From NCBI RefSeq assembly GCF_000062885.1, contig NC_009142.1, positions 4,453,584-4,517,583 of the forward strand: a stretch of 64,000 nt of DNA, written 5' to 3'. Positions 1 through 64,000 of this stretch are shown piece after piece. Within the stretch, counting starts at the first letter, position 1, and the number at the start of each line of letters is the position of its first letter. Source of the DNA: Saccharopolyspora erythraea NRRL 2338. GTDB lineage: Bacteria; Actinomycetota; Actinomycetes; Mycobacteriales; Pseudonocardiaceae. A program made the position numbers and the translations under genes. The notes beneath the pieces are model-generated. The model was given only the letters and a program-made list of their open reading frames with translations, searched no databases and had not been told where the DNA came from.

Positions 1-1141
1 CCACCGCCTCGGCCTCGCGCAGCACGCGCAGGACGTTGCGACCCGCCAGCTTCGCGCAGTCGTCCTCGCTCCAGCCGCGCTCCAGCAGCTCGGCGATCAG
101 CACCGGGTAACAGGAGACGTCGTCCAGCCCTTCCGGCAGGTCGGAGACCCCGTCGTAGTCACCGCCGAGGCCGATGTGGTCGATCCCGGCCACCTCGCGC
201 GCGTGCTCGACGTGGGCGAGGACGTCCGCCGTGGTCGCCCCGGGCTTGGGGTGGTCGGCCTCCCACCTCGCCGCGAAGGCCTCGCGGGCTTCGAGATCCC
301 GCGGATCGCCGCCCTCGCGCCGCATCGACTCGCGCAGCTCGGCGTCCCAGGACGCCCGCGCCTCGGAGACGAACGACGGCACGAAGGTGACCATGCAGAC
401 CCCGCCGTTGCCGGGCAGCCGAGCCAGCACGTCGTCCGGGACGTTGCGCGGGTGGTCGGCCACGGCCCGGCACGAGGAGTGGCTGAACACCACCGGGGCC
501 TCTGCGACGTCGAGCGCCGCACGCATCGTGGCGGGTGCGACGTGGGACAGGTCGACGAGCATGCCCAGCCGGTTCATCTCGCCGACCACCTCGCGCCCGA
601 AGTCGTTGAGGCCGCCCACCGCCGGCTCGTCGGTCGCCGAGTCCGCCCACGGCACGTTCTCGTTGTGGGTCAACGTCATGTATCGCACGCCGAGCCGGTG
701 CAGTGCCCGCAGCACGCCCAGCGACTCGGCGATGCAGTGCCCGCCCTCGGCGCCCAGCAGGGAGGCGACCCGGCCGTCGGCGAACGCCTTCTCGGCGGCA
801 TCGGCCGACCGCACGATCGCGAGGTCTCGCGGGTACCGGGCGGCCAGCTCGTGGACGAGCTCGACCTGCTCCAGCACGGCGGTCACCGCGTGGTGGCCGG
901 TGTACCCGCAGGGCACGTAGACCGACCAGAACTGGCCGCCGACGCGGCCCCGGCGGAGCCGGACCAGGTCGGTGTGCAGCCCCGGCTGCTCGACGGCCAC
1001 GTCGAGCGGTCCGGGGTCGACCCGGGCGGGGTCCGCGCCGACGCTCTTGCGCAGCGCCCACGGCAGGTCGTTGTGCCCGTCGATCAGCGGGGTGCGCTCC
1101 AGCAACGTCTTGGCGCGGTTCAGGGCATCGGCTGTCGGCAC
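1..1141 (-). CDS. Membrane dipeptidase (renal dipeptidase, peptidase family M19), truncated by the window edge
   Basis: Zinc dipeptidase of the amidohydrolase superfamily that hydrolyses a broad range of dipeptides. The reading frame runs from a GTG at 1141, preceded by GAGGAG five bases upstream, to the left edge, giving about 380 residues with the C-terminus missing. Family motifs appear in order: DGHNDLPW (about residues 21-28, the His-x-Asp zinc pair), GAEGGH (bridging Glu), [26 protein letters not shown] and [13 protein letters not shown] near the end. No signal peptide is visible, so a cytoplasmic enzyme is likely. Longer open frames overlapping it on both strands have no family motifs and are not genes. 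Confidence 0.93.
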
Positions 1142-1293
1142 GCGGTCTCCTCACGTCGTCACGGCGTCTGTGCCTCCCGCACGCTATCCGGCGCCTTCTG
1201 CCGACGCGTGCGATTTCCAGCGCGACCGACCGCGACGCACGTGCGGGCCCGGCGGGTACCGCGTGGAGCACCCGCCGGGCCGCGCGTCCAGGA

Positions 1294-2418
1294 TCAGGAC
1301 GCGAGCGGATAGCGCAGCACGGCACCGATGCCGTCGGTGAGCTCGACCGAGCCGGGTTCCACGACCACCAGCTCGGCGTCCACGCCCGCGACCGCGCGCA
1401 CCAGCGCCGCGCTGGCGGGTGCGGTGGTGATCTCCTCCACGCCCATGTCCCGCAGCGGGCGCTCGTCGAGCGCGACCTGGCTGGCGCGCGGGCCGGTGCT
1501 CAGGTCCGTCACGTCGTGCGCGGACTTGGACCACAGCAGCACCTGCACCTGCTCGCGCTGCAACGCCTCGACCGTCGGCTCCCAGCCCTCGACGGCGCGG
1601 CTGTGCCTGCCGCGCTCCTGTTCGAAGAGCCCGACCACCTCGTCCACGCGCGCCGACACCGCCGAGCCGACCGCCTCGTCGATCTTGGCCTCCAGCGGCT
1701 CGACGGCGGCCTTGCGGTCCCTGGCACCGGCGTCGGTCTCCACGACGATCTCCTGGACGCCCTTGCCGAGCCGTTCGCGGACCAGCTTGCGCTGCTGCAC
1801 CTCACCGGCCAGCACGAGCGCCTCGGCGCTGATCTTCTCGGCGGCCTTGGTGATCTCGTCGGCGGACTTGACCGCGTTGTGCTTCCAGGTCTCCTCCGAC
1901 GACTGCTGGAAGTGCTTCTGCAGCTCCTCCGGCGCCGAGTGCGTCTTGTGCACCGGATGGTCCTCGCCCTCGACGGTCCGGGTGCTCATCTCGCCCTCGG
2001 CCGGCACGACCGTCAGGTCCGCCCCGACGTGGTCGACCACCGCCACGACGTGCGGTAGCCGGGGCTCACGCGCTTGCAGGTAGGGCATCAGGTGCGGCAG
2101 CGGGCCGTAGCTGACGTGCTCGTCGGAGGCCAGCTCGGAAGGCAGCCCCGGCATCTCGCCGGTGAACACCACACCGGTCCGGTCGGCCACCAGCACCTGC
2201 GCCCGCCGACCGGTCTCCTGGCGGTGCTGTCCGACCCGCTCCTCGAGCGACGACAGCACCGCCTCGTCCACGCCCCGGCCTGCGAGCTCGTCGCGCGCCG
2301 CGCGCCAGCGCAGCTCGACCGCCTTGCCCGCGTCCTCGGCGTCGGCCGAGGTGTCCAGGTACACCGTGGCGAACGGTCCGGGACTGCGGTAGATCTCCTG
2401 CAGGAACGCCAGTTTCAT
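1294..2418 (-). CDS. baeRF2-domain protein (Rv2629-like, archaeo-eukaryotic release-factor fold)
   Basis: A 374-residue protein of the bacterial eRF1/Vms1-like group, to which mycobacterial Rv2629 belongs; members are thought to act on stalled ribosomes or tRNA, but the role is not settled. Seen here: an N-terminal segment reading LAFLQEIYRSPGPFATVYLD, a central VLVADRTGVVF strand, and a C-terminal portion rich in charged helices (ERVGQ, KISAEALVLAGE). I chose the ATG at 2418 because GGAGGT lies just upstream; a GTG at 2430 is in frame but has no better ribosome site. It lies 18 bp downstream of the PfpI-family gene and in the same direction, so the two are probably one transcript. Confidence 0.8.
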   Translation of the reverse strand: MKLAFLQEIYRSPGPFATVYLDTSADAEDAGKAVELRWRAARDELAGRGVDEAVLSSLEERVGQHRQETGRRAQVLVADRTGVVFTGEMPGLPSELASDEHVSYGPLPHLMPYLQAREPRLPHVVAVVDHVGADLTVVPAEGEMSTRTVEGEDHPVHKTHSAPEELQKHFQQSSEETWKHNAVKSADEITKAAEKISAEALVLAGEVQQRKLVRERLGKGVQEIVVETDAGARDRKAAVEPLEAKIDEAVGSAVSARVDEVVGLFEQERGRHSRAVEGWEPTVEALQREQVQVLLWSKSAHDVTDLSTGPRASQVALDERPLRDMGVEEITTAPASAALVRAVAGVDAELVVVEPGSVELTDGIGAVLRYPLAS

Positions 2419-2436
2419 GGCCACCTCCACACGAAC

Positions 2437-3003
2437 TCACGCGCTGCGCGCCTGGCTGCGGTGCGCACCTTCGCCGATCTCCTCGACCGCCTTGGCGCAG
2501 AAGGCGGGCAGGTCCTGCGGCCGACGGCTGGTGACCAGCCCGGCGTCGACCACGACCTCCTCGTCGACCCACTCGGCTCCCGCGTTGCGCAGGTCGGTGG
2601 CCAGGCTCGGATACGAGGTCAACCGCCGTCCGCGCACCACATCGGCCTCGATCAGCAGCCAGGGCGCGTGGCAGATCGCCGCGACCGGCTTGCCGCGGGC
2701 GAAGAACTCACCGGCGAAGCGCACCGCCGACGGCTCCTGCCTCAGGTTGTCCGGATTGGCAACGCCGCCGGGCAGGACCAGGCCGTCGTAGTCGGTCGGC
2801 CGGGCCTCCGAGACCACCTTGTCGACGGTGAACGTGTCCGCCTTGTCCAGGTGGTTGAAGGCCTGCACGGACCCGGGCCGCACGGACACCAGTTCGGGTG
2901 TGCCGCCGGCCTCCTCGACCGCCTTCCACGGCTCGGTGAGCTCCACCTGTTCGATTCCCTCGGCCGCGACCAGGAACGCGACCTTCCGCCCTTCCAGGGC
3001 CAT
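2437..3003 (-). CDS. DJ-1/PfpI-family protein (type 1 glutamine-amidotransferase fold)
   Basis: A 188-residue PfpI-type protein; relatives act as peptidases, glyoxalases or protein/nucleotide deglycases, and the sequence alone does not decide which. The nucleophile elbow AAICHAPWLL carries the expected Cys, LVLPGGVANPDNLR is the typical preceding strand, and VAAEGIEQVELTEPW holds the Glu that pairs with the Cys. The C-terminal TSRRPQDLPAFC segment is characteristic of the PfpI/YhbO branch. ATG at 3003 has GGGAGG about five bases upstream. It is the first gene of a probable two-gene operon with the baeRF2 protein, which suggests a stress or macromolecule-quality role (inference). Confidence 0.88.
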   Translation of the reverse strand: MALEGRKVAFLVAAEGIEQVELTEPWKAVEEAGGTPELVSVRPGSVQAFNHLDKADTFTVDKVVSEARPTDYDGLVLPGGVANPDNLRQEPSAVRFAGEFFARGKPVAAICHAPWLLIEADVVRGRRLTSYPSLATDLRNAGAEWVDEEVVVDAGLVTSRRPQDLPAFCAKAVEEIGEGAHRSQARSA

Positions 3004-3255
3004 CACATACCTCCCGTGGTCGTCGCCACCAGCCCAGGCTTGCCCAGGCCGGGAGGCGGGCAAACATCGACGTCGACGGCCACAGTGGATGATCGGAGGA
3101 CCACCCGCGGCGACTGGTGTTCCGCAAGCGGCACCAGCCGCTTGGTGTGGGGGGCCCGCCCGCACCGCCGCGTGTGCCTGTCGCTGATCTTGGAAACGGC
3201 GCAGCGGCTCGGCCCACCCCCGCAACCGCTACGCGAACCCCTCCTGCAACATCCG

Positions 3256-3780
3256 CTAGATCGCGCCGCAGTGCGCCATCGGCGGCGGATCAGCGGCTTC
3301 CTGGCGCCGGACGCAAGCGCGACCGAAGACCAGGATCGCCAGGAACACGATCAGCAGGGCCACGAGCACGCCCAGGTTCGCCCCGGCCCACGCCCCCGGC
3401 CGCCGAGACCCAGCCGGCCGAGCAGGTAGCCCTGCCGGCCGCGGCGCTGGTGACCAGGCCCCAGCCGATCGCGGTGGCAGCACGGCCCCACCGATCAGGC
3501 CGAGCACCGCCACGACCACGAACGGGACGAGGTACCAGGTCGGCAGGATGGTGGCCGGCGCGCCGACCGGGTCGGCGGCCAGGGCCCCGCCCAGCTCCGG
3601 CGACGAGCCCGCCAGCAGCAGGCCGAACACCCAGCAGCGCCACCGGCGCCGAGCCGAACATGCCCAGCCGACCACCGCGGCTCCGGAGCACGTCCTGGGC
3701 AGGCACCGGGAGTAGTCAGTGGCGGCGTTGACCCAGCCGAGCCCAAAGCCGGTCATCAGGAACACCAGCGCGCCGAGCAC
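3256..3780 (-). pseudogene. NCS1 (purine-cytosine permease-like) transporter, C-terminal half, decayed
   Basis: The reading frame contains the central NCS1 permease stretch (GLGWVNAATDYSRCLPRT, then LAGSSPELGG and PTWYLVPFVVVAVLGLIGGAVL), recognisable as the second half of a nucleobase/cation symporter. Between and after these blocks the frame reads arginine/alanine-rich nonsense, so it carries frameshifts, and the usual IYSSGLN-type segment after GGAVL is lost. It begins exactly where the plus-strand N-terminal half (3798-4310) begins in the opposite direction. The two together are one permease gene split by inversion of its 5' half. Not expected to be functional. Confidence 0.75.
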
Positions 3781-3797
3781 ATTCTGGCGCCGGCTCT

Positions 3798-4310
3798 TTC
3801 TGGCCCTGGTTCGGCGCCAACGTCTCCGTGCTGGGACTGAGCTACGGCTCCTTCGCGCTCGGCTTCGGCATCTCTTTCCGTCAGGCGCTGGTGGCCGGTG
3901 CGACCGGCATCGTGGTGTCGTTCCTGCTCTGCGGTTTCGTGTCGATGGCGGGCAAACGGGGGTCGGCGCCGACGATGGTGCTCAGCCGGGCGGCCTTCGG
4001 TGTGCGCGGCAACCGACTGCCCGCTGCGGTGTCCTGGGTGCTCGCGGCGGGCTGGGAAACCGTGCTGACCGTGCGCGCGACGCGGGCCACCGCCACCGTG
4101 CTCGGGCAGCTCGGACTCGGGGGCGGCACGACGACGAAGATCCTCGCGCTGGTCATCGCGGGCGGCTTCCTGGGTTCGACCTGATCATGCGGATGCATGC
4201 GCTGATCACGGGGGTGACGGGGGTGCTGACCGCGCTCTACGCCGGGGGCGCCGCGCGGCACGTCGACTGGGCCGCGGTCGCCGCCGTCCCGCCCGGCTCC
4301 GCCGACGCGA
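3798..4310 (+). pseudogene. NCS1 permease N-terminal half, inverted and frameshifted
   Basis: Translation starting FWPWFGANVSVLGLSYGSF, through FVSMAGKRGSAPTMVLSRAA and VSWVLAAGWETVLTV, is the well-conserved first half of NCS1 nucleobase permeases. At about 4174 the frame breaks (GGFLG then stop), while the neighbouring frame continues FDLIMRMHALITGVTG and HVDWAAVAAVP, the normal continuation, so one frameshift is present. The N-terminal 30 or so residues and start codon are absent. The end of this segment would join the start of the minus-strand half at 3780 if 3781-4310 were flipped. Confidence 0.75.
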
Positions 4311-4445
4311 ACCTCAATTCCGCCGGTTCGCAACCGATTTCGCGACCGCGCACGTGGTTTCACCGCCGACGCCCGGATTCGGCGGAACCGGTCGCATGGC
4401 GGGCAATGCGCCGGACTTCGGACACTTTCCACATTTTGGTGCCAC

Positions 4446-4471
4446 GGAACCAAGTTTCCGGGACATGCGTA
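4446..4471 (+). promoter_or_regulatory. Possible ECF-sigma-type promoter for the aldo/keto reductase gene
   Basis: GGAACC at 4446-4451, a 16-base spacer, then CGTA at 4468-4471 has the layout of an extracytoplasmic-function sigma promoter, about 40 bp before the GTG start at 4512. The match is by eye and such motifs recur by chance in GC-rich DNA. The rest of 4311-4511 shows nothing else. Confidence 0.3.
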
Positions 4472-4511
4472 GGCTGTCGATGAACCGAAGCACCACCTAA
4501 CGGAGGACCGC

Positions 4512-5510
4512 GTGACCGAACCGACCCAACCCCCGAAGCCGTCCCGGCGGGCGCTCGGGCCGGGTGGCCCGCAGGTCAGCGCCATCGGGTACGGCGCCAT
4601 GGGCCTCTCCGGCGTCTACGGCGCGGCCGACGACGCCGAGTCGCTGCGCCTGCTGCACCGGCTGCTGGACCTGGGCGTGGACTTCGTCGACACCGCCGAC
4701 GCCTACGGCGACGGGCACAACGAGCGGCTCATCGCCGGACTGCTCGCCGAACGCAGGCAGGAGGTGTTCCTGGCCACCAAGTTCGGCGCGACCGCCGACT
4801 CCGGGCTGGGCAGGCCGGAGAACGTGCGCCGCTCCATCGACGCCAGCCTCGGCAGGCTCGGCACCGACCACGTCGACCTGTACTACCTGCACCGGCTCGA
4901 CCCGGACACGCCGATCGAGGAGACCGTCGGCGCGATGGCCGAACTGGTCCAGGCGGGCAAGGTGCGCCACCTCGGCCTGTCCGAGATCAGCGCCCGTACG
5001 CTGCGCCGGGCGCACGCGGTGCACCCGATCGCGGCCGTGCAGCAGGAGTACTCCCTGTTCACCCGCGAGCCCGAGGCCGAGCTGCTGCCGGCGATGCGGG
5101 AGCTCGGCGTGGCGCTGGTCGCCTACTCACCGCTGGGCCGCGGTGTGCTGACCGGTGCGTTCCGCGAGGTCTCCGACGTGGAAAACCTCCAGGTGCGCCA
5201 GCAGCGCTACCCCCGGTTCGCCGAGGAGAGCCTGCGGCACAACATCGCCCTGGTCCAGCCGTTGCGCGAGCGCGCCGAAGAGCTCGGGCTCACCTCCGCG
5301 CAGCTGGCGCTGGCCTGGCTGCTCGCGCAGGGCGACGACATCGTCCCGATCCCGGGCAGCCGCCGCATCGGCAACGTCGAGGCCAACATCGTCGCGGCCA
5401 CCACGCAACTGGACCGCCGTGTCGTCGACGAGCTCTCGCAGCTCTTCCCCGCCGACGTCGCCGCAGGTGAGCGCTACCACCCGGATGGCATGGCGCGGCT
5501 GGACCGCTGA
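4512..5510 (+). CDS. Aldo/keto reductase
   Basis: A 332-residue NADPH-dependent (beta/alpha)8-barrel oxidoreductase that reduces aldehydes or ketones, related to the AKR11/AKR13 type. The catalytic tetrad is complete: Asp60 and Tyr65 in DTADAYGDG, Lys90 in ATKFGA and His127 in YYLHRLD. The cofactor-binding C-terminal block is IVPIPGSRRIGNVEAN. The GTG start has CGGAGGA six bases upstream. It is followed by a 110-bp gap before the kynurenine operon, so it is probably transcribed separately. Substrate unknown. Confidence 0.93.
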   Translation: MTEPTQPPKPSRRALGPGGPQVSAIGYGAMGLSGVYGAADDAESLRLLHRLLDLGVDFVDTADAYGDGHNERLIAGLLAERRQEVFLATKFGATADSGLGRPENVRRSIDASLGRLGTDHVDLYYLHRLDPDTPIEETVGAMAELVQAGKVRHLGLSEISARTLRRAHAVHPIAAVQQEYSLFTREPEAELLPAMRELGVALVAYSPLGRGVLTGAFREVSDVENLQVRQQRYPRFAEESLRHNIALVQPLRERAEELGLTSAQLALAWLLAQGDDIVPIPGSRRIGNVEANIVAATTQLDRRVVDELSQLFPADVAAGERYHPDGMARLDR

Positions 5511-5619
5511 GGTCCCGCCCACTCGCCGGCCGGCTCCCGCGCGGGCCGGGGTCTTGCGGAATTGTGACGACCGTTCAATACTCCGCACATTGTCCCCGGC
5601 CCGCATGAGGGAGAACGGC

Positions 5620-6465
5620 GTGGTCCACGGCAACAGCCGCCCGCTGGAGAAGGACGTCGTCCGGGACCTGCGCCGCGAGCTGTCCTACGGCCAGTACCTG
5701 CGCCTGGACCGGCTGCTCGACGCCCAGCACCCGGTCAGCGAGCCCGAGCACCACGACGAGCTGCTGTTCATCATCCAGCACCAGACCGTCGAGCTCTGGC
5801 TCAAGCTGATCCTCCACGAGCTGCGCACCGCGCGGGAGCACCTGGCCCGCGACGAGCTCAAGCCCGCGCTCAAGCAGCTCGCCAGGGTCAAGCACGTCCA
5901 GCACACCCTCACCGAGCAGTGGTCGGTGCTGGCTACCCTCACCCCGGCGGAATACGTCGAGTTCCGCGGGTTCCTGGGCAGGTCGTCGGGTTTCCAGTCC
6001 TACCAGTACCGGGCGATCGAGCTCATCCTCGGCAACAAGAACGCCGAGATGCTGGAGGTCTTCGCCCACGACGAGTTCGCCCACGAGCTGCTCAACGGGC
6101 TGCTGAAGGAGCCCAGCGTCTACGACGAGTTCGTGCGCCTGCTGCACCGGCGCGGACACGACGTCCCCGCCGCGTTCCTGCAGCGCGATGTCAGCCTGCC
6201 GCACACCTTCACGCCCGAGCTGGTTCCGCTGTTCCGCGGCATCTACGAGACGGCCGCCGAGAACTGGGACGCCTACGAGGCGTGCGAGGAACTGGTCGAC
6301 CTGGAGGAGAACTTCCAGTTCTGGCGGTTCCGCCACCTCAAGACCGTCGAGCGCACCATCGGGCTCAAGCACGGCACCGGCGGCTCCAGCGGCGTGTCGT
6401 TCCTGCGCCGGGCGCTGGAGCTGACCTTCTTCCCGGAGCTCTACGCCGTGCGCACGGAGATCTAG
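5620..6465 (+). CDS. kynA: Tryptophan 2,3-dioxygenase
   Basis: Haem enzyme that opens the indole ring of L-tryptophan to N-formylkynurenine, the first step of the kynurenine pathway. All signatures are present: FIIQHQTVELWLK with the active-site His at residue 54, FQSYQYRAIE, FRHLKTVERTIG with the haem-ligand His, and the substrate-binding loop GTGGSSGVS. I start at GTG 5620 because AGGGAGA lies five bases upstream and residue numbering then matches the family (281 residues, typical about 280); an in-frame ATG at 5605 is the alternative. Its stop codon abuts the GTG of the next gene, so expression is coupled. Confidence 0.96.
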   Translation: MVHGNSRPLEKDVVRDLRRELSYGQYLRLDRLLDAQHPVSEPEHHDELLFIIQHQTVELWLKLILHELRTAREHLARDELKPALKQLARVKHVQHTLTEQWSVLATLTPAEYVEFRGFLGRSSGFQSYQYRAIELILGNKNAEMLEVFAHDEFAHELLNGLLKEPSVYDEFVRLLHRRGHDVPAAFLQRDVSLPHTFTPELVPLFRGIYETAAENWDAYEACEELVDLEENFQFWRFRHLKTVERTIGLKHGTGGSSGVSFLRRALELTFFPELYAVRTEI

Positions 6466-7455
6466 GTGGGCTCCCCCCATTCGCCCGACGAGTGGCTGCT
6501 GGCGGACTCGGCCTGGTGGGGGCGGTGGTTCGGCCGCTGTGCGGTGCGCGTCCGCGACGGCGTGGCCTCGGAGCCGGTCCCCGAAGCCCCGGCCGGCGTC
6601 CCGGCGCGCGCGGTCGAAGGCACCCTGCTGCCCGGTCTGCGCGACGCGCACGTCCATTGCGGACTCGTCGACCTCCGAACCGTCCGCGCCCGCGGCATCT
6701 CGGCTGCCGACGACCTCGGCGGTCCCGCGGACGTGCTGGCCCGGTTGCGCGACGATCCGGCGGCACCCCGCCTGCGGTTCGCGGGTGCTTTCCTCACCGC
6801 GCCGGGCGGATATCCCAGCGACCGCGGCTGGGCGCTGCCGGGCAGCTTCCGCGAGGTCGGCACCGCTGCCGACGCGCGGGTCGCGGTGCGCGAACAGCAG
6901 CGGATCGGCGCGTCGTTCATCAAGATCGCGCTGCACTCCGGTGCCGGGCCGCTGCTGGCGGAGTCCGTTGTGGACACCGTCGTGACCACCGCGCACGACG
7001 CCGGTCTGCCGGTCGTGGCCCACGCCGAGGGCGAAGGCACCTTCGGGATGGCGTTGCGGCACGGTGTGGACCGGCTCGCCCACACCCCGTGGACCGAGCA
7101 GCTCCCCGACCGGGCGCTCGCCGACGCCGCCGAGCGCATGGTGTGGATCAGCACCCTCGACATCCACGGCCACGGCGCGGACACCGAGGCACGCCGGACC
7201 GCGATCGCGAACCTGCGCGCTTTCGCCGGGTACGGTGGCACCGTCCGGTACGGCACCGACCTCGGCAACGGACCGCTCCCCCTCGGCGTCAACACCCGCG
7301 AGGTGGCCGCGTTGCTCTCCGCCGGGCTGAGCCCGGACGAGGTGCTGGCGTCCATGACCGACCGCGAAGCGCCGCCGTGCTGGGTCGCGGGCGGCCTCGA
7401 GCAGGACCCCGACCGCTTCCCCGATTCCCTGTCCACCGCGCGGGTCCTCGGCTGA
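6466..7455 (+). CDS. Amidohydrolase-superfamily protein in the kynurenine operon
   Basis: A 329-residue metal-dependent hydrolase. Metal ligands of the amidohydrolase barrel are visible in order: DAHVHCG (His-x-His), SFIKIAL (candidate carbamylated Lys), VVAHAEG, RLAHTPW and YGTDLGN (Asp). It starts with GTG immediately after the kynA stop codon and ends 25 bp before kynU, so it sits between the enzymes that make and use the formylkynurenine/kynurenine pair. No cyclase-type kynurenine formamidase gene is present in the operon. The simplest reading is that this protein deformylates N-formylkynurenine or handles a side product. That function is inference; the fold call is firm. Confidence 0.85.
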   Translation: MGSPHSPDEWLLADSAWWGRWFGRCAVRVRDGVASEPVPEAPAGVPARAVEGTLLPGLRDAHVHCGLVDLRTVRARGISAADDLGGPADVLARLRDDPAAPRLRFAGAFLTAPGGYPSDRGWALPGSFREVGTAADARVAVREQQRIGASFIKIALHSGAGPLLAESVVDTVVTTAHDAGLPVVAHAEGEGTFGMALRHGVDRLAHTPWTEQLPDRALADAAERMVWISTLDIHGHGADTEARRTAIANLRAFAGYGGTVRYGTDLGNGPLPLGVNTREVAALLSAGLSPDEVLASMTDREAPPCWVAGGLEQDPDRFPDSLSTARVLG

Positions 7456-7480
7456 CCCGCCCCGCGAAAGGCGCCCCGAC

Positions 7481-8716
7481 GTGCTCGACTTCCAGCAGCA
7501 GGCGAAGGAACTCGACGAGGCCGATCCGCTGCGCGCCTTCCGGGAGCGCTTCCTGGCTCCCGACGACTCCGACGTCGTGGCCTACCTGGACGGCAACTCG
7601 CTGGGCCGCCCGGCCCGCGAGACCGCCGAGCGGATGGACGAGTTCGTCCGCGGCCCCTGGGCGCGGCGGCTGATCCGCGGGTGGACCGACGAATGGCTCG
7701 ACTGGCCGCTGACCGTGGGCGACCGCATCGGCCGCGTGGCGCTCGGCGCCGGCCCCGGCCAGGTGGTGGTCGCCGACTCGACCACGGTCCTGCTCTACAA
7801 GCTGGCCCGCGCCGCGGTCGCGGCCCGGCCGGGACGGCGTGAGGTCGTGCTCGACACCGACAACTTCCCCACCGACCGCTACGTGCTGGAAGGCATCGCC
7901 GCTGAACGCGACCTGGTGCTTAGGTGGATCGAGACCGACCCGGAGGCCGGGATCACCGCCGAGCAGGTCGCGGAGGCGGTGGGACCGGACACCGCGCTGG
8001 TCGTCTTCAGCCACGTCGCGTACCGGTCGGGATACCTCGCCGACGGCGCGGCCGTCACGCGCGTCGCACACGACGCGGGTGCGTTGGTGCTGTGGGACCT
8101 GTGCCATTCGGTCGGGTCGGTCCCGGTGCGGCTGGACGACTGGGAGGCCGACTTCGCCGTCAGCTGCACCTACAAGTACCTCAACGGCGGCCCGGGCTCA
8201 CCGGCGTTCGGCTACGTCAGCCGCCGCCACCTCGACGGGCTCCGCCAGCCGATCTGGGGCTGGATGGGCCGGCGCGACGCCTTCACCATGGGCCCCGGGT
8301 ACGAGCCCGCCGAGGGCGTGCGCCGGGTGCTCAGCGGCACACCGCCGATCCTGGCGATGCTGCCGCTGCTGACCGGGCTGGACATGTTGGAGTCAGCCGG
8401 CATCGACGCCGTCCGCGCGAAGTCGGCCGAGCTGACCGACTACGCGCTGCGGCTCGCCGACGAGTGGTTGCTCCCGCACGGTGTGACCCTCGGTTCGCCG
8501 CGCGCGGCGGAGCGCCGCGGCAGCCACGTGACCCTGCGCCGCGCGGACTTCGGCGAACTGATCGACCCGCTCTGGCAGCGCGGGGTCATCCCCGACTTTC
8601 GCGCCCCGGACGGCATCCGGATCGGCCTCGCACCGCTGAGCACGAGCTTCTCCGAGGTCTACCGGGGCATGTCGGTGCTGGCCGAGCTCGTGCACGCCCA
8701 GACGCCTGCGGGATGA
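7481..8716 (+). CDS. kynU: Kynureninase
   Basis: PLP-dependent enzyme (411 residues) that cleaves kynurenine to anthranilate and alanine. Seen: YLDGNSLGRP near the N-terminus, DNFPTDRYV, the VLWDLCHSVGSVP strand holding the PLP-binding Asp, CTYKYLNGGPG with the Schiff-base Lys, and QPIWGWMGR. The C-terminal IRIGLAPLSTSF block is also typical. It starts at GTG 7481 behind a weak AAAGG. Last gene of the kynA-amidohydrolase-kynU operon, so tryptophan is funnelled to anthranilate, available for catabolism or as a building block. Confidence 0.96.
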   Translation: MLDFQQQAKELDEADPLRAFRERFLAPDDSDVVAYLDGNSLGRPARETAERMDEFVRGPWARRLIRGWTDEWLDWPLTVGDRIGRVALGAGPGQVVVADSTTVLLYKLARAAVAARPGRREVVLDTDNFPTDRYVLEGIAAERDLVLRWIETDPEAGITAEQVAEAVGPDTALVVFSHVAYRSGYLADGAAVTRVAHDAGALVLWDLCHSVGSVPVRLDDWEADFAVSCTYKYLNGGPGSPAFGYVSRRHLDGLRQPIWGWMGRRDAFTMGPGYEPAEGVRRVLSGTPPILAMLPLLTGLDMLESAGIDAVRAKSAELTDYALRLADEWLLPHGVTLGSPRAAERRGSHVTLRRADFGELIDPLWQRGVIPDFRAPDGIRIGLAPLSTSFSEVYRGMSVLAELVHAQTPAG

Positions 8717-8732
8717 CCGCTGTCGGACGGTG

Positions 8733-9373
8733 TCAGAGGAGCTTCCAGATCCAGCCCAGCGGGCGCAGGCCTAGCGTGCGCGCGACCGACCGGGGTGCGG
8801 TGGTTGCCCGCGCTAGTGCTGTAGAACAGCACCTCCCTGTTGCGCCGTTCGCGCGATGCCCACGCCGCGACGACGGCCGGGGCGAGGCGACGACCGCGGA
8901 AGTCCTCGCGGGTCCAGATCCGGCCTCCGCGGCGACGTGGTCGGCCGCCGGGGAGAAGCAGATCGACACCGCGAACCGCCGTGGACGGCCATCGCCCACT
9001 CCCCGCGCTGCCCGGTGACCAGTTCCGACCAGTCGTCCGGGCGCACGAGCCGCTGCGCGGCCCGCTGCCCCGCGTTGTCGGAGACGATGACGGGCAGTTC
9101 CGCGACCGGTCCTTCCGCGCCCTCTTCGCAGAAGACGTAGGTCGGGCCACCCTCCACCTCGGCGTCCAGGGCCTTGCCCAGGCGCGCGAGAACACGGGGA
9201 ACGTCTCCGGGCACGTAGTGCTGCTCGTCGGTCGGGACTCCCGCGTCGGCGTCCTCGGCGGTGGACGGGCCGAGTGCCGGCAGCCGCGCCCGTGGCGACC
9301 AGGACCAGACCGCCCGGATCCGCCGGTCCCGAACCCCCACTCGCGGACCGTCCGCGACGAGACCGAAGATCAC
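8733..9373 (-). pseudogene. GNAT-like acetyltransferase, broken by several frameshifts
   Basis: A continuous protein can be followed only by switching frames. DVIFGLVADGPRV through RGEWAMAVHGG is in one frame, FAVSICFSPAADHVAAEAG in a second, WTREDFRGRRLAPAVV to REVLFYSTSAGNH in a third, and RSVARTLGLRPLGWIWKLL back in the second. The last two blocks are the acetyl-CoA-binding region and C-terminal strand of a GCN5-type N-acetyltransferase. A likely original start is the GTG at 9373, preceded by AAGGAAAG. Three frame changes in 400 bp argue for real decay rather than one base error. It converges on kynU with 16 bp between the stops. Confidence 0.7.
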
Positions 9374-9447
9374 GTCGCTTTCCTTATCGAGCAAACGCTT
9401 CTCGTCGCTGTCCGCACTCCCGCGAGCCGACTCCCGGGAATCCACTC

Positions 9448-10086
9448 CTACGGCCGGGGCTCGCCGTACCAGCGCCACTCGGCCAGACGCGGGCGGCCGG
9501 GCAGCTCCGCACGGCCGGTCGCCCAGAGCAGCGTGCGCCACGGGTCATCGTCGACCGGCACGTGCGGGAAGAGCCTCGCCAGCACTCCGGCGCACAGATC
9601 GCCGGGCGGGTTCCAGGCGAACCCGAGCCCTTCGGCGAGGTCATGCACGTGCACCAACGTCTCCACGACGCCCATCGCGGCGAAGCCCTCCGGGTCCGAC
9701 GCCCCGAAGACGTGGTGCGCGCGCACCTGCGGCGGTGTGGTCCGCACCATGGCGACCAGCAACGCGGCACTGGCCTCGAGCACGTCCATCAGCCCCGCGA
9801 CCCCGGCCGCGCGGTCGGCGTGCACCGCGTTCGCGGGGCCGCCGGGCCTGCGGCTGTGCCAGACGAAGGGGACCTCCCTGTCGGCCGGTGGCCTGCGGGG
9901 ACCCAGCTGGACGGCGTAGGCGAACAGGTCGTCGCCGAGGTGCTCGACCGTCTCCCAGCAGTCCCATTCCAGCGAACCCGCCTTGGCGCTCCACTGCTCC
10001 AGCGGTACGTCCCGCATTGCGGCGATGGCGAGTTGGACGGCTTGGTCCAGGTCGTCGGCGCTCACCTGCTGTTCGGGTCCAGACAT
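9448..10086 (-). CDS. Maleylpyruvate isomerase/DinB-like (MDMPI, TIGR03083-type) protein
   Basis: A 212-residue protein of the four-helix DinB/MDMPI group, common in actinobacteria and often mycothiol-dependent. The N-terminal helix region (LEWDCWETVEHLGDDLFAYA) carries the typical W-x-x-x-E-x-x-x-H-L pattern with a candidate metal-binding His. ETLVHVHDLAEGLGFAW supplies the second His pair expected in the third helix. The ATG at 10086 has no strong Shine-Dalgarno. Precise reaction unknown; family membership is clear. Confidence 0.82.
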   Translation of the reverse strand: MSGPEQQVSADDLDQAVQLAIAAMRDVPLEQWSAKAGSLEWDCWETVEHLGDDLFAYAVQLGPRRPPADREVPFVWHSRRPGGPANAVHADRAAGVAGLMDVLEASAALLVAMVRTTPPQVRAHHVFGASDPEGFAAMGVVETLVHVHDLAEGLGFAWNPPGDLCAGVLARLFPHVPVDDDPWRTLLWATGRAELPGRPRLAEWRWYGEPRP

Positions 10087-10157
10087 GCGGTGATCGTAAT
10101 GGGCTCAGGCCGTGAAGTCGCCGGAATTTGCGCCGGTAGCACCTCGATGACACCTGT

Positions 10158-11360
10158 CTAGATCTGACCGGCGCGCGGCGGGTGGGTCCCGTTCAGGGCG
10201 TATCTGCCGATGTGCTGGACCTTCCAGCGCACCGGGTCGTGCAGCGTGTGCGTCCTGGCGTTGCGCCAGTGCCGGTGCAGGTTGGTCTCGGCGAGGCTGG
10301 AGCGGGTGCCGGACACCTCGAACAGCGCGCTGCCCAGCTCGACCGCGGTGCCGTCGGCGAACGCCTTCGCCGTGGCTACCGCGATCGAGGCCGCCGCGGC
10401 CGAGTCGTCGTCGAGATCGCCGCGGGCCTCGTCCACGGCGGCTGCCGCCCGGTCCAGCAGTGCTTCGGCGGCCCGGACGCGGATCTCCAGCTCGCCGAAG
10501 CGCTGGATGGTCAGCGGGTCGTCGCCGGCCCGCTCGACCCCGCTGTCGGCCCACGGTCTGCTGCGGGTGCGCACGAACGCGGCCGCGTCGTCCAGCGCGG
10601 CACGCGCGATGCCCACGTCGATCGCGGCGTGCAGCACCTGCGCGAGCGCTCCGTGCAGTTGCGGACGTTCGAACGTGCGGTGGTGCGCCACGACGTTGGC
10701 CGCGGGTACGCGCACCTGTTCCAGCCGGACCGTGCCGCTGGCCGTGGTCCGCTGTCCCATGCCGCCCCAGTCGTCGACGACGGTCAGCCCCGCCGCGTCG
10801 GACGGCACGTAAGCAACCCGCAGAGCGTCGTCGTCATCCTTGGCCAGCACCGGGATCCAGTGCGCCAGCAACGCTCCCGTCGAGTACGCCTTGGTGCCGT
10901 CGAGGACGAAGTCGCCGTCGGGGCCGGCGGCGAGCCTGGTGCGGATGTCCTGCGCGTTGCGGCTGCCCGACTCCGACTGCGCGTTGCCGAACCGCCGTCC
11001 CGCCAGGACCTCGGCGAAGAAGTACCGCTGCTGCGCCGGCGTTCCGTTCTCCCGCAGCACGTTGACGTAGACGACGTGGCTCTGCGGGATCTGCGCGATG
11101 TTGGGGTCGGCCGCGGCCAGCAGCCGGAAGACTTCCACCAGGGTGCGGGTCGGCACCTCGGCACCGCCGTGCGCGGCGGGCACCGTGATGCCCAGCAGCC
11201 CGCTCGCCGACAGCGCGTCCAGCTCTTCCACCGGCAGTCTGCGCTGCGCGTCCCGTTCCGACGCGCCGGGGGCGAACTCCGCGGCGAGCCGGCGCGCCAG
11301 TTCCAGCGCCTCTTCTTCGCTGCCGACCACGTGCGCGCGCGTCGCGGCCTCGGCTGTCAT
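10158..11360 (-). CDS. SfnB-type acyl-CoA dehydrogenase-fold flavoprotein (sulfur acquisition)
   Basis: A 400-residue flavin enzyme with the acyl-CoA dehydrogenase fold, closest in style to the SfnB/DszC group linked to use of organosulfur compounds. Seen: an N-terminal helical domain ending GITVPAAHGGAEVPT, NIAQIPQSHVVYVN, the mid-domain FGNAQSESGSRNAQ and DWGGMGQRTTASGTV, and the C-terminal WRNARTHTLHDPVRWKVQHIG, which replaces the catalytic base region of true dehydrogenases. ATG 11360 has GAGGAG. Third gene of the sfnG operon, 50 bp behind its paralogue. Substrate not determinable here. Confidence 0.82.
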   Translation of the reverse strand: MTAEAATRAHVVGSEEEALELARRLAAEFAPGASERDAQRRLPVEELDALSASGLLGITVPAAHGGAEVPTRTLVEVFRLLAAADPNIAQIPQSHVVYVNVLRENGTPAQQRYFFAEVLAGRRFGNAQSESGSRNAQDIRTRLAAGPDGDFVLDGTKAYSTGALLAHWIPVLAKDDDDALRVAYVPSDAAGLTVVDDWGGMGQRTTASGTVRLEQVRVPAANVVAHHRTFERPQLHGALAQVLHAAIDVGIARAALDDAAAFVRTRSRPWADSGVERAGDDPLTIQRFGELEIRVRAAEALLDRAAAAVDEARGDLDDDSAAAASIAVATAKAFADGTAVELGSALFEVSGTRSSLAETNLHRHWRNARTHTLHDPVRWKVQHIGRYALNGTHPPRAGQI

Positions 11361-11410
11361 GTGGCTCCTCGGTTGGGGCCGGGGCCGGCCGGAGCCGGTC
11401 CCGGCGGCGG

Positions 11411-12634
11411 TCAGGTGTACCAGGTGGGTTCGGGCAGTTCTCCGAGCAGCGCGTACCGGCCGACCTCGACCCGCTTGTAGGCGACCGGGTCGTGCAGGCT
11501 GTGGGTGCGCAGGTTGCGCCAGTAGATGTCGAGCCCCACGGAGCTGGCGGTGGCCCGGGCACCGGTCACCTCGAAGATCCGGTTTCCGATCTCCAGCCCG
11601 GTGTCGATGATCCGCTGCTTGGCCGCGGCCACCAGCACCGCGACCTCGCCGCGCTGCTGCGGGGTGACCGACTCGCGCTCGGCGTGCAGCAGTTCCTCGA
11701 TCGCCGAGCCCGCCCGGTCGACCAGCGCTTCGGCCGCCCACAGCTTGGCCTGCAGGTCGCCGTAGGTGTCGAGGATGTGGAACTCCTCCGACGCGTGCTG
11801 CTTGTCGTCGCCGCCGTAGGGCCACGGGCGGGTCTTCTCACGGGTGTAGGAGGTCGCGTAGCGCAGCGCCCCCTGCGCGATGCCGAGGTAGAAGTTGGCG
11901 AAGACGAGCTGGATCGTCGGCAGGTTCAGCGTGTTGTAGGTCAGCGGCTGGAACTGCTTGTCCACGTATCCCGCCGCGGACTCCCACGGGACGCGCACGC
12001 CCCGGATCTCCACGCTGCCCGACTCGGTGAGGCGCTGGCCGATGTTGTCCCAGTCGTCGTTGAACACGATGCCGTCCTGGTGGGACGGCACGATGGCGAA
12101 GACGTGCTTGTCGGTGCCCTCGATCACCCCTTCCAGCACGGTCAGGTCGGAGACCTTGCTCCCGGTGGAGAACGACTTGCGCCCGTCGTAGACCAGCTCG
12201 TCGCCCTCGTCGGTGATGACGAGGTCGCGGTCGCGCGGGTTGACCGCCCCGCCGAAGAAGTAGTCGTTGGTGGTGTAGAGCTCCTCCACGGCCGCGATCT
12301 GCTCCGGCGTGCCCACCAGGCGCGCCGCCCAGGCCCACAGGTAGTGGTAGCCGAGCAGCTGCCCGATCGAGCCGTCCCCGGCGGCCACCGCCCTGGTGAC
12401 CCGGTAGGCCGTCGACCACGACTGCCCGCCACCGCCGTGCTCGACCGGACCGAGCAGCGTCACCAGCCCGGAGTCCTTGAGCAGCCGGACCTCCTCGTAC
12501 GGGGTCTGGTTCGCGCGGTCGCGCCGCACCGCGTCGGCCGCCAGCACGGCGGCCACCTCGTCGGCCCGCCGCACCCAGCCCTCGGCGGTGGTCGGGCGGC
12601 TCTTCCAGTTCACTGCCTTCTCCGTCGCTGTCAC
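11411..12634 (-). CDS. Acyl-CoA dehydrogenase-fold monooxygenase, DszC/SfnB-like
   Basis: A paralogue of the following gene (about 407 residues) with the same architecture: LVTLLGPVEHGGGGQSW in the N-terminal domain, GSIGQLLGYHYLW, DWDNIGQRLTESGSVEI in the beta domain, and YWRNLRTHSLHDPVAYKRVE at the end. DszC-like proteins are FMNH2-dependent oxygenases acting on sulfur atoms, so an oxygenase acting on sulfide or sulfone compounds is plausible. The GTG at 12634 has GGGAGA five bases upstream; another in-frame GTG at 12664 is possible but has a weaker site. It follows sfnG by 34 bp. Confidence 0.82.
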   Translation of the reverse strand: MTATEKAVNWKSRPTTAEGWVRRADEVAAVLAADAVRRDRANQTPYEEVRLLKDSGLVTLLGPVEHGGGGQSWSTAYRVTRAVAAGDGSIGQLLGYHYLWAWAARLVGTPEQIAAVEELYTTNDYFFGGAVNPRDRDLVITDEGDELVYDGRKSFSTGSKVSDLTVLEGVIEGTDKHVFAIVPSHQDGIVFNDDWDNIGQRLTESGSVEIRGVRVPWESAAGYVDKQFQPLTYNTLNLPTIQLVFANFYLGIAQGALRYATSYTREKTRPWPYGGDDKQHASEEFHILDTYGDLQAKLWAAEALVDRAGSAIEELLHAERESVTPQQRGEVAVLVAAAKQRIIDTGLEIGNRIFEVTGARATASSVGLDIYWRNLRTHSLHDPVAYKRVEVGRYALLGELPEPTWYT

Positions 12635-12668
12635 AGCTTCTCCCTGGTTTCCGGTGGTGCTCACTGCT

Positions 12669-13805
12669 TCACCGTCGCGCCGCCGCGACGGCCGGTACCT
12701 CGCCCGTGCGGTCGAGCTCGGCCTCCAGCTCCCGCACGATGGGCAGCACGCGGGTGCCGAACTGCTCGACGTCCTCCAGGTAGTGCAGGAAACCCAGCAG
12801 CAGGAGGTCCGCCCCGCGCTTCTTGTACTCGACGATGCGGTGCGCGATCTGCTCCGGAGTCCCGACGAGCCCCGTCCGGAACCCGTCGTTGTACTGCACC
12901 AGGTCGGCGAACTCCGAGTCCGCCCACATCCCCTTGCCGTCCGAAGTGGACTTCCCGGCCTGCGCGACCGCCTTGCGGAACCCTTCGACGGCTTCGGTGT
13001 CGGCCTTGGCAACGATCTCCCGCAGCACCTCGCGCGCCTCTGCCTCGGTGTCGCGGGCGATCACGAAGCCGTTGAGCCCGAAGCGGACCGAGCGCCCGTT
13101 CTCGGCCGCGAAGGCGCGGACGTCGGCGACCTGCTCGGAGAAGCCGTCGAAGTCCTTGCCGTTGCTGAAGTACCAGTCCGAGACCCGCCCGGCGAGCCTG
13201 CGGGCCGCCGTGGAGTTGCCGCCCTGGAAGATCTCCGGGTGCGACCGTCCCGCCACCGGGTGCGGCTGCGGGCGGAGGCTGAAGTCGTGGATCCGGTAGA
13301 AGTCGCCGTTGAGGTCGAAGTTCGGCCGGGTCCACAACCCGCGCAGCACGCGGATGAACTCCTCGGTGCGGCGGTAGCGCTCGTCGTGCTCCAGCCACGG
13401 TTCGCCGAGCCCGGTGAACTCGTCCTTGAACCAGCCGCTGACGATGTTCACCGCGAACCGGCCCTGCGACAGGATGTCCGCGGTGATGCCGAACTTGGCG
13501 AGGATGGCCGGGTGCCACAGCCCCGGGTGCGCGGCCACGATCAGCTTGAGGCGTTCGGTGGCCAGCAGCAGACCGAGGCTGAAGGCCGCCGGATCGTGCT
13601 GCTGCGCGGCTCCGTAGCTGGAGGCGTAGCGCACCTGGCTCAGCGCGTACTCGAAGCCGCTGTTCTCGGCGAGCACCGCGAGCTCCTTGTTGTACTCGAA
13701 GCTGAACTCGGTCCGCTGCTCGATCTTGCTGGTGACCAGGCCGCCGCTGACGTTGGGAACCCAGTAGGCGAACTTCAGCGGCTCGGAGGGGACGTCGCTG
13801 GACAT
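12669..13805 (-). CDS. sfnG: Dimethylsulfone monooxygenase SfnG (FMNH2-dependent, bacterial luciferase-like)
   Basis: A 378-residue luciferase-like monooxygenase. The N-terminal FAYWVPNVSGGLVTSKIEQR block is the hallmark of the SfnG branch, which oxidises dimethylsulfone to methanesulfinate. Further family blocks are HPGLWHPAILAKFG, GRFAVNIVSGWFKDEF, HPEIFQGGNSTAAR (phosphate binding of FMN) and LVGTPEQIAHRI. ATG 13805 has GGAG upstream. It is the first structural gene after a short leader ORF (13994-14074). With the two DszC/SfnB-like genes behind it, this is a C1/C2 organosulfur scavenging operon. A flavin reductase gene is not in the window. Confidence 0.92.
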   Translation of the reverse strand: MSSDVPSEPLKFAYWVPNVSGGLVTSKIEQRTEFSFEYNKELAVLAENSGFEYALSQVRYASSYGAAQQHDPAAFSLGLLLATERLKLIVAAHPGLWHPAILAKFGITADILSQGRFAVNIVSGWFKDEFTGLGEPWLEHDERYRRTEEFIRVLRGLWTRPNFDLNGDFYRIHDFSLRPQPHPVAGRSHPEIFQGGNSTAARRLAGRVSDWYFSNGKDFDGFSEQVADVRAFAAENGRSVRFGLNGFVIARDTEAEAREVLREIVAKADTEAVEGFRKAVAQAGKSTSDGKGMWADSEFADLVQYNDGFRTGLVGTPEQIAHRIVEYKKRGADLLLLGFLHYLEDVEQFGTRVLPIVRELEAELDRTGEVPAVAAARR

Positions 13806-13962
13806 GTTGTCTCCATTGGAAAAACGCAGGATGCATCAAGGCACGACGGTCCGACGCGGCGCGTGGCGGAACACCGTCGTAGCGGGAAAGGCGAGTTCGA
13901 CCGCATCGCGGCGGAGTTCGCCGGGTAGCTCAGGCGATCACCGGGTGCGGTAGCAACAGCGA

Positions 13963-13983
13963 GCCCGGACAGGCGATCCGGGC
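13963..13983 (-). promoter_or_regulatory. Perfect 7-bp hairpin between leader ORF and sfnG (attenuator candidate)
   Basis: Read on the minus strand, GCCCGGA and TCCGGGC are exact complements around a 7-base loop, 10 bases after the stop codon of the leader ORF. Together with the leader this is a candidate attenuator stem. No U-run follows, so a transcription-terminator role is not shown; it could instead gate translation. Confidence 0.4.
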
Positions 13984-13993
13984 GCGGGAAAGA

Positions 13994-14074
13994 TCAGGAG
14001 CGGCGACAAGCCTGCGCCACCACGCGGTTGAGATCCACGTGACGGCGCTTGGTGAGCCGGCTTCCTGGGAACAC
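13994..14074 (-). CDS. Short leader peptide of the RRHVDL type (sulfur-gene leader)
   Basis: A 26-residue ORF with GTG start at 14074. Its core reads LTKRRHVDLNRVV and then AQACRRS, matching the small actinobacterial peptides with R-R-x-V-D-L-x-R followed by a Cys codon that sit before sulfur-assimilation genes. It lies 189 bp upstream of sfnG on the same strand, with a hairpin in between. No Shine-Dalgarno is visible, and a TTGACA box is placed so that transcription could begin at the GTG, suggesting a leaderless message. Expected role: ribosome stalling at the single TGT (Cys) codon when cysteine is short, changing readthrough into the sulfur operon. The motif is seen; the mechanism is inferred from the family. 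Confidence 0.7.
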   Translation of the reverse strand: MFPGSRLTKRRHVDLNRVVAQACRRS

Positions 14075-14080
14075 ACCGTC

Positions 14081-14109
14081 ATACGACCAAAGCGGGTCAC
14101 GGGTGTCAA
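14081..14109 (-). promoter_or_regulatory. Promoter for the sfnG leader transcript
   Basis: On the minus strand TTGACA (14104-14109) is a perfect -35 hexamer, followed 17 bases later by TCGTAT (14081-14086), a partial -10. That spacing puts the start of transcription on the GTG of the leader peptide at 14074. An alternative -10, TATGAC at 14078-14083, has a long 20-base spacer. Confidence 0.45.
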
Positions 14110-14182
14110 CAGCCCGTTCGCCGCCGTTCCACTCCTCGGACGGAGGGTCCGCGCACCCTCACGGCTGTGCGACTCTGCCGAC

Positions 14183-15535
14183 GTGTCCTCCGATCAGACC
14201 CCCGAATCCGGGCGGACGGCCGATGTCCGCACCGTCCTGGTCTCCAGCGTCATCGGCACCACCGTCGAGTGGTACGACTTCTTCCTCTACAGCACGGCCG
14301 CCGGACTGGTTTTCGACGAGTTGTTCTTCCCCAGCGACGACCCCTACATCGGGACGATGCTGGCGTTCGTCACCTTCTTCGTCGGCTTCGTCGCCCGCCC
14401 GCTGGGCGGGGTCCTCTTCGGACACATCGGCGACCGCATCGGGCGCAAGCGGACCCTGGTGTCCACAATGGTCCTGATGGGTCTGGCCACCGCGGCGATG
14501 GGCCTGCTGCCCACCTACCAGCAGGTGGGCATGCTCGCGCCGGCCCTGCTGGTGCTCCTGCGGCTGCTGCAGGGGCTGGCCATCGGCGGTGAGTGGGCCG
14601 GCGCGGTGCTGATGGCCGTCGAGTACGCACCGCCCGGACGGCGCGCCCGCTACGGCGCCTGGCCGCAGGTCGGGCTGGCGCTGGGGCTGGGCCTGGGCAC
14701 CGGGCTGTTCGCGCTGCTGGGCAACTCGCTCGACGAGCAGCAGTTCCTGGACTACGGCTGGCGGATCGCCTTCGGGCTCAGCATCGTGCTGGTCTTCGTC
14801 GGCCTGGCCATCAGGCTGCGGGTGTCGGAAACCCCGGCGTTCCGGCGGATGCGCGCGCTGGAGGGCGCCGCCCGCGTGCCCATCCTCGAGCTCTTCCGGG
14901 AACCGGTGCGCCGGCGCAACACGCTGCTGGGCCTGCTGTCGCGGTGGGCCGAAGGCGCGGCGTTCAACACCTGGGCGGTCTTCTTCATCTCCTACTCGAC
15001 CTCGACGCTGGGCATGGCGCGCAACGACGTCCTGGTCGCCATCATGGCGGCCTCGATCACGCTGGCCGTGCTGATCCCCGTTTTCGGCGCCGTGGCCGAC
15101 AGGTGGACACCGCGACGCACGTACGCGCTCGGCGCCGCGGTCTACGGCGTGTTGGTGTACCCGGCGTTCCTCGCCTTCCAAAGCCGCGACCCGCTGCTGG
15201 CGGGCTTGGTCGTGGTGCTCCTGCTCGGCGTGGTGCACGCCGTCATCTACGCGCCGCAGGGCACCTTCTACGCGCAGCTCACGCCCGTCCGCCTCCGCTA
15301 CACGGGGATGTCCTTCGTGTACCAGTTCTCCGGCATCTACGCGTCGGGGCTCACGCCGCTGATCGTCACCGCACTGCTGGCGGCCGGCGGCGGCTCGCCC
15401 TGGCTTGCGTGCGGCTACCTGCTGCTCACCGGCGTGATCGGTGCCGTGGCGGCGCTGGCGATCCGCGAACGCGACCTCTTCGCCACCGCCGAGACGGCAC
15501 CGGACGCCACGTCCCGCGAGTCCGTGCACGCCTGA
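14183..15535 (+). CDS. MFS transporter, metabolite:H+ symporter (MHS) type
   Basis: A 450-residue twelve-helix transporter. The MHS/major-facilitator signatures are clear: GTTVEWYDFFLYS in helix 1, RPLGGVLFGHIGDRIGRK after helix 2, LLRLLQGLAIGGEWAGA in helix 4, and AVADRWTPRRTYALG between helices 8 and 9. These transporters import carboxylates, betaines or related small anions. Of several in-frame starts I prefer GTG 14183, which places helix 1 normally; the open frame extends back to 14039 but that stretch overlaps the leader region on the other strand. It is divergent from the sfnG operon and could bring in its organosulfur substrate. Confidence 0.88.
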   Translation: MSSDQTPESGRTADVRTVLVSSVIGTTVEWYDFFLYSTAAGLVFDELFFPSDDPYIGTMLAFVTFFVGFVARPLGGVLFGHIGDRIGRKRTLVSTMVLMGLATAAMGLLPTYQQVGMLAPALLVLLRLLQGLAIGGEWAGAVLMAVEYAPPGRRARYGAWPQVGLALGLGLGTGLFALLGNSLDEQQFLDYGWRIAFGLSIVLVFVGLAIRLRVSETPAFRRMRALEGAARVPILELFREPVRRRNTLLGLLSRWAEGAAFNTWAVFFISYSTSTLGMARNDVLVAIMAASITLAVLIPVFGAVADRWTPRRTYALGAAVYGVLVYPAFLAFQSRDPLLAGLVVVLLLGVVHAVIYAPQGTFYAQLTPVRLRYTGMSFVYQFSGIYASGLTPLIVTALLAAGGGSPWLACGYLLLTGVIGAVAALAIRERDLFATAETAPDATSRESVHA

Positions 15536-15596
15536 CCGCGAACGACACAGACGCCCGTCCGGGCGCCGAAACACCCATCCCGGAGGGGAGAACCAG

Positions 15597-16364
15597 ATGA
15601 CCACGCACACGACCACCGCGAGGTGGGACGAACCGGCCGGACCGCACGCACGGGGCACGGTGGTACTCGCCGTGGGACGGGGCGAGAACCCGGTCGTCTA
15701 CCAGCGCCTCGGCGAGCGGCTGTCCGCCGACGCCTACCGGGTCCGGGTCGCCGGCGACGCCACGGCAGACCCGGACGAGGTGACGACGCAGGTCAAGGCC
15801 CTGCTGGCCGACGAGTCCGACCCGGCACCGCGCGTCCTCGCCGGGTCCGACACCGGGGCCCTGCTCGCCCTTCGGCTCACCGCCCAACGCGCGGTCGCAC
15901 CCGACGCGCTGATCCTGGCGGGCCTGCCCGGTGCCGGGCGCGAGCCGCGCTTCGAGTCGTGGGAGGACGAGCTGCGGGAACGGACCTCCTGCCCCACCCA
16001 CCGGCAGCGGCTCACCGACACCGGCAGCGGCTCGCTCGCGGTGGACCTGCCCCCGCAGTGGCACGAGGAGGTGGATCCGGCCGGGATCACCGTGCCGGTG
16101 CTGGGCCTGCACGGCGCCGACGACGAGATCAGCCCGCGTGCGGCAGTCCGCGGCGTCTACGCGCGGATGCCCGCCTCACGGCTGACCAGCGTCGCCGGCG
16201 GCAAGCACGACGTCCTCAACGACCTCACCCACCGCAGCGTGGCCGCGACGATCGTGCTGTTCCTGGAATCCCTGCGGCAGAACCGGGAAATCGTGCGCGA
16301 CGCCGACCTCGGCGTTGAGCGGGGGATCGTCCGCGCCTCCTCCCCCGCCGCGACGACCGGCTGA
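15597..16364 (+). CDS. Alpha/beta hydrolase with Asp in the nucleophile position
   Basis: A 255-residue alpha/beta-hydrolase-fold protein. The elbow reads LAGSDTGALLAL, so the G-x-Nuc-x-G position is Asp85, not Ser; acid candidates are Asp176/Asp177 in GLHGADDEIS and the His is His204 in GGKHDVLND. An Asp nucleophile is typical of dehalogenases and epoxide hydrolases, but this short protein lacks their usual cap domain, so the activity is open. ATG 15597 is preceded by GGAGGGGAG. It lies 61 bp after the MFS gene in the same direction and probably shares its transcript, placing it in the sulfur-scavenging island. Confidence 0.8.
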   Translation: MTTHTTTARWDEPAGPHARGTVVLAVGRGENPVVYQRLGERLSADAYRVRVAGDATADPDEVTTQVKALLADESDPAPRVLAGSDTGALLALRLTAQRAVAPDALILAGLPGAGREPRFESWEDELRERTSCPTHRQRLTDTGSGSLAVDLPPQWHEEVDPAGITVPVLGLHGADDEISPRAAVRGVYARMPASRLTSVAGGKHDVLNDLTHRSVAATIVLFLESLRQNREIVRDADLGVERGIVRASSPAATTG

Positions 16365-16405
16365 CTCGTCCACGGGCCCGCACAGGCGGATTCGGAACCA
16401 GGCGC

Positions 16406-16873
16406 TCAGCCCTGCACGAGCTCGGGCGGGAAACCGCCGGTGGCGATGGGGCCCCAACGCTCGATGGAGATCCGCAGCAGCGTCTTGTTCTGCCGCGCCA
16501 TGGCCTCGCGGTACTCGTCCCAGTCCGGGTGCTCGCCGGAGATGCAGCGGAAGTACTCGACCAGCCCGTCAGCCGCCTCCGGCATGTCCAGGACCTCGGC
16601 GCGGCCGTCGATCTGCACGTAGGGCCCGTCCCAGTCCTCCGACAACACGCAGATGGACACCCTCGGGTCCCTGCGGGCGTTGCGCGCCTTGGCCCGTTGC
16701 GGGTAGGTCGACACCACGATCCGGCCGTCGCCGTCGACCCCGCAGGTGACCGGCGAGAGCTGCGGCCTGCCGTCGGCGCGGTTGGTGACCAGCAGCCCGC
16801 GGTGCCTCGAACGCGCGAACTCCAGCAGCCCCGCCAGGTCGACCCGGTCGGTGGTGGCGATGGAGGGTGCCAT
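16406..16873 (-). CDS. PPOX-class (split beta-barrel) F420/FMN-dependent protein
   Basis: A 155-residue flavin/F420-binding split-barrel protein of the pyridoxamine-phosphate-oxidase-like superfamily. Typical blocks: HRGLLVTNRADGRPQLSPV at the N-terminus, RIVVSTYPQRAKARNARRDP (cofactor phosphate contacts), YVQIDGRAEV, and ending RISIERWGPIATGG. Many actinobacterial members use F420 to reduce unsaturated substrates; some are haem-handling. ATG 16873 has GAAGGGAAG upstream. It faces the alpha/beta hydrolase gene tail to tail with 41 bp between and no clear hairpin. Confidence 0.85.
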   Translation of the reverse strand: MAPSIATTDRVDLAGLLEFARSRHRGLLVTNRADGRPQLSPVTCGVDGDGRIVVSTYPQRAKARNARRDPRVSICVLSEDWDGPYVQIDGRAEVLDMPEAADGLVEYFRCISGEHPDWDEYREAMARQNKTLLRISIERWGPIATGGFPPELVQG

Positions 16874-17001
16874 GACTCGCTTCCCTTCACCGGCGCGGCC
16901 GGACCCGCACACCGGCATCGGCGTCGTGTTCGTGGGGCCGGTGCGGCGTGCACCTGCACCGGCCGCCCCCACCCTAACCAACGCGCCCGCGCCGCGTGCG
17001 G

Positions 17002-18162
17002 TCACGAGTGCCCGCCCGCCGCCGGCCCGGGCGCGAACAGGGTTCCGCGCACGCATCCGCGCAACGTCCGCACGCCGACCACGGCCCATGCGCAGACCAG
17101 TCCCGCGTAGAACAGCACCGCCGCGACGGCGAACACCGCGGCGTGACTGCGCTCGGCCAGCTCGCTGGTGCCGGTGACGACCACGCCCACCGGGAAGGTG
17201 AACGACCACCACGTCAGCGAGAACGGCAGCTTCGCGCGTGCGGTGCGCAGGGTGATGAGCGCGGCGATCGCGGCCCAGAAGACCGCGAAGCCCCACACCG
17301 GAACCCCGTAGACGAGCCCGAACACGGCCAGGCCGGTCGAGTACGGCGGTGGTACGGCCAGCGGCGCGACGTCACCGAGCAGGTTGGCCGCGGTCACCGA
17401 CTGCCCGAGCGGGCCGAGCACGATCCACAGCGTCGGCACCAGCACCGCCGGGCCCTGGTTGTGCTGGGTGAGCCGCCACCAGACCAGCGTGATCACCACC
17501 GTGGACGCCAGCAGGCCCGCGCCGAACATCGCGTAGCAGGCGATCAGCACCGAGGTCCTCGCCTGGCCCGGCGCGGCGTGCGGGACCAGCAGGGCGCCGC
17601 CCGCGGCCGCGACCATCGGCGGCACCAGCGGCATCAGCCAGCTCGCGAACACCGAGTCCGGAGCCGACCGGTGCCTGGTGAACATCCACAGCGGCACCAG
17701 GACGGCGGCGGCCAGACCGCTGACGGCACCGGCCGACCACAGCGTCCACGCGACGGCGACCGCGGCGCGCTCTCCGATCACGTGCCTGCCGACCAGCAGC
17801 GTCCCGGCTCCGACCGTCAGCAGCGCCATCGGGGGCGCGCCGAAGTACTGCACCAGGAACGGATCCGTCACGTGTGGACGACCGCGGCGCAGGGCGAAGT
17901 GCAGCGCCCACGTGATGCCCGCGCCCACGAGCAGCACTGCGGCGAGCAGCCACACCGCGGTGGCGGCGAACGTGAGCGCGGTCGCGTGCACCGGCAGCGT
18001 CGCGGCGGCGTTGGCCACGATGCCGGTGCCCATGACCGAGGTGAACCAGTTCGGCCCGAAGTTGTCGACGAGCTGTCGCCCGCGTCCGCGTCCGCGTTCG
18101 CCGCGAGGACGCGGTGGGGCCGGGGCGCGGGTTCGCCTGCTCTCGGCGAAGCGCGGGATCAC
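17002..18162 (-). CDS. TehA/SLAC1-type anion channel or TDT-family transporter, coupled to narI
   Basis: A 386-residue, about ten-helix membrane protein of the tellurite-resistance/dicarboxylate transporter (TDT) family, which includes bacterial TehA and the plant SLAC1/SLAH nitrate-permeable channels. NFGPNWFTSVMGTGIVANA at the start is the family signature; VQYFGAPPMALL, SWLMPLVPPMVAAAG and LPFSLTWWSFTFPVGV follow. The start GTG at 18162 overlaps the narI stop by 4 bp (GTGA), so it is translated with the nitrate reductase. An Arg/Pro-rich cytoplasmic N-terminus of about 40 residues precedes helix 1. Location in the nar operon suggests nitrate/nitrite movement (inference); sulfite or dicarboxylate export are alternatives. 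Confidence 0.85.
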   Translation of the reverse strand: MIPRFAESRRTRAPAPPRPRGERGRGRGRQLVDNFGPNWFTSVMGTGIVANAAATLPVHATALTFAATAVWLLAAVLLVGAGITWALHFALRRGRPHVTDPFLVQYFGAPPMALLTVGAGTLLVGRHVIGERAAVAVAWTLWSAGAVSGLAAAVLVPLWMFTRHRSAPDSVFASWLMPLVPPMVAAAGGALLVPHAAPGQARTSVLIACYAMFGAGLLASTVVITLVWWRLTQHNQGPAVLVPTLWIVLGPLGQSVTAANLLGDVAPLAVPPPYSTGLAVFGLVYGVPVWGFAVFWAAIAALITLRTARAKLPFSLTWWSFTFPVGVVVTGTSELAERSHAAVFAVAAVLFYAGLVCAWAVVGVRTLRGCVRGTLFAPGPAAGGHS

Positions 18163-18890
18163 ACCCTTTCCCAGCCGCGTTGCGGTTTGCGGTTCCCGAC
18201 CAGCCGGTCGCCCGACCGGCTGCGGTAGACGATGTGCGGCCGGAACAGGTAGTGCACCGGCGCGCTGAACGCGTGCACCAGCCTGCTGAACGGCCAGAGC
18301 GCGAACAGCACCAGCGCCAGGCCCGCGTGCATCTTGTAGTCGAACGGTGCGTGGGCCATCAGCTCCGGGTGCGGGTTCAGCAGGAAGATGTCGCGGAACC
18401 AGGGCCCGATGGTCTCGCGGTAGTCGTACGGGCCGCGCACGCCGTTGTCGACGGTCGTGGTCCACAACCCGGCGAGCATCACCAGCGCCAGCACGGTGTA
18501 GACGACCCGGTCGCCGCGCGAGGTGGCCTTGCGCACCGCGACGTTGCGCATCCGCCGCCACAGCAGCAGCGCGAACCCGGCGATGGCGGCCACACCGGCC
18601 AGGAAGCCCATCACGAGCGAGACGACGTGGTAGTTGTGCTCGGTGACGCCGACGAGCGCGGTGAGCTGCTTCGGCACCAGCAGGCCCAGCACGTGGCCGC
18701 CCGCCACCATGAACAGTCCGTAGTGGAACAGCGGGCTGGCCACCCGCAGCACGCGCGCCTCGTGCAGCTGGCTCGACCGGCTGGTCCAGCCGAACTTGTC
18801 GTGGCGGTAGCGCCAGACCGTGCCGACGACGAACACCGCCAGCACGACGTAGGGCAGCACACCCCACAGCAGAAGGTCTGTCGGGCTCAC
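18159..18890 (-). CDS. narI: Respiratory nitrate reductase gamma subunit
   Basis: Membrane cytochrome b (243 residues) that passes quinol electrons to NarGH. Five hydrophobic spans are visible. Paired haem-ligand His residues occur in LFHYGLFMVAGGHVLGL, HNYHVVSL and the C-terminal YKMHAGLAL segment. It starts at GTG 18890, whose first bases overlap the narJ stop (GTGA), with GGAGGC just upstream. The C-terminus (GDRLVGNRKPQRGWERV) is cytoplasmic. Fourth gene of narGHJI. Confidence 0.96.
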   Translation of the reverse strand: MSPTDLLLWGVLPYVVLAVFVVGTVWRYRHDKFGWTSRSSQLHEARVLRVASPLFHYGLFMVAGGHVLGLLVPKQLTALVGVTEHNYHVVSLVMGFLAGVAAIAGFALLLWRRMRNVAVRKATSRGDRVVYTVLALVMLAGLWTTTVDNGVRGPYDYRETIGPWFRDIFLLNPHPELMAHAPFDYKMHAGLALVLFALWPFSRLVHAFSAPVHYLFRPHIVYRSRSGDRLVGNRKPQRGWERV

Positions 18891-19528
18891 CTGTTGCCTC
18901 CTCTTGCGGCCGACGGGTACGGGTCCAGGCCGACGTGCTCGCGCGGAGGCGGACCGACCGGGATCTCCTGGCGGTGTTCGCGCGGCACCGTGCTCAGCAC
19001 CCCGCGGACGGCACCGGCGTAGGGGGTGGTGATGTCGTCGAGCTTGCGGGCAAGCAGCTCCAGCGCGGGCCGGAAGCGGGCGAGCAGCCGCTCGCCCTCG
19101 CGCACCGCCGCGGGACCGCCGGTGGCGGTGAACTCCAGCAGCACGGGCAGGTAGTCCGGCAGCTCCCCGCCCTCCACCCGGAAGTCGTGGGACCGGTAGA
19201 GGCCCACGAGCTCGGCCAGCGCGCCACCGCGAAGCCGGGTGTCGCCGTGCAGGTACCAGGTGAGGTAGAGGCCGCGCCGCGGCCTGATGTCGAAGACCTC
19301 CACGTAGTGCTGCTCCGCCTCCCGGGCGGGGGTGCTCCGGAGGTGCTCGACGACCGCCCGCAGGTGCCCGGCCGCCTCGTGGTCGCCGAGCTCGCCGACG
19401 CAGTCACCGAGCAGACCGAGGTTCTGCCGCAAGGCGTCGTCCGGGTAGTGCAGGCACCACGACGCGACCTGCCGGATGACGGCGTCGGTGTGTGCCGACG
19501 CATGCGACCGCCTGCCGAACAGCCGCAT
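18887..19528 (-). CDS. narJ: Nitrate reductase assembly chaperone (delta subunit)
   Basis: A 213-residue TorD/NarJ-type chaperone needed to load the molybdenum cofactor into NarG and not part of the finished enzyme. Recognisable by the N-terminal ASWCLHYPDDALRQNL, by HYVEVFDIRPRRGLYLTWYLHGDTR (the family signature around Y-V-x-x-F-D), and by ELPDYLPVLLEF. The ATG at 19528 overlaps the narH stop by one base (TGATG), so translation is coupled. The C-terminal tail is Pro-rich. Confidence 0.94.
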   Translation of the reverse strand: MRLFGRRSHASAHTDAVIRQVASWCLHYPDDALRQNLGLLGDCVGELGDHEAAGHLRAVVEHLRSTPAREAEQHYVEVFDIRPRRGLYLTWYLHGDTRLRGGALAELVGLYRSHDFRVEGGELPDYLPVLLEFTATGGPAAVREGERLLARFRPALELLARKLDDITTPYAGAVRGVLSTVPREHRQEIPVGPPPREHVGLDPYPSAARGGNR

Positions 19529-21099
19529 CACGACCCCGCCCGGGTGTCGGGGAACAGGCCGTCGGGCCGTCCCCGGCCGCTCCAGACGAACAGGTCGGTC
19601 CGGCCGGACTTCAGCGGCGGACCGCCCATTCCCGGGCCTCCGTCGGTGTCGAGGCTGCACGTCGTGGCGATGGACTCCAGCTCGTGGGCGTCGCCGATGC
19701 CCGCCGAGGGGATCACGTAGCGCTCGTCGTACTTGGCCAGCGCGAGCAGCCGGTACATCGAGCGGACCTCCTCGGTGGTCAGTCCCGCCGCGTCCAGCGG
19801 GGCGGCGTCGGGCTGCTCGCCGAGGTTCACCGACCGCATGAACGAGCGCATCACCGCGAGCTTGCGCAGGGACGCCCTCACCGGGCCGGCGTCGCCCGCG
19901 GTGAACAGCTCGGCCAGGTACTCCACCGGGATGCGCAGCGCGTCGATGGCGCCGAAGAGGTTGCCCGCGTCCTCCCCGTCGAAGCCGGTCCCGGCGACCG
20001 CGTCGACCACCGGCGACAGCGGCGGGATGTACCAGACCATCGGCATGGTGCGGTACTCCGGGTGCAGCGGCAGCGCCACCTGGTAGGTGCAGATCAGGTC
20101 GCGCACCGGGGAACGCCTCGCCGCCTCGATCCAGTCGTGCGGGATGCCCGCGCGTTCGGCCTCGGCCGCCACCGCGGGATCGTCCGGGTCGAGGAAGAGG
20201 TCGCGCTGCGCCGGGTAGAGCGCGTGGTCGTCGGTGACGGCGGCCGCCTCGGACACGCGGTCGGCGTCGTAGAGCAGGACCCCGATGTAGCGCAGCCGCC
20301 CCACGCACGTCTCCGAGCAGATGGTCGGCTGCCCGACCTCCACCCTCGGGTAGCAGAAGGTGCACTTCTCGGCCTTGCCGGTGCGGTGGTTGAAGTAGAC
20401 CTTCTTGTACGGGCAGCCCGACACGCACATCCGCCAGCCCCGGCACTGCTCCTGGTCGACCAGCACGATGCCGTCCTCCACCCGCTTGTACATCGCGCCC
20501 GACGGGCACGACGCCACGCACGAGGGGTTCAGGCAGTGCTCGCAGATCCTCGGCAGGTAGAACATGAACGACTGCTCGAACTCGAACTTCAGCTTCAGCC
20601 CCAGCTCGTCGCGCAGCTTGGCCACGACCGGGTCGGCGTCGGCGTGCTCGGGCATGCCGCCGAGGTCGTCGTCCCAGTTCGGCCCCCACCGAACGTCGGT
20701 GGGAGCGCCGGTGATCGCCGAGGTCGGCCGGGCCACCGGGGTGTCGTCGCCGAGCGGGGCGTCGGTGAGGTTGCGGTAGTCGTAGGTCCAGGGCTGGTAG
20801 TAGTCGTCGAGCTCGGGCATGTCGGGGTTGGCGAACAGCGAGGCGAGCCTGCGCAGCCGGCTCCCGCCGCGAAGCCGCAGCCGTCCCTTGCGGTCCAGCT
20901 CCCACCCGCCGCGCCAGTGCTCCTGGTCCTCGTAGCGGCGCGGGTAGCCCTGACCGGGCCGGGTCTCGACGTTGTTGAACCAGACGTACTCGACGCCACC
21001 GCGGTTGGTCCACGTCTGCTTGCAGGTGACCGAACACGTGTGGCAGCCGATGCACTTGTCGAGGTTCATCACCATCGCAAGCTGTGCCATGACGCGCAT
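19528..21099 (-). CDS. narH: Respiratory nitrate reductase beta subunit (four Fe-S clusters)
   Basis: A 523-residue electron-transfer subunit. Four ferredoxin-like Cys groups are present: NLDKCIGCHTCSVTCKQTW near residue 20, ICEHCLNPSCVASCPSGAMY, QCRGWRMCVSGCPYKK (with the Trp that marks the [3Fe-4S] site) and KCTFCYPRVEVGQPTICSET. The ATG at 21099 overlaps the narG stop (TGATG); an internal ATG at 21090 is the alternative. It transfers electrons from NarI haem to NarG on the cytoplasmic face. Length and order match the family. Confidence 0.97.
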   Translation of the reverse strand: MRVMAQLAMVMNLDKCIGCHTCSVTCKQTWTNRGGVEYVWFNNVETRPGQGYPRRYEDQEHWRGGWELDRKGRLRLRGGSRLRRLASLFANPDMPELDDYYQPWTYDYRNLTDAPLGDDTPVARPTSAITGAPTDVRWGPNWDDDLGGMPEHADADPVVAKLRDELGLKLKFEFEQSFMFYLPRICEHCLNPSCVASCPSGAMYKRVEDGIVLVDQEQCRGWRMCVSGCPYKKVYFNHRTGKAEKCTFCYPRVEVGQPTICSETCVGRLRYIGVLLYDADRVSEAAAVTDDHALYPAQRDLFLDPDDPAVAAEAERAGIPHDWIEAARRSPVRDLICTYQVALPLHPEYRTMPMVWYIPPLSPVVDAVAGTGFDGEDAGNLFGAIDALRIPVEYLAELFTAGDAGPVRASLRKLAVMRSFMRSVNLGEQPDAAPLDAAGLTTEEVRSMYRLLALAKYDERYVIPSAGIGDAHELESIATTCSLDTDGGPGMGGPPLKSGRTDLFVWSGRGRPDGLFPDTRAGS

Positions 21100-24000
21100 C
21101 AGTACTCCACCTCCTGGTCGCGGCGGCGGATCGTGGTGACCTCGTCGCGCTGGTTGCCGGTCGGGCCGTGGTAGTTCAGCGCGAACGACTGCTGGGCGTA
21201 GCCGCCGATGAGGTGGGTGGGCTTGATCTGAATCCGGGTGAGCGAGTTGTGGATGCCGCCGCGCCGCCCGTCGGTCCGGCTCTTGGGGACGTTCACCGTC
21301 CGTTCCTGCGCGTGGTAGAGGAAGACCGTCCCGGTCGGCATCCGGTGCGAGACGACCGCGCGTGCGACCACCACACCGTTGCGGTTGACGGCCTCGACCC
21401 ACTCGTTGTCGGACACGCCGATGGCCTCGGCGTCGGCGGGGCTCATCCAGATCGCCGGACCGCCCCGGGAGAGCGTCAGCATGATCGGGTTGTCCTGGTA
21501 CTCGGTGTGGATCGACCACTTCGAGTGCGGGGTGAGGTACCGGACCACGACCTCGGCGTTGCCACCCGGACCGATGCGCGGTTCGCCGGAGAGCCGGTGC
21601 AGGTCCAGCGGTGGCCGGTACAGCGGGAGCTGCTCGCCCAGCTCGGCCATCCAGTCGTGGTCGAGGAAGACGTGCTGGCGCCCGGTGAGGGTGTGCCACG
21701 GCTTGAGCTGCTCCACGTTGATGGTGAACGGCGAGTAGCGCCTCCCGCCCGACTCGTCACCGGACCACTCCGGACTGGTCACCACCGGCGCGGGCCGCGA
21801 CCTGGTGTCGGCGAAGGTGACCCGGTGCCCGCCGTCGTGCTCGGCGATCCGCGCGAGCGGTCTGCCGACGCGCTGCTCCAGCGAGCGGAAGCCCGCGACC
21901 GCGAGGCGTCCGTTGGTGGTGCCGGAAAGGGCGAGGATCGCGTCCGCGGTGCGGATGTCGGTGTCCAGCCGCGGTCGTCCCGCCGCCGCGCCGCTGCGGG
22001 CCACGCCGTTGTGGGCGCCGAGCCGGCTCAGCTCCTCGTCCACCTCCACGGTGTAGCCCTTGACCGTGGCCCCGAGCTTGTCGAGCAGCGGTCCCACCGC
22101 GGCGAGCTTGTCGGCCACCGCGGGGTAGTCCCGTTCGACGACCGTCAGGGTGGGCAAGGTCCGGCCGGGAACCGGTTCGGTCTCCCCCGCCCGCCAGTCC
22201 AGCAGGACGCCTCCCGGCTGGGCGATCTCGCCCGGGGTGTCGTGCCCGAGCGCGGTGGCGACCACGTCGCGGCGCACGCCGAGGTGGTCGCGGGCCAGCT
22301 CGCTGAAGCGGCGCGCGATGGCGTGGAAGGCGTCGAAGTCGGTGCGGCACTGCCAGGGCGGGGCGACCGCGGCGTTGAACGAGTGGACGAACGGGTGCAT
22401 GTCGGTGCTGGACAGGTCGTGCTTCTCGTACCAGGTCGCGGCGGGCAGCACGACGTCGGAGAACATCGTCGTGCTGGTCATCCGGAAGTCCAGCGACAGC
22501 AGCAGGTCGAGCTTGCCCTCCGGGGCCTGCTCCGGCCTGCTCACCTCCGACGACCCACCGTTGTCCGGTGCTTCCCGCGCGCGCAACGAGGAGTCGGTGC
22601 CGAGCAGGTGCCGCAGGAAGTACTCGTTGCCCTTGGCCGAGGAACCCAGCAGGTTCGACCGCCACACCGTGAGCACCCGCGGCCAGTTCGACTCGGCGTC
22701 GGGGTCCTCGCAGGCGAAGCCCAGCTTTCCCGAGCGCAGCAGGTCGACGACGTGCTGCACGGGGTCGGCGCCCGCCCGGTCGGCCTCGTCGGCCAGGTCC
22801 AGCGGGTTGCGGTCGAACGTCGGGTAGGACGGCATCCACCCGGCCCGCGCCGACCGCGCCACGCAGTCCGCCGCGGTGGTCCCGGCCAGCTTTCCCGGCG
22901 CGCCGGGCCAGGCCAGGGCACCGGTGTCCAACGTGTCGTAGCGCCACTGGTCGGTGTGGGTGTAGAACCACGCGGTCCCGATCATCTGCCGCGCCGGGCG
23001 GTTCCAGTCCGCGGCACTGGCCAATGTGGACCACCCGGTGAGCGGCCGGATCTTCTCCTGACCGACGTAGTGCGCCCAGCCGCCGCCGTTGCGGCCCTGG
23101 CAGCCGGTGATCAGCAGCAGCGTCAGGAACGTCCGGTAGACCTCGTCGGAGTGGAACCAGTGGTTGGTGCCCGCACCCATCAGGATCATGCACCGGCCCT
23201 CGGAGCGGATCGCGGTGTCGGCGAACTCCCGGGCGATGCGGGTGACCCGCTCGGCAGGCACCGAGGTGATCCGCTCCTGCCACGCGGGCGTCCCAGGCGA
23301 CTCGGCGTCGTCGTAGCCCTCGGGCCACTGCCCCGGCAGGCCGTCGCGGCCGACGCCGTACTGCGCCAGCAGCAGGTCGAAAACCGTTGTCACCAGCGGA
23401 CCGCCCGGGCGCAGCCGGACCGCGGGCACCCCGCGGGTGACCTCCCGGCCGAGACCGTCCGGTTCGTCGAAGCGGGGCAGGCGCACCGGCACCGCCCCGG
23501 CGCGCTGACCGAGCACCTCGGCGCCGTGCAGGCTCAGCAGCGGGCTGGTCTCCTCCAGGTCCAGGTTCCACCGCCCCGGTTCGCCGTCGTTCCAGCGGAA
23601 GCCCAGCGATCCGTTGGGAACCGCGGGCCTGCCGGTGCGCTCGTCGACGAGCACGGTCTTCCACGCCTCGTGCTCGCCGTCGTGTCCCAGGTCGGCCGCG
23701 GTGACGAACTTGCCCGGCACCAGGCCCTCGGGCCGCTCGGCGAGGGTGACCAGGAACGGCAGGTCGGTGTAGCGGCGCACGTAGTCGGTGAAGAACGGCG
23801 TGCCGCGCTCGACGAAGAACTCCCGGAGCACGACGTGGCCCATCGCCACCGCCAGCGCGGCGTCGGTGCCGGGGTGGGCGGCCAGCCACTCGTCGGCGAA
23901 CTTGGTGTTGTCGGCGTAGTCCGGGGACACCACCACGACCTTCTGGCCCCGGTAGCGCGCCTCGGTCATCCAGTGCGCGTCGGGGGTCCTGGTGACCGGG

Positions 24001-24818
24001 ACGTTGGAGCCCCACATCATCAGGTAGGCCGCGTCCCACCAGTCCGCGGACTCGGGAACGTCGGTCTGGTCGCCGAAGACCTGCGGGGAGGCCACCGGCA
24101 GGTCGGCGTACCAGTCGTAGAACGACAGCATGGGTGCGCCGATCAGCGACATGAACCGGGAGCCGACGGTGTGCGAGACCATCGACATCGCCGGGATCGG
24201 CGAGAAGCCCGCGACGCGGTCCGGGCCGTGCTCGGCGATGGTGTGCACGTGCGCGGCGGCGATCATCTCGACCGCCTCGTCCCAGGAGATGCGCACCAGC
24301 CCGCCCTTGCCGCGCGCCCGCTGGTAGCGGCGCCTGCGTTGCGGGTCCTCCACGACCGACCGCCAGGCCAGCACCGGATCACCGGTTTCGCGCCGCGCCT
24401 GGCGGTACATCTCCACCAGAACGCCGCGCGCGTGCGGATAGCGCAACCGGGACGGCGAATAGGAGTACCAGGAGAACGACGCGCCGCGGGGACAGCCGCG
24501 CGGCTCGTACTCCGGCCGGTCGGGCCCCACCGACGGGTAGTCGGTGTCCTGAGCTTCCCAGGTGATGATCCCGTCCTTGACGTAAACGTTCCACCGGCAC
24601 GAACCGGTGCAATTCACGCCGTGGGTGGAGGGGACTACTTTGTCGTGGGTCCAGCGGTCGCGATAAAACGTATCGCCGTCCCGGCCGCCCTCCCGGTAAA
24701 CGGTGCGCAGATCGTCGGACGTCTGCGCCTTCGAGAGCAATCTACCGATTCGGAGAAGCGCGTCACCTGCGGAAGCAGCACTTCCCTCCGCACCGCCGCG
24801 CGTCGGTACCGCACACAT
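21099..24818 (-). CDS. narG: Respiratory nitrate reductase alpha subunit (molybdenum catalytic subunit)
   Basis: A 1239-residue Mo-bis-MGD enzyme that reduces nitrate to nitrite. Near the N-terminus THGVNCTGSCRWNVYVKDG gives the His and Cys ligands of the FS0 cluster, with the last Cys in EPRGCPRGASFSWY. MLSFYDWYADLPVASPQVFG carries the Asp that ligates Mo in Nar-type enzymes. Other conserved stretches are MMWGSNVPVTRTPDAHW, MGAGTNHWFHSDEVYR, LLLITGCQGRNGGGWAHYVG and, near the end, TGTVFLYHAQERTVNVPKS. No Tat signal, so it faces the cytoplasm. ATG 24818 has GGAG six bases upstream. First gene of the operon. Confidence 0.97.
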   Translation of the reverse strand: MCAVPTRGGAEGSAASAGDALLRIGRLLSKAQTSDDLRTVYREGGRDGDTFYRDRWTHDKVVPSTHGVNCTGSCRWNVYVKDGIITWEAQDTDYPSVGPDRPEYEPRGCPRGASFSWYSYSPSRLRYPHARGVLVEMYRQARRETGDPVLAWRSVVEDPQRRRRYQRARGKGGLVRISWDEAVEMIAAAHVHTIAEHGPDRVAGFSPIPAMSMVSHTVGSRFMSLIGAPMLSFYDWYADLPVASPQVFGDQTDVPESADWWDAAYLMMWGSNVPVTRTPDAHWMTEARYRGQKVVVVSPDYADNTKFADEWLAAHPGTDAALAVAMGHVVLREFFVERGTPFFTDYVRRYTDLPFLVTLAERPEGLVPGKFVTAADLGHDGEHEAWKTVLVDERTGRPAVPNGSLGFRWNDGEPGRWNLDLEETSPLLSLHGAEVLGQRAGAVPVRLPRFDEPDGLGREVTRGVPAVRLRPGGPLVTTVFDLLLAQYGVGRDGLPGQWPEGYDDAESPGTPAWQERITSVPAERVTRIAREFADTAIRSEGRCMILMGAGTNHWFHSDEVYRTFLTLLLITGCQGRNGGGWAHYVGQEKIRPLTGWSTLASAADWNRPARQMIGTAWFYTHTDQWRYDTLDTGALAWPGAPGKLAGTTAADCVARSARAGWMPSYPTFDRNPLDLADEADRAGADPVQHVVDLLRSGKLGFACEDPDAESNWPRVLTVWRSNLLGSSAKGNEYFLRHLLGTDSSLRAREAPDNGGSSEVSRPEQAPEGKLDLLLSLDFRMTSTTMFSDVVLPAATWYEKHDLSSTDMHPFVHSFNAAVAPPWQCRTDFDAFHAIARRFSELARDHLGVRRDVVATALGHDTPGEIAQPGGVLLDWRAGETEPVPGRTLPTLTVVERDYPAVADKLAAVGPLLDKLGATVKGYTVEVDEELSRLGAHNGVARSGAAAGRPRLDTDIRTADAILALSGTTNGRLAVAGFRSLEQRVGRPLARIAEHDGGHRVTFADTRSRPAPVVTSPEWSGDESGGRRYSPFTINVEQLKPWHTLTGRQHVFLDHDWMAELGEQLPLYRPPLDLHRLSGEPRIGPGGNAEVVVRYLTPHSKWSIHTEYQDNPIMLTLSRGGPAIWMSPADAEAIGVSDNEWVEAVNRNGVVVARAVVSHRMPTGTVFLYHAQERTVNVPKSRTDGRRGGIHNSLTRIQIKPTHLIGGYAQQSFALNYHGPTGNQRDEVTTIRRRDQEVEY

Positions 24819-25192
24819 GATCGACTCCGGTTCCCGTTGGAATGCCGACGTGGCAACAACACGCTACGCCGCGTGATAGCAACGTTTCAACGCGGCACTC
24901 GCCGTGAAATTTGCCACCCCGGGTAATCACATCAATGCGCACGGGGACCGTTTTGCGGCATTGTTCACCGCTCGCCGTTTCGCCCCGGTTCGCTCCGATT
25001 GATTTTCCATTTCGCATTCCGGAGAGGGAGCCGACCAAGTTTTCTAACACTTTCGCATGCTTTTCCCGATCCAATCCCTCCCACTTGTGGATGAGCGGGC
25101 TTCGGGCGCCGCATCAAGCCACGCCCATTCCGAATCCGCAATTCGATCTCACGATTGGGTGATTCGGCTCGAGCACGCCGGAAGCGGTCGGT
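24819..25192. other. Intergenic region between narG and the methyltransferase pseudogene
   Basis: A 374-base stretch with lower GC than its surroundings, holding the promoter region of narGHJI on the minus strand and any promoter for the plus-strand pseudogene. I looked for FNR/CRP-type palindromes. Only a half-site (TTGAT read on the minus strand near 24931) is visible, so no operator is called. No small ORF with a family motif was found. Confidence 0.6.
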
Positions 25193-25934
25193 TTGCGACA
25201 CTTCCGGCCATGGGGCACGCACCGGACTCCGCGCGACCGCGGTACGGCGCTGCCCGTCGACTACGACACCGACCCCGGACGCTTCGCCGCGAACCAGGCG
25301 GCCACCCGCCGGCTCTCCGCGCGCGGTGACATCCATCCCGTCGTCGCCCGCCGCATCGCGGCCGAGGGCTGCCGGACCGTGGTCGACATCGGCGGCGACA
25401 ACGGCACCCTCGCCCGGTTGCTCGCCGCGCGGGGCCTGCGCCCGCTGATAGCCGACCGCGCGGGCCACGTGTCGCGGGCGCCTTGCCCCGCGGTCCGCGC
25501 CGATGCGCTGTACCTGCCGTTCGCCGACGGCACGTTCGACTGCGCTGCGGCGCTGTGGATGCTGTACCACCTGCCAGATCCGCTCCCCGCGCTGCGGGAA
25601 GCGCGCCGCGTCCTGCGCCCCGGCGGCCTTCTCGCCACGTGCACGAGCAGCCGGTTTCAACGACCCCGAGCTCGCCTCGGTGCTGCCGGGCCGGGGAGAG
25701 CCGCTGAGCTTCGACGCCGAGAACGGACTGCCACAGCTCGCCGGCGTCTTCGCCCTCGTCGAGGTCCATCGCTGGGACGAGCCGATGGTGGAGATCCCCG
25801 ACCGCGAAGCGCTCCGCCTCTTCCTCCGGGGACGCGGGCTTTCCTGGCGACTGGCCGGCGAAGCCGCGCAGCACTTCGGGACTCCGTTGCGCGTCACCAA
25901 ACGCGGCACGCTCGCCTGGTTGCGCAAGCCGTAG
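25193..25934 (+). pseudogene. Class I SAM-dependent methyltransferase with one frameshift
   Basis: The first frame gives VVDIGGDNGTLARLLAARG (motif I, SAM binding), ALYLPFADGTFDCAAALWML (motifs II/III) and EARRVLRPGGLL, a standard methyltransferase core. At about 25660 the frame is lost. Dropping one C in TTTCAACGACC restores NDPELASVLPG, then SFDAENGLPQLAGVF and RGTLAWLRKP to a stop at 25934. A single extra base accounts for the break, so either a recent mutation or a base-calling error. The true start is uncertain (TTG 25193 opens the frame). Substrate unknown. It ends 6 bases before the left arm of a large palindrome. Confidence 0.7.
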
Positions 25935-25940
25935 GACGAA

Positions 25941-25956
25941 CCACGGCCCTCCCGGG
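25941..25956 (+). repeat. Left arm of a 16-bp perfect inverted repeat (split bidirectional terminator)
   Basis: CCACGGCCCTCCCGGG is the exact reverse complement of 27441-27456, on the far side of the IS30 element. Six bases upstream is the methyltransferase stop codon; the other arm is 17 bases from the stop codon of the convergent oxidoreductase gene. Without the insertion these arms would form a strong bidirectional terminator stem. Confidence 0.8.
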
Positions 25957-25965
25957 AACCGGGGG

Positions 25966-27432
25966 TTCTAGCGGTCCTCGCAACACCTACGACCTGTGGG
26001 AGTTGCGAGGACCGTGGCATGTGAGGGTGACAGTGCCGAGCTGAAGCAACGCTTCCTGGACCGGCTTGATGCGGTCGGGAGCGTCACTGTGGCGGCCCGT
26101 GAGCTGGGCCTGAACCGGAACACGGCCTTTAGTTGGGCCCGGCAGGCTGGGCGGCGGTCGATTCGGGCGTCGCGTCGACACCCACGGCGCGAGGAGTACG
26201 AGCAGCTGCGTTCCGAGGGTGTGGCCCGACGTCGGGCGGCCGAGCGGGTGGGCATCAACGAGCGCACGGCGAAGGACTGGGACTACGGGGTCCGCAAGAG
26301 CCGGAACGCGCGGACCTACCCGAACGGGGTTCGTGTCGATTACGCGACGGGCACCAGCACGATTGTCGACGTGAACTCCGTGGCAGCCGAGTTGCCCACG
26401 CTGGACAAGCAGTTGCATCCTCGGCTGCTGACCTTGGCAGAGCGGGAGCGGATCCGGGACCTGCGGGCCGAGGGCCACTCACTGCGGGCGATCGGGAGCG
26501 CGTTGGGGCGCTCAGCCAGCACGATCTCCCGGGAGATCCGCGCGAACTCCACCCACGGCGCCTACCAGCCATATGCGGCCCACCGCGCGTCGGCCGCTCG
26601 TCGACCGCGCCCGAAGCAACGCAAGCTGATCGCGCAGGGACCGTTGCACCAGTTCGTGGCCGATGGCCTGCGCGAGCGCTGGTCACCGGAGCAGATCTGC
26701 CACGCTCTAGGCAAGGAGCATCCCGGCGACCAGAGGATGCGAGTGAGCGTGGAGACGATCTACCAGGCGCTGTACTTCCAGGCCCGCGGTGGTCTCAAAC
26801 GCGAAGTACAGGCCGCGATCCGCACCGGCCGGACCCGCCGCAAGCCACGCCGCAACCCGAACCAGCGCACCGCGCGGTTCATCGACCCGATGGTGATGAT
26901 CAGCGACCGCCCCGCTGAGGCCGCCGACCGGGCCGTGCCCGGCCACTGGGAGGGAGACTTGATCATTGGCGCTGGCAGCCAGTCCGCGATCGGCACCCTG
27001 GTAGAGCGCACCACGCGGTACACCATGCTGGTCCACCTACCGAACGGGCACGACGCCGAAACGGTCCGGGACGGACTCGTAGCGACGATCACAACGCTGC
27101 CGAATCACCTCCGTGGCTCGCTGACCTGGGACCAGGGAGCCGAGATGGCCCGCCACAAGCAGTTCACCATGGCCACCGACATGCCGGTCTACTTCTGCGA
27201 CCCGGCCAGTCCCTGGCAGCGCGGCAGCAACGAAAACACCAACGGACTGCTGCGCCAGTACTTCCCCAAGGGCACCGACCTCGGCACTTACGGACCCGAG
27301 GACCTCGAGCACGTCGCCCAACAGCTCAACGGGCGACCACGCAAAACGCTCGGCTGGGACTCCCCAGCCGAGCGCCTCGCTATGCTCCTGACCAAAGCCA
27401 GTTGACCATCTGTGTTGCGACGACCCCTTGAA
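25966..27432 (+). mobile_element. IS30-family insertion sequence
   Basis: About 1.47 kb containing one IS30-type transposase gene. Imperfect terminal inverted repeats are visible: GGTCCTCGCAACAC at 25973-25986 and its near complement GTGTTGCGACGACC at 27413-27426, 13 of 14 matching, with similarity extending about 7 bases outward. Exact ends cannot be fixed because no clear short target duplication is seen; they lie within a few bases of the values given. The element sits between the two arms of a perfect 16-bp palindrome, as expected for a family known to choose palindromic targets. Confidence 0.85.
25996..27405 (+). CDS. IS30-family transposase
   Basis: A 469-residue DDE transposase (463 if the later GTG at 26014, which has GCGAGG upstream, is used). 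The N-terminal half holds two helix-turn-helix regions: SVTVAARELGLNRNTAFSW, and the IS30 signature HSLRAIGSALGRSASTISRE. The catalytic triad is intact: Asp321 in GHWEGDLIIG, Asp379 in LTWDQGAEM and Glu413 in GSNENTNGLLRQYFPKGTD, with the 33-residue Asp-Glu gap typical of the family. The full-length frame suggests a recently active copy. Confidence 0.95.
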   Translation: MGVARTVACEGDSAELKQRFLDRLDAVGSVTVAARELGLNRNTAFSWARQAGRRSIRASRRHPRREEYEQLRSEGVARRRAAERVGINERTAKDWDYGVRKSRNARTYPNGVRVDYATGTSTIVDVNSVAAELPTLDKQLHPRLLTLAERERIRDLRAEGHSLRAIGSALGRSASTISREIRANSTHGAYQPYAAHRASAARRPRPKQRKLIAQGPLHQFVADGLRERWSPEQICHALGKEHPGDQRMRVSVETIYQALYFQARGGLKREVQAAIRTGRTRRKPRRNPNQRTARFIDPMVMISDRPAEAADRAVPGHWEGDLIIGAGSQSAIGTLVERTTRYTMLVHLPNGHDAETVRDGLVATITTLPNHLRGSLTWDQGAEMARHKQFTMATDMPVYFCDPASPWQRGSNENTNGLLRQYFPKGTDLGTYGPEDLEHVAQQLNGRPRKTLGWDSPAERLAMLLTKAS

Positions 27433-27440
27433 TCCGCCAA

Positions 27441-27456
27441 CCCGGGAGGGCCGTGG
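27441..27456 (+). repeat. Right arm of the split 16-bp inverted repeat
   Basis: CCCGGGAGGGCCGTGG, perfectly complementary to 25941-25956. It lies just downstream of the stop codon of the minus-strand indolepyruvate oxidoreductase gene. Separation of the arms by about 1.5 kb of IS30 DNA should abolish the hairpin for both genes. Confidence 0.8.
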
Positions 27457-27473
27457 CTGCCGGAGACGTCGGC

Positions 27474-30400
27474 TCAGCTCTTCACCGCGAGGTCGTCGAC
27501 GTCGGCTCGCGCCGCGAGCGCCGAGAGCTGCTCGGCGGCCCGCTCCCGGAACCGCTCGACACCGGCGAGCTTGATGTCCTCGTAGCCCCGGACCAGCTCG
27601 GTCAGCTCGGCGATGGCCGCGACCTGCTCGGCGGTGCCGGACCCGAGGCGGTCCAGCGCCCGCTCGACGAGCCGGCGGTACTCGCCGACCAGCTCGCGCT
27701 CGACCCGGCGGACCTTCGCGTAGCCGAACACGTCCAGGCGCGTGCCGCGCAGGCGGCGAGCCGAACGCAGCGCCCGGAACGCGACCTCGGCGGTGCGGCG
27801 CAGCCGGATCTTGCGCTTCATGCCCAGAGCGCGCAGCACGGGCGGGTGCAGCAGCACCGAGACCGAGGCGCCGGCTCCGAACTCGTCGCCGAGCCGGGCC
27901 TTCTCCACGGTGTCGAGGTGCAGTCGCGCCACCTCGTACTCGTCCTTGTAGGCCATCAGCTTGTGCAGGCCCTTGGCGTAGGCGACCGCGACGCGCTCAC
28001 CGCCCTCCTCGCCCGCCCGTTCGCGGGCGATCCCGGCCACCCGGCGGACCTCCCGCGCGTAGCGCTGGGCGTAGGCCTCGTCCTGGTAGCCGACGAGGTC
28101 GGCGACCCGCGTAGCGAGCACCCGGCCGAGCTCTCCCGCCGCGTCGCCCGCGATCCGGCGAGCGGTCGCGTCGACCTCGACGACAGCGCGCTCCTGCGGC
28201 GCGAGCGCCCGCTCGACGGCGTCGCGGTCCACCACCGCCGCGCGGCCCCAGCGGAACGCCGCGAGGTTGGTGTCCACTGCCGCGCCGTTGAGCCGGATCG
28301 CCCGCTCGATCGCCTCGGCGCTCATCGGCAGGCACCCGCGCTGGAACGCCGCGCCGATCATCAGCATGTTCACCGGCATGTGGTCACCGAAGAGCGCGTC
28401 GGCCATGCCCTGCGCGTCCAGCAGGACCTGCTCGGCGGTGGCCGCCGCGATGCGGTCGAGGGCGTCCTGCGGCGATCCCGGCACCGGAACGCGGTTGGTG
28501 ACCATCGCGGCCGTCGGCACCACGGCGGTGTTGACCAGCGCGATGGTCCTGTCGGCCGCGGCGGTCTCCAGGTTCTGCTCTGCGGCCGCGCCCAGCAGGT
28601 CGAAGCCGATCAGGACGTCGACGGTCGACTTCGACGCGCGCAGCGCCCCCGCCACCGGCTGCTTGGAGATCCGGACGTCGCTGACGACCGGGCCGCCCTT
28701 CTGCGCCACACCGGTCTGCTCCAGCCCGGCCGCGTGCAGGCCGTCCATGTGCGCGGCCATCTGCAGGATCTGCGACACCGTGACCACGCCGGTGCCGCCG
28801 ATGCCGGGCATCCGCATCAGCACGCCGTCGCTCCGCGGGCGCTCGGCCGGCGCGGTCAGCTCCACCGGCAGCGCGGGCACCGCCCGCCGGGCCCGGGTGC
28901 CGGGCTCCACGAGCAGGAACGACGGGCAGTCGCCCTTCAGGCAGGTGAAGTCGGAGTTGCACGACGCCTGGTGGATGCGCGTCTTGCGGCCGAACTCGGT
29001 CTCCACCGGCTGCACCGAGAGGCAGGTCGACTTGTCCCCGCAGTCGCCGCAGCCCTCGCACACCCGCTCGTTGATCACCACGCGCTCGGCGGGTGTCGGC
29101 AGCGCTCCGCGCTTGCGCAGGCGTCGTTCCTCCGCCGCGCAGCGGTCGTCGTGGACCAGTACCGTGACGCCCTCCACCGCGGCCAGTTCGCGTTGCACGT
29201 CGGCGAAGTCGTCGCGGTGGCGCACGGTCGCGATCGGGTCGAGGGCGACGCCGCGGTAGGTTCCGGGCTCGGCGGTGGTCACCACCACCCGGCGGACGCC
29301 CTCGGTGGCCAGCCAGCGGGTCAGCGTCGGGATGTCGAGCTTGCCCTCGGCGCGCTGCCCGCCGGTCATCGCGACGGCGTCGTTGTAGAGCAGCTTGTAG
29401 GTCACGTTGACCCCCGCCGCGACCGACGCCCGGATGGCCAGCGAACCGGAGTGGTGGAAGGTGCCGTCACCGAGGTTCTGCACGAAGTGCCGGTCGTCGG
29501 TGAACGGGGCGAGCCCGTTCCACTGCGCGCCCTCGCCGCCCATCTGGGTCACGCCGACCTGGTGGCCCCGGCCCTCGCCGTCGAGCAGCACCATCACGTG
29601 GCAGCCGATGCCCGCGCCCACGAGCGTGTCGTCGTCGGCCCGCGTGGAGGTGTTGTGCGGGCAGCCGGAGCAGAAGTACGGGGTGCGCGCGGCGATCGTG
29701 GGCAGCTCGATCCGCGACCGCCGCGGGTCGGCGGTGCGCAGGTAGGCCGCCGCGCTCTCCGGCAGGCGGTCCTGCCCGATGCGCCTGCCGAGGGCCCGCG
29801 CGACGTCGGTGGCCGACAGGGTGCCCCGGACGGTGAGCAGCGGACGGCCGCTGTCGTCGCGGCGCCCGACGACCAGCGGCGCGTCGGGACGCCGGTACAT
29901 CGCCTCCTTGACCTGGGCTTCCAGGAAAGGCGTCTTGTCCTCGACCACCACGACCTCGTCGAGGCCCTCCAGCATCGAGGCCAGGTGCGCCTGGTCCAGC
30001 GGGTGGGGCATGCCGACGCGGACCAGCCGCAGGCCGAGCGCCTCCATCGCGCCCTCGTCGATGCCCATGTCCTCCAGCGCGCGGAGCACGACGGCGTGGG
30101 CCAGTCCGGAGGCGACCACGCCGGTGGTGGCGCGGCGGGCGCTGAAGGTGACCTTGTTCAGGCCGTGGGTCGTGCCGTAGGCGCGGGCGAGGTCCAGCCG
30201 CCGGGTGAGCACGTCGAACTCGGCGTCCAGCGCGGGCCGGCCCAGCAGCTGGGCCGGGGCGCGGTCGGCGGTCCCGGGCACCGGGACGCCGTGGCCGAGC
30301 GCGCCGAGGTCGACGGTGGCCGAGGCGTCGGCGATGTCGGCGACGATCTTCAGCCCCGCCCACAGGTTGACGGCCCTGGACAGCGCGACCGCGTGCAGGC

Positions 30401-30953
30401 CGAACTCGATGATCTCCGGGACCGAGGAGGGCGCCAGCAGCGGCATCGCCAGGCTCTGGCACATCTGCTCGCTGGCGCTGGGGATGGTGGAGGACTTGTT
30501 GCCCGGGTCGTCGCCGATCCAGGCGACCGCGCCGCCCAGCGGTGCGGTGCCCGCGATGTTGCCGTGCCGGATGGCGTCGGCGGCCCGGTCCAGCCCGGGG
30601 TTCTTGCCGTACCAGAAGCCGGTGACCCCGTCGTGCCTGCGCCCCGGCACCTGGCGCAGCAGCTGCGTGCCCGCGACCGCCGTGGCGGCCAGCTCCTCGT
30701 TGAGGCCGGCCTGGAACACCACCCCCTCAGGATCCAGGAAGCGCTTGGCCCGGCCCATCTCCATGTCGAGCCCGCCCAGCGGCGAGCCCTGGTAGCCGGA
30801 CACGAACGCGCGCGTGTCCAGTCCGCGCGACTCGTCGAGCCTGCGCTGCTCCAGGGTCAACCGGACCAGCGCCTGGATGCCGGAGATCAGTACCCGGCCA
30901 CTGTCTGCCGTGTACTTGTCGTCGAGCGACACGGCGGCGGGGTCGGTGTGCAT
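27474..30953 (-). CDS. Indolepyruvate ferredoxin oxidoreductase, fused alpha and beta parts
   Basis: A 1159-residue thiamine-diphosphate enzyme that oxidatively decarboxylates aryl-2-oxo acids such as indolepyruvate, passing electrons to ferredoxin. The N-terminal part (SGYQGSPLGGLDMEM, ENK-type GKNPGLDRAADAI, GDDPGNKSST) is the pyrimidine-binding region. YFCSGCPHNTST and GIGCHVMVLL begin the ThDP-binding domain, and CEGCGDCGDKSTCLSVQP is the Fe-S segment. MPGIGGTGVVTVSQILQMAA starts the gamma-type domain. The ATG at 30953 has GGAGA upstream. Such fused proteins act in aromatic amino-acid breakdown; a divergent Lrp/AsnC gene is the likely regulator. Its terminator arm is separated by the IS element. 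Confidence 0.93.
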   Translation of the reverse strand: MHTDPAAVSLDDKYTADSGRVLISGIQALVRLTLEQRRLDESRGLDTRAFVSGYQGSPLGGLDMEMGRAKRFLDPEGVVFQAGLNEELAATAVAGTQLLRQVPGRRHDGVTGFWYGKNPGLDRAADAIRHGNIAGTAPLGGAVAWIGDDPGNKSSTIPSASEQMCQSLAMPLLAPSSVPEIIEFGLHAVALSRAVNLWAGLKIVADIADASATVDLGALGHGVPVPGTADRAPAQLLGRPALDAEFDVLTRRLDLARAYGTTHGLNKVTFSARRATTGVVASGLAHAVVLRALEDMGIDEGAMEALGLRLVRVGMPHPLDQAHLASMLEGLDEVVVVEDKTPFLEAQVKEAMYRRPDAPLVVGRRDDSGRPLLTVRGTLSATDVARALGRRIGQDRLPESAAAYLRTADPRRSRIELPTIAARTPYFCSGCPHNTSTRADDDTLVGAGIGCHVMVLLDGEGRGHQVGVTQMGGEGAQWNGLAPFTDDRHFVQNLGDGTFHHSGSLAIRASVAAGVNVTYKLLYNDAVAMTGGQRAEGKLDIPTLTRWLATEGVRRVVVTTAEPGTYRGVALDPIATVRHRDDFADVQRELAAVEGVTVLVHDDRCAAEERRLRKRGALPTPAERVVINERVCEGCGDCGDKSTCLSVQPVETEFGRKTRIHQASCNSDFTCLKGDCPSFLLVEPGTRARRAVPALPVELTAPAERPRSDGVLMRMPGIGGTGVVTVSQILQMAAHMDGLHAAGLEQTGVAQKGGPVVSDVRISKQPVAGALRASKSTVDVLIGFDLLGAAAEQNLETAAADRTIALVNTAVVPTAAMVTNRVPVPGSPQDALDRIAAATAEQVLLDAQGMADALFGDHMPVNMLMIGAAFQRGCLPMSAEAIERAIRLNGAAVDTNLAAFRWGRAAVVDRDAVERALAPQERAVVEVDATARRIAGDAAGELGRVLATRVADLVGYQDEAYAQRYAREVRRVAGIARERAGEEGGERVAVAYAKGLHKLMAYKDEYEVARLHLDTVEKARLGDEFGAGASVSVLLHPPVLRALGMKRKIRLRRTAEVAFRALRSARRLRGTRLDVFGYAKVRRVERELVGEYRRLVERALDRLGSGTAEQVAAIAELTELVRGYEDIKLAGVERFRERAAEQLSALAARADVDDLAVKS

Positions 30954-31138
30954 GGCGGTCTCCATCGATGCGTGGTGAGTTGCGCCACAGCACAGCGGCG
31001 ATGCCGGGGACGGCGCAAGCCGCTGGCCAGATCCGGTGTCGATCACGCAAAATCTTGTACTCGAGGGTCCGCCTCCGAGGGTTTCTTTGCGTGGCGGGTG
31101 ACGCCTCTGACGGCAGGGCGAAACGAGCTGGAGCAGGC

Positions 31139-31582
31139 ATGGCGGAAGAGCTGGTGGACGCGGTCGACCATTCGATCCTGCGGCTGCTGCGCGAGGACGG
31201 CCGGCGCACGTTCTCCGAGATGGCGGCCGAGGTCGGGCTGTCGGTGGCCGCGGTGAAGCGGCGGGTGGACCGGCTGCGCGACGTCGGGGTGATCACCGGG
31301 TTCACCGTGCAGATCGACCACTCCAAGCTCGGGTGGGCCGTCGAGGCGTTCACCGAGCTGCGCTACCTCGGCACCACAGGGGCGGGCGAGATCGTGCAGA
31401 CGGCCTCGGCGCTGCCGGAGGTGCAGGCGGTCTTCACCATCGCGGGTGACCCGGACGCGCTCATCTGGCTTCGCGTCCGCGACGTCAACCACCTCCAGCA
31501 GGCCATCGAGCGGCTGCGCCGCTCGGGCAAGGTCACCGGGACCAAGACGCTGATGGTGCTCGGGACCTGGATGCGCAGCTGA
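31139..31582 (+). CDS. Lrp/AsnC-family transcriptional regulator
   Basis: A 147-residue feast/famine regulator. The N-terminal winged helix reads DHSILRLLREDGRRTFSEMA then VGLSVAAVKRRVDRLRDVGVITGF. The C-terminal RAM domain (VQAVFTIAGDPDALIWLRVRDVNHL) binds amino acids or related ligands. ATG 31139 has GGAG upstream. It is divergent from the indolepyruvate oxidoreductase gene across 185 bp, a layout that usually means it controls that gene in response to an aromatic or branched amino acid (inference). Confidence 0.92.
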   Translation: MAEELVDAVDHSILRLLREDGRRTFSEMAAEVGLSVAAVKRRVDRLRDVGVITGFTVQIDHSKLGWAVEAFTELRYLGTTGAGEIVQTASALPEVQAVFTIAGDPDALIWLRVRDVNHLQQAIERLRRSGKVTGTKTLMVLGTWMRS

Positions 31583-31778
31583 CGTCCCGGCGGCATGTGG
31601 TCCGGCCGTCGACAGCGCACGCGCGGGAAATCGCTTTCCCTTCCACGGCGGGGAAGCCGTCCACGGCGCCGGGTCGAGTGCTCGCGATTCCTCCCGCGCG
31701 GGAACCACTTCCCCTGGTGACCTTCCCCTCGCGGTGGGACATTCGCCGCACCGGCAGCACTTCCCACCTGGAGGGGTC

Positions 31779-32759
31779 ATGTCCCACCACCTCAGCGGGC
31801 CCGACCTGCGGTCTCCCGGCGACGACGCGCGGCTGGACCTCACCGACGTCTTCGCCTTCACCGCGCCGTCGCGCGAGCGCACGGTCCTGATCATGAACGT
31901 CAACCCGTTCGCCCCCACCCGGGCCGAGCACTTCCACCCCGACGCCGTCTACCGGATCAACGTCGACACCGACGGCGACTCCCTGGCCGACGTGGCCTTC
32001 AGCTTCGTGTTCTCACCACCGGGCGACGGCGGGCAGACGGTCTCCGTCCACCGGTCGCTGGGACGGCGTGCCCAGTCCCACGAACCCGGCGCGGAGCGGC
32101 TCATCGCCGACGCCCCGGTGAGCTTCGACTCGGACCCCGAGGTCGCCACCGCGGGCGAGCTGACCTTCAGCGCCGGTATCCGCAGCGACCCCTTCTTCGC
32201 CGACCTCGACGGGATCGTGCACGACTTCCGGTGGACCGGCCGCGACTCGATGGCCGACCAGAACGTCTTCGGCATCGTGCTCGAGATGCCCAACGCCGAA
32301 CTCGGATCGAACCCGCTGATCGGCGTCTGGGCCAGGGTCAGCGTCCACCGCGACGGGAAGCTGGTGTCCATGGACCGCGGTGCGCACCCCTCGCTGACGG
32401 CCTACTTCAACTCCGAGGACGCCAAGGACACCTACAACGCGCGGGAGCCCGCCGACGACTGGGAGAACTACCGCGACGCGTGGACCGCCGTGCTCCAGCA
32501 CACCGGCGGGTACGGCGTCGAGGACGCCCACCGCGTGCTCCGTCAGATCCTGCCCGACATCCTGCGCTACGACCGCAGCAGGCCCGCCGCCTATCCCAAC
32601 GGCCGCAAGCTCACCGACGACGTGACCTCGGCGCGGCTGAACATGGTCTCCGGCGGCCGGATCACCACCGACCACATCGGTCCGCACAACGACCTGCTCG
32701 ACCGGTTCCCCTATCTGGGAAACCCGCACCCGGTCGGAGCCGCCGCGATGAGCGGCTGA
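31779..32759 (+). CDS. DUF4331 family protein
   Basis: A 326-residue protein opening MSHHLSGPDLRSPGDDARLDL, then DVFAFTAP and VLIMNVNPFAPT, the standard start of DUF4331 proteins. YRINVDTDGDSLADVAFSFVF and the C-terminal TDDVTSARLNMVSGGRITTDHI also match. Function is unknown for the family. No signal peptide is visible in this member. A GGAGGGG ribosome site lies six bases before the ATG. It ends in a strong terminator hairpin shared with the convergent lipoprotein gene. Confidence 0.85.
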   Translation: MSHHLSGPDLRSPGDDARLDLTDVFAFTAPSRERTVLIMNVNPFAPTRAEHFHPDAVYRINVDTDGDSLADVAFSFVFSPPGDGGQTVSVHRSLGRRAQSHEPGAERLIADAPVSFDSDPEVATAGELTFSAGIRSDPFFADLDGIVHDFRWTGRDSMADQNVFGIVLEMPNAELGSNPLIGVWARVSVHRDGKLVSMDRGAHPSLTAYFNSEDAKDTYNAREPADDWENYRDAWTAVLQHTGGYGVEDAHRVLRQILPDILRYDRSRPAAYPNGRKLTDDVTSARLNMVSGGRITTDHIGPHNDLLDRFPYLGNPHPVGAAAMSG

Positions 32760-32777
32760 CCGCGAGGCGAACGGCAA

Positions 32778-32810
32778 CGGACCCCGGCCGCGCTCGGCAG
32801 CCGGGGTCCG
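32778..32810. terminator. Bidirectional intrinsic-type terminator
   Basis: An 11-bp perfect stem (CGGACCCCGGC pairing with GCCGGGGTCCG) around an 11-base loop between the convergent DUF4331 and siderophore-binding lipoprotein genes. No U-run follows, as is usual in GC-rich actinobacteria. Confidence 0.75.
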
Positions 32811-32824
32811 CGCGGTGGTGCGGG

Positions 32825-33835
32825 TCAGCGCATGCCCGCCATCGTCCGCTCGATCTGGTCGGCCAGCTTGTTCATGATCCGCGCGTAGGAGGCGTAGCTC
32901 ATCGGCGCCACGGCGTCCCACTCGACGAAGCGGTTCGCGGCCGCCGCCGGCTGGGCGGCGAACAGCGGGTTCTGCTTCATCTGCTCGGGGTTCATCGACG
33001 CCCGGCGGGTGTCCCACAGCAGGATGTCGCCGCTGTAGGCGTTGGCGTTCTCCCACGACAGGCGCTCGAAGTACCCCCCGCCCGCGGTGTCCGGGTGGGC
33101 CGGAGTGGTGATCGGCAGCCCGAGCTCCCTGACGTAGTAGCCCAGGTCGGGATTCCGCGCCGGGACGACCACGAAGTACTCCTGCGGGGTGCCGCCGACG
33201 GCCAGGATCGAGCGGTTCTGCGACCGCAGCCGCTCACCGAGGCCGCGCAGCCGCTGCGCGGCGGCGTTGAACGCCTCCTCGTCGGCGCGCACCCGCGGCG
33301 AGTCGACGTCGCCGCCGAGCGCCCGCGCCAGCTCCTCGTACTTGCGGATGCTCTCGGGCAGGGCAACACCGGACTGCTGGACGCCGACGGTCTGCACGAT
33401 GGACTTGGCCGTCTCCTCCTGGTCCTGGGTGAGGTGCCACAGGCCCGGGAACTCCGCGTACTTGCCGCTGACCAGCAGGTCGGGGTGCAGCGAGGCGACC
33501 CGTTCCATGTTCAGCTCGCCGTAGGCCGGGCCGGTGACGTCGGTGACCTCGGCCGGGTTGACGCTGCCCGCCTCGTTCTCGGTGGTGCCGTCGTCCTTGA
33601 CCAGCGGACCGAACGTGCCCACCACGTCGACCCCGAAGTCCTTGAGCGCTCCCGCCGCCGACACCTGGGCGATGAAGCGCTGCGGGCGCTGGTCGGCGTT
33701 GACGGTGACGCCGCGGTCGTCGGTGTAGGACCACCGGCCGCCTGCCGAGTCTGCCGCCGGCTCCGGTGGAGCACAGCCGGCCAGAGCACCGGTGACGGCG
33801 ATGAGCCCGGCGATGGCCCCGATCTTGCGACGCAC
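32825..33835 (-). CDS. Iron-siderophore ABC transporter substrate-binding lipoprotein
   Basis: A 336-residue FecB/FepB-type binding protein. The N-terminus is a lipoprotein signal (KIGAIAGLIAVTGALAGC, with the lipobox Cys at about residue 21). The mature part has DDRGVTVNADQRPQRFIAQV, MERVASLHPDLLVSGKYAEF and the C-terminal WENANAYSGDILLWDTRRA, consistent with a periplasmic-type class III binder. I chose GTG 33835 because AGGAGG stands five bases upstream. An iron box lies 19 bp before this start. No permease or ATPase gene accompanies it here. Confidence 0.88.
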   Translation of the reverse strand: MRRKIGAIAGLIAVTGALAGCAPPEPAADSAGGRWSYTDDRGVTVNADQRPQRFIAQVSAAGALKDFGVDVVGTFGPLVKDDGTTENEAGSVNPAEVTDVTGPAYGELNMERVASLHPDLLVSGKYAEFPGLWHLTQDQEETAKSIVQTVGVQQSGVALPESIRKYEELARALGGDVDSPRVRADEEAFNAAAQRLRGLGERLRSQNRSILAVGGTPQEYFVVVPARNPDLGYYVRELGLPITTPAHPDTAGGGYFERLSWENANAYSGDILLWDTRRASMNPEQMKQNPLFAAQPAAAANRFVEWDAVAPMSYASYARIMNKLADQIERTMAGMR

Positions 33836-33853
33836 GTGAACCTCCTGAAGCAT

Positions 33854-33872
33854 TAAGGTTAGGCTAAGCTAG
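33854..33872. promoter_or_regulatory. DmdR/IdeR-type iron box
   Basis: TAAGGTTAGGCTAAGCTAG matches the 19-bp actinobacterial iron-repressor consensus TTAGGTTAGGCTAACCTAA at 16 positions. It lies in the short divergent space between the siderophore-binding lipoprotein and the siderophore-interacting protein genes, so one repressor dimer pair would shut both when iron is plentiful. Confidence 0.8.
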
Positions 33873-33912
33873 CACGCGATCAGACGTACCGACGTTGACG
33901 GAGGTCACACCC

Positions 33913-34875
33913 ATGACGAAGGCGCGCACGGCCAGGCGGCGGCACGACGGGCAGCCTGGGTACCGGATGTACGTGGTCCGGGTGGCGCGCGCCGAAAGAC
34001 TCGGCCCGAGCTTCGTGCGCCTGACCTTCACCGGCGACAGCCTGCGCGAGTTCGGCGCGGGCGGCGCCGACCAGCGCATCAAGCTGCTGCTGCCGCAGCC
34101 GGGCCGCACGATCGCCGACATCCCGCACGGCGAGGACTGGTACCCGCGGTGGCAGGCGATGCCCGACGACGTGCGCCCCACGATGCGCACCTACACCGTC
34201 CGCGCGTACCGCCCGGAGGTCGCCGAGATCGACGTCGACTTCGTGCTGCACGGCGTCGACGAGGGCCACGGCGGTCCGGCCTCGCGGTGGGCGGCCGCCG
34301 CCGCGCCCGGTGACATCGCCGTCCTGTGCGGCCCCGACCGGCCGGGCAACGGCAGGATGTGGGGATGCGAGTGGCTCCCGCCGGAGACGGCGAGGCAGGT
34401 GGTGCTGGCGGGCGACGAGACGGCGCTGCCCGCGGTGGCCTCCATCGTGGAGTCGCTGCCCCCGGACGCGCGGGGGATCGTCTGCGTGGAGGTGCCGACC
34501 GCCGGGGACGTCCAGTGGTGGCGGGCGCCGGAGGGCGTGGAGATCCGCTGGTCCGTCCGGCAGCGCGCCAACCGGCCCACGCCGCACGGCTCCCTGCTGG
34601 AGACCGCCCTGGCCGACGCGCTGGCCGAGCTGTGCGAACCCGCCCGCCGAGCGGCCTCCTCAGAGCTGGACGACGTCGACGTGGACACGACGCTGCTGTG
34701 GGAGGTTCCCGAGCAGCGCGAGAGCGTGGACGCCACCGGCGGCGAGCTCTACGGGTGGCTGGCGGGCGAGGCCGCGGTGATCAAGCGCCTGCGGCGGATG
34801 ATGGTCGGCGACTACGGCGTCCCCCGCGGCTCGGTCGCCTTCATGGGCTACTGGCGCCAGGGCCGCTGCAACTGA
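33913..34875 (+). CDS. Siderophore-interacting protein (FAD-binding ferric-siderophore reductase, ViuB/SIP type)
   Basis: A 320-residue flavin reductase that releases iron from imported ferric siderophores in the cytoplasm. MRTYTVRAYRPEVAEIDVDFVLHG carries the SIP R-x-Y-T-x-R FAD site, WAAAAAPGDIAVLCGPDRPG the following strand, and ETARQVVLAGDETALPAVASI the NAD(P)H-domain start. YGWLAGEAAVIKRLRRMM and FMGYWRQGR close the protein. GGAGGT lies upstream of ATG 33913. Divergent from the binding lipoprotein and under the same iron box. Confidence 0.94.
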   Translation: MTKARTARRRHDGQPGYRMYVVRVARAERLGPSFVRLTFTGDSLREFGAGGADQRIKLLLPQPGRTIADIPHGEDWYPRWQAMPDDVRPTMRTYTVRAYRPEVAEIDVDFVLHGVDEGHGGPASRWAAAAAPGDIAVLCGPDRPGNGRMWGCEWLPPETARQVVLAGDETALPAVASIVESLPPDARGIVCVEVPTAGDVQWWRAPEGVEIRWSVRQRANRPTPHGSLLETALADALAELCEPARRAASSELDDVDVDTTLLWEVPEQRESVDATGGELYGWLAGEAAVIKRLRRMMVGDYGVPRGSVAFMGYWRQGRCN

Positions 34876-34957
34876 CGCAGCCTCCCAGCGACGGCACATC
34901 GCCGGGTTTCGCATACTGCCTCGCCTGGAGTTTCCGACGCTCTGCGCGGAAGAACGC

Positions 34958-35692
34958 TCAGCGCGAATAGACCTCGAAGGCGACACCGCGCACGCCGTGG
35001 TCGCGCTCCACCGAGTCCATGATCCCGGTGAGGAACGATCGCGCCTGCTCGGCGGGTTCGGCGCCGTCGAGCGCCGCCAGGTACGTGCGGTGCTCGGAGA
35101 GCGAGGCGATCCCGCGTTCCTGCGAACGCGTGCCGACCTCGGCGATGTGCGTCGGTTGGGGCGAACCGGCGACCGCGACCCAGCGCACCCCGCCCCAGGG
35201 TTCGAGACCGCCCTCGCGCAGTTGCTCGGGGAAGATCCACCGGTTGCCCGCGTCACCGGCCGCGTCGAGAGCGGCACGCCCCACCGCCCGGTGGTCCGGA
35301 GTGTTCCACGCCTTGCCGCCCCAGGTGTCGTGGTGGTTGAGCGTGATCAGCATTTCGGGCCGGTGCCGGCGGATCGCCGCGGTCAGGTCGCGCCGGAGCC
35401 CGACGCCGTCCTCGATCACTCCGTCGCGGTGGCCCAGGAACTCCACCACCGACACGCCGACGACGCCCGCGCTCGCCCGCTGCTCCGCCTCCCGGACCCG
35501 CGCGCTCTCCCCCTGCTCCAGGCCGTCGATGCCCGCTTCGCCGCGGGTGACGAGCAGGTAGGCGATGTCGCGGCCGGCGTCCGTCCACTCCGCGACCGCG
35601 CTCGCCGCGCCGTACTCCAGGTCGTCGGGGTGCGCCACGACCGCCAGCGCCCTCGACCAGTCCTCCGGCATCCGCTCCAGCTTCTCGACCAC
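34958..35692 (-). CDS. PIG-L family deacetylase (LmbE-like)
   Basis: A 244-residue zinc-dependent N-deacetylase of the GlcNAc-PI/mycothiol-type fold. Metal and catalytic residues are seen in LAVVAHPDDLEYG (His-Pro-Asp-Asp) and in HHDTWGGKAWNTPDHRAVG. The GTG at 35692 has AGGAGG seven bases upstream, so I start there. Members deacetylate sugar-containing small molecules in mycothiol, lincosamide or glycopeptide pathways; this one is isolated and its substrate is unknown. It converges on the SIP gene with 82 bp between and no clear hairpin. Confidence 0.88.
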   Translation of the reverse strand: MVEKLERMPEDWSRALAVVAHPDDLEYGAASAVAEWTDAGRDIAYLLVTRGEAGIDGLEQGESARVREAEQRASAGVVGVSVVEFLGHRDGVIEDGVGLRRDLTAAIRRHRPEMLITLNHHDTWGGKAWNTPDHRAVGRAALDAAGDAGNRWIFPEQLREGGLEPWGGVRWVAVAGSPQPTHIAEVGTRSQERGIASLSEHRTYLAALDGAEPAEQARSFLTGIMDSVERDHGVRGVAFEVYSR

Positions 35693-35960
35693 ACCGAACC
35701 TCCTCACCGACTGCGACCAGTTTCCCCCACACCGCAGGCGGATGCGAGGTCGTACCGGCTTGGTCAGCGGTCGCGATCCGCACTCGACCATCGGGCCGGC
35801 GGAGTTTCGCCGACGACGTCGACGAGTTCAGCGACGAGGCCGACTCGTGCGAACTTCGGTCCACATCGGACTGAGGCCCCGAGTCGGCGTCGTCGCTCCG
35901 GTTTCAGTCGTTCTTCCCCGTGGGCGGGAGAGCGCCCATGGTCTGCAGGTGCGCCATCGA

Positions 35961-36203
35961 TCCGCAGCGCTCGACGAGGTGGGCCAACTCGGCTGGGCCT
36001 ACACGGTCGGCGAGTACGACCCCGGGGTTGCCACGCTCGCCGTGCCGGTCTTCCTGCGCGACGAGCCGTACGGCAGCCTCAGCGTCGGGTGGTCGGCGGA
36101 GCGGTTCGACCGCGACCCGGCCGACTGGGTGGACCTCCTGCGCGACGTGAGCTCCCGAATCCGCCACCGGCTGACCTGTCCGGCGGCCCGGCGGGGGTCG
36201 TAG
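35961..36203 (+). pseudogene. IclR-family regulator, C-terminal remnant
   Basis: Only the last 80 or so residues survive: ALDEVGQLGWAYTVGEYDPG, then VATLAVPVFLRDEPYGSLSV and LLRDVSSRIRHRLT. This is the end of the effector domain of IclR-type repressors. No helix-turn-helix coding sequence is found in 35700-35960, which otherwise holds nothing recognisable. A dead fragment left by deletion. Confidence 0.6.
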
Positions 36204-36293
36204 CCGCTCGGGGGCCGCCTGCAAGCCCGGGAACGCACGCGCCTACCGGCTTCACAGGCCTCTGCACCGCTCTGCTTCGAACCGCGCTGGTCC

Positions 36294-36830
36294 TCAGCTG
36301 CGGCGCTTGGCCTCGGCGCTGACCGAGCCGGTGGCGAGCTTCTCCAGCAGGCCGATCAGGATCGTGCGCTCTGGCCGGGTCAGCGTGGACGCCCACGCCT
36401 GCTCGCGCTCGTTGTGCGCGGTGTACGCGCCGAGGATGGCCTCCCGGCCCGCGTCGGTGAGTTCGAACGAGACCACGCGGCGGTCGCGCTCCCCCTGCCG
36501 CCTGGAGATCGTCCCGTCCCGCTCCAGGGTCTTGACCAGCGCCGACACCGCCGCCCGGCTCATCCCCGAGAGCTCGGCGACCCGCTTGCCCTCCAGCGGC
36601 CCGGCCAGCCAGAGCACGAAGAGCACGCGGAACCCCGGCCAGCTCAGGCCGCGCGGCCGGTGCACCGACGACTCGAGGTCGTACACCAGCGCACTGGTCG
36701 CGCGGTGCAGGGTCAGCACGAGCCGCATCGCGACCGGGTCGACCTCCGGCAGTTCGCGGGAGGTCCGCTCGACCGCGTAGTCGACGAACGAGAGGTAGTC
36801 CAGGGAGTCGGCGGCGGGTTCTGCTGGCAT
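36294..36830 (-). CDS. MarR-family transcriptional regulator
   Basis: A 178-residue winged-helix repressor. SWPGFRVLFVLWLAGPLEGKR leads into the helix-turn-helix VAELSGMSRAAVSALVKTLERDG, and the wing is ISRRQGERDRRVVSFELTDAGR. ATG 36830. It is divergent from the MBL-fold/FAD-monooxygenase pair, with a perfect 12-bp palindrome in the gap. MarR proteins of this kind usually repress aromatic-degradation genes until a phenolic ligand binds. Confidence 0.92.
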   Translation of the reverse strand: MPAEPAADSLDYLSFVDYAVERTSRELPEVDPVAMRLVLTLHRATSALVYDLESSVHRPRGLSWPGFRVLFVLWLAGPLEGKRVAELSGMSRAAVSALVKTLERDGTISRRQGERDRRVVSFELTDAGREAILGAYTAHNEREQAWASTLTRPERTILIGLLEKLATGSVSAEAKRRS

Positions 36831-36956
36831 GAGCCCAGGCTAGAGGGCGGCTCTTGGGCCGCGCGGGCGCGTCGCCCGCCGCGGTGCACATGCTGCGAGC
36901 AGCCGTTCGGTGGCTTCCACTGGGTGTGCGCGCCGCGCTAGCTTCACCCCAGTTGA

Positions 36957-36968
36957 TCAAAGCTTTGA
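36957..36968. promoter_or_regulatory. Palindromic operator candidate for the MarR regulator
   Basis: TCAAAGCTTTGA is a perfect 12-bp palindrome, flanked on the left by an overlapping TTGATCAA palindrome, 15 bases before the MBL gene start and directly before its GAGGAGG ribosome site. A bound repressor would block that transcript. Confidence 0.55.
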
Positions 36969-36982
36969 CCGAGGAGGGGCCG

Positions 36983-37945
36983 ATGTCGGCGAAGCCGTTC
37001 GCGTCGTCGGGAGACCTGGCCGACAAGGAGCAGACGCTGGAGGTGCTGGCCGACGGCGTGTACGCGCTGACCGCCGAGGGCGATCCGAACGTCGGTGCCG
37101 TCGAGGGCGAGGACTTCCTGGTCTGTTTCGAGGCCCTGGCCACGCCCACCGCCGCCCGGGAGTGGCTGGCCAGGCTGCGCGAGCACACCGACAAGCCGGT
37201 CAAGTACCTGGTGCTGTCGCACTACCACGCGGTGCGGGTGCTGGGCGCGAGCGCGTTCGACGCCGAGGTCGTCATCGCCCACGACAACACCCGAGCCCTG
37301 ATCGCCGAACGCGGCAAGCAGGACTGGGAATCGGAGTTCGCCAGGATGCCGAGGCTGGCCAAGGACGCGGCGTCGGTGCCAGGGCTGACCTGGCCGACGC
37401 TGACCTTCTCCGACCGGCTCACCATCGACCTGGGCGGCGACCGGGGCGACCTCGAGTTGCGCTACTGCGGCCGGGGGCACACCGAGGGCGACATCGTCGC
37501 CTGGCTGCCGCAGCAGCGCATCCTGTTCGCAGGCGACCTGGTCGAGGCCGAGGCCGCCCTCTACACCGGCGACGCCTTCCACCGCGAGTGGGCGACCTCC
37601 ACTCTGGACGCCGTCCGCGCGCTGAGCGCCGAGGCGCTGGTCGGCGGACGGGGCGCGGTCAGCCGGGGAACCGACGCGGTGCACGCGGCGATCGACCAGA
37701 CCCGCCACTTCCTGGAAGTGATGATCCAGGAGGTCGGCGCGGTCCAGCAGCGGGGCGGCACGCTCAAGGAGGCGTTCGAGGCCACCCACGCCGCGCTGGT
37801 CGGCACCTACGGGCGCTGGCCGATCTTCGAACACTGCCTCCCCTTCGACGTGGCACGCCTGTGGGACGAACTGTCCGGTGTGGAGCGCCCGGTGATCTGG
37901 ACCGCCGAGCGCGACCGCGGAGTCTGGGACCTGCTGCAGGGCTGA
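36983..37945 (+). CDS. MBL-fold metallo-hydrolase-like protein with altered metal motif
   Basis: A 320-residue metallo-beta-lactamase-fold protein. The usual HxHxDH motif reads His80-Tyr-His82-Ala-Val-Arg (LSHYHAVRVLG), so the Asp and last His are missing, while later ligand positions remain in GRGHTEGDIVAW and LFAGDLVEAEAALY. This altered motif occurs in a known group next to flavin monooxygenases. ATG 36983 follows GAGGAGG. It ends 12 bp before the FAD monooxygenase gene, so the pair is one operon under the MarR palindrome. The reaction is unknown. Confidence 0.85.
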   Translation: MSAKPFASSGDLADKEQTLEVLADGVYALTAEGDPNVGAVEGEDFLVCFEALATPTAAREWLARLREHTDKPVKYLVLSHYHAVRVLGASAFDAEVVIAHDNTRALIAERGKQDWESEFARMPRLAKDAASVPGLTWPTLTFSDRLTIDLGGDRGDLELRYCGRGHTEGDIVAWLPQQRILFAGDLVEAEAALYTGDAFHREWATSTLDAVRALSAEALVGGRGAVSRGTDAVHAAIDQTRHFLEVMIQEVGAVQQRGGTLKEAFEATHAALVGTYGRWPIFEHCLPFDVARLWDELSGVERPVIWTAERDRGVWDLLQG

Positions 37946-37957
37946 GCGGGGACACCG

Positions 37958-39604
37958 ATGAGCGCACGGCACGGACGCGTCGCGGTGATCGGCAACGGAC
38001 CGGTCGGCCAGACGGCGGCGCTGCTGCTGGCCAGGTGGGGCGTGCCGGTCGTGGTGCTGGACCGGCGGCCGGAGCGCGACCGCGCGGGTTCGCGCTCGAT
38101 CTGCCAGCAGGGCGACGTGCTCGACGTGTGGGAGAGCGTGGGCGCGGGGCGGCGCATCGCCGCCGAGGGCCTGACCTGGACGACCGCGCGCACCTTCTAC
38201 CGGGACGCGGAGCTGTTCAGCCACACCCTCGGCGACCGCGGCCACGCCCGCTTCCCGCCGTTCGTCAACCTCTCGCAGGTCCGCACCGAGCAGATCCTCG
38301 ACGAGCGGATCGCAGCCGAACCGCTCATCGAAGTCCGGTGGGACCACGAGGTCACCGAGTTGGAGCAGGACACCTCCGGCGTACTGCTGCGCTGCGGTGC
38401 CCGGACGTTCGCGGCCGACTACGCGGTCGCGTGCGCGGGAGGACACGGCGACGAGGTGCGCCGGATGCTGGGCGTGACCTTCGCCGGGCACTCCTTCGAC
38501 GACCGGTTCCTGATCTGCGACATCCGGGCCGACCTGCCCGGGTGGGCCCACGAGCGGCGCTTCCACTTCGACCCCTCCTGCAACCCGGGACGCCAGGTGC
38601 TGATCCACCCGTGCCCCGGCTCCACCTACCGCATCGACTGGCAGGTGCCGCGCGACTACGACCTGGCGGCCGAGTCCGGGTCGGGAGCGCTGGACGCCAG
38701 GATCCGCGCGGTCATCGGCGACCGCGACTACGAGATCGTCTGGAAGACGGTCTACCGGTTCCACTCGCGGCTGGCCGACCGGATGCGGGCGGGCCGGGTG
38801 CTGCTCGCCGGCGACTGCGCGCACCTGGTGGCGCCGTTCGGTGCGCGCGGGCTGAACTCCGGGGTCGCCGACGCCGAGAACGCGGCGTGGAAGATCGCGT
38901 TCGCGTTGCGGGGCTGGGCGGGCGAGGGCCTGCTGGAGAGCTACCACGCCGAGCGGCACCTCGCCGCCCGCGAGAACCTGGCCGTCACCACGACCACGAT
39001 GGAGTTCCTCGTTCCGCACGGCGAAGCGCAGCGGGAGCGGCGGCGACGGGTGCTCGACAGCGCGGTGTCGGACCCGGCGGCGCGCGCCGAGGTCGACTCC
39101 GGCAGGCTCAGCGAACCGTTCTGGTACGCGGCGTCGCCGCTGACCACTCCCGCCCCGAGCCGGGCGTTCGCCGGACGACCGCCGCGCGGGCAGCGACCAC
39201 GTCCGGGGCCAGGGGTCCTCGTGCCGGACGTTGCGATACCCGGCCCTGACCGCACCCACGTCCGCGAGCTGGCCCGGGACGGGTTCCTGTTCCTGGCCAC
39301 CGCGGAGGTGGACACGGCACAGGTGCGCGACGCGGTCGCCGACATCGACGTACCGCTGCGCGTGACGTCCCTGGCCGAGATCGACGGTGCGGGCGCACTC
39401 GCCTCGGCGCTGGAGGCACGTCCGGGCGAGGTGTGGCTCGTGCGGCCGGACGCCCACATCGCAGCCGTTGTGCACGAACCGAGCAGGCACGCCCTCCGGA
39501 CGGCGCTCAGACGCGCACTCGGCCACCCGATCGGCGCGCCGCACCAACGCGGAATCACCCGGGGCCTCGCAGCGGAGTCCGAAAAGGAGGGTGGGCGCAG
39601 CTAG
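37958..39604 (+). CDS. FAD-dependent aromatic-ring hydroxylase (MhpA/PheA type)
   Basis: A 548-residue class A flavoprotein monooxygenase. VAVIGNGPVGQTAALLLARW is the N-terminal dinucleotide fold with the Gly pattern. GRVLLAGDCAHLVAPFGARG, then LNSGVADAENAAWK, is the GD motif region that contacts FAD ribitol. The C-terminal thioredoxin-like domain (from about residue 410) matches phenol and 3-(3-hydroxyphenyl)propionate hydroxylases. ATG 37958. Co-transcribed with the MBL-fold gene and likely derepressed by an aromatic signal. Likely to hydroxylate a phenolic ring; the exact substrate cannot be read. Confidence 0.9.
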   Translation: MSARHGRVAVIGNGPVGQTAALLLARWGVPVVVLDRRPERDRAGSRSICQQGDVLDVWESVGAGRRIAAEGLTWTTARTFYRDAELFSHTLGDRGHARFPPFVNLSQVRTEQILDERIAAEPLIEVRWDHEVTELEQDTSGVLLRCGARTFAADYAVACAGGHGDEVRRMLGVTFAGHSFDDRFLICDIRADLPGWAHERRFHFDPSCNPGRQVLIHPCPGSTYRIDWQVPRDYDLAAESGSGALDARIRAVIGDRDYEIVWKTVYRFHSRLADRMRAGRVLLAGDCAHLVAPFGARGLNSGVADAENAAWKIAFALRGWAGEGLLESYHAERHLAARENLAVTTTTMEFLVPHGEAQRERRRRVLDSAVSDPAARAEVDSGRLSEPFWYAASPLTTPAPSRAFAGRPPRGQRPRPGPGVLVPDVAIPGPDRTHVRELARDGFLFLATAEVDTAQVRDAVADIDVPLRVTSLAEIDGAGALASALEARPGEVWLVRPDAHIAAVVHEPSRHALRTALRRALGHPIGAPHQRGITRGLAAESEKEGGRS

Positions 39605-39639
39605 CTGTACTGACTGAGCACGTTGATCGAAAGCCACGG

Positions 39640-39659
39640 ACGGCTCTCAGTAGAGCCGT
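39640..39659 (+). terminator. Terminator hairpin after the FAD monooxygenase gene
   Basis: ACGGCTCT and AGAGCCGT form a perfect 8-bp stem with a 4-base CAGT loop, 36 bases after the stop codon, between two convergent genes. A weaker second hairpin (GCCCCC/GGGGTGC-like) follows at about 39662-39686. Confidence 0.65.
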
Positions 39660-39727
39660 TGGAGCGCCCCCAAAGCGACAGGGGTGCCGCAGACGTGGGA
39701 CCCACCTGGATGCACCGAGAGCAACGA

Positions 39728-40303
39728 CTACTTTGCCGATCCGGGGTTTTCGAGCTTGTGGGCATTGAAGCGCGCCTTCTTCTGGCGATTCCCGCACGTG
39801 TTCATGTCACACCATTTGCGGGTGCGACTCTGGCTGGTGTCGAAGAAGGCCGCTTGGCAGGTTGGCGATGCGCACAAGGCCAGTTTTCCGTCTCGTTCGC
39901 CTGTGATGATGCTGATCGCGTCGGCGGCGATAACGCCTAGGGCATCCTCCACGGAGGAAGCCGAGCCGAGTCGCCACTGCCGATTGCCCTCGGGCGTCAA
40001 GATAGCCGCGGCCCGACCTCGAGTGCTGCAGTCATTGATGACCTGGACAGCGGACACGGGGAGAGGGTCTCGGCGCGCGGCCGCCGTCGCGGCGGCGTGA
40101 ATTGATTCCCGCAGCTCCCAAGCGCGTTCGAGCTGGGCGGTGGTGCAGGACTCCACGGCGAGGCCACTCACCGCCAGCCAGTCGACGAGTCGGTTCGGCG
40201 TGGGAATGCGTTCCACAGCGTCGCCACGACGCTCCGTCAGGGTCGCCGTGAAGCTGGTCGCCAGCACCTTACCGAGACGGAAGCCAGGGAACTGAGCACG
40301 CAT
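39728..40303 (-). CDS. CGNR zinc-finger protein with ABATE domain (putative stress regulator)
   Basis: A 191-residue protein. The N-terminal part (RLVDWLAVSGLAVESC to HAAATAAARRDPLPVSAV) is the ABATE helical domain. The C-terminal part carries the CGNR finger: CASPTCQAAFFDTSQSRTRK then WCDMNTCGNRQKKARF, with the four Cys residues. These are thought to be DNA-binding regulators. There is no Shine-Dalgarno. On the minus strand TAAGAT stands 6 bases before the ATG at 40303, so the message is probably leaderless. A twin palindrome overlaps this promoter. Confidence 0.9.
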   Translation of the reverse strand: MRAQFPGFRLGKVLATSFTATLTERRGDAVERIPTPNRLVDWLAVSGLAVESCTTAQLERAWELRESIHAAATAAARRDPLPVSAVQVINDCSTRGRAAAILTPEGNRQWRLGSASSVEDALGVIAADAISIITGERDGKLALCASPTCQAAFFDTSQSRTRKWCDMNTCGNRQKKARFNAHKLENPGSAK

Positions 40304-40305
40304 GG

Positions 40306-40322
40306 AACCATCTTAGCTGGTT
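40306..40322. promoter_or_regulatory. Operator copy 1 (17-bp palindrome) over the CGNR gene promoter
   Basis: AACCATCTTAGCTGGTT, with AACCA/TGGTT arms. Read on the minus strand it contains the -10 box TAAGAT, so a bound protein would block the CGNR promoter. A near-identical second copy starts 42 bases further on (40348-40364), four helical turns away. Confidence 0.65.
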
Positions 40323-40347
40323 GCACGCCAGCGTCGAGATCTGCTAG

Positions 40348-40364
40348 AACCGTCTTAGCTGGTT
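40348..40364. promoter_or_regulatory. Operator copy 2 (17-bp palindrome) in the CGNR/epoxide hydrolase gap
   Basis: AACCGTCTTAGCTGGTT, 16 of 17 bases identical to copy 1. It lies 44 bp upstream of the small ORF that leads the epoxide hydrolase transcript. A degenerate third half-site (AACCGGCTT on the minus strand) overlaps 40378-40386. Confidence 0.65.
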
Positions 40365-40407
40365 CCGACAGCTCCCAAGCCGGTTCCATCGATGACCAGG
40401 AGGTCTC

Positions 40408-40500
40408 ATGTCGACACACCGGTGCGTCACCGACGCTGCGGCCGCCATCGATCGTGGCGTTGTCACCACGTCAGCTCACCCCGGCGGGGGCATCTCATGA
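40408..40500 (+). CDS. 30-residue ORF translationally coupled to the epoxide hydrolase gene
   Basis: ATG at 40408 has an ideal AGGAGG six bases upstream, the best ribosome site in this region. The ORF runs MSTHRCVTDAAAAIDRG through VVTTSAHPGGGIS, and its TGA overlaps the epoxide hydrolase ATG as ATGA. It therefore either feeds ribosomes into the larger gene or regulates it. No family is recognised and the peptide has no signal or membrane segment; it may also be a relic of a deleted gene whose ribosome site was kept. Confidence is for translation, not function. Confidence 0.55.
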   Translation: MSTHRCVTDAAAAIDRGVVTTSAHPGGGIS

Positions 40501-41678
40501 ACCGTCAATCCAGCGACGTGCAAGCATTCGAAGCCCACGCAACCGACTCCGACCTCGACGACCTGCGCGCGCGACTGGCCGCAGCCCGGCTGCCGGAAGC
40601 TGAGACGGTCTATCGCGCCGCGCCCGACCCGCGCCGATGGGATCAGGGCGTTCCTCTCGCCGACCTCGTCGATGTCGTGGACTACTGGCGCACCGGGTAC
40701 GACTGGCGGTCGTTCGAAACGCGCCTCAACCAGATCGGCCAGTTCCGCACGACCATCGACGATCTGGGAATCCACTTCCTGCACCGTCGATCCACCCGCG
40801 CAGACGCCACCCCTCTGATCTTGACGCACGGCTGGCCAGGCAGCATTGCCGAGTTCACCGATGCAATAGACGAACTGGCAGATCCGGAAAGCGCAGACGC
40901 ACCGGCGTTCCACGTCGTCGTCCCGTCGCTGCCAGGTTTTGGTTACAGTGACAAGCCGGCCACCACCGGGTGGGGAACCGAAAAGATCGCGGCCGCCTGG
41001 GTGGAACTGATGGGAAGGCTCGGCTACAGCGAGTTCGCAGCCCACGGCGGCGACTGGGGTGGCAATATCACCACGGTTCTCGGCGGCAGGTTCCCGGAGC
41101 ACGTGCTCGGCATCCACACGACGTTCGCGGAGGGACCGCCCGGGTTGACAACGGACGGGCTGACGGACGTCGAGCGCAAGTGGACCGAGGAAACCCGCCA
41201 TTTCTGGCGCCACCGCGCGGCGTACGCGAAGCAGCAGGCGACCCGGCCGCAGACCATCGGCTACTCGCTCGTCGACTCACCGGTCGGGCTTCTCGCCTGG
41301 ATTCTCGACAAGTTCGCCGAGTGGACGGATACCGAAGACAGCCCGTTCGAGACGATCTCCAGAGACAGGGTTCTCGACAACATCACCCTGTATTGGCTGA
41401 CACGGACCGGCGCATCGTCAGCCCGCATTTACTACGAAAGCCACAACTCGCTCGACCCCGAACTTCGGGTCGACGTCCCGTCAGCAATCAGCATGTATCC
41501 CCGCGACATCGAGAAGTATCCGCGTGCCTGGGCACAGGAGCGGTACCGGCAGATCGTCCGGTGGAGGTCGCCCGAGACCGGGGGGCACTTCCCGTCGCTG
41601 GAGGTTCCCGAGTACTTCGTCAAGGATCTACAAGAAGGCCTCGCGGCAGTGCTGGCCGCCAGCGGTCGTTGGTCATGA
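40497..41678 (+). CDS. Epoxide hydrolase (alpha/beta hydrolase with epoxide hydrolase N-terminal domain)
   Basis: A 393-residue enzyme of the microsomal-type epoxide hydrolase group. The N-terminal domain (DLRARLAAARLPE, WRTGYDWRSFETRLNQIGQF) precedes the catalytic fold. HGWPGSIAEF is the oxyanion-hole motif, HGGDWGGNI carries the nucleophilic Asp, and GGHFPSLEVPE the catalytic His. A Tyr pair in the cap/lid (SSARIYYESHN) would activate the epoxide. I start at ATG 40497 (GGCGGGGG upstream, overlap with the small ORF); the open frame reaches back to 40392 but without family similarity. Likely detoxifies epoxides; regulated with the CGNR gene. Confidence 0.92.
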   Translation: MNRQSSDVQAFEAHATDSDLDDLRARLAAARLPEAETVYRAAPDPRRWDQGVPLADLVDVVDYWRTGYDWRSFETRLNQIGQFRTTIDDLGIHFLHRRSTRADATPLILTHGWPGSIAEFTDAIDELADPESADAPAFHVVVPSLPGFGYSDKPATTGWGTEKIAAAWVELMGRLGYSEFAAHGGDWGGNITTVLGGRFPEHVLGIHTTFAEGPPGLTTDGLTDVERKWTEETRHFWRHRAAYAKQQATRPQTIGYSLVDSPVGLLAWILDKFAEWTDTEDSPFETISRDRVLDNITLYWLTRTGASSARIYYESHNSLDPELRVDVPSAISMYPRDIEKYPRAWAQERYRQIVRWRSPETGGHFPSLEVPEYFVKDLQEGLAAVLAASGRWS

Positions 41679-41762
41679 CGTTGTCGACGCCGACGTGGAG
41701 GCGTGAGACCGGGGGCTGATCGCCGCAGGCGGTGTGGGGCCGATGGTGGTTGGAGTGATGGC

Positions 41763-41897
41763 TGGACCCAGACGATGTACCCGGAGGTGCCGCCACGAGT
41801 CGAGTACGCGCTCACCGAGTTGGGTCGCACTCTCGAACAAGTCGTGCACACCGTGGACACCTGGGGCGCGGAGTTCGCGAGACAGCACCGCGAATGA
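41763..41897 (+). pseudogene. HxlR-family regulator, C-terminal remnant
   Basis: The final 44 residues (MYPEVPPRVEYALTELGRTL, EQVVHTVDTWGAEFARQ) are the characteristic end of HxlR-type winged-helix proteins, where V-P-P-R-V-E-Y forms the wing. The upstream 41679-41760 does not encode the recognition helix, so only a fragment remains. The following 41898-42015 shows nothing recognisable. Confidence 0.65.
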
Positions 41898-42015
41898 AGG
41901 ACGCCGGGGCCGTGCTTCGCCGCTGAAGGTGGCGTCGGGCGCTGGCTACCGTGGGGCTCACCCTCGCGCTCAGCGCCCCCTCTCGCTCGCCTCCCCACAG
42001 AAATGGAGACACGCT

Positions 42016-43071
42016 CTAGGAGGCGCGCCGGTGCGGTTCCACGACGGTCACACCCGGGCCCGCTCCTGCGCCCATAGCGGCGAGCGCCTCCGGTGCCTGC
42101 TCCAGGCCGATCGCGTTGGTCACCAGCCGGTCCGGGCGCAGTGAACCGGCGGCGACCATCTCCATCATCGCCGGGTACTCGTGCGCGGCCATGCCGTGGC
42201 TGCCCAGCACCTCCAGTTCGAGCGCGATGACCCGCGACATCGGCAGGCTCGGGTCGCCCGCCGCCTGCGGCAGCAGGCCGACCTGCACGTGCCTGCCGCG
42301 GCTGCGCAGGCTCGCGATCGAGTTGGCGCAGGTCCGCGGGCTGCCGAGCGCGTCGATCGACACGTGCGCACCACCGCCGGTGATCCCGGCCACCGCCTCG
42401 GCCACCGACACCGGCAGCGCCGAGGGGTCCAGGCACTCCTTCGCGCCGAAGCGGCGCGCCAGAGCGAGCGCGTCCGGTGAGATGTCGACCGCGACCACGG
42501 CGGCACCGCAGGCGGCGGCGATCATCACCGCGGACAGCCCCACCCCACCGCAGCCGTGCACCGCGACCCACTGCCCCGCCGCCACCCGGCCCTGGGCGAC
42601 CACCGCGCGGAAGGCCGTCGCGAACCGGCAGCCGAGCCCGGCCGCGGTCGCGAACGACATCGCCTCCGGCACTGCCACGAGGTTGACGTCGGCGTTCTCC
42701 AGCGACACGAACTCGGCGAAGGAACCCCAGTGCGTGAAGCCCGGCTGCGTCTGGTGCGCGCACACCTGCTGGTCGCCCCGCGCGCACTCGGCGCACCGGC
42801 CGCACGCGCAGACGAAAGGCACCGTGACCCGGTCGCCGGGCCGCCAGTTGGCGACCTCGGCGCCCACCGACTCGACGACGCCGGACAGCTCGTGCCCGGG
42901 CACGTGCGGCAGCGCGATGTCCGGGTCGTGGCCCATCCAGCCGTGCCAGTCGCTGCGGCACAGCCCGGTCGCCTCGACGCGCACCACCGCGCCGAGCCGC
43001 GACGGCTCCGGATCGGGCACCTCGCGGACGACCGGGGTCCTGCCGAACTCGTCGATCACCACGGCACGCAT
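42016..43071 (-). CDS. Zinc-dependent medium-chain alcohol dehydrogenase
   Basis: A 351-residue MDR-family NAD(P)-dependent dehydrogenase. Catalytic zinc ligands are Cys in [12 protein letters not shown], His-Glu in [12 protein letters not shown] and Cys in [10 protein letters not shown]. The structural zinc loop is [17 protein letters not shown] with four Cys. The Rossmann motif is [18 protein letters not shown] 43071 has GAGGAAG upstream. Neighbours are oxidative detoxification genes, but it is transcribed alone. Substrate likely a primary or aromatic alcohol (inference). Confidence 0.93.
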
Positions 43072-43186
43072 CGATCGCACTTCCTCACCCCGGCACCGCT
43101 CGGCCGGCGCACTGCTGCACGGGCGCACCAACCTATCGGACCGGCTTCGGCGCGATTCCGGTTGCTCCCGCGGTTAGCGTTGTCCC

Positions 43187-43689
43187 ATGGCGATTCCCGA
43201 GGTCTCGACGTCGCGGTTGCGGTTGCGGCGCGTGCTCGCCAGCGACCTGGAGGCGTTCACCGCGCTGGAGGCGTCGCTGCGCGCCCGCGAGGAACCGCCG
43301 CGCGAGCCGCCGGAGGCCAGGACTGCGCGCGCTTCCTCAACGCCTTCGTCGAGGTCTGGGACCGCGGCGAGCACGGCTACTGGACGATCCTGCTCGGGCG
43401 GCGCGTCGCCGGATTCGGCGGCGTGCAGCCGAAGCAGTGGCGCGACCGGCGCTGCTGGAACCTCTACTACCGCGTGTCGCCCGAGTTCTGGGGCATGGGC
43501 ATCGCGACCGAAACGGCGCGCGCGGCGATCCGGGCCGGCGCCTCCGCGCAGCCAGGATGGCCGGTGCTGGTGGAGACCGGCCCGTCGAACGCGGCCGCGA
43601 TCCGGGTCGCCGAACGCGCGGGTCTGACCAGGCAGCCCGCGCGTCCGGACGACAAGTACGCGGTCCTCTTGCTGGAGCCGGACGCATGA
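43187..43689 (+). pseudogene. GNAT acetyltransferase (RimJ/RimL-like) with one frameshift
   Basis: The first frame gives MAIPEVSTSRLRLRRVLASD and continues to about 43320. The next frame then carries the rest: DCARFLNAFVEVWDRGEHGY, RRVAGFGGVQPKQW, WNLYYRVSPEFWGMGIATET (the acetyl-CoA P-loop region) and NAAAIRVAERAGLTRQP. One missing or extra base near 43318 explains the break. Otherwise the gene looks intact, so a sequencing error or recent mutation is possible. Confidence 0.7.
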
Positions 43690-43710
43690 GGCCGGCTCGG
43701 CGACCGGGGG

Positions 43711-43863
43711 TCAGGCGGGCAGGCCCGGCGTCTGACGCGGTAGTCGCGGCAGCCTCAGGTCGTCGATCCACCTGCGGACCGGCTTCGGGAAACAGCCCCA
43801 CCGGCGCGGCTCCGCGCGCCCAGGATTCCTCAACGGCACCTCTACCTCCCGGTACCTCACCAT
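43711..43863 (-). CDS. Possible small protein of 50 residues
   Basis: Between the broken GNAT gene and the TAXI protein gene, an ATG at 43863 opens a frame reading MVRYREVEVPLRNPGR, then RWGCFPKPVRRWIDDLRLPR, ending TPGLPA. Codon third positions follow the coding pattern and the Trp/Arg-rich composition is not random-looking. No ribosome site is obvious and no family is recognised, so it may not be a gene. Confidence 0.3.
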   Translation of the reverse strand: MVRYREVEVPLRNPGRAEPRRWGCFPKPVRRWIDDLRLPRLPRQTPGLPA

Positions 43864-43921
43864 TGCGCGCAATTGTCATCGCCTCGCGAAGCACCCGGGA
43901 GGGCACAAAGTCACCGCTCGG

Positions 43922-44860
43922 TCAGCCGTGGAGCTCCTGGTAGGCGCGCTGCGCCCCGGGGTGCAACGGCACGGTGCCGGTGCCGGTCAGCGTCCGGACG
44001 TCGAGGAACTGCGTGCCGACCGCCTGCCTCGGCACCAATCGCGACGTCTGGCCGACCAGCACCCGCACCACCGTCGCGGCGACGTCCTCGGGCAGGGCGG
44101 GCGTGCACACCAGCAGGTTGGCCATGCCGATGGTCGGCACCCCTCCCGCCAGCCGGTAGGCGCGCGGCGGCACCGAAACCTGCTCGCAGACCGCGTACCC
44201 GCACAGCCCGGGCACCGACGCAGGCAGCGGGACCAGCCGGATGCCGGTCCGTTCGTCCAGCGCGCGCAGCGCGGGCGTGGGCACGCCACCCGACCACAGC
44301 AACGCGTCGATCCTGCCGTTCTCCAGCGCCGCCACCGCCTCCTCCAGCGGCAGGGCCAGCGTCCGGGCCGCGACTCCGGAGCGGGCCAGCAGCCGGGTGC
44401 CGAAGAACGTGCTCCCGGACTTCGGCGCCCCCAGCGACACGGTCCGCCCGCGCAGGTCCGCCAGCTCCCGGACCGGACTGCCCACCGGCACCACGAGCTG
44501 GACGTAGTTCTCGTAGACCCGGCCCAGCGACCTGACCTGCACCGCGGGCCCCAGCTCCCCCAGCGGTGCGGCTTGGGCCACGTCGGCCAGCAGCAGTGCG
44601 AGGTCTGCCCGGCCGTCGCGGAGCAGTTCGACGTTGGCCACGCTGCCCTCGGTGTCGACGACGGTGGGCCTGAGCCGGGGGTCGGCCAGGACGATCTCGT
44701 CGGCCAGCAGCTCGGCGAACTCGGAGTAGAAGCCGCCCCGCTCCCCCGCCGCGATGCGCAGGGGCAGCTCCGGCCCGGCCGGAGCGCACGCGGGCAGCGC
44801 GCCCGCGAGCAGCCCGGCGGCTCCCAGCCGCAGCAGCCGACGGCGGTCGATGCCGTTCAC
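43922..44860 (-). CDS. TAXI-family solute-binding protein (TRAP-type), orphan
   Basis: A 312-residue binding protein. The N-terminus RRRLLRLGAAGLLAGALPAC has a twin-arginine-like start and a lipobox Cys, so it should be a membrane-anchored lipoprotein. The body matches TAXI proteins: IAAGERGGFYSEFAELLADE, TEGSVANVELLRDGRADLAL, YVQLVVPVGSPVRELADLRG, and the C-terminal TSRLVPRQAVGTQFLD. TAXI proteins bind dicarboxylates or glutamate. The start GTG 44860 overlaps the kinase stop by 4 bp. No TRAP membrane subunit is nearby, so it may act with the kinase as an external sensor. Confidence 0.88.
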   Translation of the reverse strand: MNGIDRRRLLRLGAAGLLAGALPACAPAGPELPLRIAAGERGGFYSEFAELLADEIVLADPRLRPTVVDTEGSVANVELLRDGRADLALLLADVAQAAPLGELGPAVQVRSLGRVYENYVQLVVPVGSPVRELADLRGRTVSLGAPKSGSTFFGTRLLARSGVAARTLALPLEEAVAALENGRIDALLWSGGVPTPALRALDERTGIRLVPLPASVPGLCGYAVCEQVSVPPRAYRLAGGVPTIGMANLLVCTPALPEDVAATVVRVLVGQTSRLVPRQAVGTQFLDVRTLTGTGTVPLHPGAQRAYQELHG

Positions 44861-46260
44861 GGTCGGGCACCTCCGTCCCGCGCGACCGGCAGTTCCACCC
44901 GCACCGACAAACCGTGCGGCTCGACCCCGGAGACGTGCAGGTACCCCCCGCGGGCGGTCGCGAGCCGGTCGGCGATGGACAGCCCTAGCCCGGTCCCCCG
45001 GCTGCCGCGGTCGCGGTCGGCCCGCCAGAACCGGCCGGTGGCCATGGCCAGCTCGTCGGGTGCCAGTCCGGGGCCGGTGTCGGTCACCGCGAGCCGGTAC
45101 CAGTGCCGGTCGACGGTCTCGGAGACGGTCACCTCGGCACCGGCGCCCGCGTACTTGACCGCGTTGTCCAGGACGACGTCGAGGATCTGGGCCAGGTCGT
45201 CCCGCGCGCACCGCGCGTCGACGCTGGAGGCGGGCGGGTCGCCGGTGCGCAGCACGACGCCGGCAGCGTCGGCGGCGGAACGCCAGGCGGCCACCCGGTC
45301 CGCGACCACCGCGTGCGGATCGCACGTGGAGTCGTCGGCACCACCGTCGCGGTCGGCGGCGCTGTCGTCGGCCGTCGACAGCACCAGCAAGCGGTCCAGC
45401 AACGCCTCCAGCCGCTCCACCTCCTCCACCGTGGACCAGTAGCCGGCCATGGCCTCCGGCTGGATCCGCCGCTCCAGCGCGTCCACCCGCAACCGCAGCG
45501 CGGCCATCGGGTTGCGCAGCTGGTGGGACGCGTCGGCGACCATCCGGCGCTGCCGCTCCTCGGCCTCGGCCACCGCCTCCGACATGCCGTTGAACAGTCC
45601 GGCGAGCGCCCTCAGCTCCGGGGGCCCGGCGCCCACCGCCACCCGGGTCTGCCGGGAGCCGGCCGCGACCGCGCGGACCCCGGACTCCAGCTCGCCGATC
45701 GGCCGCAGGATCCACCGCGCCACGACCAGGGCCAGCACCCCGCAGGCGGCCAGCGCGCTGACCGCGCCCAGCGCGATCAGCGCCCACTGGCGCGAGATGT
45801 CGGCGGCGGCCGCACGCACCGACACCCGCATCACCACCGCGCCGGTCACCCGCGTGCCGCTGCCGACCGGGCGGTGGCGCAGCACGTCCTCGCCCGACCA
45901 CGGCCGCAGCGGCGCGAGCTGCCCGGACGGCTCGTTGCGCAACGCCTGGTCGATCGGCTCGGCCACGTCCGCGGCCCGCAGCCCTCCGGTTTCCACGATC
46001 GGACCGCGATCGGCGTCGACCACGACCAGCGGCTCGCCGTAGAGCTCGGTGTAGCGGGTGGCCTCGCTGACCAGCTGGGCGACGTCACCGGTGCCGCTGG
46101 CCTGGTCGGCCAGCGCCGCGAACCGGTCCAGCGCGCCGCTGCGGGACAGGGCGAGCTGCTGGGTCCGCTGGGCGGCGGTCACGCCCAGCAGCGGCAGCGC
46201 GAACGCGGCGACCGCCACGATCGAGAAGGTCAGCAGCACCAGCAGCAGGCGCCTGCGCAC
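44857..46260 (-). CDS. Two-component sensor histidine kinase
   Basis: A 467-residue membrane kinase. Hydrophobic helix 1 is at about residues 5-25 and helix 2 at about 160-180 (LIALGAVSALAACGVLALVV), with an extracellular sensor of about 130 residues between, then a HAMP segment (RWILRPIGELESGVRAVAAG). The phospho-acceptor His is in MVADASHQLRNPMAALRLR. Then come the N box (VLDNAVKYAG), G1 (VTDTGPGLAPDE) and G2 (RGTGLGLSIADRLA). It starts at GTG 46260, five bases after the response regulator stop. Its gene end overlaps the TAXI gene. Confidence 0.95.
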   Translation of the reverse strand: MRRRLLLVLLTFSIVAVAAFALPLLGVTAAQRTQQLALSRSGALDRFAALADQASGTGDVAQLVSEATRYTELYGEPLVVVDADRGPIVETGGLRAADVAEPIDQALRNEPSGQLAPLRPWSGEDVLRHRPVGSGTRVTGAVVMRVSVRAAAADISRQWALIALGAVSALAACGVLALVVARWILRPIGELESGVRAVAAGSRQTRVAVGAGPPELRALAGLFNGMSEAVAEAEERQRRMVADASHQLRNPMAALRLRVDALERRIQPEAMAGYWSTVEEVERLEALLDRLLVLSTADDSAADRDGGADDSTCDPHAVVADRVAAWRSAADAAGVVLRTGDPPASSVDARCARDDLAQILDVVLDNAVKYAGAGAEVTVSETVDRHWYRLAVTDTGPGLAPDELAMATGRFWRADRDRGSRGTGLGLSIADRLATARGGYLHVSGVEPHGLSVRVELPVARDGGARP

Positions 46261-46264
46261 GGCG

Positions 46265-46921
46265 CTACTCCCCGAACCGGTAACCGAACCCGCGGATCGT
46301 GGTCAGCACCTGCGGGCGGTCGAGCTTGGCGCGCAACTGCGCGATGTGCACGTCGAGGGACCGGGAGATGGCCAGGTAGGCATCACCCCACACCTCGTCC
46401 ATCAGCTTCTGCCTGCTCACCGCGGTGCCCGCGTGGTTGGCCAGCACCGCCAGCACGTCGAACTCCTTCGGCGTCAGCTCGACGTCGCGCTCGCCGACCC
46501 GGACGCGGCGGGTGCGCAGGTCCACCCGCACGTCGGCCGCCGCCACCGCCTCGCCGGCCGGCGAGGCGGCGCTGTGCCGCCGCGTCACCACGTCGATGCG
46601 GGCCAGCAGCTCGGCCATCCGGACCGGCTTGACCAGGTAGTCGTCGGCTCCGGAGCGCAGCCCGCGGACCACGCTGCGCTCCTCGCCGCGGGCGGTCAGC
46701 ACGATCACCGGCAGTTCGGCGACCCTGCGCAGCTTGCGGAGCACCTCCAGGCCGTCGACGTCGGGCAGCCCCAGGTCGAGCAGGACCAGGTCGTGCTCGC
46801 GGTGGCGGGTCAGCGCGTCGGCGCCCCGCGAGACCCGGGTCGGGCGGTGGCCGTGCGCGGTGAGGACGTCGACGAGGGCGTCGGCGACGCCGTCGTCGTC
46901 CTCGACGAGCAGCACGCGCAC
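46265..46921 (-). CDS. OmpR/PhoB-family response regulator
   Basis: A 218-residue two-domain regulator. The receiver has the acidic pair EDDD near the N-terminus, the phospho-acceptor Asp in LVLLDLGLPDVDGLEVL, Thr in VIVLTARGEE and Lys in DYLVKPVRMAELLAR. The winged-helix output domain is LTPKEFDVLAVLANHAGTAV, then LDVHIAQLRAKLD and TIRGFGYRFGE. I start at GTG 46921, which puts GGGAGG at the usual distance; GTG 46927 would leave none. Placed between the carboxylate transporter and the kinase genes, it probably controls the transporter. Confidence 0.95.
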   Translation of the reverse strand: MRVLLVEDDDGVADALVDVLTAHGHRPTRVSRGADALTRHREHDLVLLDLGLPDVDGLEVLRKLRRVAELPVIVLTARGEERSVVRGLRSGADDYLVKPVRMAELLARIDVVTRRHSAASPAGEAVAAADVRVDLRTRRVRVGERDVELTPKEFDVLAVLANHAGTAVSRQKLMDEVWGDAYLAISRSLDVHIAQLRAKLDRPQVLTTIRGFGYRFGE

Positions 46922-46934
46922 GGCCACCTCCCGC

Positions 46935-48272
46935 TCAGCTCCGCCCGCTCGGCTCCGGGGCGTCCTCCAGCGACGAGCTCTGCGAGGTCTCGCGCATGCA
47001 GAGGTACACGACCAGCGAGACCAGGACGCATCCTGCCACGTACCAGTAGAACACCGGCTCGTTGCCCGCCTGCTTGAGCCACAGCCCGACGAACTCGGCG
47101 GTGCCGCCGAAGATCGCCACCGTCAGCGCGTAGGGCAGGCCGACGCCGAGCGCGCGGATGTTGGTCGGGAACAGCTCGGCCTTCACGATGGCGTTGATGG
47201 AGGTGTAGCCGGTGACGATGACCAGCCCGGCCAGCATCAGCGCGAAGGCGGCCACCGGGTTCTGCGTGGAGCTGAGCAGCGTCAGCAGCGGCACCGTCAG
47301 CAGGGTGCCGCTGACGCCGAAGCCCAGCAGCAGCTTGCGGCGGCCGATGCGGTCCGACAGCGCCCCGGCCAGCGGCTGGACGCACAGGAACACCAGCAGC
47401 GCCAGGAAGTTGATCCAGGCGACGGTGCCCTTGTCGATGCCGGAGGTGTTCACCATGAACTTCTGCAGGTACGTGGTGAAGGTGTAGAAGGCGACGGTGC
47501 CGCCTAGGGTCAGGCCGACGACCAGCAGGCACTCCCTGGGGTGGCGCAGCAGCGCGCGCACGGTGCCGCGCTGGTCCGAGCCGGAGGCCGACTCCTTCTG
47601 GTAGCTGTCGGTCTCGTCCATGCCGCGGCGCAGCCACATCACGATCAGCGCGCCCACCGCGCCGATCACGAACGGGATCCGCCAGCCCCACTCGCTCATC
47701 TGCTCGCCGCTCAGCACCTGCTGCAGGACGATCTGCACACCGAGCGCGGTGAGCTGACCGGCCACCAGCGTCACGTACTGGAAGCTGGAGTAGAAGCCCC
47801 GCCGGCCCGTCGAGGCGACCTCGGAGAGGTAGGTGGCCGACGTCGAGTACTCACCGCCCACGGAGATGCCCTGCACCAGGCGGGCCGCCAGCAGCAGCGC
47901 GGGTGCGAGGATGCCGATCGAGGCATAGGTCGGGGTCAGCGCGATGACCAGCGAGCCCGCGGCCATCAGCGTCACCGACAGCGTCAGCGCGGCACGCCGC
48001 CCGAAGCGGTCCGCGTAGCGTCCCAGCATCCAGCCGCCGAGGGGTCGCATCAGGAACCCGATCGCGAACACGCCTGCCGAGTTGAGCAGCTGCGCGGTCA
48101 GGTCGCCCTTCGGGAAGAACGCCGAGGCGAAGTACACGCTGAACGCGGTGTAGGCGTACCAGTCGTACCACTCGATCAAGTTGCCGATCGAGCCGCGCAC
48201 GACGTTGGCCACCACCCGCCGCTCGCCGCCCGGCCGCGCCGCCGGTGGAGCCGTCGCCACCTGTCCTGACAT
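46935..48272 (-). CDS. MFS transporter, MHS family (alpha-ketoglutarate/dicarboxylate permease-like)
   Basis: A 445-residue twelve-helix H+ symporter. GSIGNLIEWYDWYAYTAFSV, MRPLGGWMLGRYADRFGRR and LLAARLVQGISVGGEYSTSA are the MHS signatures, closest in style to KgtP-type carboxylate transporters. GALSDRIGRRKLLLG marks the repeat in the second half. ATG 48272 has AGGAGG eight bases upstream. First of four co-directional genes (transporter, response regulator, kinase, TAXI binding protein), which suggests uptake of a C4-C6 carboxylate controlled by the adjacent two-component pair. Confidence 0.92.
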   Translation of the reverse strand: MSGQVATAPPAARPGGERRVVANVVRGSIGNLIEWYDWYAYTAFSVYFASAFFPKGDLTAQLLNSAGVFAIGFLMRPLGGWMLGRYADRFGRRAALTLSVTLMAAGSLVIALTPTYASIGILAPALLLAARLVQGISVGGEYSTSATYLSEVASTGRRGFYSSFQYVTLVAGQLTALGVQIVLQQVLSGEQMSEWGWRIPFVIGAVGALIVMWLRRGMDETDSYQKESASGSDQRGTVRALLRHPRECLLVVGLTLGGTVAFYTFTTYLQKFMVNTSGIDKGTVAWINFLALLVFLCVQPLAGALSDRIGRRKLLLGFGVSGTLLTVPLLTLLSSTQNPVAAFALMLAGLVIVTGYTSINAIVKAELFPTNIRALGVGLPYALTVAIFGGTAEFVGLWLKQAGNEPVFYWYVAGCVLVSLVVYLCMRETSQSSSLEDAPEPSGRS

Positions 48273-48523
48273 ACCCGTCCTCCTTCCGTGAACGGACTCA
48301 CACTGAGGTGGCGGCGACGCCGCAACAAGAACGGACGGCACTCCTTTACATCCGCTTAAGGTGGAAGCAACGCTCCTGATCACTGGATCGGGTATCTGAG
48401 CAGCGGGTTCTCGTGGTCGCGCCGATCAGGTAGCGGCGCGTAGCGGTGTGGTGGCAGGGGCGCACGAGGTGAAGCCCCACCCGGCGGTACCGGACAGGGC
48501 TTCCGACACAGCAGTGCGGCCGT

Positions 48524-48706
48524 CTACGTCGACTCCTGCTGCTCGAAGACCGACGCCCCTCCTCCACTACCGCCGCCGCCGAGCAGTGAACCGACGACAG
48601 GAAGACTTCCGGTCAGACCATCGAGCTGCGCAGAAGCCGGCGTGGCTCCGAGTACGGCCAACCCGACGGCGGTCAGCACCGCGACAGCCAAGGAACGCAC
48701 ACGCAT
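48524..48706 (-). CDS. Small secreted protein with signal peptide
   Basis: A 60-residue ORF. RVRSLAVAVLTAVGLAVLGA, then TPASA, is a classic Sec signal with an Ala-x-Ala cleavage site after residue 26. The mature 34 residues contain LDGLTGSLPVVGSLLGGGGS, a Gly/Ser-rich pattern common in small exported actinobacterial proteins of unknown function. AAAGGG lies before the ATG at 48706. The surrounding 48273-48523 and 48707-48893 hold nothing else recognisable. Confidence 0.72.
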   Translation of the reverse strand: MRVRSLAVAVLTAVGLAVLGATPASAQLDGLTGSLPVVGSLLGGGGSGGGASVFEQQEST

Positions 48707-48893
48707 CGGTTGCCCTTTTTCGTTTCAGCGAGTTCGGACAGCGGGGACACAACCCGACGCGAACCTTGATCGCAGGCTCGGTACACCGATCGACGGTCAC
48801 GCCGCGGTTGGTCAACACCCCCGGGCTGGCCGCAGTTCGTGGCCGCCACCGCACGTCACCATGTCGTCACCCTCGCCAGGGGATTCTCCCCCG

Positions 48894-49358
48894 CTATGTG
48901 TCGATGCGAGCGGCGAGCTTGGGCTGACCTGGCCCGAAAGTTCCCCGGCCACGCCGCGGCGGCCGGCCATGGTCATCAGCAGTGCCTCGGCCGGGCCTCG
49001 GGCCGCCGGTCCCCGGCCGCACGACCAGTCCAGGTCGGTCGCCACCAACCGAACTCCCCGAGCGGGCCACAGGCCGCGGACCGGAGGCGCGAACAGGGCG
49101 CAGCGCAGAGCGGGCAGCAGCCGCTCCGCCGGGATGCCACCCCGATGGCGTTGATGCGGGACGGCCGGAGCCCGCCGCCGGCGAACCGCCGGGCGAGTGC
49201 CCGGCCATCGAGTTCGTCGTAGCTCACCACGTGCGCCACCACGTCGCGCACCCGCCATCCGGCGCACAGGATCGGCGCGTCCCGCTCCCGCGGGGAGAGC
49301 GTCGCCGGGAAGGCGGCAGGTCCGTGCGTTCCTCCCGAGCCAGGCGACGCAGATCCAT
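48894..49358 (-). pseudogene. MDMPI/TIGR03083-type protein, deleted and frameshifted
   Basis: From ATG 49358 the order is MDLRRLAREERTDL, then in another frame PATLSPRERDAPILCAGWRV, VRDVVAHVVSYDELDG and FAGGGLRPSRINAIGVA. The middle of the family sequence (with the usual LVHHQD-type segment) is missing. A third frame gives AERLLPALRCALFAPPVRG and GPAEALLMTMAGRRGV, and a fourth GPGQPKLAARI to the stop. A deletion plus several frame changes make this a clear pseudogene of a mycothiol-type DinB-like protein, a paralogue of the intact one at 9448-10086. Confidence 0.72.
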
Positions 49359-49507
49359 GGTTCGCCTGTATAGCCATCGAACGGCCCGCTGAAAACAGCA
49401 CCCCGGACACCGCCGCCGCGGTCGCGGGGCGTCCGCAGATTGGTCGGGGGCGCCCGGACGGGTGAGAATGGGTGCTCCTCACCCGAGCGGTCGCCGGGAG
49501 GTGGGCC

Positions 49508-52500
49508 ATGCGCGGAGGTGGCCCGGGGGACGGCCCCGCCCCGGACGTGCGAACGGTCACGCGGCGCGACGACGAGCAGCACCCCGACGAGCTGGCCAGG
49601 CATTTCGCGCGGTGGCGCAGCGAGCTGGCCGAACGGCTGGCCGCCGAGCAGGGCGCCGACGGGCATCGGCTGTTCGCCCGCTACCGCGGGGCGTTCCCGG
49701 CGGGGTACCAGTACGAGGTGCCGGTCGAATGGGCTGTCGACGACATCCTGCGCCTGGAGGGGCCGGACACGCCGCTGGGCTCGCTGTACTGGGACCGGCA
49801 GCGGCCCGGGAACGTGGTGCGCTTCCGCATCCGCTGGCCCGCGCCCGCCCCGCTGCTGCAGGACGTGCTGCCGATCTTCGCCGGTCTCGGGCTGCGGGTG
49901 GCCGACCACCGCTCCTACGAGATCGCCCCGGCAGGCGCGGAAGGGGCGCGGATCGACGACTTCGGCCTGGTGCACGCCGCCGGGGCGCTCACCCCGGAGC
50001 TGGCGACGCTGTTCGAGGAGACCTTCGCCGCGATGTGGCACGGCCGGGCCGAGCCGGACGGCTTCAACGAGCTGGTCCTCACCGTCGGGGTCGGCTGGCG
50101 GGAGGCCGCGCTGGTCCGCGCCGCCTACCGCTACCTGCGGCAGGCCGGGTTCGCCTTCAGCCAGCCCTACGTCGAGCAGACGGTGGCCGACCGGCCAGAC
50201 TTCGTGCGGCTGCTGCTGGAGCAGTTCCGGGCCAGGTTCGACCCCGACGCGCGCGACGGTCCGCCCGCCGGGGAGCTCGACGCGGCGCTGGAAGCCAGCC
50301 TGAACGAAGTCACCGGCCTCGACGAGGACAAGACGCTGCGCAGCGTCCTCGCGTTCTTCCGGGCCGTGGTCCGCACGAACTACTACCAGCGCTCGGACGA
50401 CGGCTCACCCAAGGACTACCTCTCGTTCAAGATCGCCCCCTCGGGCATCCCGTTCGTCCCGCGCCCCCGTCCGCTGTTCGAGACGTTCGTGTGCTCGCCG
50501 CGCGTCGAGGCGCTGCACCTGCGTGCCGCGCGGATCGCGCGCGGCGGCATCCGCTGGTCCACCCGCCCGGAGGACTTCCGCACCGAGGTGCTCGGGCTGA
50601 TGAAGGCGCAGACGGTCAAGAACGCGCTGATCGTGCCCGGTGGCGCCAAGGGCGCCTTCGTCGTCCGGCGACCGTTGGCGGGCCTCGGTCGCGCCGAGGC
50701 CGAGGCGGAAGTGCGCGACTGCTACGCCACCTTCATCCGCGGAATGCTGGACATCACCGACAACCGCGTCGACGGGTCGGTGACCGGCCCGCCGCGGGTG
50801 CTGCGGCAGGACGATCCGGACCCGTACCTGGTGGTGGCGGCCGACAAGGGCACCGCGCGGCTGTCGGACCTGGCCAACTCGATCGCCGCCGAGTACGGGT
50901 TCTGGCTCGGCGACGCGTTCGCCTCGGGCGGCTCCACCGGCTACGACCACAAGGCCATGGGCATCACCGCGCGCGGCGCGTGGGTGTCGCTGGAACGCCA
51001 CTTCGAGGACATGGGCCTGGACCCGCAGCGCGACGAGTTCACGGTGGTGGGCATCGGCGACATGTCCGGTGACGTGTTCGGCAACGGGATGCTGCTGTCC
51101 CGGCGGATCCGGCTCGTCGGCGCCTTCGACCACCGCCACGTGTTCCTGGATCCCGACCCGGACCCGGAGACCTCCTACGCCGAGCGGGAGCGGCTGGCCG
51201 CGCTGCCCGGTTCGACCTGGCAGGACTACTCCCGCCAGCTGATCTCCGAAGGCGGCGGGATCTTCTCCCGGCAGGCGAAGTCGGTGCCGCTGTCGCCGCA
51301 GGTACGCGGGCTGCTGGGCGTCGACTCCGAGTCCCTGGAGCCGCCGGAGCTGGTGCGGGCGCTGCTGCGCGCCCCGGTCGACGTGATCTGGAACGGCGGG
51401 ATCGGCACCTACGTCAAGGCTTCCGCGGAGTCGCACCTGGACGCCTCCGACCCGGCCAACGACTCCGTGCGCGTCGACGCCGCGCAGCTGCGTTGCCGGA
51501 CCGTGGTCGAGGGCGGCAACCTCGGACTGACCCAGCGGGCACGCATCGAGTACGCACTGCGCGGCGGGCGGATCAACACCGACTTCATCGACAACGCCGC
51601 CGGGGTCAACACCTCCGACCACGAGGTGAACCTCAAGATCCTGCTCAACACCGCGGTCGCCGACGGCGAGATCACCCGCGCGCAGCGCGACGAGATCCTG
51701 GCGGACAACAGCGACGACGTGGCGCGGGCTGTCTTGGAGGACAGCAGGCTGCAGACCCGGGTACTCGGCGTCGTGCAGGCCGACGCAGCGGTCTACCTCG
51801 ACCAGCACGCGCAGGAGATCCACAACTTCGAGCGCCACGGGCGCCTGGACCGCGAGCTGGAGTCCCTGCCGGATGACGACGGGATCGCCGAACGCCGGCA
51901 GGCGGGCATCGGGCTCACCCGGCCCGAGATCTCGGTGCTCCTCGCCCACGCCAAGAACGCCATCACCACGCAGCTGTCCGAATCGGACGTCCCCGACGAG
52001 CAGCACCTCGCCGAGGAGCTGGTGAACTACCTGCCCGCCGGACTCAGGCCCCGCTTCGGCCCGCTGATGCGGCGGCATCCGCTGCGGCGCGAGATCCTGA
52101 CCACCGCCCTGAGCAACGACCTCGCCAACCACGTCGGCACCGGTTTCTTCTACCGCCTGGAGGAGACCACCGGTGTGTCCACACCGGACTCCGCTCGCGC
52201 CTACCTCGCGGTGCGCGACATCTTCGGTCTCAACGCACTCTGGTCCGAAGTGGACGCGCTCGGCGCCCGTTGCCCCACCGAGGTGCGCACCGAGATGCTG
52301 CGCGAGCTCCAGCGATTCTCCCAGCACGGCACGCTGTGGTTCCTGCGCAACCGCAGGCCGCCGCTGGACATCGCTGCCGAGGTCGAGTACTTCCGCCCGC
52401 AGATCCGCCAGCTCGTGCCGGTGCTGGCCGCCGCGCTGGCCGGGCCGCAGGCCGAGGCGGTGCAGCGCCAGAGCGAGGAGCTGGCGACCGCCGGCGTGCC

Positions 52501-52975
52501 GTTCCTTCTCGCCGGGCGGATCGCCGCGCTGGCCCCGCTGGCCGCGTCGCTGGACGTGGTCGAGATCGCCCACGACCGCCGGGACGTCGGCTACGTCGCG
52601 TCGGTCTACTCGGCGCTGGACGCCGCGCTGCGGCTGGACTGGCTGCAGGACCAGATCGTGGAGCTGCCGTCGGAGTCGCACTGGGCGCTGCTGGCCAAGA
52701 TCTCGTTGCGCGACGACTTGTTCGCGCAGCGGCGCAGGCTGACCAGCGCGGCGCTGAGCCGCTACGTGCCCGGGCAGGACACCCAGGACCTGGTGCGCAG
52801 CTGGCTCGGCGCCAACGACGCCCCGGTCCGGCGGTGCCGCGAGACCGTCGCGCAGCTGCACCGCGCCGGGCAGCTCGACGTCGCGATGCTCTCGGTCGCG
52901 TTGCAGGACCTGCGCAACCTCGCCCAGATCGGCATGCAGGCCGAGCCCGAAACGGCCGTGTGGGGCCGCCGCTGA
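49508..52975 (+). CDS. gdhB: NAD-specific glutamate dehydrogenase, large type, with shortened N-terminus
   Basis: A 1155-residue enzyme that oxidatively deaminates glutamate to 2-oxoglutarate and ammonia. The catalytic core has ARIARGGIRWSTRPEDFRTE, ALIVPGGAKGAFV with the active Lys, GGSTGYDHKAMGITARGAW, the nucleotide-binding VVGIGDMSGDVFGNGMLLS, NGGIGTYVKAS and DFIDNAAGVNTSDHEVNLKI. The C-terminal helical region ends near residue 1140. Relatives of the 180-kDa class are about 1600 residues; here roughly 450 N-terminal residues (ACT-like regulatory part) are absent. ATG 49508 has GGGAGG upstream. It stands alone, convergent with the kinase gene. Confidence 0.92.
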   Translation: MRGGGPGDGPAPDVRTVTRRDDEQHPDELARHFARWRSELAERLAAEQGADGHRLFARYRGAFPAGYQYEVPVEWAVDDILRLEGPDTPLGSLYWDRQRPGNVVRFRIRWPAPAPLLQDVLPIFAGLGLRVADHRSYEIAPAGAEGARIDDFGLVHAAGALTPELATLFEETFAAMWHGRAEPDGFNELVLTVGVGWREAALVRAAYRYLRQAGFAFSQPYVEQTVADRPDFVRLLLEQFRARFDPDARDGPPAGELDAALEASLNEVTGLDEDKTLRSVLAFFRAVVRTNYYQRSDDGSPKDYLSFKIAPSGIPFVPRPRPLFETFVCSPRVEALHLRAARIARGGIRWSTRPEDFRTEVLGLMKAQTVKNALIVPGGAKGAFVVRRPLAGLGRAEAEAEVRDCYATFIRGMLDITDNRVDGSVTGPPRVLRQDDPDPYLVVAADKGTARLSDLANSIAAEYGFWLGDAFASGGSTGYDHKAMGITARGAWVSLERHFEDMGLDPQRDEFTVVGIGDMSGDVFGNGMLLSRRIRLVGAFDHRHVFLDPDPDPETSYAERERLAALPGSTWQDYSRQLISEGGGIFSRQAKSVPLSPQVRGLLGVDSESLEPPELVRALLRAPVDVIWNGGIGTYVKASAESHLDASDPANDSVRVDAAQLRCRTVVEGGNLGLTQRARIEYALRGGRINTDFIDNAAGVNTSDHEVNLKILLNTAVADGEITRAQRDEILADNSDDVARAVLEDSRLQTRVLGVVQADAAVYLDQHAQEIHNFERHGRLDRELESLPDDDGIAERRQAGIGLTRPEISVLLAHAKNAITTQLSESDVPDEQHLAEELVNYLPAGLRPRFGPLMRRHPLRREILTTALSNDLANHVGTGFFYRLEETTGVSTPDSARAYLAVRDIFGLNALWSEVDALGARCPTEVRTEMLRELQRFSQHGTLWFLRNRRPPLDIAAEVEYFRPQIRQLVPVLAAALAGPQAEAVQRQSEELATAGVPFLLAGRIAALAPLAASLDVVEIAHDRRDVGYVASVYSALDAALRLDWLQDQIVELPSESHWALLAKISLRDDLFAQRRRLTSAALSRYVPGQDTQDLVRSWLGANDAPVRRCRETVAQLHRAGQLDVAMLSVALQDLRNLAQIGMQAEPETAVWGRR

Positions 52976-53075
52976 ACCGGACCGGGGGCCGCTTCACGAA
53001 ACGGCCGGCCGTTCGCGGTGCTGGACTCGGCTCGCACCGCCGCGGAAACCGCTCTGAAGCCTTGGATGTGCCGGG

Positions 53076-54788
53076 CTACCTGGACACCTGCTCGGTCACC
53101 GGACCGGTCGCGGCGAGGTGGCCGCGCGCCAGCCACCGCTGGAGCTCCTCCTGCACGACCGCCAGGCCGGGACGAGCCGCGGGGTCGGCCCCCAGCGACG
53201 CCAGGAGCAGGCCGCGGTGCGCGCTGCGTTCGGGCAGCCGGGTGCAGGGCGCGGCGTGCGCGGCGGCCATCAGCGACGACATCTGGCTCTCCCGCCTGCC
53301 CCTGGGCGGCTCGCCGGTCAGGGCGTAGCTGACCGTGGCGGCCAGCTGCCAGGCGTCGGAGGCCGGGGTGGCCGCGGTGCCGATGGCGGTCTCGGGAGCC
53401 AGGTAGTCGGGCGTGCCGACCATCGTGCCCGGCGAGGTCAGCGTCACGTCGCCCTGCGCCCGCGCGATGCCGAAGTCGATCAGGTGCGGTGCGCCCGAGC
53501 CGTCGACGATCACGTTGGACGGTTTGATGTCGCGGTGCAGCACGCCCTGCTCGTGCGCAGCGGCCAGCGCGCCCGCCAGGGTCGTCCACAGCCGCGCGGC
53601 GGCGACGTCGGTCAGCCGCCCGCCCGTGGTGACCAGCTCCGAGAGCCCCTGGCCCCGGATGTACTCCATGACGATGGCCAGACCTGTCTCGTCGTCGACC
53701 ACGTCGTAGACGTGCACGCAGTTGGGGTGGTTCACCGCCGCCAGCGCCCGGGCCTCGCGCAGCGTCCGCTGCACCGACATCTCGTCGTCGGTGTTGGCGA
53801 TCTTGACCGCGACCATCCGCCCCAGCTGGTCGTCCATGGCCAGCCACACCGACCCGAAGCCGCCGTGGCCGAGCCTCCGGATCCGCCGGAAGCGGTGTCC
53901 ACCGGCACCGGCGGGCACGTCGGGCGGCGGCTCCGCGGGCGGGTGGCGCTGCGTGGCCATCAACGGCGGTTCAGTCGCCGTCGGCGGTTCAGCGGCCATC
54001 GGTCGCGGTTCGGCGGCCGTCGCCGGCTGGACGGCGGTCCTCGACCGCGCCGGTCCGGGCGGCGGCACGCGTGGCGGTGGCTCCCGCTCCGGCTTCGGGT
54101 GCAGGACTCCCAACCCGGGCTCGCCGACCAGCCGGACCAGCACGCAGCCCACCAGGGCGGCGGGCAGGAAGCCCAGCCACAGCAGCGCCGCGGTGTTGGC
54201 GCTCAGCCAGGTGCTGAGGACGGCGAACACCGCGAACGGCAGCCACAGCAGGCGGGCGGGCCACAGCGGCCCGCGCCGGAACGCCAGCACCGCCTGCACC
54301 CGCACCACCAGCAACGACAGCAGCGGCAGCACCAGCGTCGCGCCGTAGGCGGCCAGGCGCAGCGGGGCCGCGGTGTTGGTGACCTCGTCGAGCAGCGCGG
54401 TGGGCGTACCGAGGTAGTCGATCTCGGGCGGCAGGACGCAGTGGGAGTTGCCCATTGAAGCGACGTCGGCGCTGCGGAGCCCGGCGGGCACGGTGCCCGC
54501 CGCGGCCTGCTCGTAGAGCCGCGCGACCGCGGTGAAGGCCGCCAGCGGCAGCACCGCCCCGAAGACCACGCCCACCGCGGCGAAGGGGACGACGGTGCGA
54601 AGCGAGTAGGCGTTCCCGGTCCGCCTACGGACCACCGCGACGCCCACCGCACCGGCCAGCGGCAGGCACGCGAAGACCGCGCCGCACGCGGCGGTCGCCC
54701 ACGTCCAGCCGCCCGGGCAGGTGCCGGGCACGACCGACCAGCGCAGCCAGGACAGCAACCGGCTCACCAGCGCGACGACGAGCTCCAC
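53076..54788 (-). CDS. Serine/threonine protein kinase with N-terminal membrane domain
   Basis: A 570-residue Hanks-type kinase with an uncommon layout: about four or five hydrophobic segments fill residues 1-220, a Pro-rich linker follows, and the kinase domain lies at the C-terminus (about 300-560). Catalytic motifs are complete: LGHGGFGSVW (P-loop), MVAVKIA (Lys), VLHRDIKPSNVIV (catalytic loop), LIDFGIAR (Mg loop) and GTPDYLAPE (activation segment). No PASTA repeats. GTG 54788 follows GGGGGAGGGG. Two Cys and the HCVLPPEIDYLG stretch lie in a putative extracellular loop. Target unknown. Confidence 0.9.
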   Translation of the reverse strand: MELVVALVSRLLSWLRWSVVPGTCPGGWTWATAACGAVFACLPLAGAVGVAVVRRRTGNAYSLRTVVPFAAVGVVFGAVLPLAAFTAVARLYEQAAAGTVPAGLRSADVASMGNSHCVLPPEIDYLGTPTALLDEVTNTAAPLRLAAYGATLVLPLLSLLVVRVQAVLAFRRGPLWPARLLWLPFAVFAVLSTWLSANTAALLWLGFLPAALVGCVLVRLVGEPGLGVLHPKPEREPPPRVPPPGPARSRTAVQPATAAEPRPMAAEPPTATEPPLMATQRHPPAEPPPDVPAGAGGHRFRRIRRLGHGGFGSVWLAMDDQLGRMVAVKIANTDDEMSVQRTLREARALAAVNHPNCVHVYDVVDDETGLAIVMEYIRGQGLSELVTTGGRLTDVAAARLWTTLAGALAAAHEQGVLHRDIKPSNVIVDGSGAPHLIDFGIARAQGDVTLTSPGTMVGTPDYLAPETAIGTAATPASDAWQLAATVSYALTGEPPRGRRESQMSSLMAAAHAAPCTRLPERSAHRGLLLASLGADPAARPGLAVVQEELQRWLARGHLAATGPVTEQVSR

Positions 54789-54869
54789 ATCCCCTCCCCC
54801 GGAAGGGCCGTGGCCTGCCACGGCGGAACCGCCCCATCACCGGGGGCCGGCCGCCCGTGGGCACGGGCG

Positions 54870-56384
54870 TCAGGACACCCAGCTCTTGCGGTCGAGCATG
54901 GCGCGGTCCGCGGTGTCCAGTGCCGACAGCAGGTCGCGGTGATCGGTCAGCGCCGCCCACCCGACGGTGACAGTCACCGGTGTACCGACCACCAGAGCGT
55001 CCCAGTTCTCGGCCGCGACCGCAGCGGCGATCCGCGCGCCGATCTCGTGCGCGGTACCCAGGTCGGTTCCGGGGAGGAACACCACGAACTCGTCACCGCC
55101 GTAACGGGCGACGAAGTCGCCGTGGCGAACGGTGCGCGCGAGGATCGCGGCGACTCTGCGCAGCACCAGATCACCCGAAAGGTGACCGTGGACGGTGTTG
55201 ACCGCTTTGAACCCGTCCAGGTCCACCACACCCACCGCGGCGTGCGCGGGCCGGTCGGCCGCCTCCGCGATCCGCCGGTGCAGGTGCCTGCGGTTGGGCA
55301 GCGCGGTCAGCGGATCGGTCAGCGCCTCGCTCTCGTACTGGCCGACGATGCGGGTCAGCTCCTCGTGGTCGAGCTGCACCCGGGCGCCGGCGACCAGGCG
55401 TTCGCGCAACGCCTCGCCGTCGGCCGACGAACGCCGGGTCGCCTCCCGGTCGGCGGCCAGGGCCGCGCGGAAGTCGCCGTCGGCCTGGTAGGCGATGGCG
55501 CGCACCCGGCAGATCTCGGCGGCGCCCAGCGTGTAGGGGTGGACCTCGCGGTCGGTCAGCAGCGCGATCGCGTCCCTGGGCCTGCCGTCGGCGACGGTGG
55601 TGCAGGCGCTCACCAGCAGGCGCAGGTCGGCGGCCTCCCACCCGGTCGCCTCGGCTGCGAACAGCGCGGGGTCGGCGTGCGCCGGCTCGCCGAGCACGCG
55701 CAGCCGTGCCGCCGCGTAGCCGTAGTAGTGCTGCTCCACGCACCACATCGCGGTCGGTTCGGTGCGCCTGCCCCACGTGTCGAGCACGCCGCGCAGCATC
55801 CGCACACATCCCTCGGTGTCGCCCTGGTGGTCCTTCGACACCGCCCACCGCACCGCGATCTCCGGCAGCGCGTGGTCACCGGGCGCCAGCCCGATGAGCT
55901 GGCCGGTCTCGTAGGCCCGCTCCGCGGCGACCACCGCCTGCGCGTGGAACCCGACGTAGGACTGGGTGACGGCGAGGTTGTGCCAGGCGTTGACGGCCTC
56001 GATGCGCGGTCGCTCCACCTGCTCCAGCTCCCGGGCGCTGTGCGCGAGGTGGCGGATGCAGCGCTCCAGGGAGTCCTGCACCGCGATGATCGCCGCCAAC
56101 GCGTACAGATCGCCCAGCAGCGCGTGGTCGCCCACATCGTCCAGCGCCTGGAAGGCGCGGTCCAGCAGGGGCGGGCACTCGGCCACCCGGCCGAGGTTGA
56201 ACAGCGAGCCCAGCCGCAGCACGAGCGCGCGCCCCTCGACGCGCGGGTCCCCCGACGCGTCGGCCACCTGGGCGGCCAGGCGCGCCGCGGCGTCGTCGTC
56301 ACCGCCGCTGATCAGCCGCCTGATCTCGGTGAAGGGCGGATCGTCGCCGTCTTCACGCGACAGTGCGATGTCCGGGGGCGTCAT
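54870..56384 (-). CDS. GGDEF-domain diguanylate cyclase with TPR-like N-terminus
   Basis: A 504-residue predicted cyclic-di-GMP synthase. The C-terminal domain (from about residue 345) has LTDPLTALPNRRHLHRRI, VVDLDGFKAVNTVHGHLSGD and the intact signature RYGGDEF with no obvious upstream RxxD inhibitory site. Residues 1-330 are alpha-helical with repeated W/Y/A-rich helix pairs (NAWHNLAVTQSYVGFHAQAV, YYGYAAARLRVLGEP), like tetratricopeptide repeats, so activity may depend on a protein partner. ATG 56384 is preceded by GGAGGGA. It is 81 bp upstream of, and co-directional with, the Ser/Thr kinase gene. The 230 bp before it show nothing. Confidence 0.9.
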   Translation of the reverse strand: MTPPDIALSREDGDDPPFTEIRRLISGGDDDAAARLAAQVADASGDPRVEGRALVLRLGSLFNLGRVAECPPLLDRAFQALDDVGDHALLGDLYALAAIIAVQDSLERCIRHLAHSARELEQVERPRIEAVNAWHNLAVTQSYVGFHAQAVVAAERAYETGQLIGLAPGDHALPEIAVRWAVSKDHQGDTEGCVRMLRGVLDTWGRRTEPTAMWCVEQHYYGYAAARLRVLGEPAHADPALFAAEATGWEAADLRLLVSACTTVADGRPRDAIALLTDREVHPYTLGAAEICRVRAIAYQADGDFRAALAADREATRRSSADGEALRERLVAGARVQLDHEELTRIVGQYESEALTDPLTALPNRRHLHRRIAEAADRPAHAAVGVVDLDGFKAVNTVHGHLSGDLVLRRVAAILARTVRHGDFVARYGGDEFVVFLPGTDLGTAHEIGARIAAAVAAENWDALVVGTPVTVTVGWAALTDHRDLLSALDTADRAMLDRKSWVS

Positions 56385-56614
56385 TGCCGTCCCTCCGCCT
56401 GGCCTGCCACGGCGACGATACTACCGCCGCATCACCGGCGACGGCGCGGAAGCGAGCGATTGCCGCGAGGCCTGCGGCTGCCGGTGCCCCGACGCGAATG
56501 CCGCCTCGATCGCGGAACCAGAGCGTTCCACTGTGGACGAATTGCGGCACTACCCACTTCCTTTTGCAGGGAATCAAAACAGATCGACTGTCCCTTTTGG
56601 ACGATAAGTTCAAG

Positions 56615-57952
56615 TCAAGAAGCCGTGCGCCCGAGGGCGTGCCGCAGAGCCGGTTCGAGGTCGCGGAAGCGGAACGGGTGCCGCACCGCCAGCAGCCGGA
56701 GGGGGACGACGCGCTGGCCGGCGAGCGCCAGCTCACGCGCTCCCTCCTCGCCGAGGACGGCGCGGGGCGCCAACGACGGCGTGGGCAGCAGCGCGGGCCT
56801 GCGCAGCACGCGGCCGAGGATGCGGCTGTACTCGCGGTTGCGCACCGGGTTCGGCGCGACCGCGTTGACCGGCCCGCGCAGCCGGTCGTCGACGAGCGCG
56901 CGGTAGTAGACGTCGAGCAGGTCGTCGATGCCGATCCAGGAGGTCCACTGCTCGCCGCTGCCGAGCGGACCGCCGAGCCCGGCGGCGAACAGCGGGTGCA
57001 TCAGCCGCAGGACTCCGCCCGCCGCGGTCTGGACGATACCGGTGCGGACGTGGACCACCCGGGCCCCCGCCGCTCGCGCGGGTTCGGCGGCGGACTCCCA
57101 GTCCTCGACCACGTCGGCGAGGAAGCCGTCACCGCGGGGACTCTCCTCGGTCAGCGTCTCGTCGCCGCGGTCGAACCCGTAGCAGCCGATGGCCGACGCG
57201 GTCACGAACGTCCCGGTTCCCGTGCGCGCGGCGAGTTCTGACAACCGCGCGGTCGGACCCACCCGGCTTTCGCGGATCCGTCGCTTGTGCTCGGCGGTGA
57301 AGCGCCCGGCGATCGACGCGCCCGCCAGGTGCACCACCGCGTCGACGCCGTCGAGCAGGTCCCCGGCCGGCGCCTCGGGGTCCCACCACCGCTCGTCCTG
57401 CGCCCGAGGAGTGCGGCGGACCAGCCGCACCACGCGGTGGCCGCCGGTGGTGAGCAGAGCGGTCAGCGCCGTGCCGACCACGCCGGAGGATCCGGACACC
57501 GCCACGGTCAGCGGCTCCGGCCGGTGCTCGCGGGCCCAGCGGTGCGCCGCCAGGTCGTCGGCGAGCTGGCGATGGCGGTAGGCGAACATCGGACGCAGCG
57601 CGCGGGCCGGGACGGTCGTCTCGACGGTGTCGGTGAGCCGCGTCGTGCCGTCGCCCGCTTCGGAGAACTCGTGGGTGTGCCGCCACCGGATCGCCGGACG
57701 CAGCAAGGGCGAAGCGAGTTCGTCCACGAACCGGCGCGGCGGGTCGTACGCCGCGGGATCGTGCTGGGCCACCCACCTCATCCCGCCCGGCAACGCCAGC
57801 ACCGCCTGCCCGTCGCGCAGCGAACCGGACTCGGCCACCACGCGCGCGGGCCCCCACGGCGGAGTCAGCCGGGTGATCGCCCCCGGACGTCCGTGCCAGG
57901 CGAACACCTCGTCGACCGGCGCGTCGATCATGCTGGAGTGCACCAAGCCCAT
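56615..57952 (-). CDS. TIGR01777-family NAD-binding epimerase with N-terminal SRPBCC domain
   Basis: A 445-residue two-domain protein. Residues 1-145 form a START/SRPBCC ligand-binding domain (SSMIDAPVDEVFAWHGRPGA, GGMRWVAQHDPAAYDPPRR). The remainder is an SDR-type fold (VAVSGSSGVVGTALTALLTT as the Rossmann start, VVHLAGASIAGR, TASAIGCYG, WESAAEPARAAGARVVHVRT, WISI-like TSWIGIDDLLDVYYRAL). Members are linked to cell-division or lipid functions but are not well understood. ATG 57952 lacks a strong ribosome site. Divergent from the photolyase gene across 190 bp. Confidence 0.9.
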   Translation of the reverse strand: MGLVHSSMIDAPVDEVFAWHGRPGAITRLTPPWGPARVVAESGSLRDGQAVLALPGGMRWVAQHDPAAYDPPRRFVDELASPLLRPAIRWRHTHEFSEAGDGTTRLTDTVETTVPARALRPMFAYRHRQLADDLAAHRWAREHRPEPLTVAVSGSSGVVGTALTALLTTGGHRVVRLVRRTPRAQDERWWDPEAPAGDLLDGVDAVVHLAGASIAGRFTAEHKRRIRESRVGPTARLSELAARTGTGTFVTASAIGCYGFDRGDETLTEESPRGDGFLADVVEDWESAAEPARAAGARVVHVRTGIVQTAAGGVLRLMHPLFAAGLGGPLGSGEQWTSWIGIDDLLDVYYRALVDDRLRGPVNAVAPNPVRNREYSRILGRVLRRPALLPTPSLAPRAVLGEEGARELALAGQRVVPLRLLAVRHPFRFRDLEPALRHALGRTAS

Positions 57953-58142
57953 GGCAGCGCAGGCTAGCCGGGCCCGGCCGTCCGCGCCCAGCCGAGCGGG
58001 TGAGCGGCGACGACCCGCCACCGGGAGCCGCTGCCGCGTCCTGCCGAGGCGTGTCCGGCCGAGGCGTGCCCGCGATGCCGCCCGCGCCGGGCGGGCGCAC
58101 AGTGGCGGACACGCACCGACGAGCGAAGGCGAGCGCACCACC

Positions 58143-59489
58143 ATGACCACGGCGATCGCGCTGTTCACCCGCGACCTGCGGGTGCACGACAACCCGATGC
58201 TGGCCGCCGCGGCCGAGGCCGACCGCGTCGTCCCCTTGTTCGTCCTCGACGACGACATCCAGCGCTCGCGCTTCGCGAGCCCCCGGCGGACCCGGTTCCT
58301 CGACGAGTCGCTGACCGACCTCGACGAGAACCTGCGCGGGCTCGGCGGGCGGCTGGTGCTGCGCCGGGGAGCGCTCGTCGACGAGGTGTGCCGGATCGCC
58401 GAGGAGGTCGACGCGGCCGAGGTCCACATCTGCGCCGACGTCAGCGGCTACGCGATGCGCAGGCAGGCGCGGCTGGCCGAGGCGCTGTCCGCCCAGCGCC
58501 GCGAGCTGCGCTGCCACGACGAGGTCGTCACAGTGCTCGCTCCGGGCCGGGTGACGCCCGGCGGAGCGGACAAGGACCACTTCACCGTGTTCACGCCGTA
58601 CCTGCGCCGCTGGCTGGAGACCGGCAAGCGCCCGCCGGCCGCGAAGCCGCGACGGCTGCGACTGCCCTCCCGGCTCTCGATCGGCCCGCGCCCGGCAGGT
58701 GGCTCCGCGGACGGGACGTGGCCCGGTGGCGAGACCGAGGGACGCAGGCGCGCCGACCGCTGGCTCGGCGGCGGGGTGCGCGCTTACCACGAACGACACG
58801 ACGACCTGGCCGCCGACGCGACCTCCCAACTCTCGCCGTACCTGCACTTCGGCTGCCTCTCCGCGCGCGAGCTCGCCGACCGCGCGGGCCGCGGCGAGGG
58901 ACCGGAGGCGTTCGTGCGGCAGCTGGCGTGGCGGGACTTCCACCACCAGGTGCTCGCGGCCCGGCCCGAGGCGGTGCACGAGGACTACCGCCCGCGCGGC
59001 GACCGCTGGCACCGCGACGCCGACGCGCTGCGCGCCTGGAAGCAGGGCCGCACCGGCGTCCCGATCGTCGACGCGGGGATGCGCCAGCTGCTGGAGCTGG
59101 GCTGGATGCACAACCGGGCCCGGCTGATCACCGGCAGCTTCCTGACCAAGTCGCTCTACCTCGACTGGCGCGCGGGCGCCTGGCACTTCTTCGACCACCT
59201 CGTCGACGGCGACATCGCCAACAACTGCCTGAACTGGCAGTGGGTCGCGGGCACCGGCACCGACACCCGCCCGAACCGGGTCCTCAACCCGCTCCGGCAG
59301 GCCGACCGGTACGACGCGGGCGGCGACTACGTCCGGCGCTGGGTGCCGGAGCTGGCCGGGCTCGGCGCCGGGGACGTCCACCGCCCCTGGCGGCTCGGTG
59401 ACGACGAGCTCGGCAGGCTCGGCTACCCGGCACCGATCGTCGACCTGGACCAGGCCCGGGAGCGCTTCCTCGACCTCCGGCAGCGGTGA
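58143..59489 (+). CDS. phr: Deoxyribodipyrimidine photolyase (CPD photolyase)
   Basis: A 448-residue blue-light DNA repair flavoprotein. The N-terminal alpha/beta domain (IALFTRDLRVHDNPMLAAA, VVPLFVLDDDI) binds the antenna cofactor. The C-terminal helical domain has the FAD and substrate residues: SQLSPYLHFGCLSARELA, FVRQLAWRDFHHQVL, WKQGRTGVPIVDAGMRQL, GWMHNRARLITGSFL, DGDIANNCLNWQWVAGTGTD and NPLRQADRYD. It repairs cyclobutane pyrimidine dimers. ATG 58143. It lies 52 bp upstream of the sigma-ogt-2OG operon in the same direction, forming a DNA-repair block. Confidence 0.96.
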   Translation: MTTAIALFTRDLRVHDNPMLAAAAEADRVVPLFVLDDDIQRSRFASPRRTRFLDESLTDLDENLRGLGGRLVLRRGALVDEVCRIAEEVDAAEVHICADVSGYAMRRQARLAEALSAQRRELRCHDEVVTVLAPGRVTPGGADKDHFTVFTPYLRRWLETGKRPPAAKPRRLRLPSRLSIGPRPAGGSADGTWPGGETEGRRRADRWLGGGVRAYHERHDDLAADATSQLSPYLHFGCLSARELADRAGRGEGPEAFVRQLAWRDFHHQVLAARPEAVHEDYRPRGDRWHRDADALRAWKQGRTGVPIVDAGMRQLLELGWMHNRARLITGSFLTKSLYLDWRAGAWHFFDHLVDGDIANNCLNWQWVAGTGTDTRPNRVLNPLRQADRYDAGGDYVRRWVPELAGLGAGDVHRPWRLGDDELGRLGYPAPIVDLDQARERFLDLRQR

Positions 59490-59541
59490 TGCGCCGCGGA
59501 TCTCACGTTCGCGGTGGCTCGTGCGTCTACCTGGTGTGCCG

Positions 59542-60033
59542 ATGAGACCTTTCGAGCAGATCGTCGCCGAGTACGGGCCGGTGGTACTGCGGGTGTGCCG
59601 CGCGGTGCTGGGGCCCGTGGACGCCGAGGACGCCTGGTCCGAGACGTTCCTGGCCGCGCTGAAGGCGTACCCGGACCTGCCGGGCGACGCCAACGTGGAG
59701 GCGTGGCTGGTCACGATCGCGCACCGCAAGGCCATCGACGCGACCAGGGCGCGGGCGCGCGGCCCGGTCGCGGTCGCGGCCCCGCCGGAACGCCCGGCCG
59801 CGACCGGGCGGCCCGAACAGTGGGACGGCGACCTGTGGGCCGCGCTGCGGGAGCTGCCCGCCAAGCAGCGGGCCGCGGTCGCCTACCACTACCTGGCAGG
59901 CCTGCCCTACAAGGAGATCGCCGCGATCACCGGCGGCAGCACCGACGCCGCGCGCCGCGCCGCCGCCGACGGCATCCGGCGCCTGCGCGCCACCTACCCG
60001 CTGTCCACCAGCGACGAAGGAGGGACCCGATGA
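59542..60033 (+). CDS. ECF-type RNA polymerase sigma factor
   Basis: A 163-residue group IV sigma factor. Region 2 spans about residues 10-75 (VLRVCRAVLGPVDAEDAWSE, TFLAALKAYPDL, EAWLVTIAHRKAIDATRARA), and region 4 reads LPAKQRAAVAYHYLAGLPYK then EIAAITGGSTDAARRAAADG. ATG 59542 has no clear Shine-Dalgarno and may be leaderless or use the in-frame GTG 59521. Its stop overlaps the Ogt start as ATGA. There is no anti-sigma gene beside it; instead it heads an alkylation-repair operon, so it probably switches on repair genes after DNA damage (inference). Confidence 0.9.
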   Translation: MRPFEQIVAEYGPVVLRVCRAVLGPVDAEDAWSETFLAALKAYPDLPGDANVEAWLVTIAHRKAIDATRARARGPVAVAAPPERPAATGRPEQWDGDLWAALRELPAKQRAAVAYHYLAGLPYKEIAAITGGSTDAARRAAADGIRRLRATYPLSTSDEGGTR

Positions 60034-60650
60034 CGAGCTCGCCGGACCCCGGGGCCGAGCGACTGTTCGCTTCCCTGCCCCCGAACGACGACGACGCCCA
60101 CGCGCGCCTGCACGCCCGCCTGGTCGAGGCCGCGCAGCGGGAGGGCGTCCTGGACATCGGCTACCGCACGGTCGACAGCCCGGTCGGGCGGCTGCTGCTG
60201 GCGGCCACCGAGGCGGGGCTCGTGCGCGTCGCCTACGCCAGCGAGGACCACGACGGGGTGCTCGCCGGGCTCGCCGCGGCCGTGAGCCCGCGGATCCTCA
60301 ACGCACCGGCCCGCCTCGACGCCGTCGCCAGGCAGCTCGACGAGTACTTCGCGCGCAGCCGCAAGCATTTCGACCTGCGTCTGGACCTGCGCCTGTCGAA
60401 GGGCTTCCGCCGCCAGGTGCTCGCGCACCTGCCGGAGATCGGCTACGGGCGCACCGAGAGCTACGCGCAGGTGGCCGCCGCTTCGGGCAGCCCGAAGGCG
60501 GTCCGCGCGGTCGGCACCGCGTGCGCGACCAACCCGCTGCCGATCGTGGTCCCCTGCCACCGGGTCGTCCGCTCCGACGGCTCGTTCGGCGGCTACGTCG
60601 GCGGACCCGAGACCAAGCGGGCGCTGCTGGACCTTGAGGGAGCGGCATGA
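60030..60650 (+). CDS. ogt: Methylated-DNA--protein-cysteine methyltransferase
   Basis: A 206-residue suicide repair protein that transfers alkyl groups from O6-alkylguanine to its own Cys. The active site is IVVPCHRVVRSDGSFGGY with the conserved Cys. The preceding helix-turn-helix (FRRQVLAHLPEIGYGRTESY, AVRAVGTACATNPLP) contacts DNA. The N-terminal 50 residues carry a non-catalytic domain (DIGYRTVDSPVGRLLLAATE). The ATG is inside the sigma-factor stop (ATGA), and the stop overlaps the next ATG the same way. Confidence 0.96.
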   Translation: MTSSPDPGAERLFASLPPNDDDAHARLHARLVEAAQREGVLDIGYRTVDSPVGRLLLAATEAGLVRVAYASEDHDGVLAGLAAAVSPRILNAPARLDAVARQLDEYFARSRKHFDLRLDLRLSKGFRRQVLAHLPEIGYGRTESYAQVAAASGSPKAVRAVGTACATNPLPIVVPCHRVVRSDGSFGGYVGGPETKRALLDLEGAA

Positions 60651-61366
60651 ACGACCGGACCGCATTCGCCGACCGCGTCGACCAGGCGGACTGGGACGCG
60701 GTGTACGCCGAGATCGACGACTACGGGTGCGCGCTGCTCCCCCAGTTGCTCACCGCGGGCGAAGCCGCCGAGATCGCCCGGCTCTACGACGAGCCCGAAA
60801 ACTTCCGCACGACCGTCGACATGGGCAGGCACCGCTTCGGCAAGGGCGAGTACCGGTACTTCCGGGAACCCTTCCCGCAGGCGGTGGCCGAACTCCGCAG
60901 CGCGCTGTACCGGCGCCTGCTACCGCTCGCCCGCGACTGGAACAGCAGGCTCGGGCGCGATGCGCGGTGGCCCGACACGCTGGAGGAATGGCTGGCCGAG
61001 TGCCACCGCGCGGGCCAGTCCAAGCCGACGCCGATCCTCCTGCGCTACGACGCGGGCGGGTGGAACGCGCTGCACCGCGACCTCTTCGGCGAGAAGGTCT
61101 TCCCGCTGCAGGTCGTGGTCAACCTCAGCGAGCCCGGCGCCGACCACACCGGCGGCGAGTTCCTGCTGGTCGAGCAGCGTCCGCGCGCGCAGTCCCGGGG
61201 CACCGCGACGCTGATCCCGCACGGACGCGGGCTGGTGTTCACCACCCGGGACCGGCCGGTGCGCTCGTCGCGTGGCTGGTCGGCCGCCCCGGTGCGCCAC
61301 GGCGTCTCGGCGGTGCGCTCCGGACGTAGGCACACCCTGGGCCTGGTCTTCCACGACGCGGCCTGA
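60647..61366 (+). CDS. 2-oxoglutarate/Fe(II)-dependent oxygenase in the repair operon
   Basis: A 239-residue 2OG-Fe(II) oxygenase. The iron ligands are seen as His-Arg-Asp in WNALHRDLFGEKVFPLQVVV and a distal His in VRHGVSAVRSGRRHTLGLVF, whose Arg likely binds the 2-oxoglutarate carboxylate. A double-stranded beta-helix core of about 110 residues follows an N-terminal helical part. It overlaps ogt by 4 bp, so it is made together with it. It may be an AlkB-like dealkylase (inference; it lacks the usual AlkB length and some of its motifs) or a protein hydroxylase. Confidence 0.85.
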   Translation: MNDRTAFADRVDQADWDAVYAEIDDYGCALLPQLLTAGEAAEIARLYDEPENFRTTVDMGRHRFGKGEYRYFREPFPQAVAELRSALYRRLLPLARDWNSRLGRDARWPDTLEEWLAECHRAGQSKPTPILLRYDAGGWNALHRDLFGEKVFPLQVVVNLSEPGADHTGGEFLLVEQRPRAQSRGTATLIPHGRGLVFTTRDRPVRSSRGWSAAPVRHGVSAVRSGRRHTLGLVFHDAA

Positions 61367-61372
61367 CCGCGC

Positions 61373-62695
61373 TCACCGGCCCAGCGGGACGCGCGGGCCG
61401 CGCGGATCGGCGGGCGCCAGGCAACTGGTCAGCGGGTCGACGAGCGAGCAGAACGCGGGCGGCTGGACCAGCGCGTGCCCGGCCGGGGCGCCGCCGTCGG
61501 CGATCACCTGCCGGTAGGCGCCGACGGCGTCGGTCGGTCTGCGCGTGAGCGCCGGATCACCCAGCGCGTCCACTGTGTACAGACCGAAGCGCGGCCGGTA
61601 GCTGCCCCACTCGTAGTTGTCGGTGATGCTCCAGTAGTTGTAGCCGATGACGTCGATTCCGTCGGCCTTCGCCCGCTGCACCCAGAAGACCGTGTCGCGC
61701 AGGGCAGCCGCGCGGGTGTAGCCGTCCTCGCGCGGCTTGGCGTCGTCGGTCGGCATCCCGTTCTCCACGACGTAGAGCGGCAGGCCGGGATAGCGGTCGG
61801 CGTAGAAGCGCAGCGCGTCGTAGATGCCCTCGGGCTGCAACCGCACCTTCCAGAAGTCCGCCCAGGCGGCGTGGATCGCGCTGAGGTTCCCCAGCGCGAG
61901 GCCGTAGTAGTAGTCGATGCCGACGAAGTCGAGCTTGTCGCGCACCTGGTCCATGAACCACAGGTCGGTCACGGCGTTGAAGCCCGACAGGAAGGCCTGG
62001 TTGCTCGTGACCTTCCCGGTCGGGTCGATGCGGTGGACCAGGTCGTAGGCCCGCCGGTGCGCCCGCACCACGTTGGCCTGCGCCCGGGGCAGCCGGAACA
62101 CGTCGAGCGCGCCGATCTCCATCTCCCGCTGCAGGAAGATGACCGGCTCGTTGATGGTCACCCACAGCGCTCCGGCTCCCCGGTAGCGCTGCACGATCGC
62201 TGCGCTGAAGGCGAGCCAGTCCTCGACCGTCCGGTCGTCGGTCCAGCCGCCCTGGTCGGCCACCCAGCCCGGGTGGACCCAGTGGTTGAGCGTGATCATC
62301 GGCGTCATCCCGGCGTCGGTGATCCGACGCACCACGTCGTCGTAGTACGCGAGCTCCGCCTCGTCCCAGACCCCGGGGGCCGGTTGCACCCGGGCCCATT
62401 CCACCCCGAACCGGTAGGTGTTGACGCCCATGTCCCTGGCCAGCCGGATGTCCTCGGGATAGCGGTGGCGGAAGTCGGCGGCGTCGGCGTACGGATCGAC
62501 CTCGCCTCGACCCGCGCCGACGTACCTGGACCAGTTGCTGTCCGGGGGCGATCCCTCGGTCTGGTAACCGGACGACGCCACGCCCCAGTAGAACGACCGC
62601 GACCAGCCCGCGGCGCTCGCGGGCGCCGTGCTCAGCGAGGAGACCAGCACGGCGACCAGACCCACGACCGCACTGCGGAAGACCAGACCCAACAT
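61373..62695 (-). CDS. Secreted glycoside hydrolase family 1 (beta-glycosidase)
   Basis: A 440-residue exported glycosidase. The first 28 residues are a Sec signal (SAVVGLVAVLVSSLSTAPAS then ASA). GH1 motifs follow: FYWGVASSGYQTEGSPPDSN, the acid/base Glu in LWVTINEPVIF, and the nucleophile Glu in LPLYVVENGMPTDD. Further landmarks are GVNTYRFGVEWARV, YNYWSITDNYEW and GSYRPRFGLYTVD. It cleaves beta-linked glucose, galactose or related sugars outside the cell. ATG 62695 has no Shine-Dalgarno; AAGATAAAT upstream could be a -10 for a near-leaderless message. It converges on the 2OG oxygenase gene with 6 bp between. Confidence 0.94.
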   Translation of the reverse strand: MLGLVFRSAVVGLVAVLVSSLSTAPASAAGWSRSFYWGVASSGYQTEGSPPDSNWSRYVGAGRGEVDPYADAADFRHRYPEDIRLARDMGVNTYRFGVEWARVQPAPGVWDEAELAYYDDVVRRITDAGMTPMITLNHWVHPGWVADQGGWTDDRTVEDWLAFSAAIVQRYRGAGALWVTINEPVIFLQREMEIGALDVFRLPRAQANVVRAHRRAYDLVHRIDPTGKVTSNQAFLSGFNAVTDLWFMDQVRDKLDFVGIDYYYGLALGNLSAIHAAWADFWKVRLQPEGIYDALRFYADRYPGLPLYVVENGMPTDDAKPREDGYTRAAALRDTVFWVQRAKADGIDVIGYNYWSITDNYEWGSYRPRFGLYTVDALGDPALTRRPTDAVGAYRQVIADGGAPAGHALVQPPAFCSLVDPLTSCLAPADPRGPRVPLGR

Positions 62696-62757
62696 GTGAA
62701 AGAAATTTATCTTTGTCGGCGGCTCCGATCAACGGCGCATCGGGTTCCCCGACGACC

Positions 62758-63582
62758 TCACCACTCGGTCGGCGACCCGTCGTGGCGCCAGACGGGGTTG
62801 CGCCAGCGGTGCCCGGCCTCCGCCGCGCGCTCGACCGCCTTCTCGTCGACCTCGATGCCCAGGCCCGGCGCTCGACGTGGCCGTCCTGGTAGCGGAATAC
62901 CGACCGGTCGACGAGGTGGTCCAGCAGGTCCGAGCCGCGGTTGGAGTGGATGCCCGGGCTCCGCCTCGATCAGCAGGTTCGGCGTCGCGAAGCCGAGTTG
63001 CAGGCCGGCCGCCAGGGCGATCGGCCCAAGCGGACAGTGCGGTGCGACCGAGACGTCGTAGGCCTCTGCCATGGCCGCGATCCGCCGCCCCTCCGAGATA
63101 CCCCCGGCGTGCGAGAGGTCCGGCTGCACGACCGCGATCCCCTTGTCCAGCACGCGTTTGAAGTCCCAATCGCGGTGAACCCCGCTGCCTTGCGCTCCGG
63201 CGCCGACTCGGCCAGGTCCGACGGTTCGTCGCCGCCGATCCAGCTGTAGACGCGGACGTGCCCGCCGAGCAGCTGGTGGACCGGCACGTCCAGCGCCTTG
63301 CCCGCGATGTCCCACAGCGCCAGGTCGATCCCGGCGACGGCGCCGGAGAGCACCGGCCCGCCCCGGTAGAAGCCGCCTTGGTGAGCCACTGCCAGTGGTC
63401 CTCGATGCGCAGCGGGTCCTCGCCCACCAGGTAGTCGGCGAGCTCGTCGACCGCCGCGGCCACCGTGTGCGCCCGGCCCTCGACCACCGGTTCTCCTCAG
63501 CCCGTGAGGCCCTCGTCGGTGTCGATCCGCAGGAAGCACCACCGCGGCGGGACAGGTAGGTGCGCAGCGATGTGAACTTCAC
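62758..63582 (-). pseudogene. Enolase-superfamily sugar-acid dehydratase (D-galactonate dehydratase-like), deleted and frameshifted
   Basis: From GTG 63582 one frame reads [10 protein letters not shown]; further frames give [73 protein letters not shown], then [40 protein letters not shown] and [20 protein letters not shown]. These are the start, middle and end of a DgoD-type dehydratase. The central catalytic stretch with the Lys and metal ligands is missing and there are at least four frame changes, so the gene is dead. Confidence 0.75.
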
Positions 63583-63647
63583 CGATGCTGCTCCAATGTG
63601 GCACGGACGGGCGGAATTCTGTGCGCCCGCCGGCACCGCTCGCACCC

Positions 63648-64000
63648 TCATCCCAGTCCTACCCGTGCCGCGGCGGAGGCCCACTCGCTCTCGCCGCCGC
63701 GCGGGCGGTAGTGGCGGAGCCGCTGCGTCCGGGCGACCAGCCGCCTGCCGGCGGCCAGGTCGGCGACGGCTCCGCTCGCCCGTGCCTGCACGAGCAGGTT
63801 GCCCAGCGCCGTTGCCTCGGTGGGACCCGCGACGACCGGCACGCCGCAGGCATCGGCGGTGAGCTGGCACAGCAGCTCGATCCGGCTGCCGCCGCCGACG
63901 AGGTGGACGACGTCGAAGCCGCGTCCGCTGAGCCGCGCCGCTTCGCGCAGGGTGGCGCGGTGGGCCATGGCGAGGCTTTCCAGCACGCACCGCGTGACCG
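63648..64000 (-). CDS. FGGY-family carbohydrate kinase, C-terminal end (rhamnulokinase-like), truncated by the window edge
   Basis: The last 117 or so residues of an FGGY sugar kinase: VLESLAMAHRATLREAARLS, then FDVVHLVGGGSRIELLCQLT with the adenosine-binding GGG-S motif, DACGVPVVAGPTEATALGNL and LVQARASG. The style is closest to rhamnulokinases, which phosphorylate rhamnulose. The N-terminus lies beyond the right edge. The stop at 63648 is 65 bp before the decayed dehydratase start, so both once belonged to one sugar-catabolic operon with the secreted GH1 enzyme downstream. Confidence 0.85.
   Translation of the reverse strand, partial: VTRCVLESLAMAHRATLREAARLSGRGFDVVHLVGGGSRIELLCQLTADACGVPVVAGPTEATALGNLLVQARASGAVADLAAGRRLVARTQRLRHYRPRGGESEWASAAARVGLG

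Follow-up and report, generated by a model that had tools for sequence, protein, structure and literature searches.

A conserved RRxVD leader peptide with a near-invariant UGU codon precedes sfnG in Saccharopolyspora erythraea: a candidate cysteine-responsive attenuator

Comparison of related sequences indicates that a 26-codon open reading frame (ORF) upstream of sfnG in Saccharopolyspora erythraea NRRL 2338 encodes a genuine leader peptide that is conserved and belongs to a widespread actinobacterial set. Members of this set carry an RRxVD motif followed, exactly nine codons past its Asp, by a cysteine codon that is almost always UGU. This near-invariant UGU at a fixed distance from the motif hints that the ribosome may sense cysteine here with great precision. 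Our main reading, to which we give a probability of roughly 0.6, is that the leader responds to cysteine and attenuates the sfnG operon, by means of leaderless translation, a pause at UGU, the RRxVD motif and Rho. The analysis covered a stretch of 64,000 nucleotides (the window), whose positions are used below. The features of the leader and its operon are the following:

14104 to 14109, minus strand: -35-like box TTGACA, from the sequence
14081 to 14086, minus strand: weak -10-like box TCGTAT, from the sequence (3/6 match to TATAAT), 6 nt 5' of the GTG
13994 to 14074, minus strand: leader ORF VFPGSRLTKRRHVDLNRVVAQACRRS, 26 codons, GTG start at 14074, TGA stop at 13994
14033 to 14047, minus strand: RRHVD, codons 10-14, conserved motif with a putative nascent-chain role, from leader comparison
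14006 to 14008, minus strand: Cys codon 23, TGT, proposed sensor codon, exactly nine codons past the Asp
13963 to 13983, minus strand: exact 7-bp hairpin GCCCGGA/TCCGGGC with a 7-nt loop and no U tract, from the sequence
13914 to 13993, minus strand: 80 nt past the leader stop, candidate stretch for the loading of Rho, from composition (more C than G, C-G 0.14)
13811 to 13814, minus strand: GGAG, ribosome site of sfnG, from the sequence
12669 to 13805, minus strand: sfnG, dimethylsulfone monooxygenase (TIGR04021, 595 bits, cut-off 383)
11411 to 12646, minus strand: DszC/SfnB-like flavin monooxygenase, start uncertain (NF043015, 258 bits; TIGR04022, 252 bits; both under cut-off)
10158 to 11360, minus strand: SfnB family sulfur acquisition oxidoreductase (TIGR04022, 594 bits, cut-off 431)

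An earlier, sequence-only reading of this DNA had proposed a 26-codon ORF with a Cys codon directly following RRHVDLNR, located 189 bp upstream of sfnG. The ORF and its place upstream of the gene stand; the Cys is codon 23, nine past the Asp, and the distance to the sfnG ATG (13805) is 188 nt. This is the single Cys of the 26 residues, and there is no Cys run. The same reading had the operon consist of SfnG and two DszC/SfnB-like flavoproteins; SfnG and SfnB are both over their cut-offs, and the middle protein is DszC/SfnB-like but scored below both of its own. With sfnG and sfnB over cut-off, the leader has the sulfur-gene context expected of cysteine-responsive leaderless leader ORFs. A gene for a metabolite/H+ symporter-type transporter (below cut-off) is located on the opposite strand and points away from the leader locus. 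Elsewhere in the window, ORFs at 18159-21699 on the minus strand resemble narHJI, which encode subunits of respiratory nitrate reductase.

The pattern L[TV]xRRx[VIL]D-8-C was found once in the window, whereas 40 resamplings of the window gave 0.075 occurrences on average. The leader peptide was matched by NF042933, the Ms5788A model (E 1.1e-5, 25 bits, under the cut-off of 45), and by NF042934, a cis_reg_atten model of a 'putative leader peptide' domain (E 1.7e-5, 24.3 bits, under the cut-off of 27), and it scored 17.8 bits with the Ms4527A family NF042936 (cut-off 45). When NF042934 was run over the whole genome of the organism (one contig of 8,212,805 bases), the sfnG leader was recovered at E 9.7e-4 and 23.0 bits, six places elsewhere were stronger, and three other places were over the cut-off.

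With sixteen leaders as query and a threshold of E<=0.001, 150 genomes of the order were searched and 123 had a leader-like match; in a phylum-wide search with 72 leaders, 24 of 296 genomes matched, 19 being from the same class. We read 123 loci from the order and the organism's own genome, the strongest among the matches listed (121 with the motif anchor, L101 and L087 being dropped), and 65 further matches from the phylum-wide search. Removal of duplicates (60-nt key), of L241 and L245 and of hits below 19.5 bits left 166 distinct leaders, and addition of a set anchored on sfnG brought the number to 214.

A search for SfnG itself across 298 genomes of the order recovered it in 64. A first motif filter placed a leader upstream of at least 15 of the 63 sfnG loci (66 places minus three gene fragments), a lower bound since one leader or more was overlooked at this step (L031 of G078, recovered as L118). 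In a second set, made up of the best 80 loci of a longer list and one relative from the genus, a leader was located within 600 nt of sfnG in 53 of 81 loci, belonging to Saccharopolyspora, Streptomyces, Nocardia, Saccharothrix and Sciscionella. It was not found within this distance in the other 28, which were counted regardless of the position of sfnG in its operon: 20 were from Amycolatopsis or Actinomadura, three from Saccharopolyspora, and the rest from Gordonia, Microbispora and one Propionibacteriales MAG. These comparative data bear out the identity of the leader and its association with sulfur genes, both of which the earlier reading had proposed.

Short ORFs are common, and one without function could arise by chance. 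We nevertheless consider this extremely improbable here, since the ORF recurs before sfnG in those 53 of 81 loci, with TGT in 52 of the 53, and since the same genome holds a paralogue of shared geometry. The latter, VMSALLTKRRHVDFLRVTTQACRR, is arranged as TTGACA-18-TGCGAT-6-GTG, starts at this GTG or at the adjoining ATG, and precedes an alkanesulfonate monooxygenase (ssuD)-like gene (478 bits, versus a cut-off of 510).

At the sfnG leader, the order is TTGACA, 17 nt, TCGTAT, 6 nt and GTG, which places TTGACA 30 nt before the leader start. Taken as sequence geometry, this spacing is compatible with a start codon at the transcript start, and the leader is probably translated, leaderless, from the GTG. 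A generic promoter scan of 13780-14260 called zero promoters, and TCGTAT differs from the TA...T pattern of the family. Relative to 280 possible starts in the 166 leaders, TA...T had 87 hits at 0-39 nt, 58 of which ended 6-8 nt ahead of the start, and TTGAC had 45 hits at 15-44 nt, 28 of which stood 30-32 nt ahead of it. By this measure leaderless geometry is common in the leader family, and the earlier description of a perfect TTGACA box placed for a leaderless start is supported by the promoter geometry of related leaders.

Codons are numbered below from the Asp of the motif (position 0, or D). In the first 121 leaders, Arg at -4 and Asp at 0 were invariant, under an anchor that itself demanded Asp, and Arg or Leu at -4. 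This Arg was spelled with six codons, which argues that the constraint acts on the peptide. The length from Asp to stop ranged from 9 to 26 codons in the 214 leaders, so the register that is fixed would be the one between the Asp and D+9. When the A site is occupied by D+9, the Asp would be 8 residues, and the two Arg 11-12 residues, from the P-site residue.

The D+9 codon was TGT in 205 of the 214 distinct leaders, TGA in 4, TGC in 3 and GGG in 2. Because Cys at D+9 was part of the search model, its presence there is biased, whereas its spelling is not. In the first 121 leaders, 117 had Cys at D+9, spelled TGT in 116, versus TGC in 38 of the 39 Cys codons at D+2. That TGT would also be found at D+9 in other families was predicted in writing ahead of reading the 65 further matches, in which it accounted for 59 of 60 Cys codons at this position (other Cys codons: TGC 40, TGT 24, chiefly via mycobacterial Cys runs). 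Outside the organism's own order (52 matches), TGT was found in 47 of 48 Cys codons at D+9, the other four matches having TGA, GGG or, for two weak hits, no codon; Cys codons elsewhere in these leaders were TGC 23 times and TGT 6 times. The sfnG-anchored set, which was collected by RRxVD with Cys not required, had TGT at D+9 in 52 of 53 leaders, and TGC 36 and TGT 13 at its other Cys codons. Where D+9 and D+10 were both Cys (214 leaders), TGT-TGC occurred 31 times and TGT-TGT 11 times, and TGC never came first. TGT was not restricted to D+9: close to it, at D+11, 10 of the 14 Cys codons were also TGT, which counts against the main reading.

Compared with the other Cys codons of the 166 leaders (TGC 125, TGT 30), the D+9 codon gave a Fisher p of 1.5e-55, a value that overstates independence because the leaders are related by descent. 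The drift of neighbouring third bases is a better control: over the 214 leaders, a third-base G or C was found in 2.4% at D+9, versus 63-97% at all other codons from -7 to +11. Cys codons of 104 downstream ORFs, chosen by length and composition, were TGC 186 times and TGT 19 times. Of the 15 sfnG leaders obtained with the first filter, 13 had TGT and 2 had TGC at D+9, and four leaders of the organism's own genome outside the 214 (L101, L087, L088 and L078, in whose place the divergent neighbour had been read) all had TGT. This constancy suggests that cysteine would be sensed at the Cys codon of the sfnG leader.

A single tRNA-Cys gene, with anticodon GCA, was found among the 49 tRNA places of the genome. 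UGU is therefore read by G-U wobble, and a choice between isoacceptors was rejected as the cause of the UGU. Wobble reading is slow. It is conceivable that only the Cys codon matters, as in attenuation by amino-acid supply, with UGU chosen as a slow wobble codon and RRxVD having no part in the pause (but maybe one in leaderless initiation or peptide turnover). In line with this, among the Cys codons of the 166 leaders outside D+9, TGT made up 25 of the 74 from D+7 onwards versus 5 of the 81 up to D+5. This account is, however, doubtful in our view, given that RRxVD is kept at the peptide level, that the nine-codon spacing is constant despite the 9 to 26 codons from Asp to stop, and that the motif persists in variants whose D+9 codon is UGA and not Cys.

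Alternatively, the U of the D+9 codon could be held by RNA base pairing rather than by decoding. The RNAalifold consensus of 16 Streptomyces sfnG leaders (L313-L371) pairs UGUY with GRCA beside the leader start, and a lean towards complementarity was seen, over 106 leaders, between the base just ahead of the Asp codon and the middle base of D+10 (C/G 39, G/C 19, C/C 18, G/G 14). The Streptomyces partner nevertheless lies mostly ahead of the start predicted for leaderless transcripts and is absent in two leaders of the organism's own genome, and the flanking bases 21-38 carry at most 0.97 bits versus 1.68 for the U. Rfam covariance models had no match in 13700-14400 (E<=1) or in 8 related loci (E<=0.1). 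Pairing was rejected as the source of the U, no shared partner having been found apart from this weak two-position lean and the Streptomyces-only fold, and we regard it as very improbable.

The few departures from TGT were inspected individually. UGA was present at D+9 in L159, L216, L218 and L259, and L159 and L216 were without any Cys; L159, L216 and L218 precede dicarboxylate-type symporters (scanned for L216, from resemblance for the others). A reading of UGA as selenocysteine was rejected on the three genomes scanned for SelB, which was over cut-off in the genomes of L216 (G078) and L218 (G085) and absent over cut-off in that of L159 (G101). GGG was found in L215 and L276, and TGC in L076, L254 and L299, as well as in L042 and L043, which are outside the 214. 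L042 and L043 are related sfnG leaders; L042 is longer by four residues and carries a TGT at D+13 besides its TGC at D+9, whereas TGT is missing from L043. The UGA leaders, two of them lacking Cys altogether, are left unexplained if a shortage of cysteine simply induces the genes.

The organism's own genome contained 12 leader matches at E<=0.001 in the phylum-wide search. In either of two scans of this genome, the leaders at E<=8.8e-4 were, apart from the sfnG leader and the paralogue described above, the following:

L076: before a nitrite/sulfite reductase-like gene, named from resemblance to L147
L079: before a TauE-like gene, named from resemblance to L144
L077: before a dicarboxylate-type symporter gene, below cut-offs
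L103: before the gene for SsuE, over cut-off
L099: before a gene for another FMN reductase, from Pfam
L084/L102: before a DUF4395-like gene followed by a sulfurtransferase-like gene, both from resemblance
L105: before a MetN-like gene, below cut-off
L080 and L101: before cysteine dioxygenase genes, from Pfam, at about 6,879,665 and 6,960,341 of G000:C1
L081: before a gene for a protein without a Pfam match

L078 and L099 form a divergent pair of leaders within about 260 bases (G000:C1, 4,346,228-4,346,486), one of which precedes the FMN reductase gene. Among the 28 distinct gene products scanned in the window and at leader loci, APS kinase, SsuE, TauE and cysteine dioxygenase were over cut-off, and sulfurtransferase, sulfite/nitrite reductase, SsuD and an amino-acid ABC binding protein were named below cut-off. 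Cysteine dioxygenases degrade cysteine, so the leaders before their genes (L080 and L101) are also left unexplained by simple induction through cysteine shortage. L116 and L131 precede a protein with a PhoB-type DNA-binding domain (below cut-offs for L116, from resemblance for L131), a regulator that may itself be leader-controlled.

Downstream of the sfnG leader, an exact hairpin had been noted just past the stop codon. Its seven pairs are indeed exact (a hairpin of this size with a loop of 3-8 has P 0.018 in 40 nt of window-like random sequence), and the 50 nt past the stop have a folding z-score of -1.9. A functional role found no support, as folding in the family was not above control: over 165 leaders, the mean z past the stop was -0.41 (50 nt) and -0.68 (100 nt), versus -0.75 in 166 upstream control stretches. 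Runs of five T within 250 nt past the leader were found in 13 of 164 family members. No intrinsic terminator with a U tract, as in a trp-type attenuator, was found behind the sfnG leader in 13780-14260. The hairpin was accordingly rejected as a terminator, having no U tract and lying in a region whose folding across the family is no stronger than upstream.

Past the stop of family leaders, the strand is rich in C and poor in G, with 48% C versus 27% G in the first 20 nt. The median C-G over 80 nt was 0.175 in 165 leaders, versus 0.035 for 48 sfnG genes without a found leader (p 1e-11), a control that includes at least one gene with a leader because the first motif filter missed L031/L118 (G078). 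It also exceeded the 0.05 of 252 other upstream regions (p 2e-25). Both comparisons are compositional evidence, between stretches at unequal distances from the gene start. At 0.14, the stretch in the window is milder than the family median.

The leader could instead act on translation, its coding region pairing with and hiding the sfnG ribosome site until a ribosome paused at Cys opens this site. Such a mechanism would agree with M. smegmatis, whose cysteine genes are described, in the text available of PMC13236596, in terms of translation attenuation rather than of Rho. In single cases, blocking of the leader also raised the predicted access of the site (from 0.24 to 0.50 for L113 and from 0.29 to 0.74 for L138). 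Over 127 leaders, however, the mean gain in access was 0.057 versus 0.046 after shuffling (Wilcoxon p 0.33), in a weak test that used single-sequence folding and gene starts picked by a ribosome-site rule, and the GGAG of sfnG was predicted to be closed with the leader free or blocked. Control of this kind is, to our mind, unlikely. Rho-dependent attenuation is favoured because of the C-rich, G-poor tail, the rarity of T5 runs and the lack of ribosome-site release.

Under the Rho-dependent reading, transcription would start at or next to the GTG, and the ribosome would load at the 5' end and translate the leader. When charged tRNA-Cys is scarce, it would pause once UGU (codon 23) has entered the A site. 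RRxVD would then be located close to the constriction of the tunnel, some 8-12 residues away from the peptidyl-transferase centre, and may reinforce the pause or gate it. Halted three codons before the stop, the ribosome would shield the C-rich, G-poor stretch and block Rho, so that sfnG to sfnB would be made. With ample cysteine, it would leave, the C-rich stretch would be exposed and transcription would end early.

More broadly, RRxVD leaders may form a codon-locked sensor programmed by the nascent chain, in which a peptide in the tunnel makes the ribosome highly sensitive at a single A-site codon, nine past the Asp (UGU, which the sole tRNA-Cys reads by wobble, or rarely UGA), with a TnaC-like geometry used for elongation and not termination. 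Such a sensor would read sulfur status, be it from a thiol ligand or from how far tRNA-Cys is charged or modified, and would control many sulfur operons in parallel. We propose this generalization tentatively, as a possibility that we would not yet bet on.

If the sfnG leader does respond to cysteine, leader control of this kind would extend from mycobacterial cys genes to the scavenging of organosulfur compounds (dimethylsulfone, sulfonates). The near-absolute preference for UGU rather than UGC at this position, where one tRNA-Cys serves both codons, would be a clean natural case of synonymous-codon selection. One-base changes make it testable whether wobble decoding sets the gain of the leader and whether a short nascent motif aims the pause.

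Cysteine-rich leaderless leader ORFs of mycobacteria were reportedly described by Canestrari et al. in 2020 (Ms5788A, corresponding to NF042933, and Ms4527A, corresponding to NF042936). The sfnG leader shares with these the RRxVD core (in Cys-run leaders such as L237), the predicted leaderless placement, a Cys near the C terminus and cysteine or sulfur genes downstream. It differs from them in having one Cys instead of a run, in scoring below the cut-offs, in preceding dimethylsulfone genes and in showing no sign of ribosome-site hiding. The NF042934 domain has a core region in common with the sfnG leader, and its name and description are silent on mechanism and codon. In the extracts consulted, cysteine-responsive leaders of mycobacteria are cited in PMC9094748 and PMC13236596, and cysteine-rich uORFs of mycobacteria are reported in PMC4633059.

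Excerpts of the literature searched, to which Canestrari et al. 2020 did not belong, contained no report of a constant UGU or of a leader before sfnG, and RRHVDL as a text string returned an unrelated match only. UGU in a Cys leader appeared, among the matches listed and in the portions displayed, only for the cysS case of Rhodobacterales. This leader, uORFC-8-2, resembles ours in the Cys codons of its upstream ORF and in the ribosome-mediated attenuation proposed for it, and differs in its dominant UGC, tandem Cys and intrinsic terminator, as far as the accessible part of PMC8632094 describes it. The Cys-run leaders predicted for actinobacterial cys operons, for which Seliverstov et al. proposed a Rho model (PMC1262725, in extract), share with the sfnG leader the sulfur genes downstream and the lack of a terminator; they differ in their Cys runs and the few species covered, and neither RRxVD nor a codon preference is mentioned in that extract. 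A survey of Streptomyces lividans lists, in its available text, eight leaders for other amino acids, with no cysteine leader noted (PMC8079986).

The closest analogy in register is with TnaC of E. coli, whose stop is codon 25. The essential D16 of TnaC lies nine codons before this A-site codon, as the Asp of RRxVD leaders lies before D+9, and the arrested ribosome shields a Rho site, as we propose for RRxVD leaders (PMC10941005, in part). According to the same partial text, W12, D16, I19 and P24 are critical and the complex is arrested on tRNA-Pro (PMC10941005). RRxVD leaders have no known ligand and no Trp or Pro conserved at the distances found in TnaC, only the Asp-to-A-site spacing of nine being in agreement, and their A-site codon is usually UGU instead of a stop. 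The likeness is thus one of register, by analogy, and is not meant as sequence likeness or homology. Taken together, the sfnG leader appears to resemble cysteine-responsive leaders in its working, yet scores below the cut-offs of the named families, and its surprising part is the UGU held at a fixed register from RRxVD.
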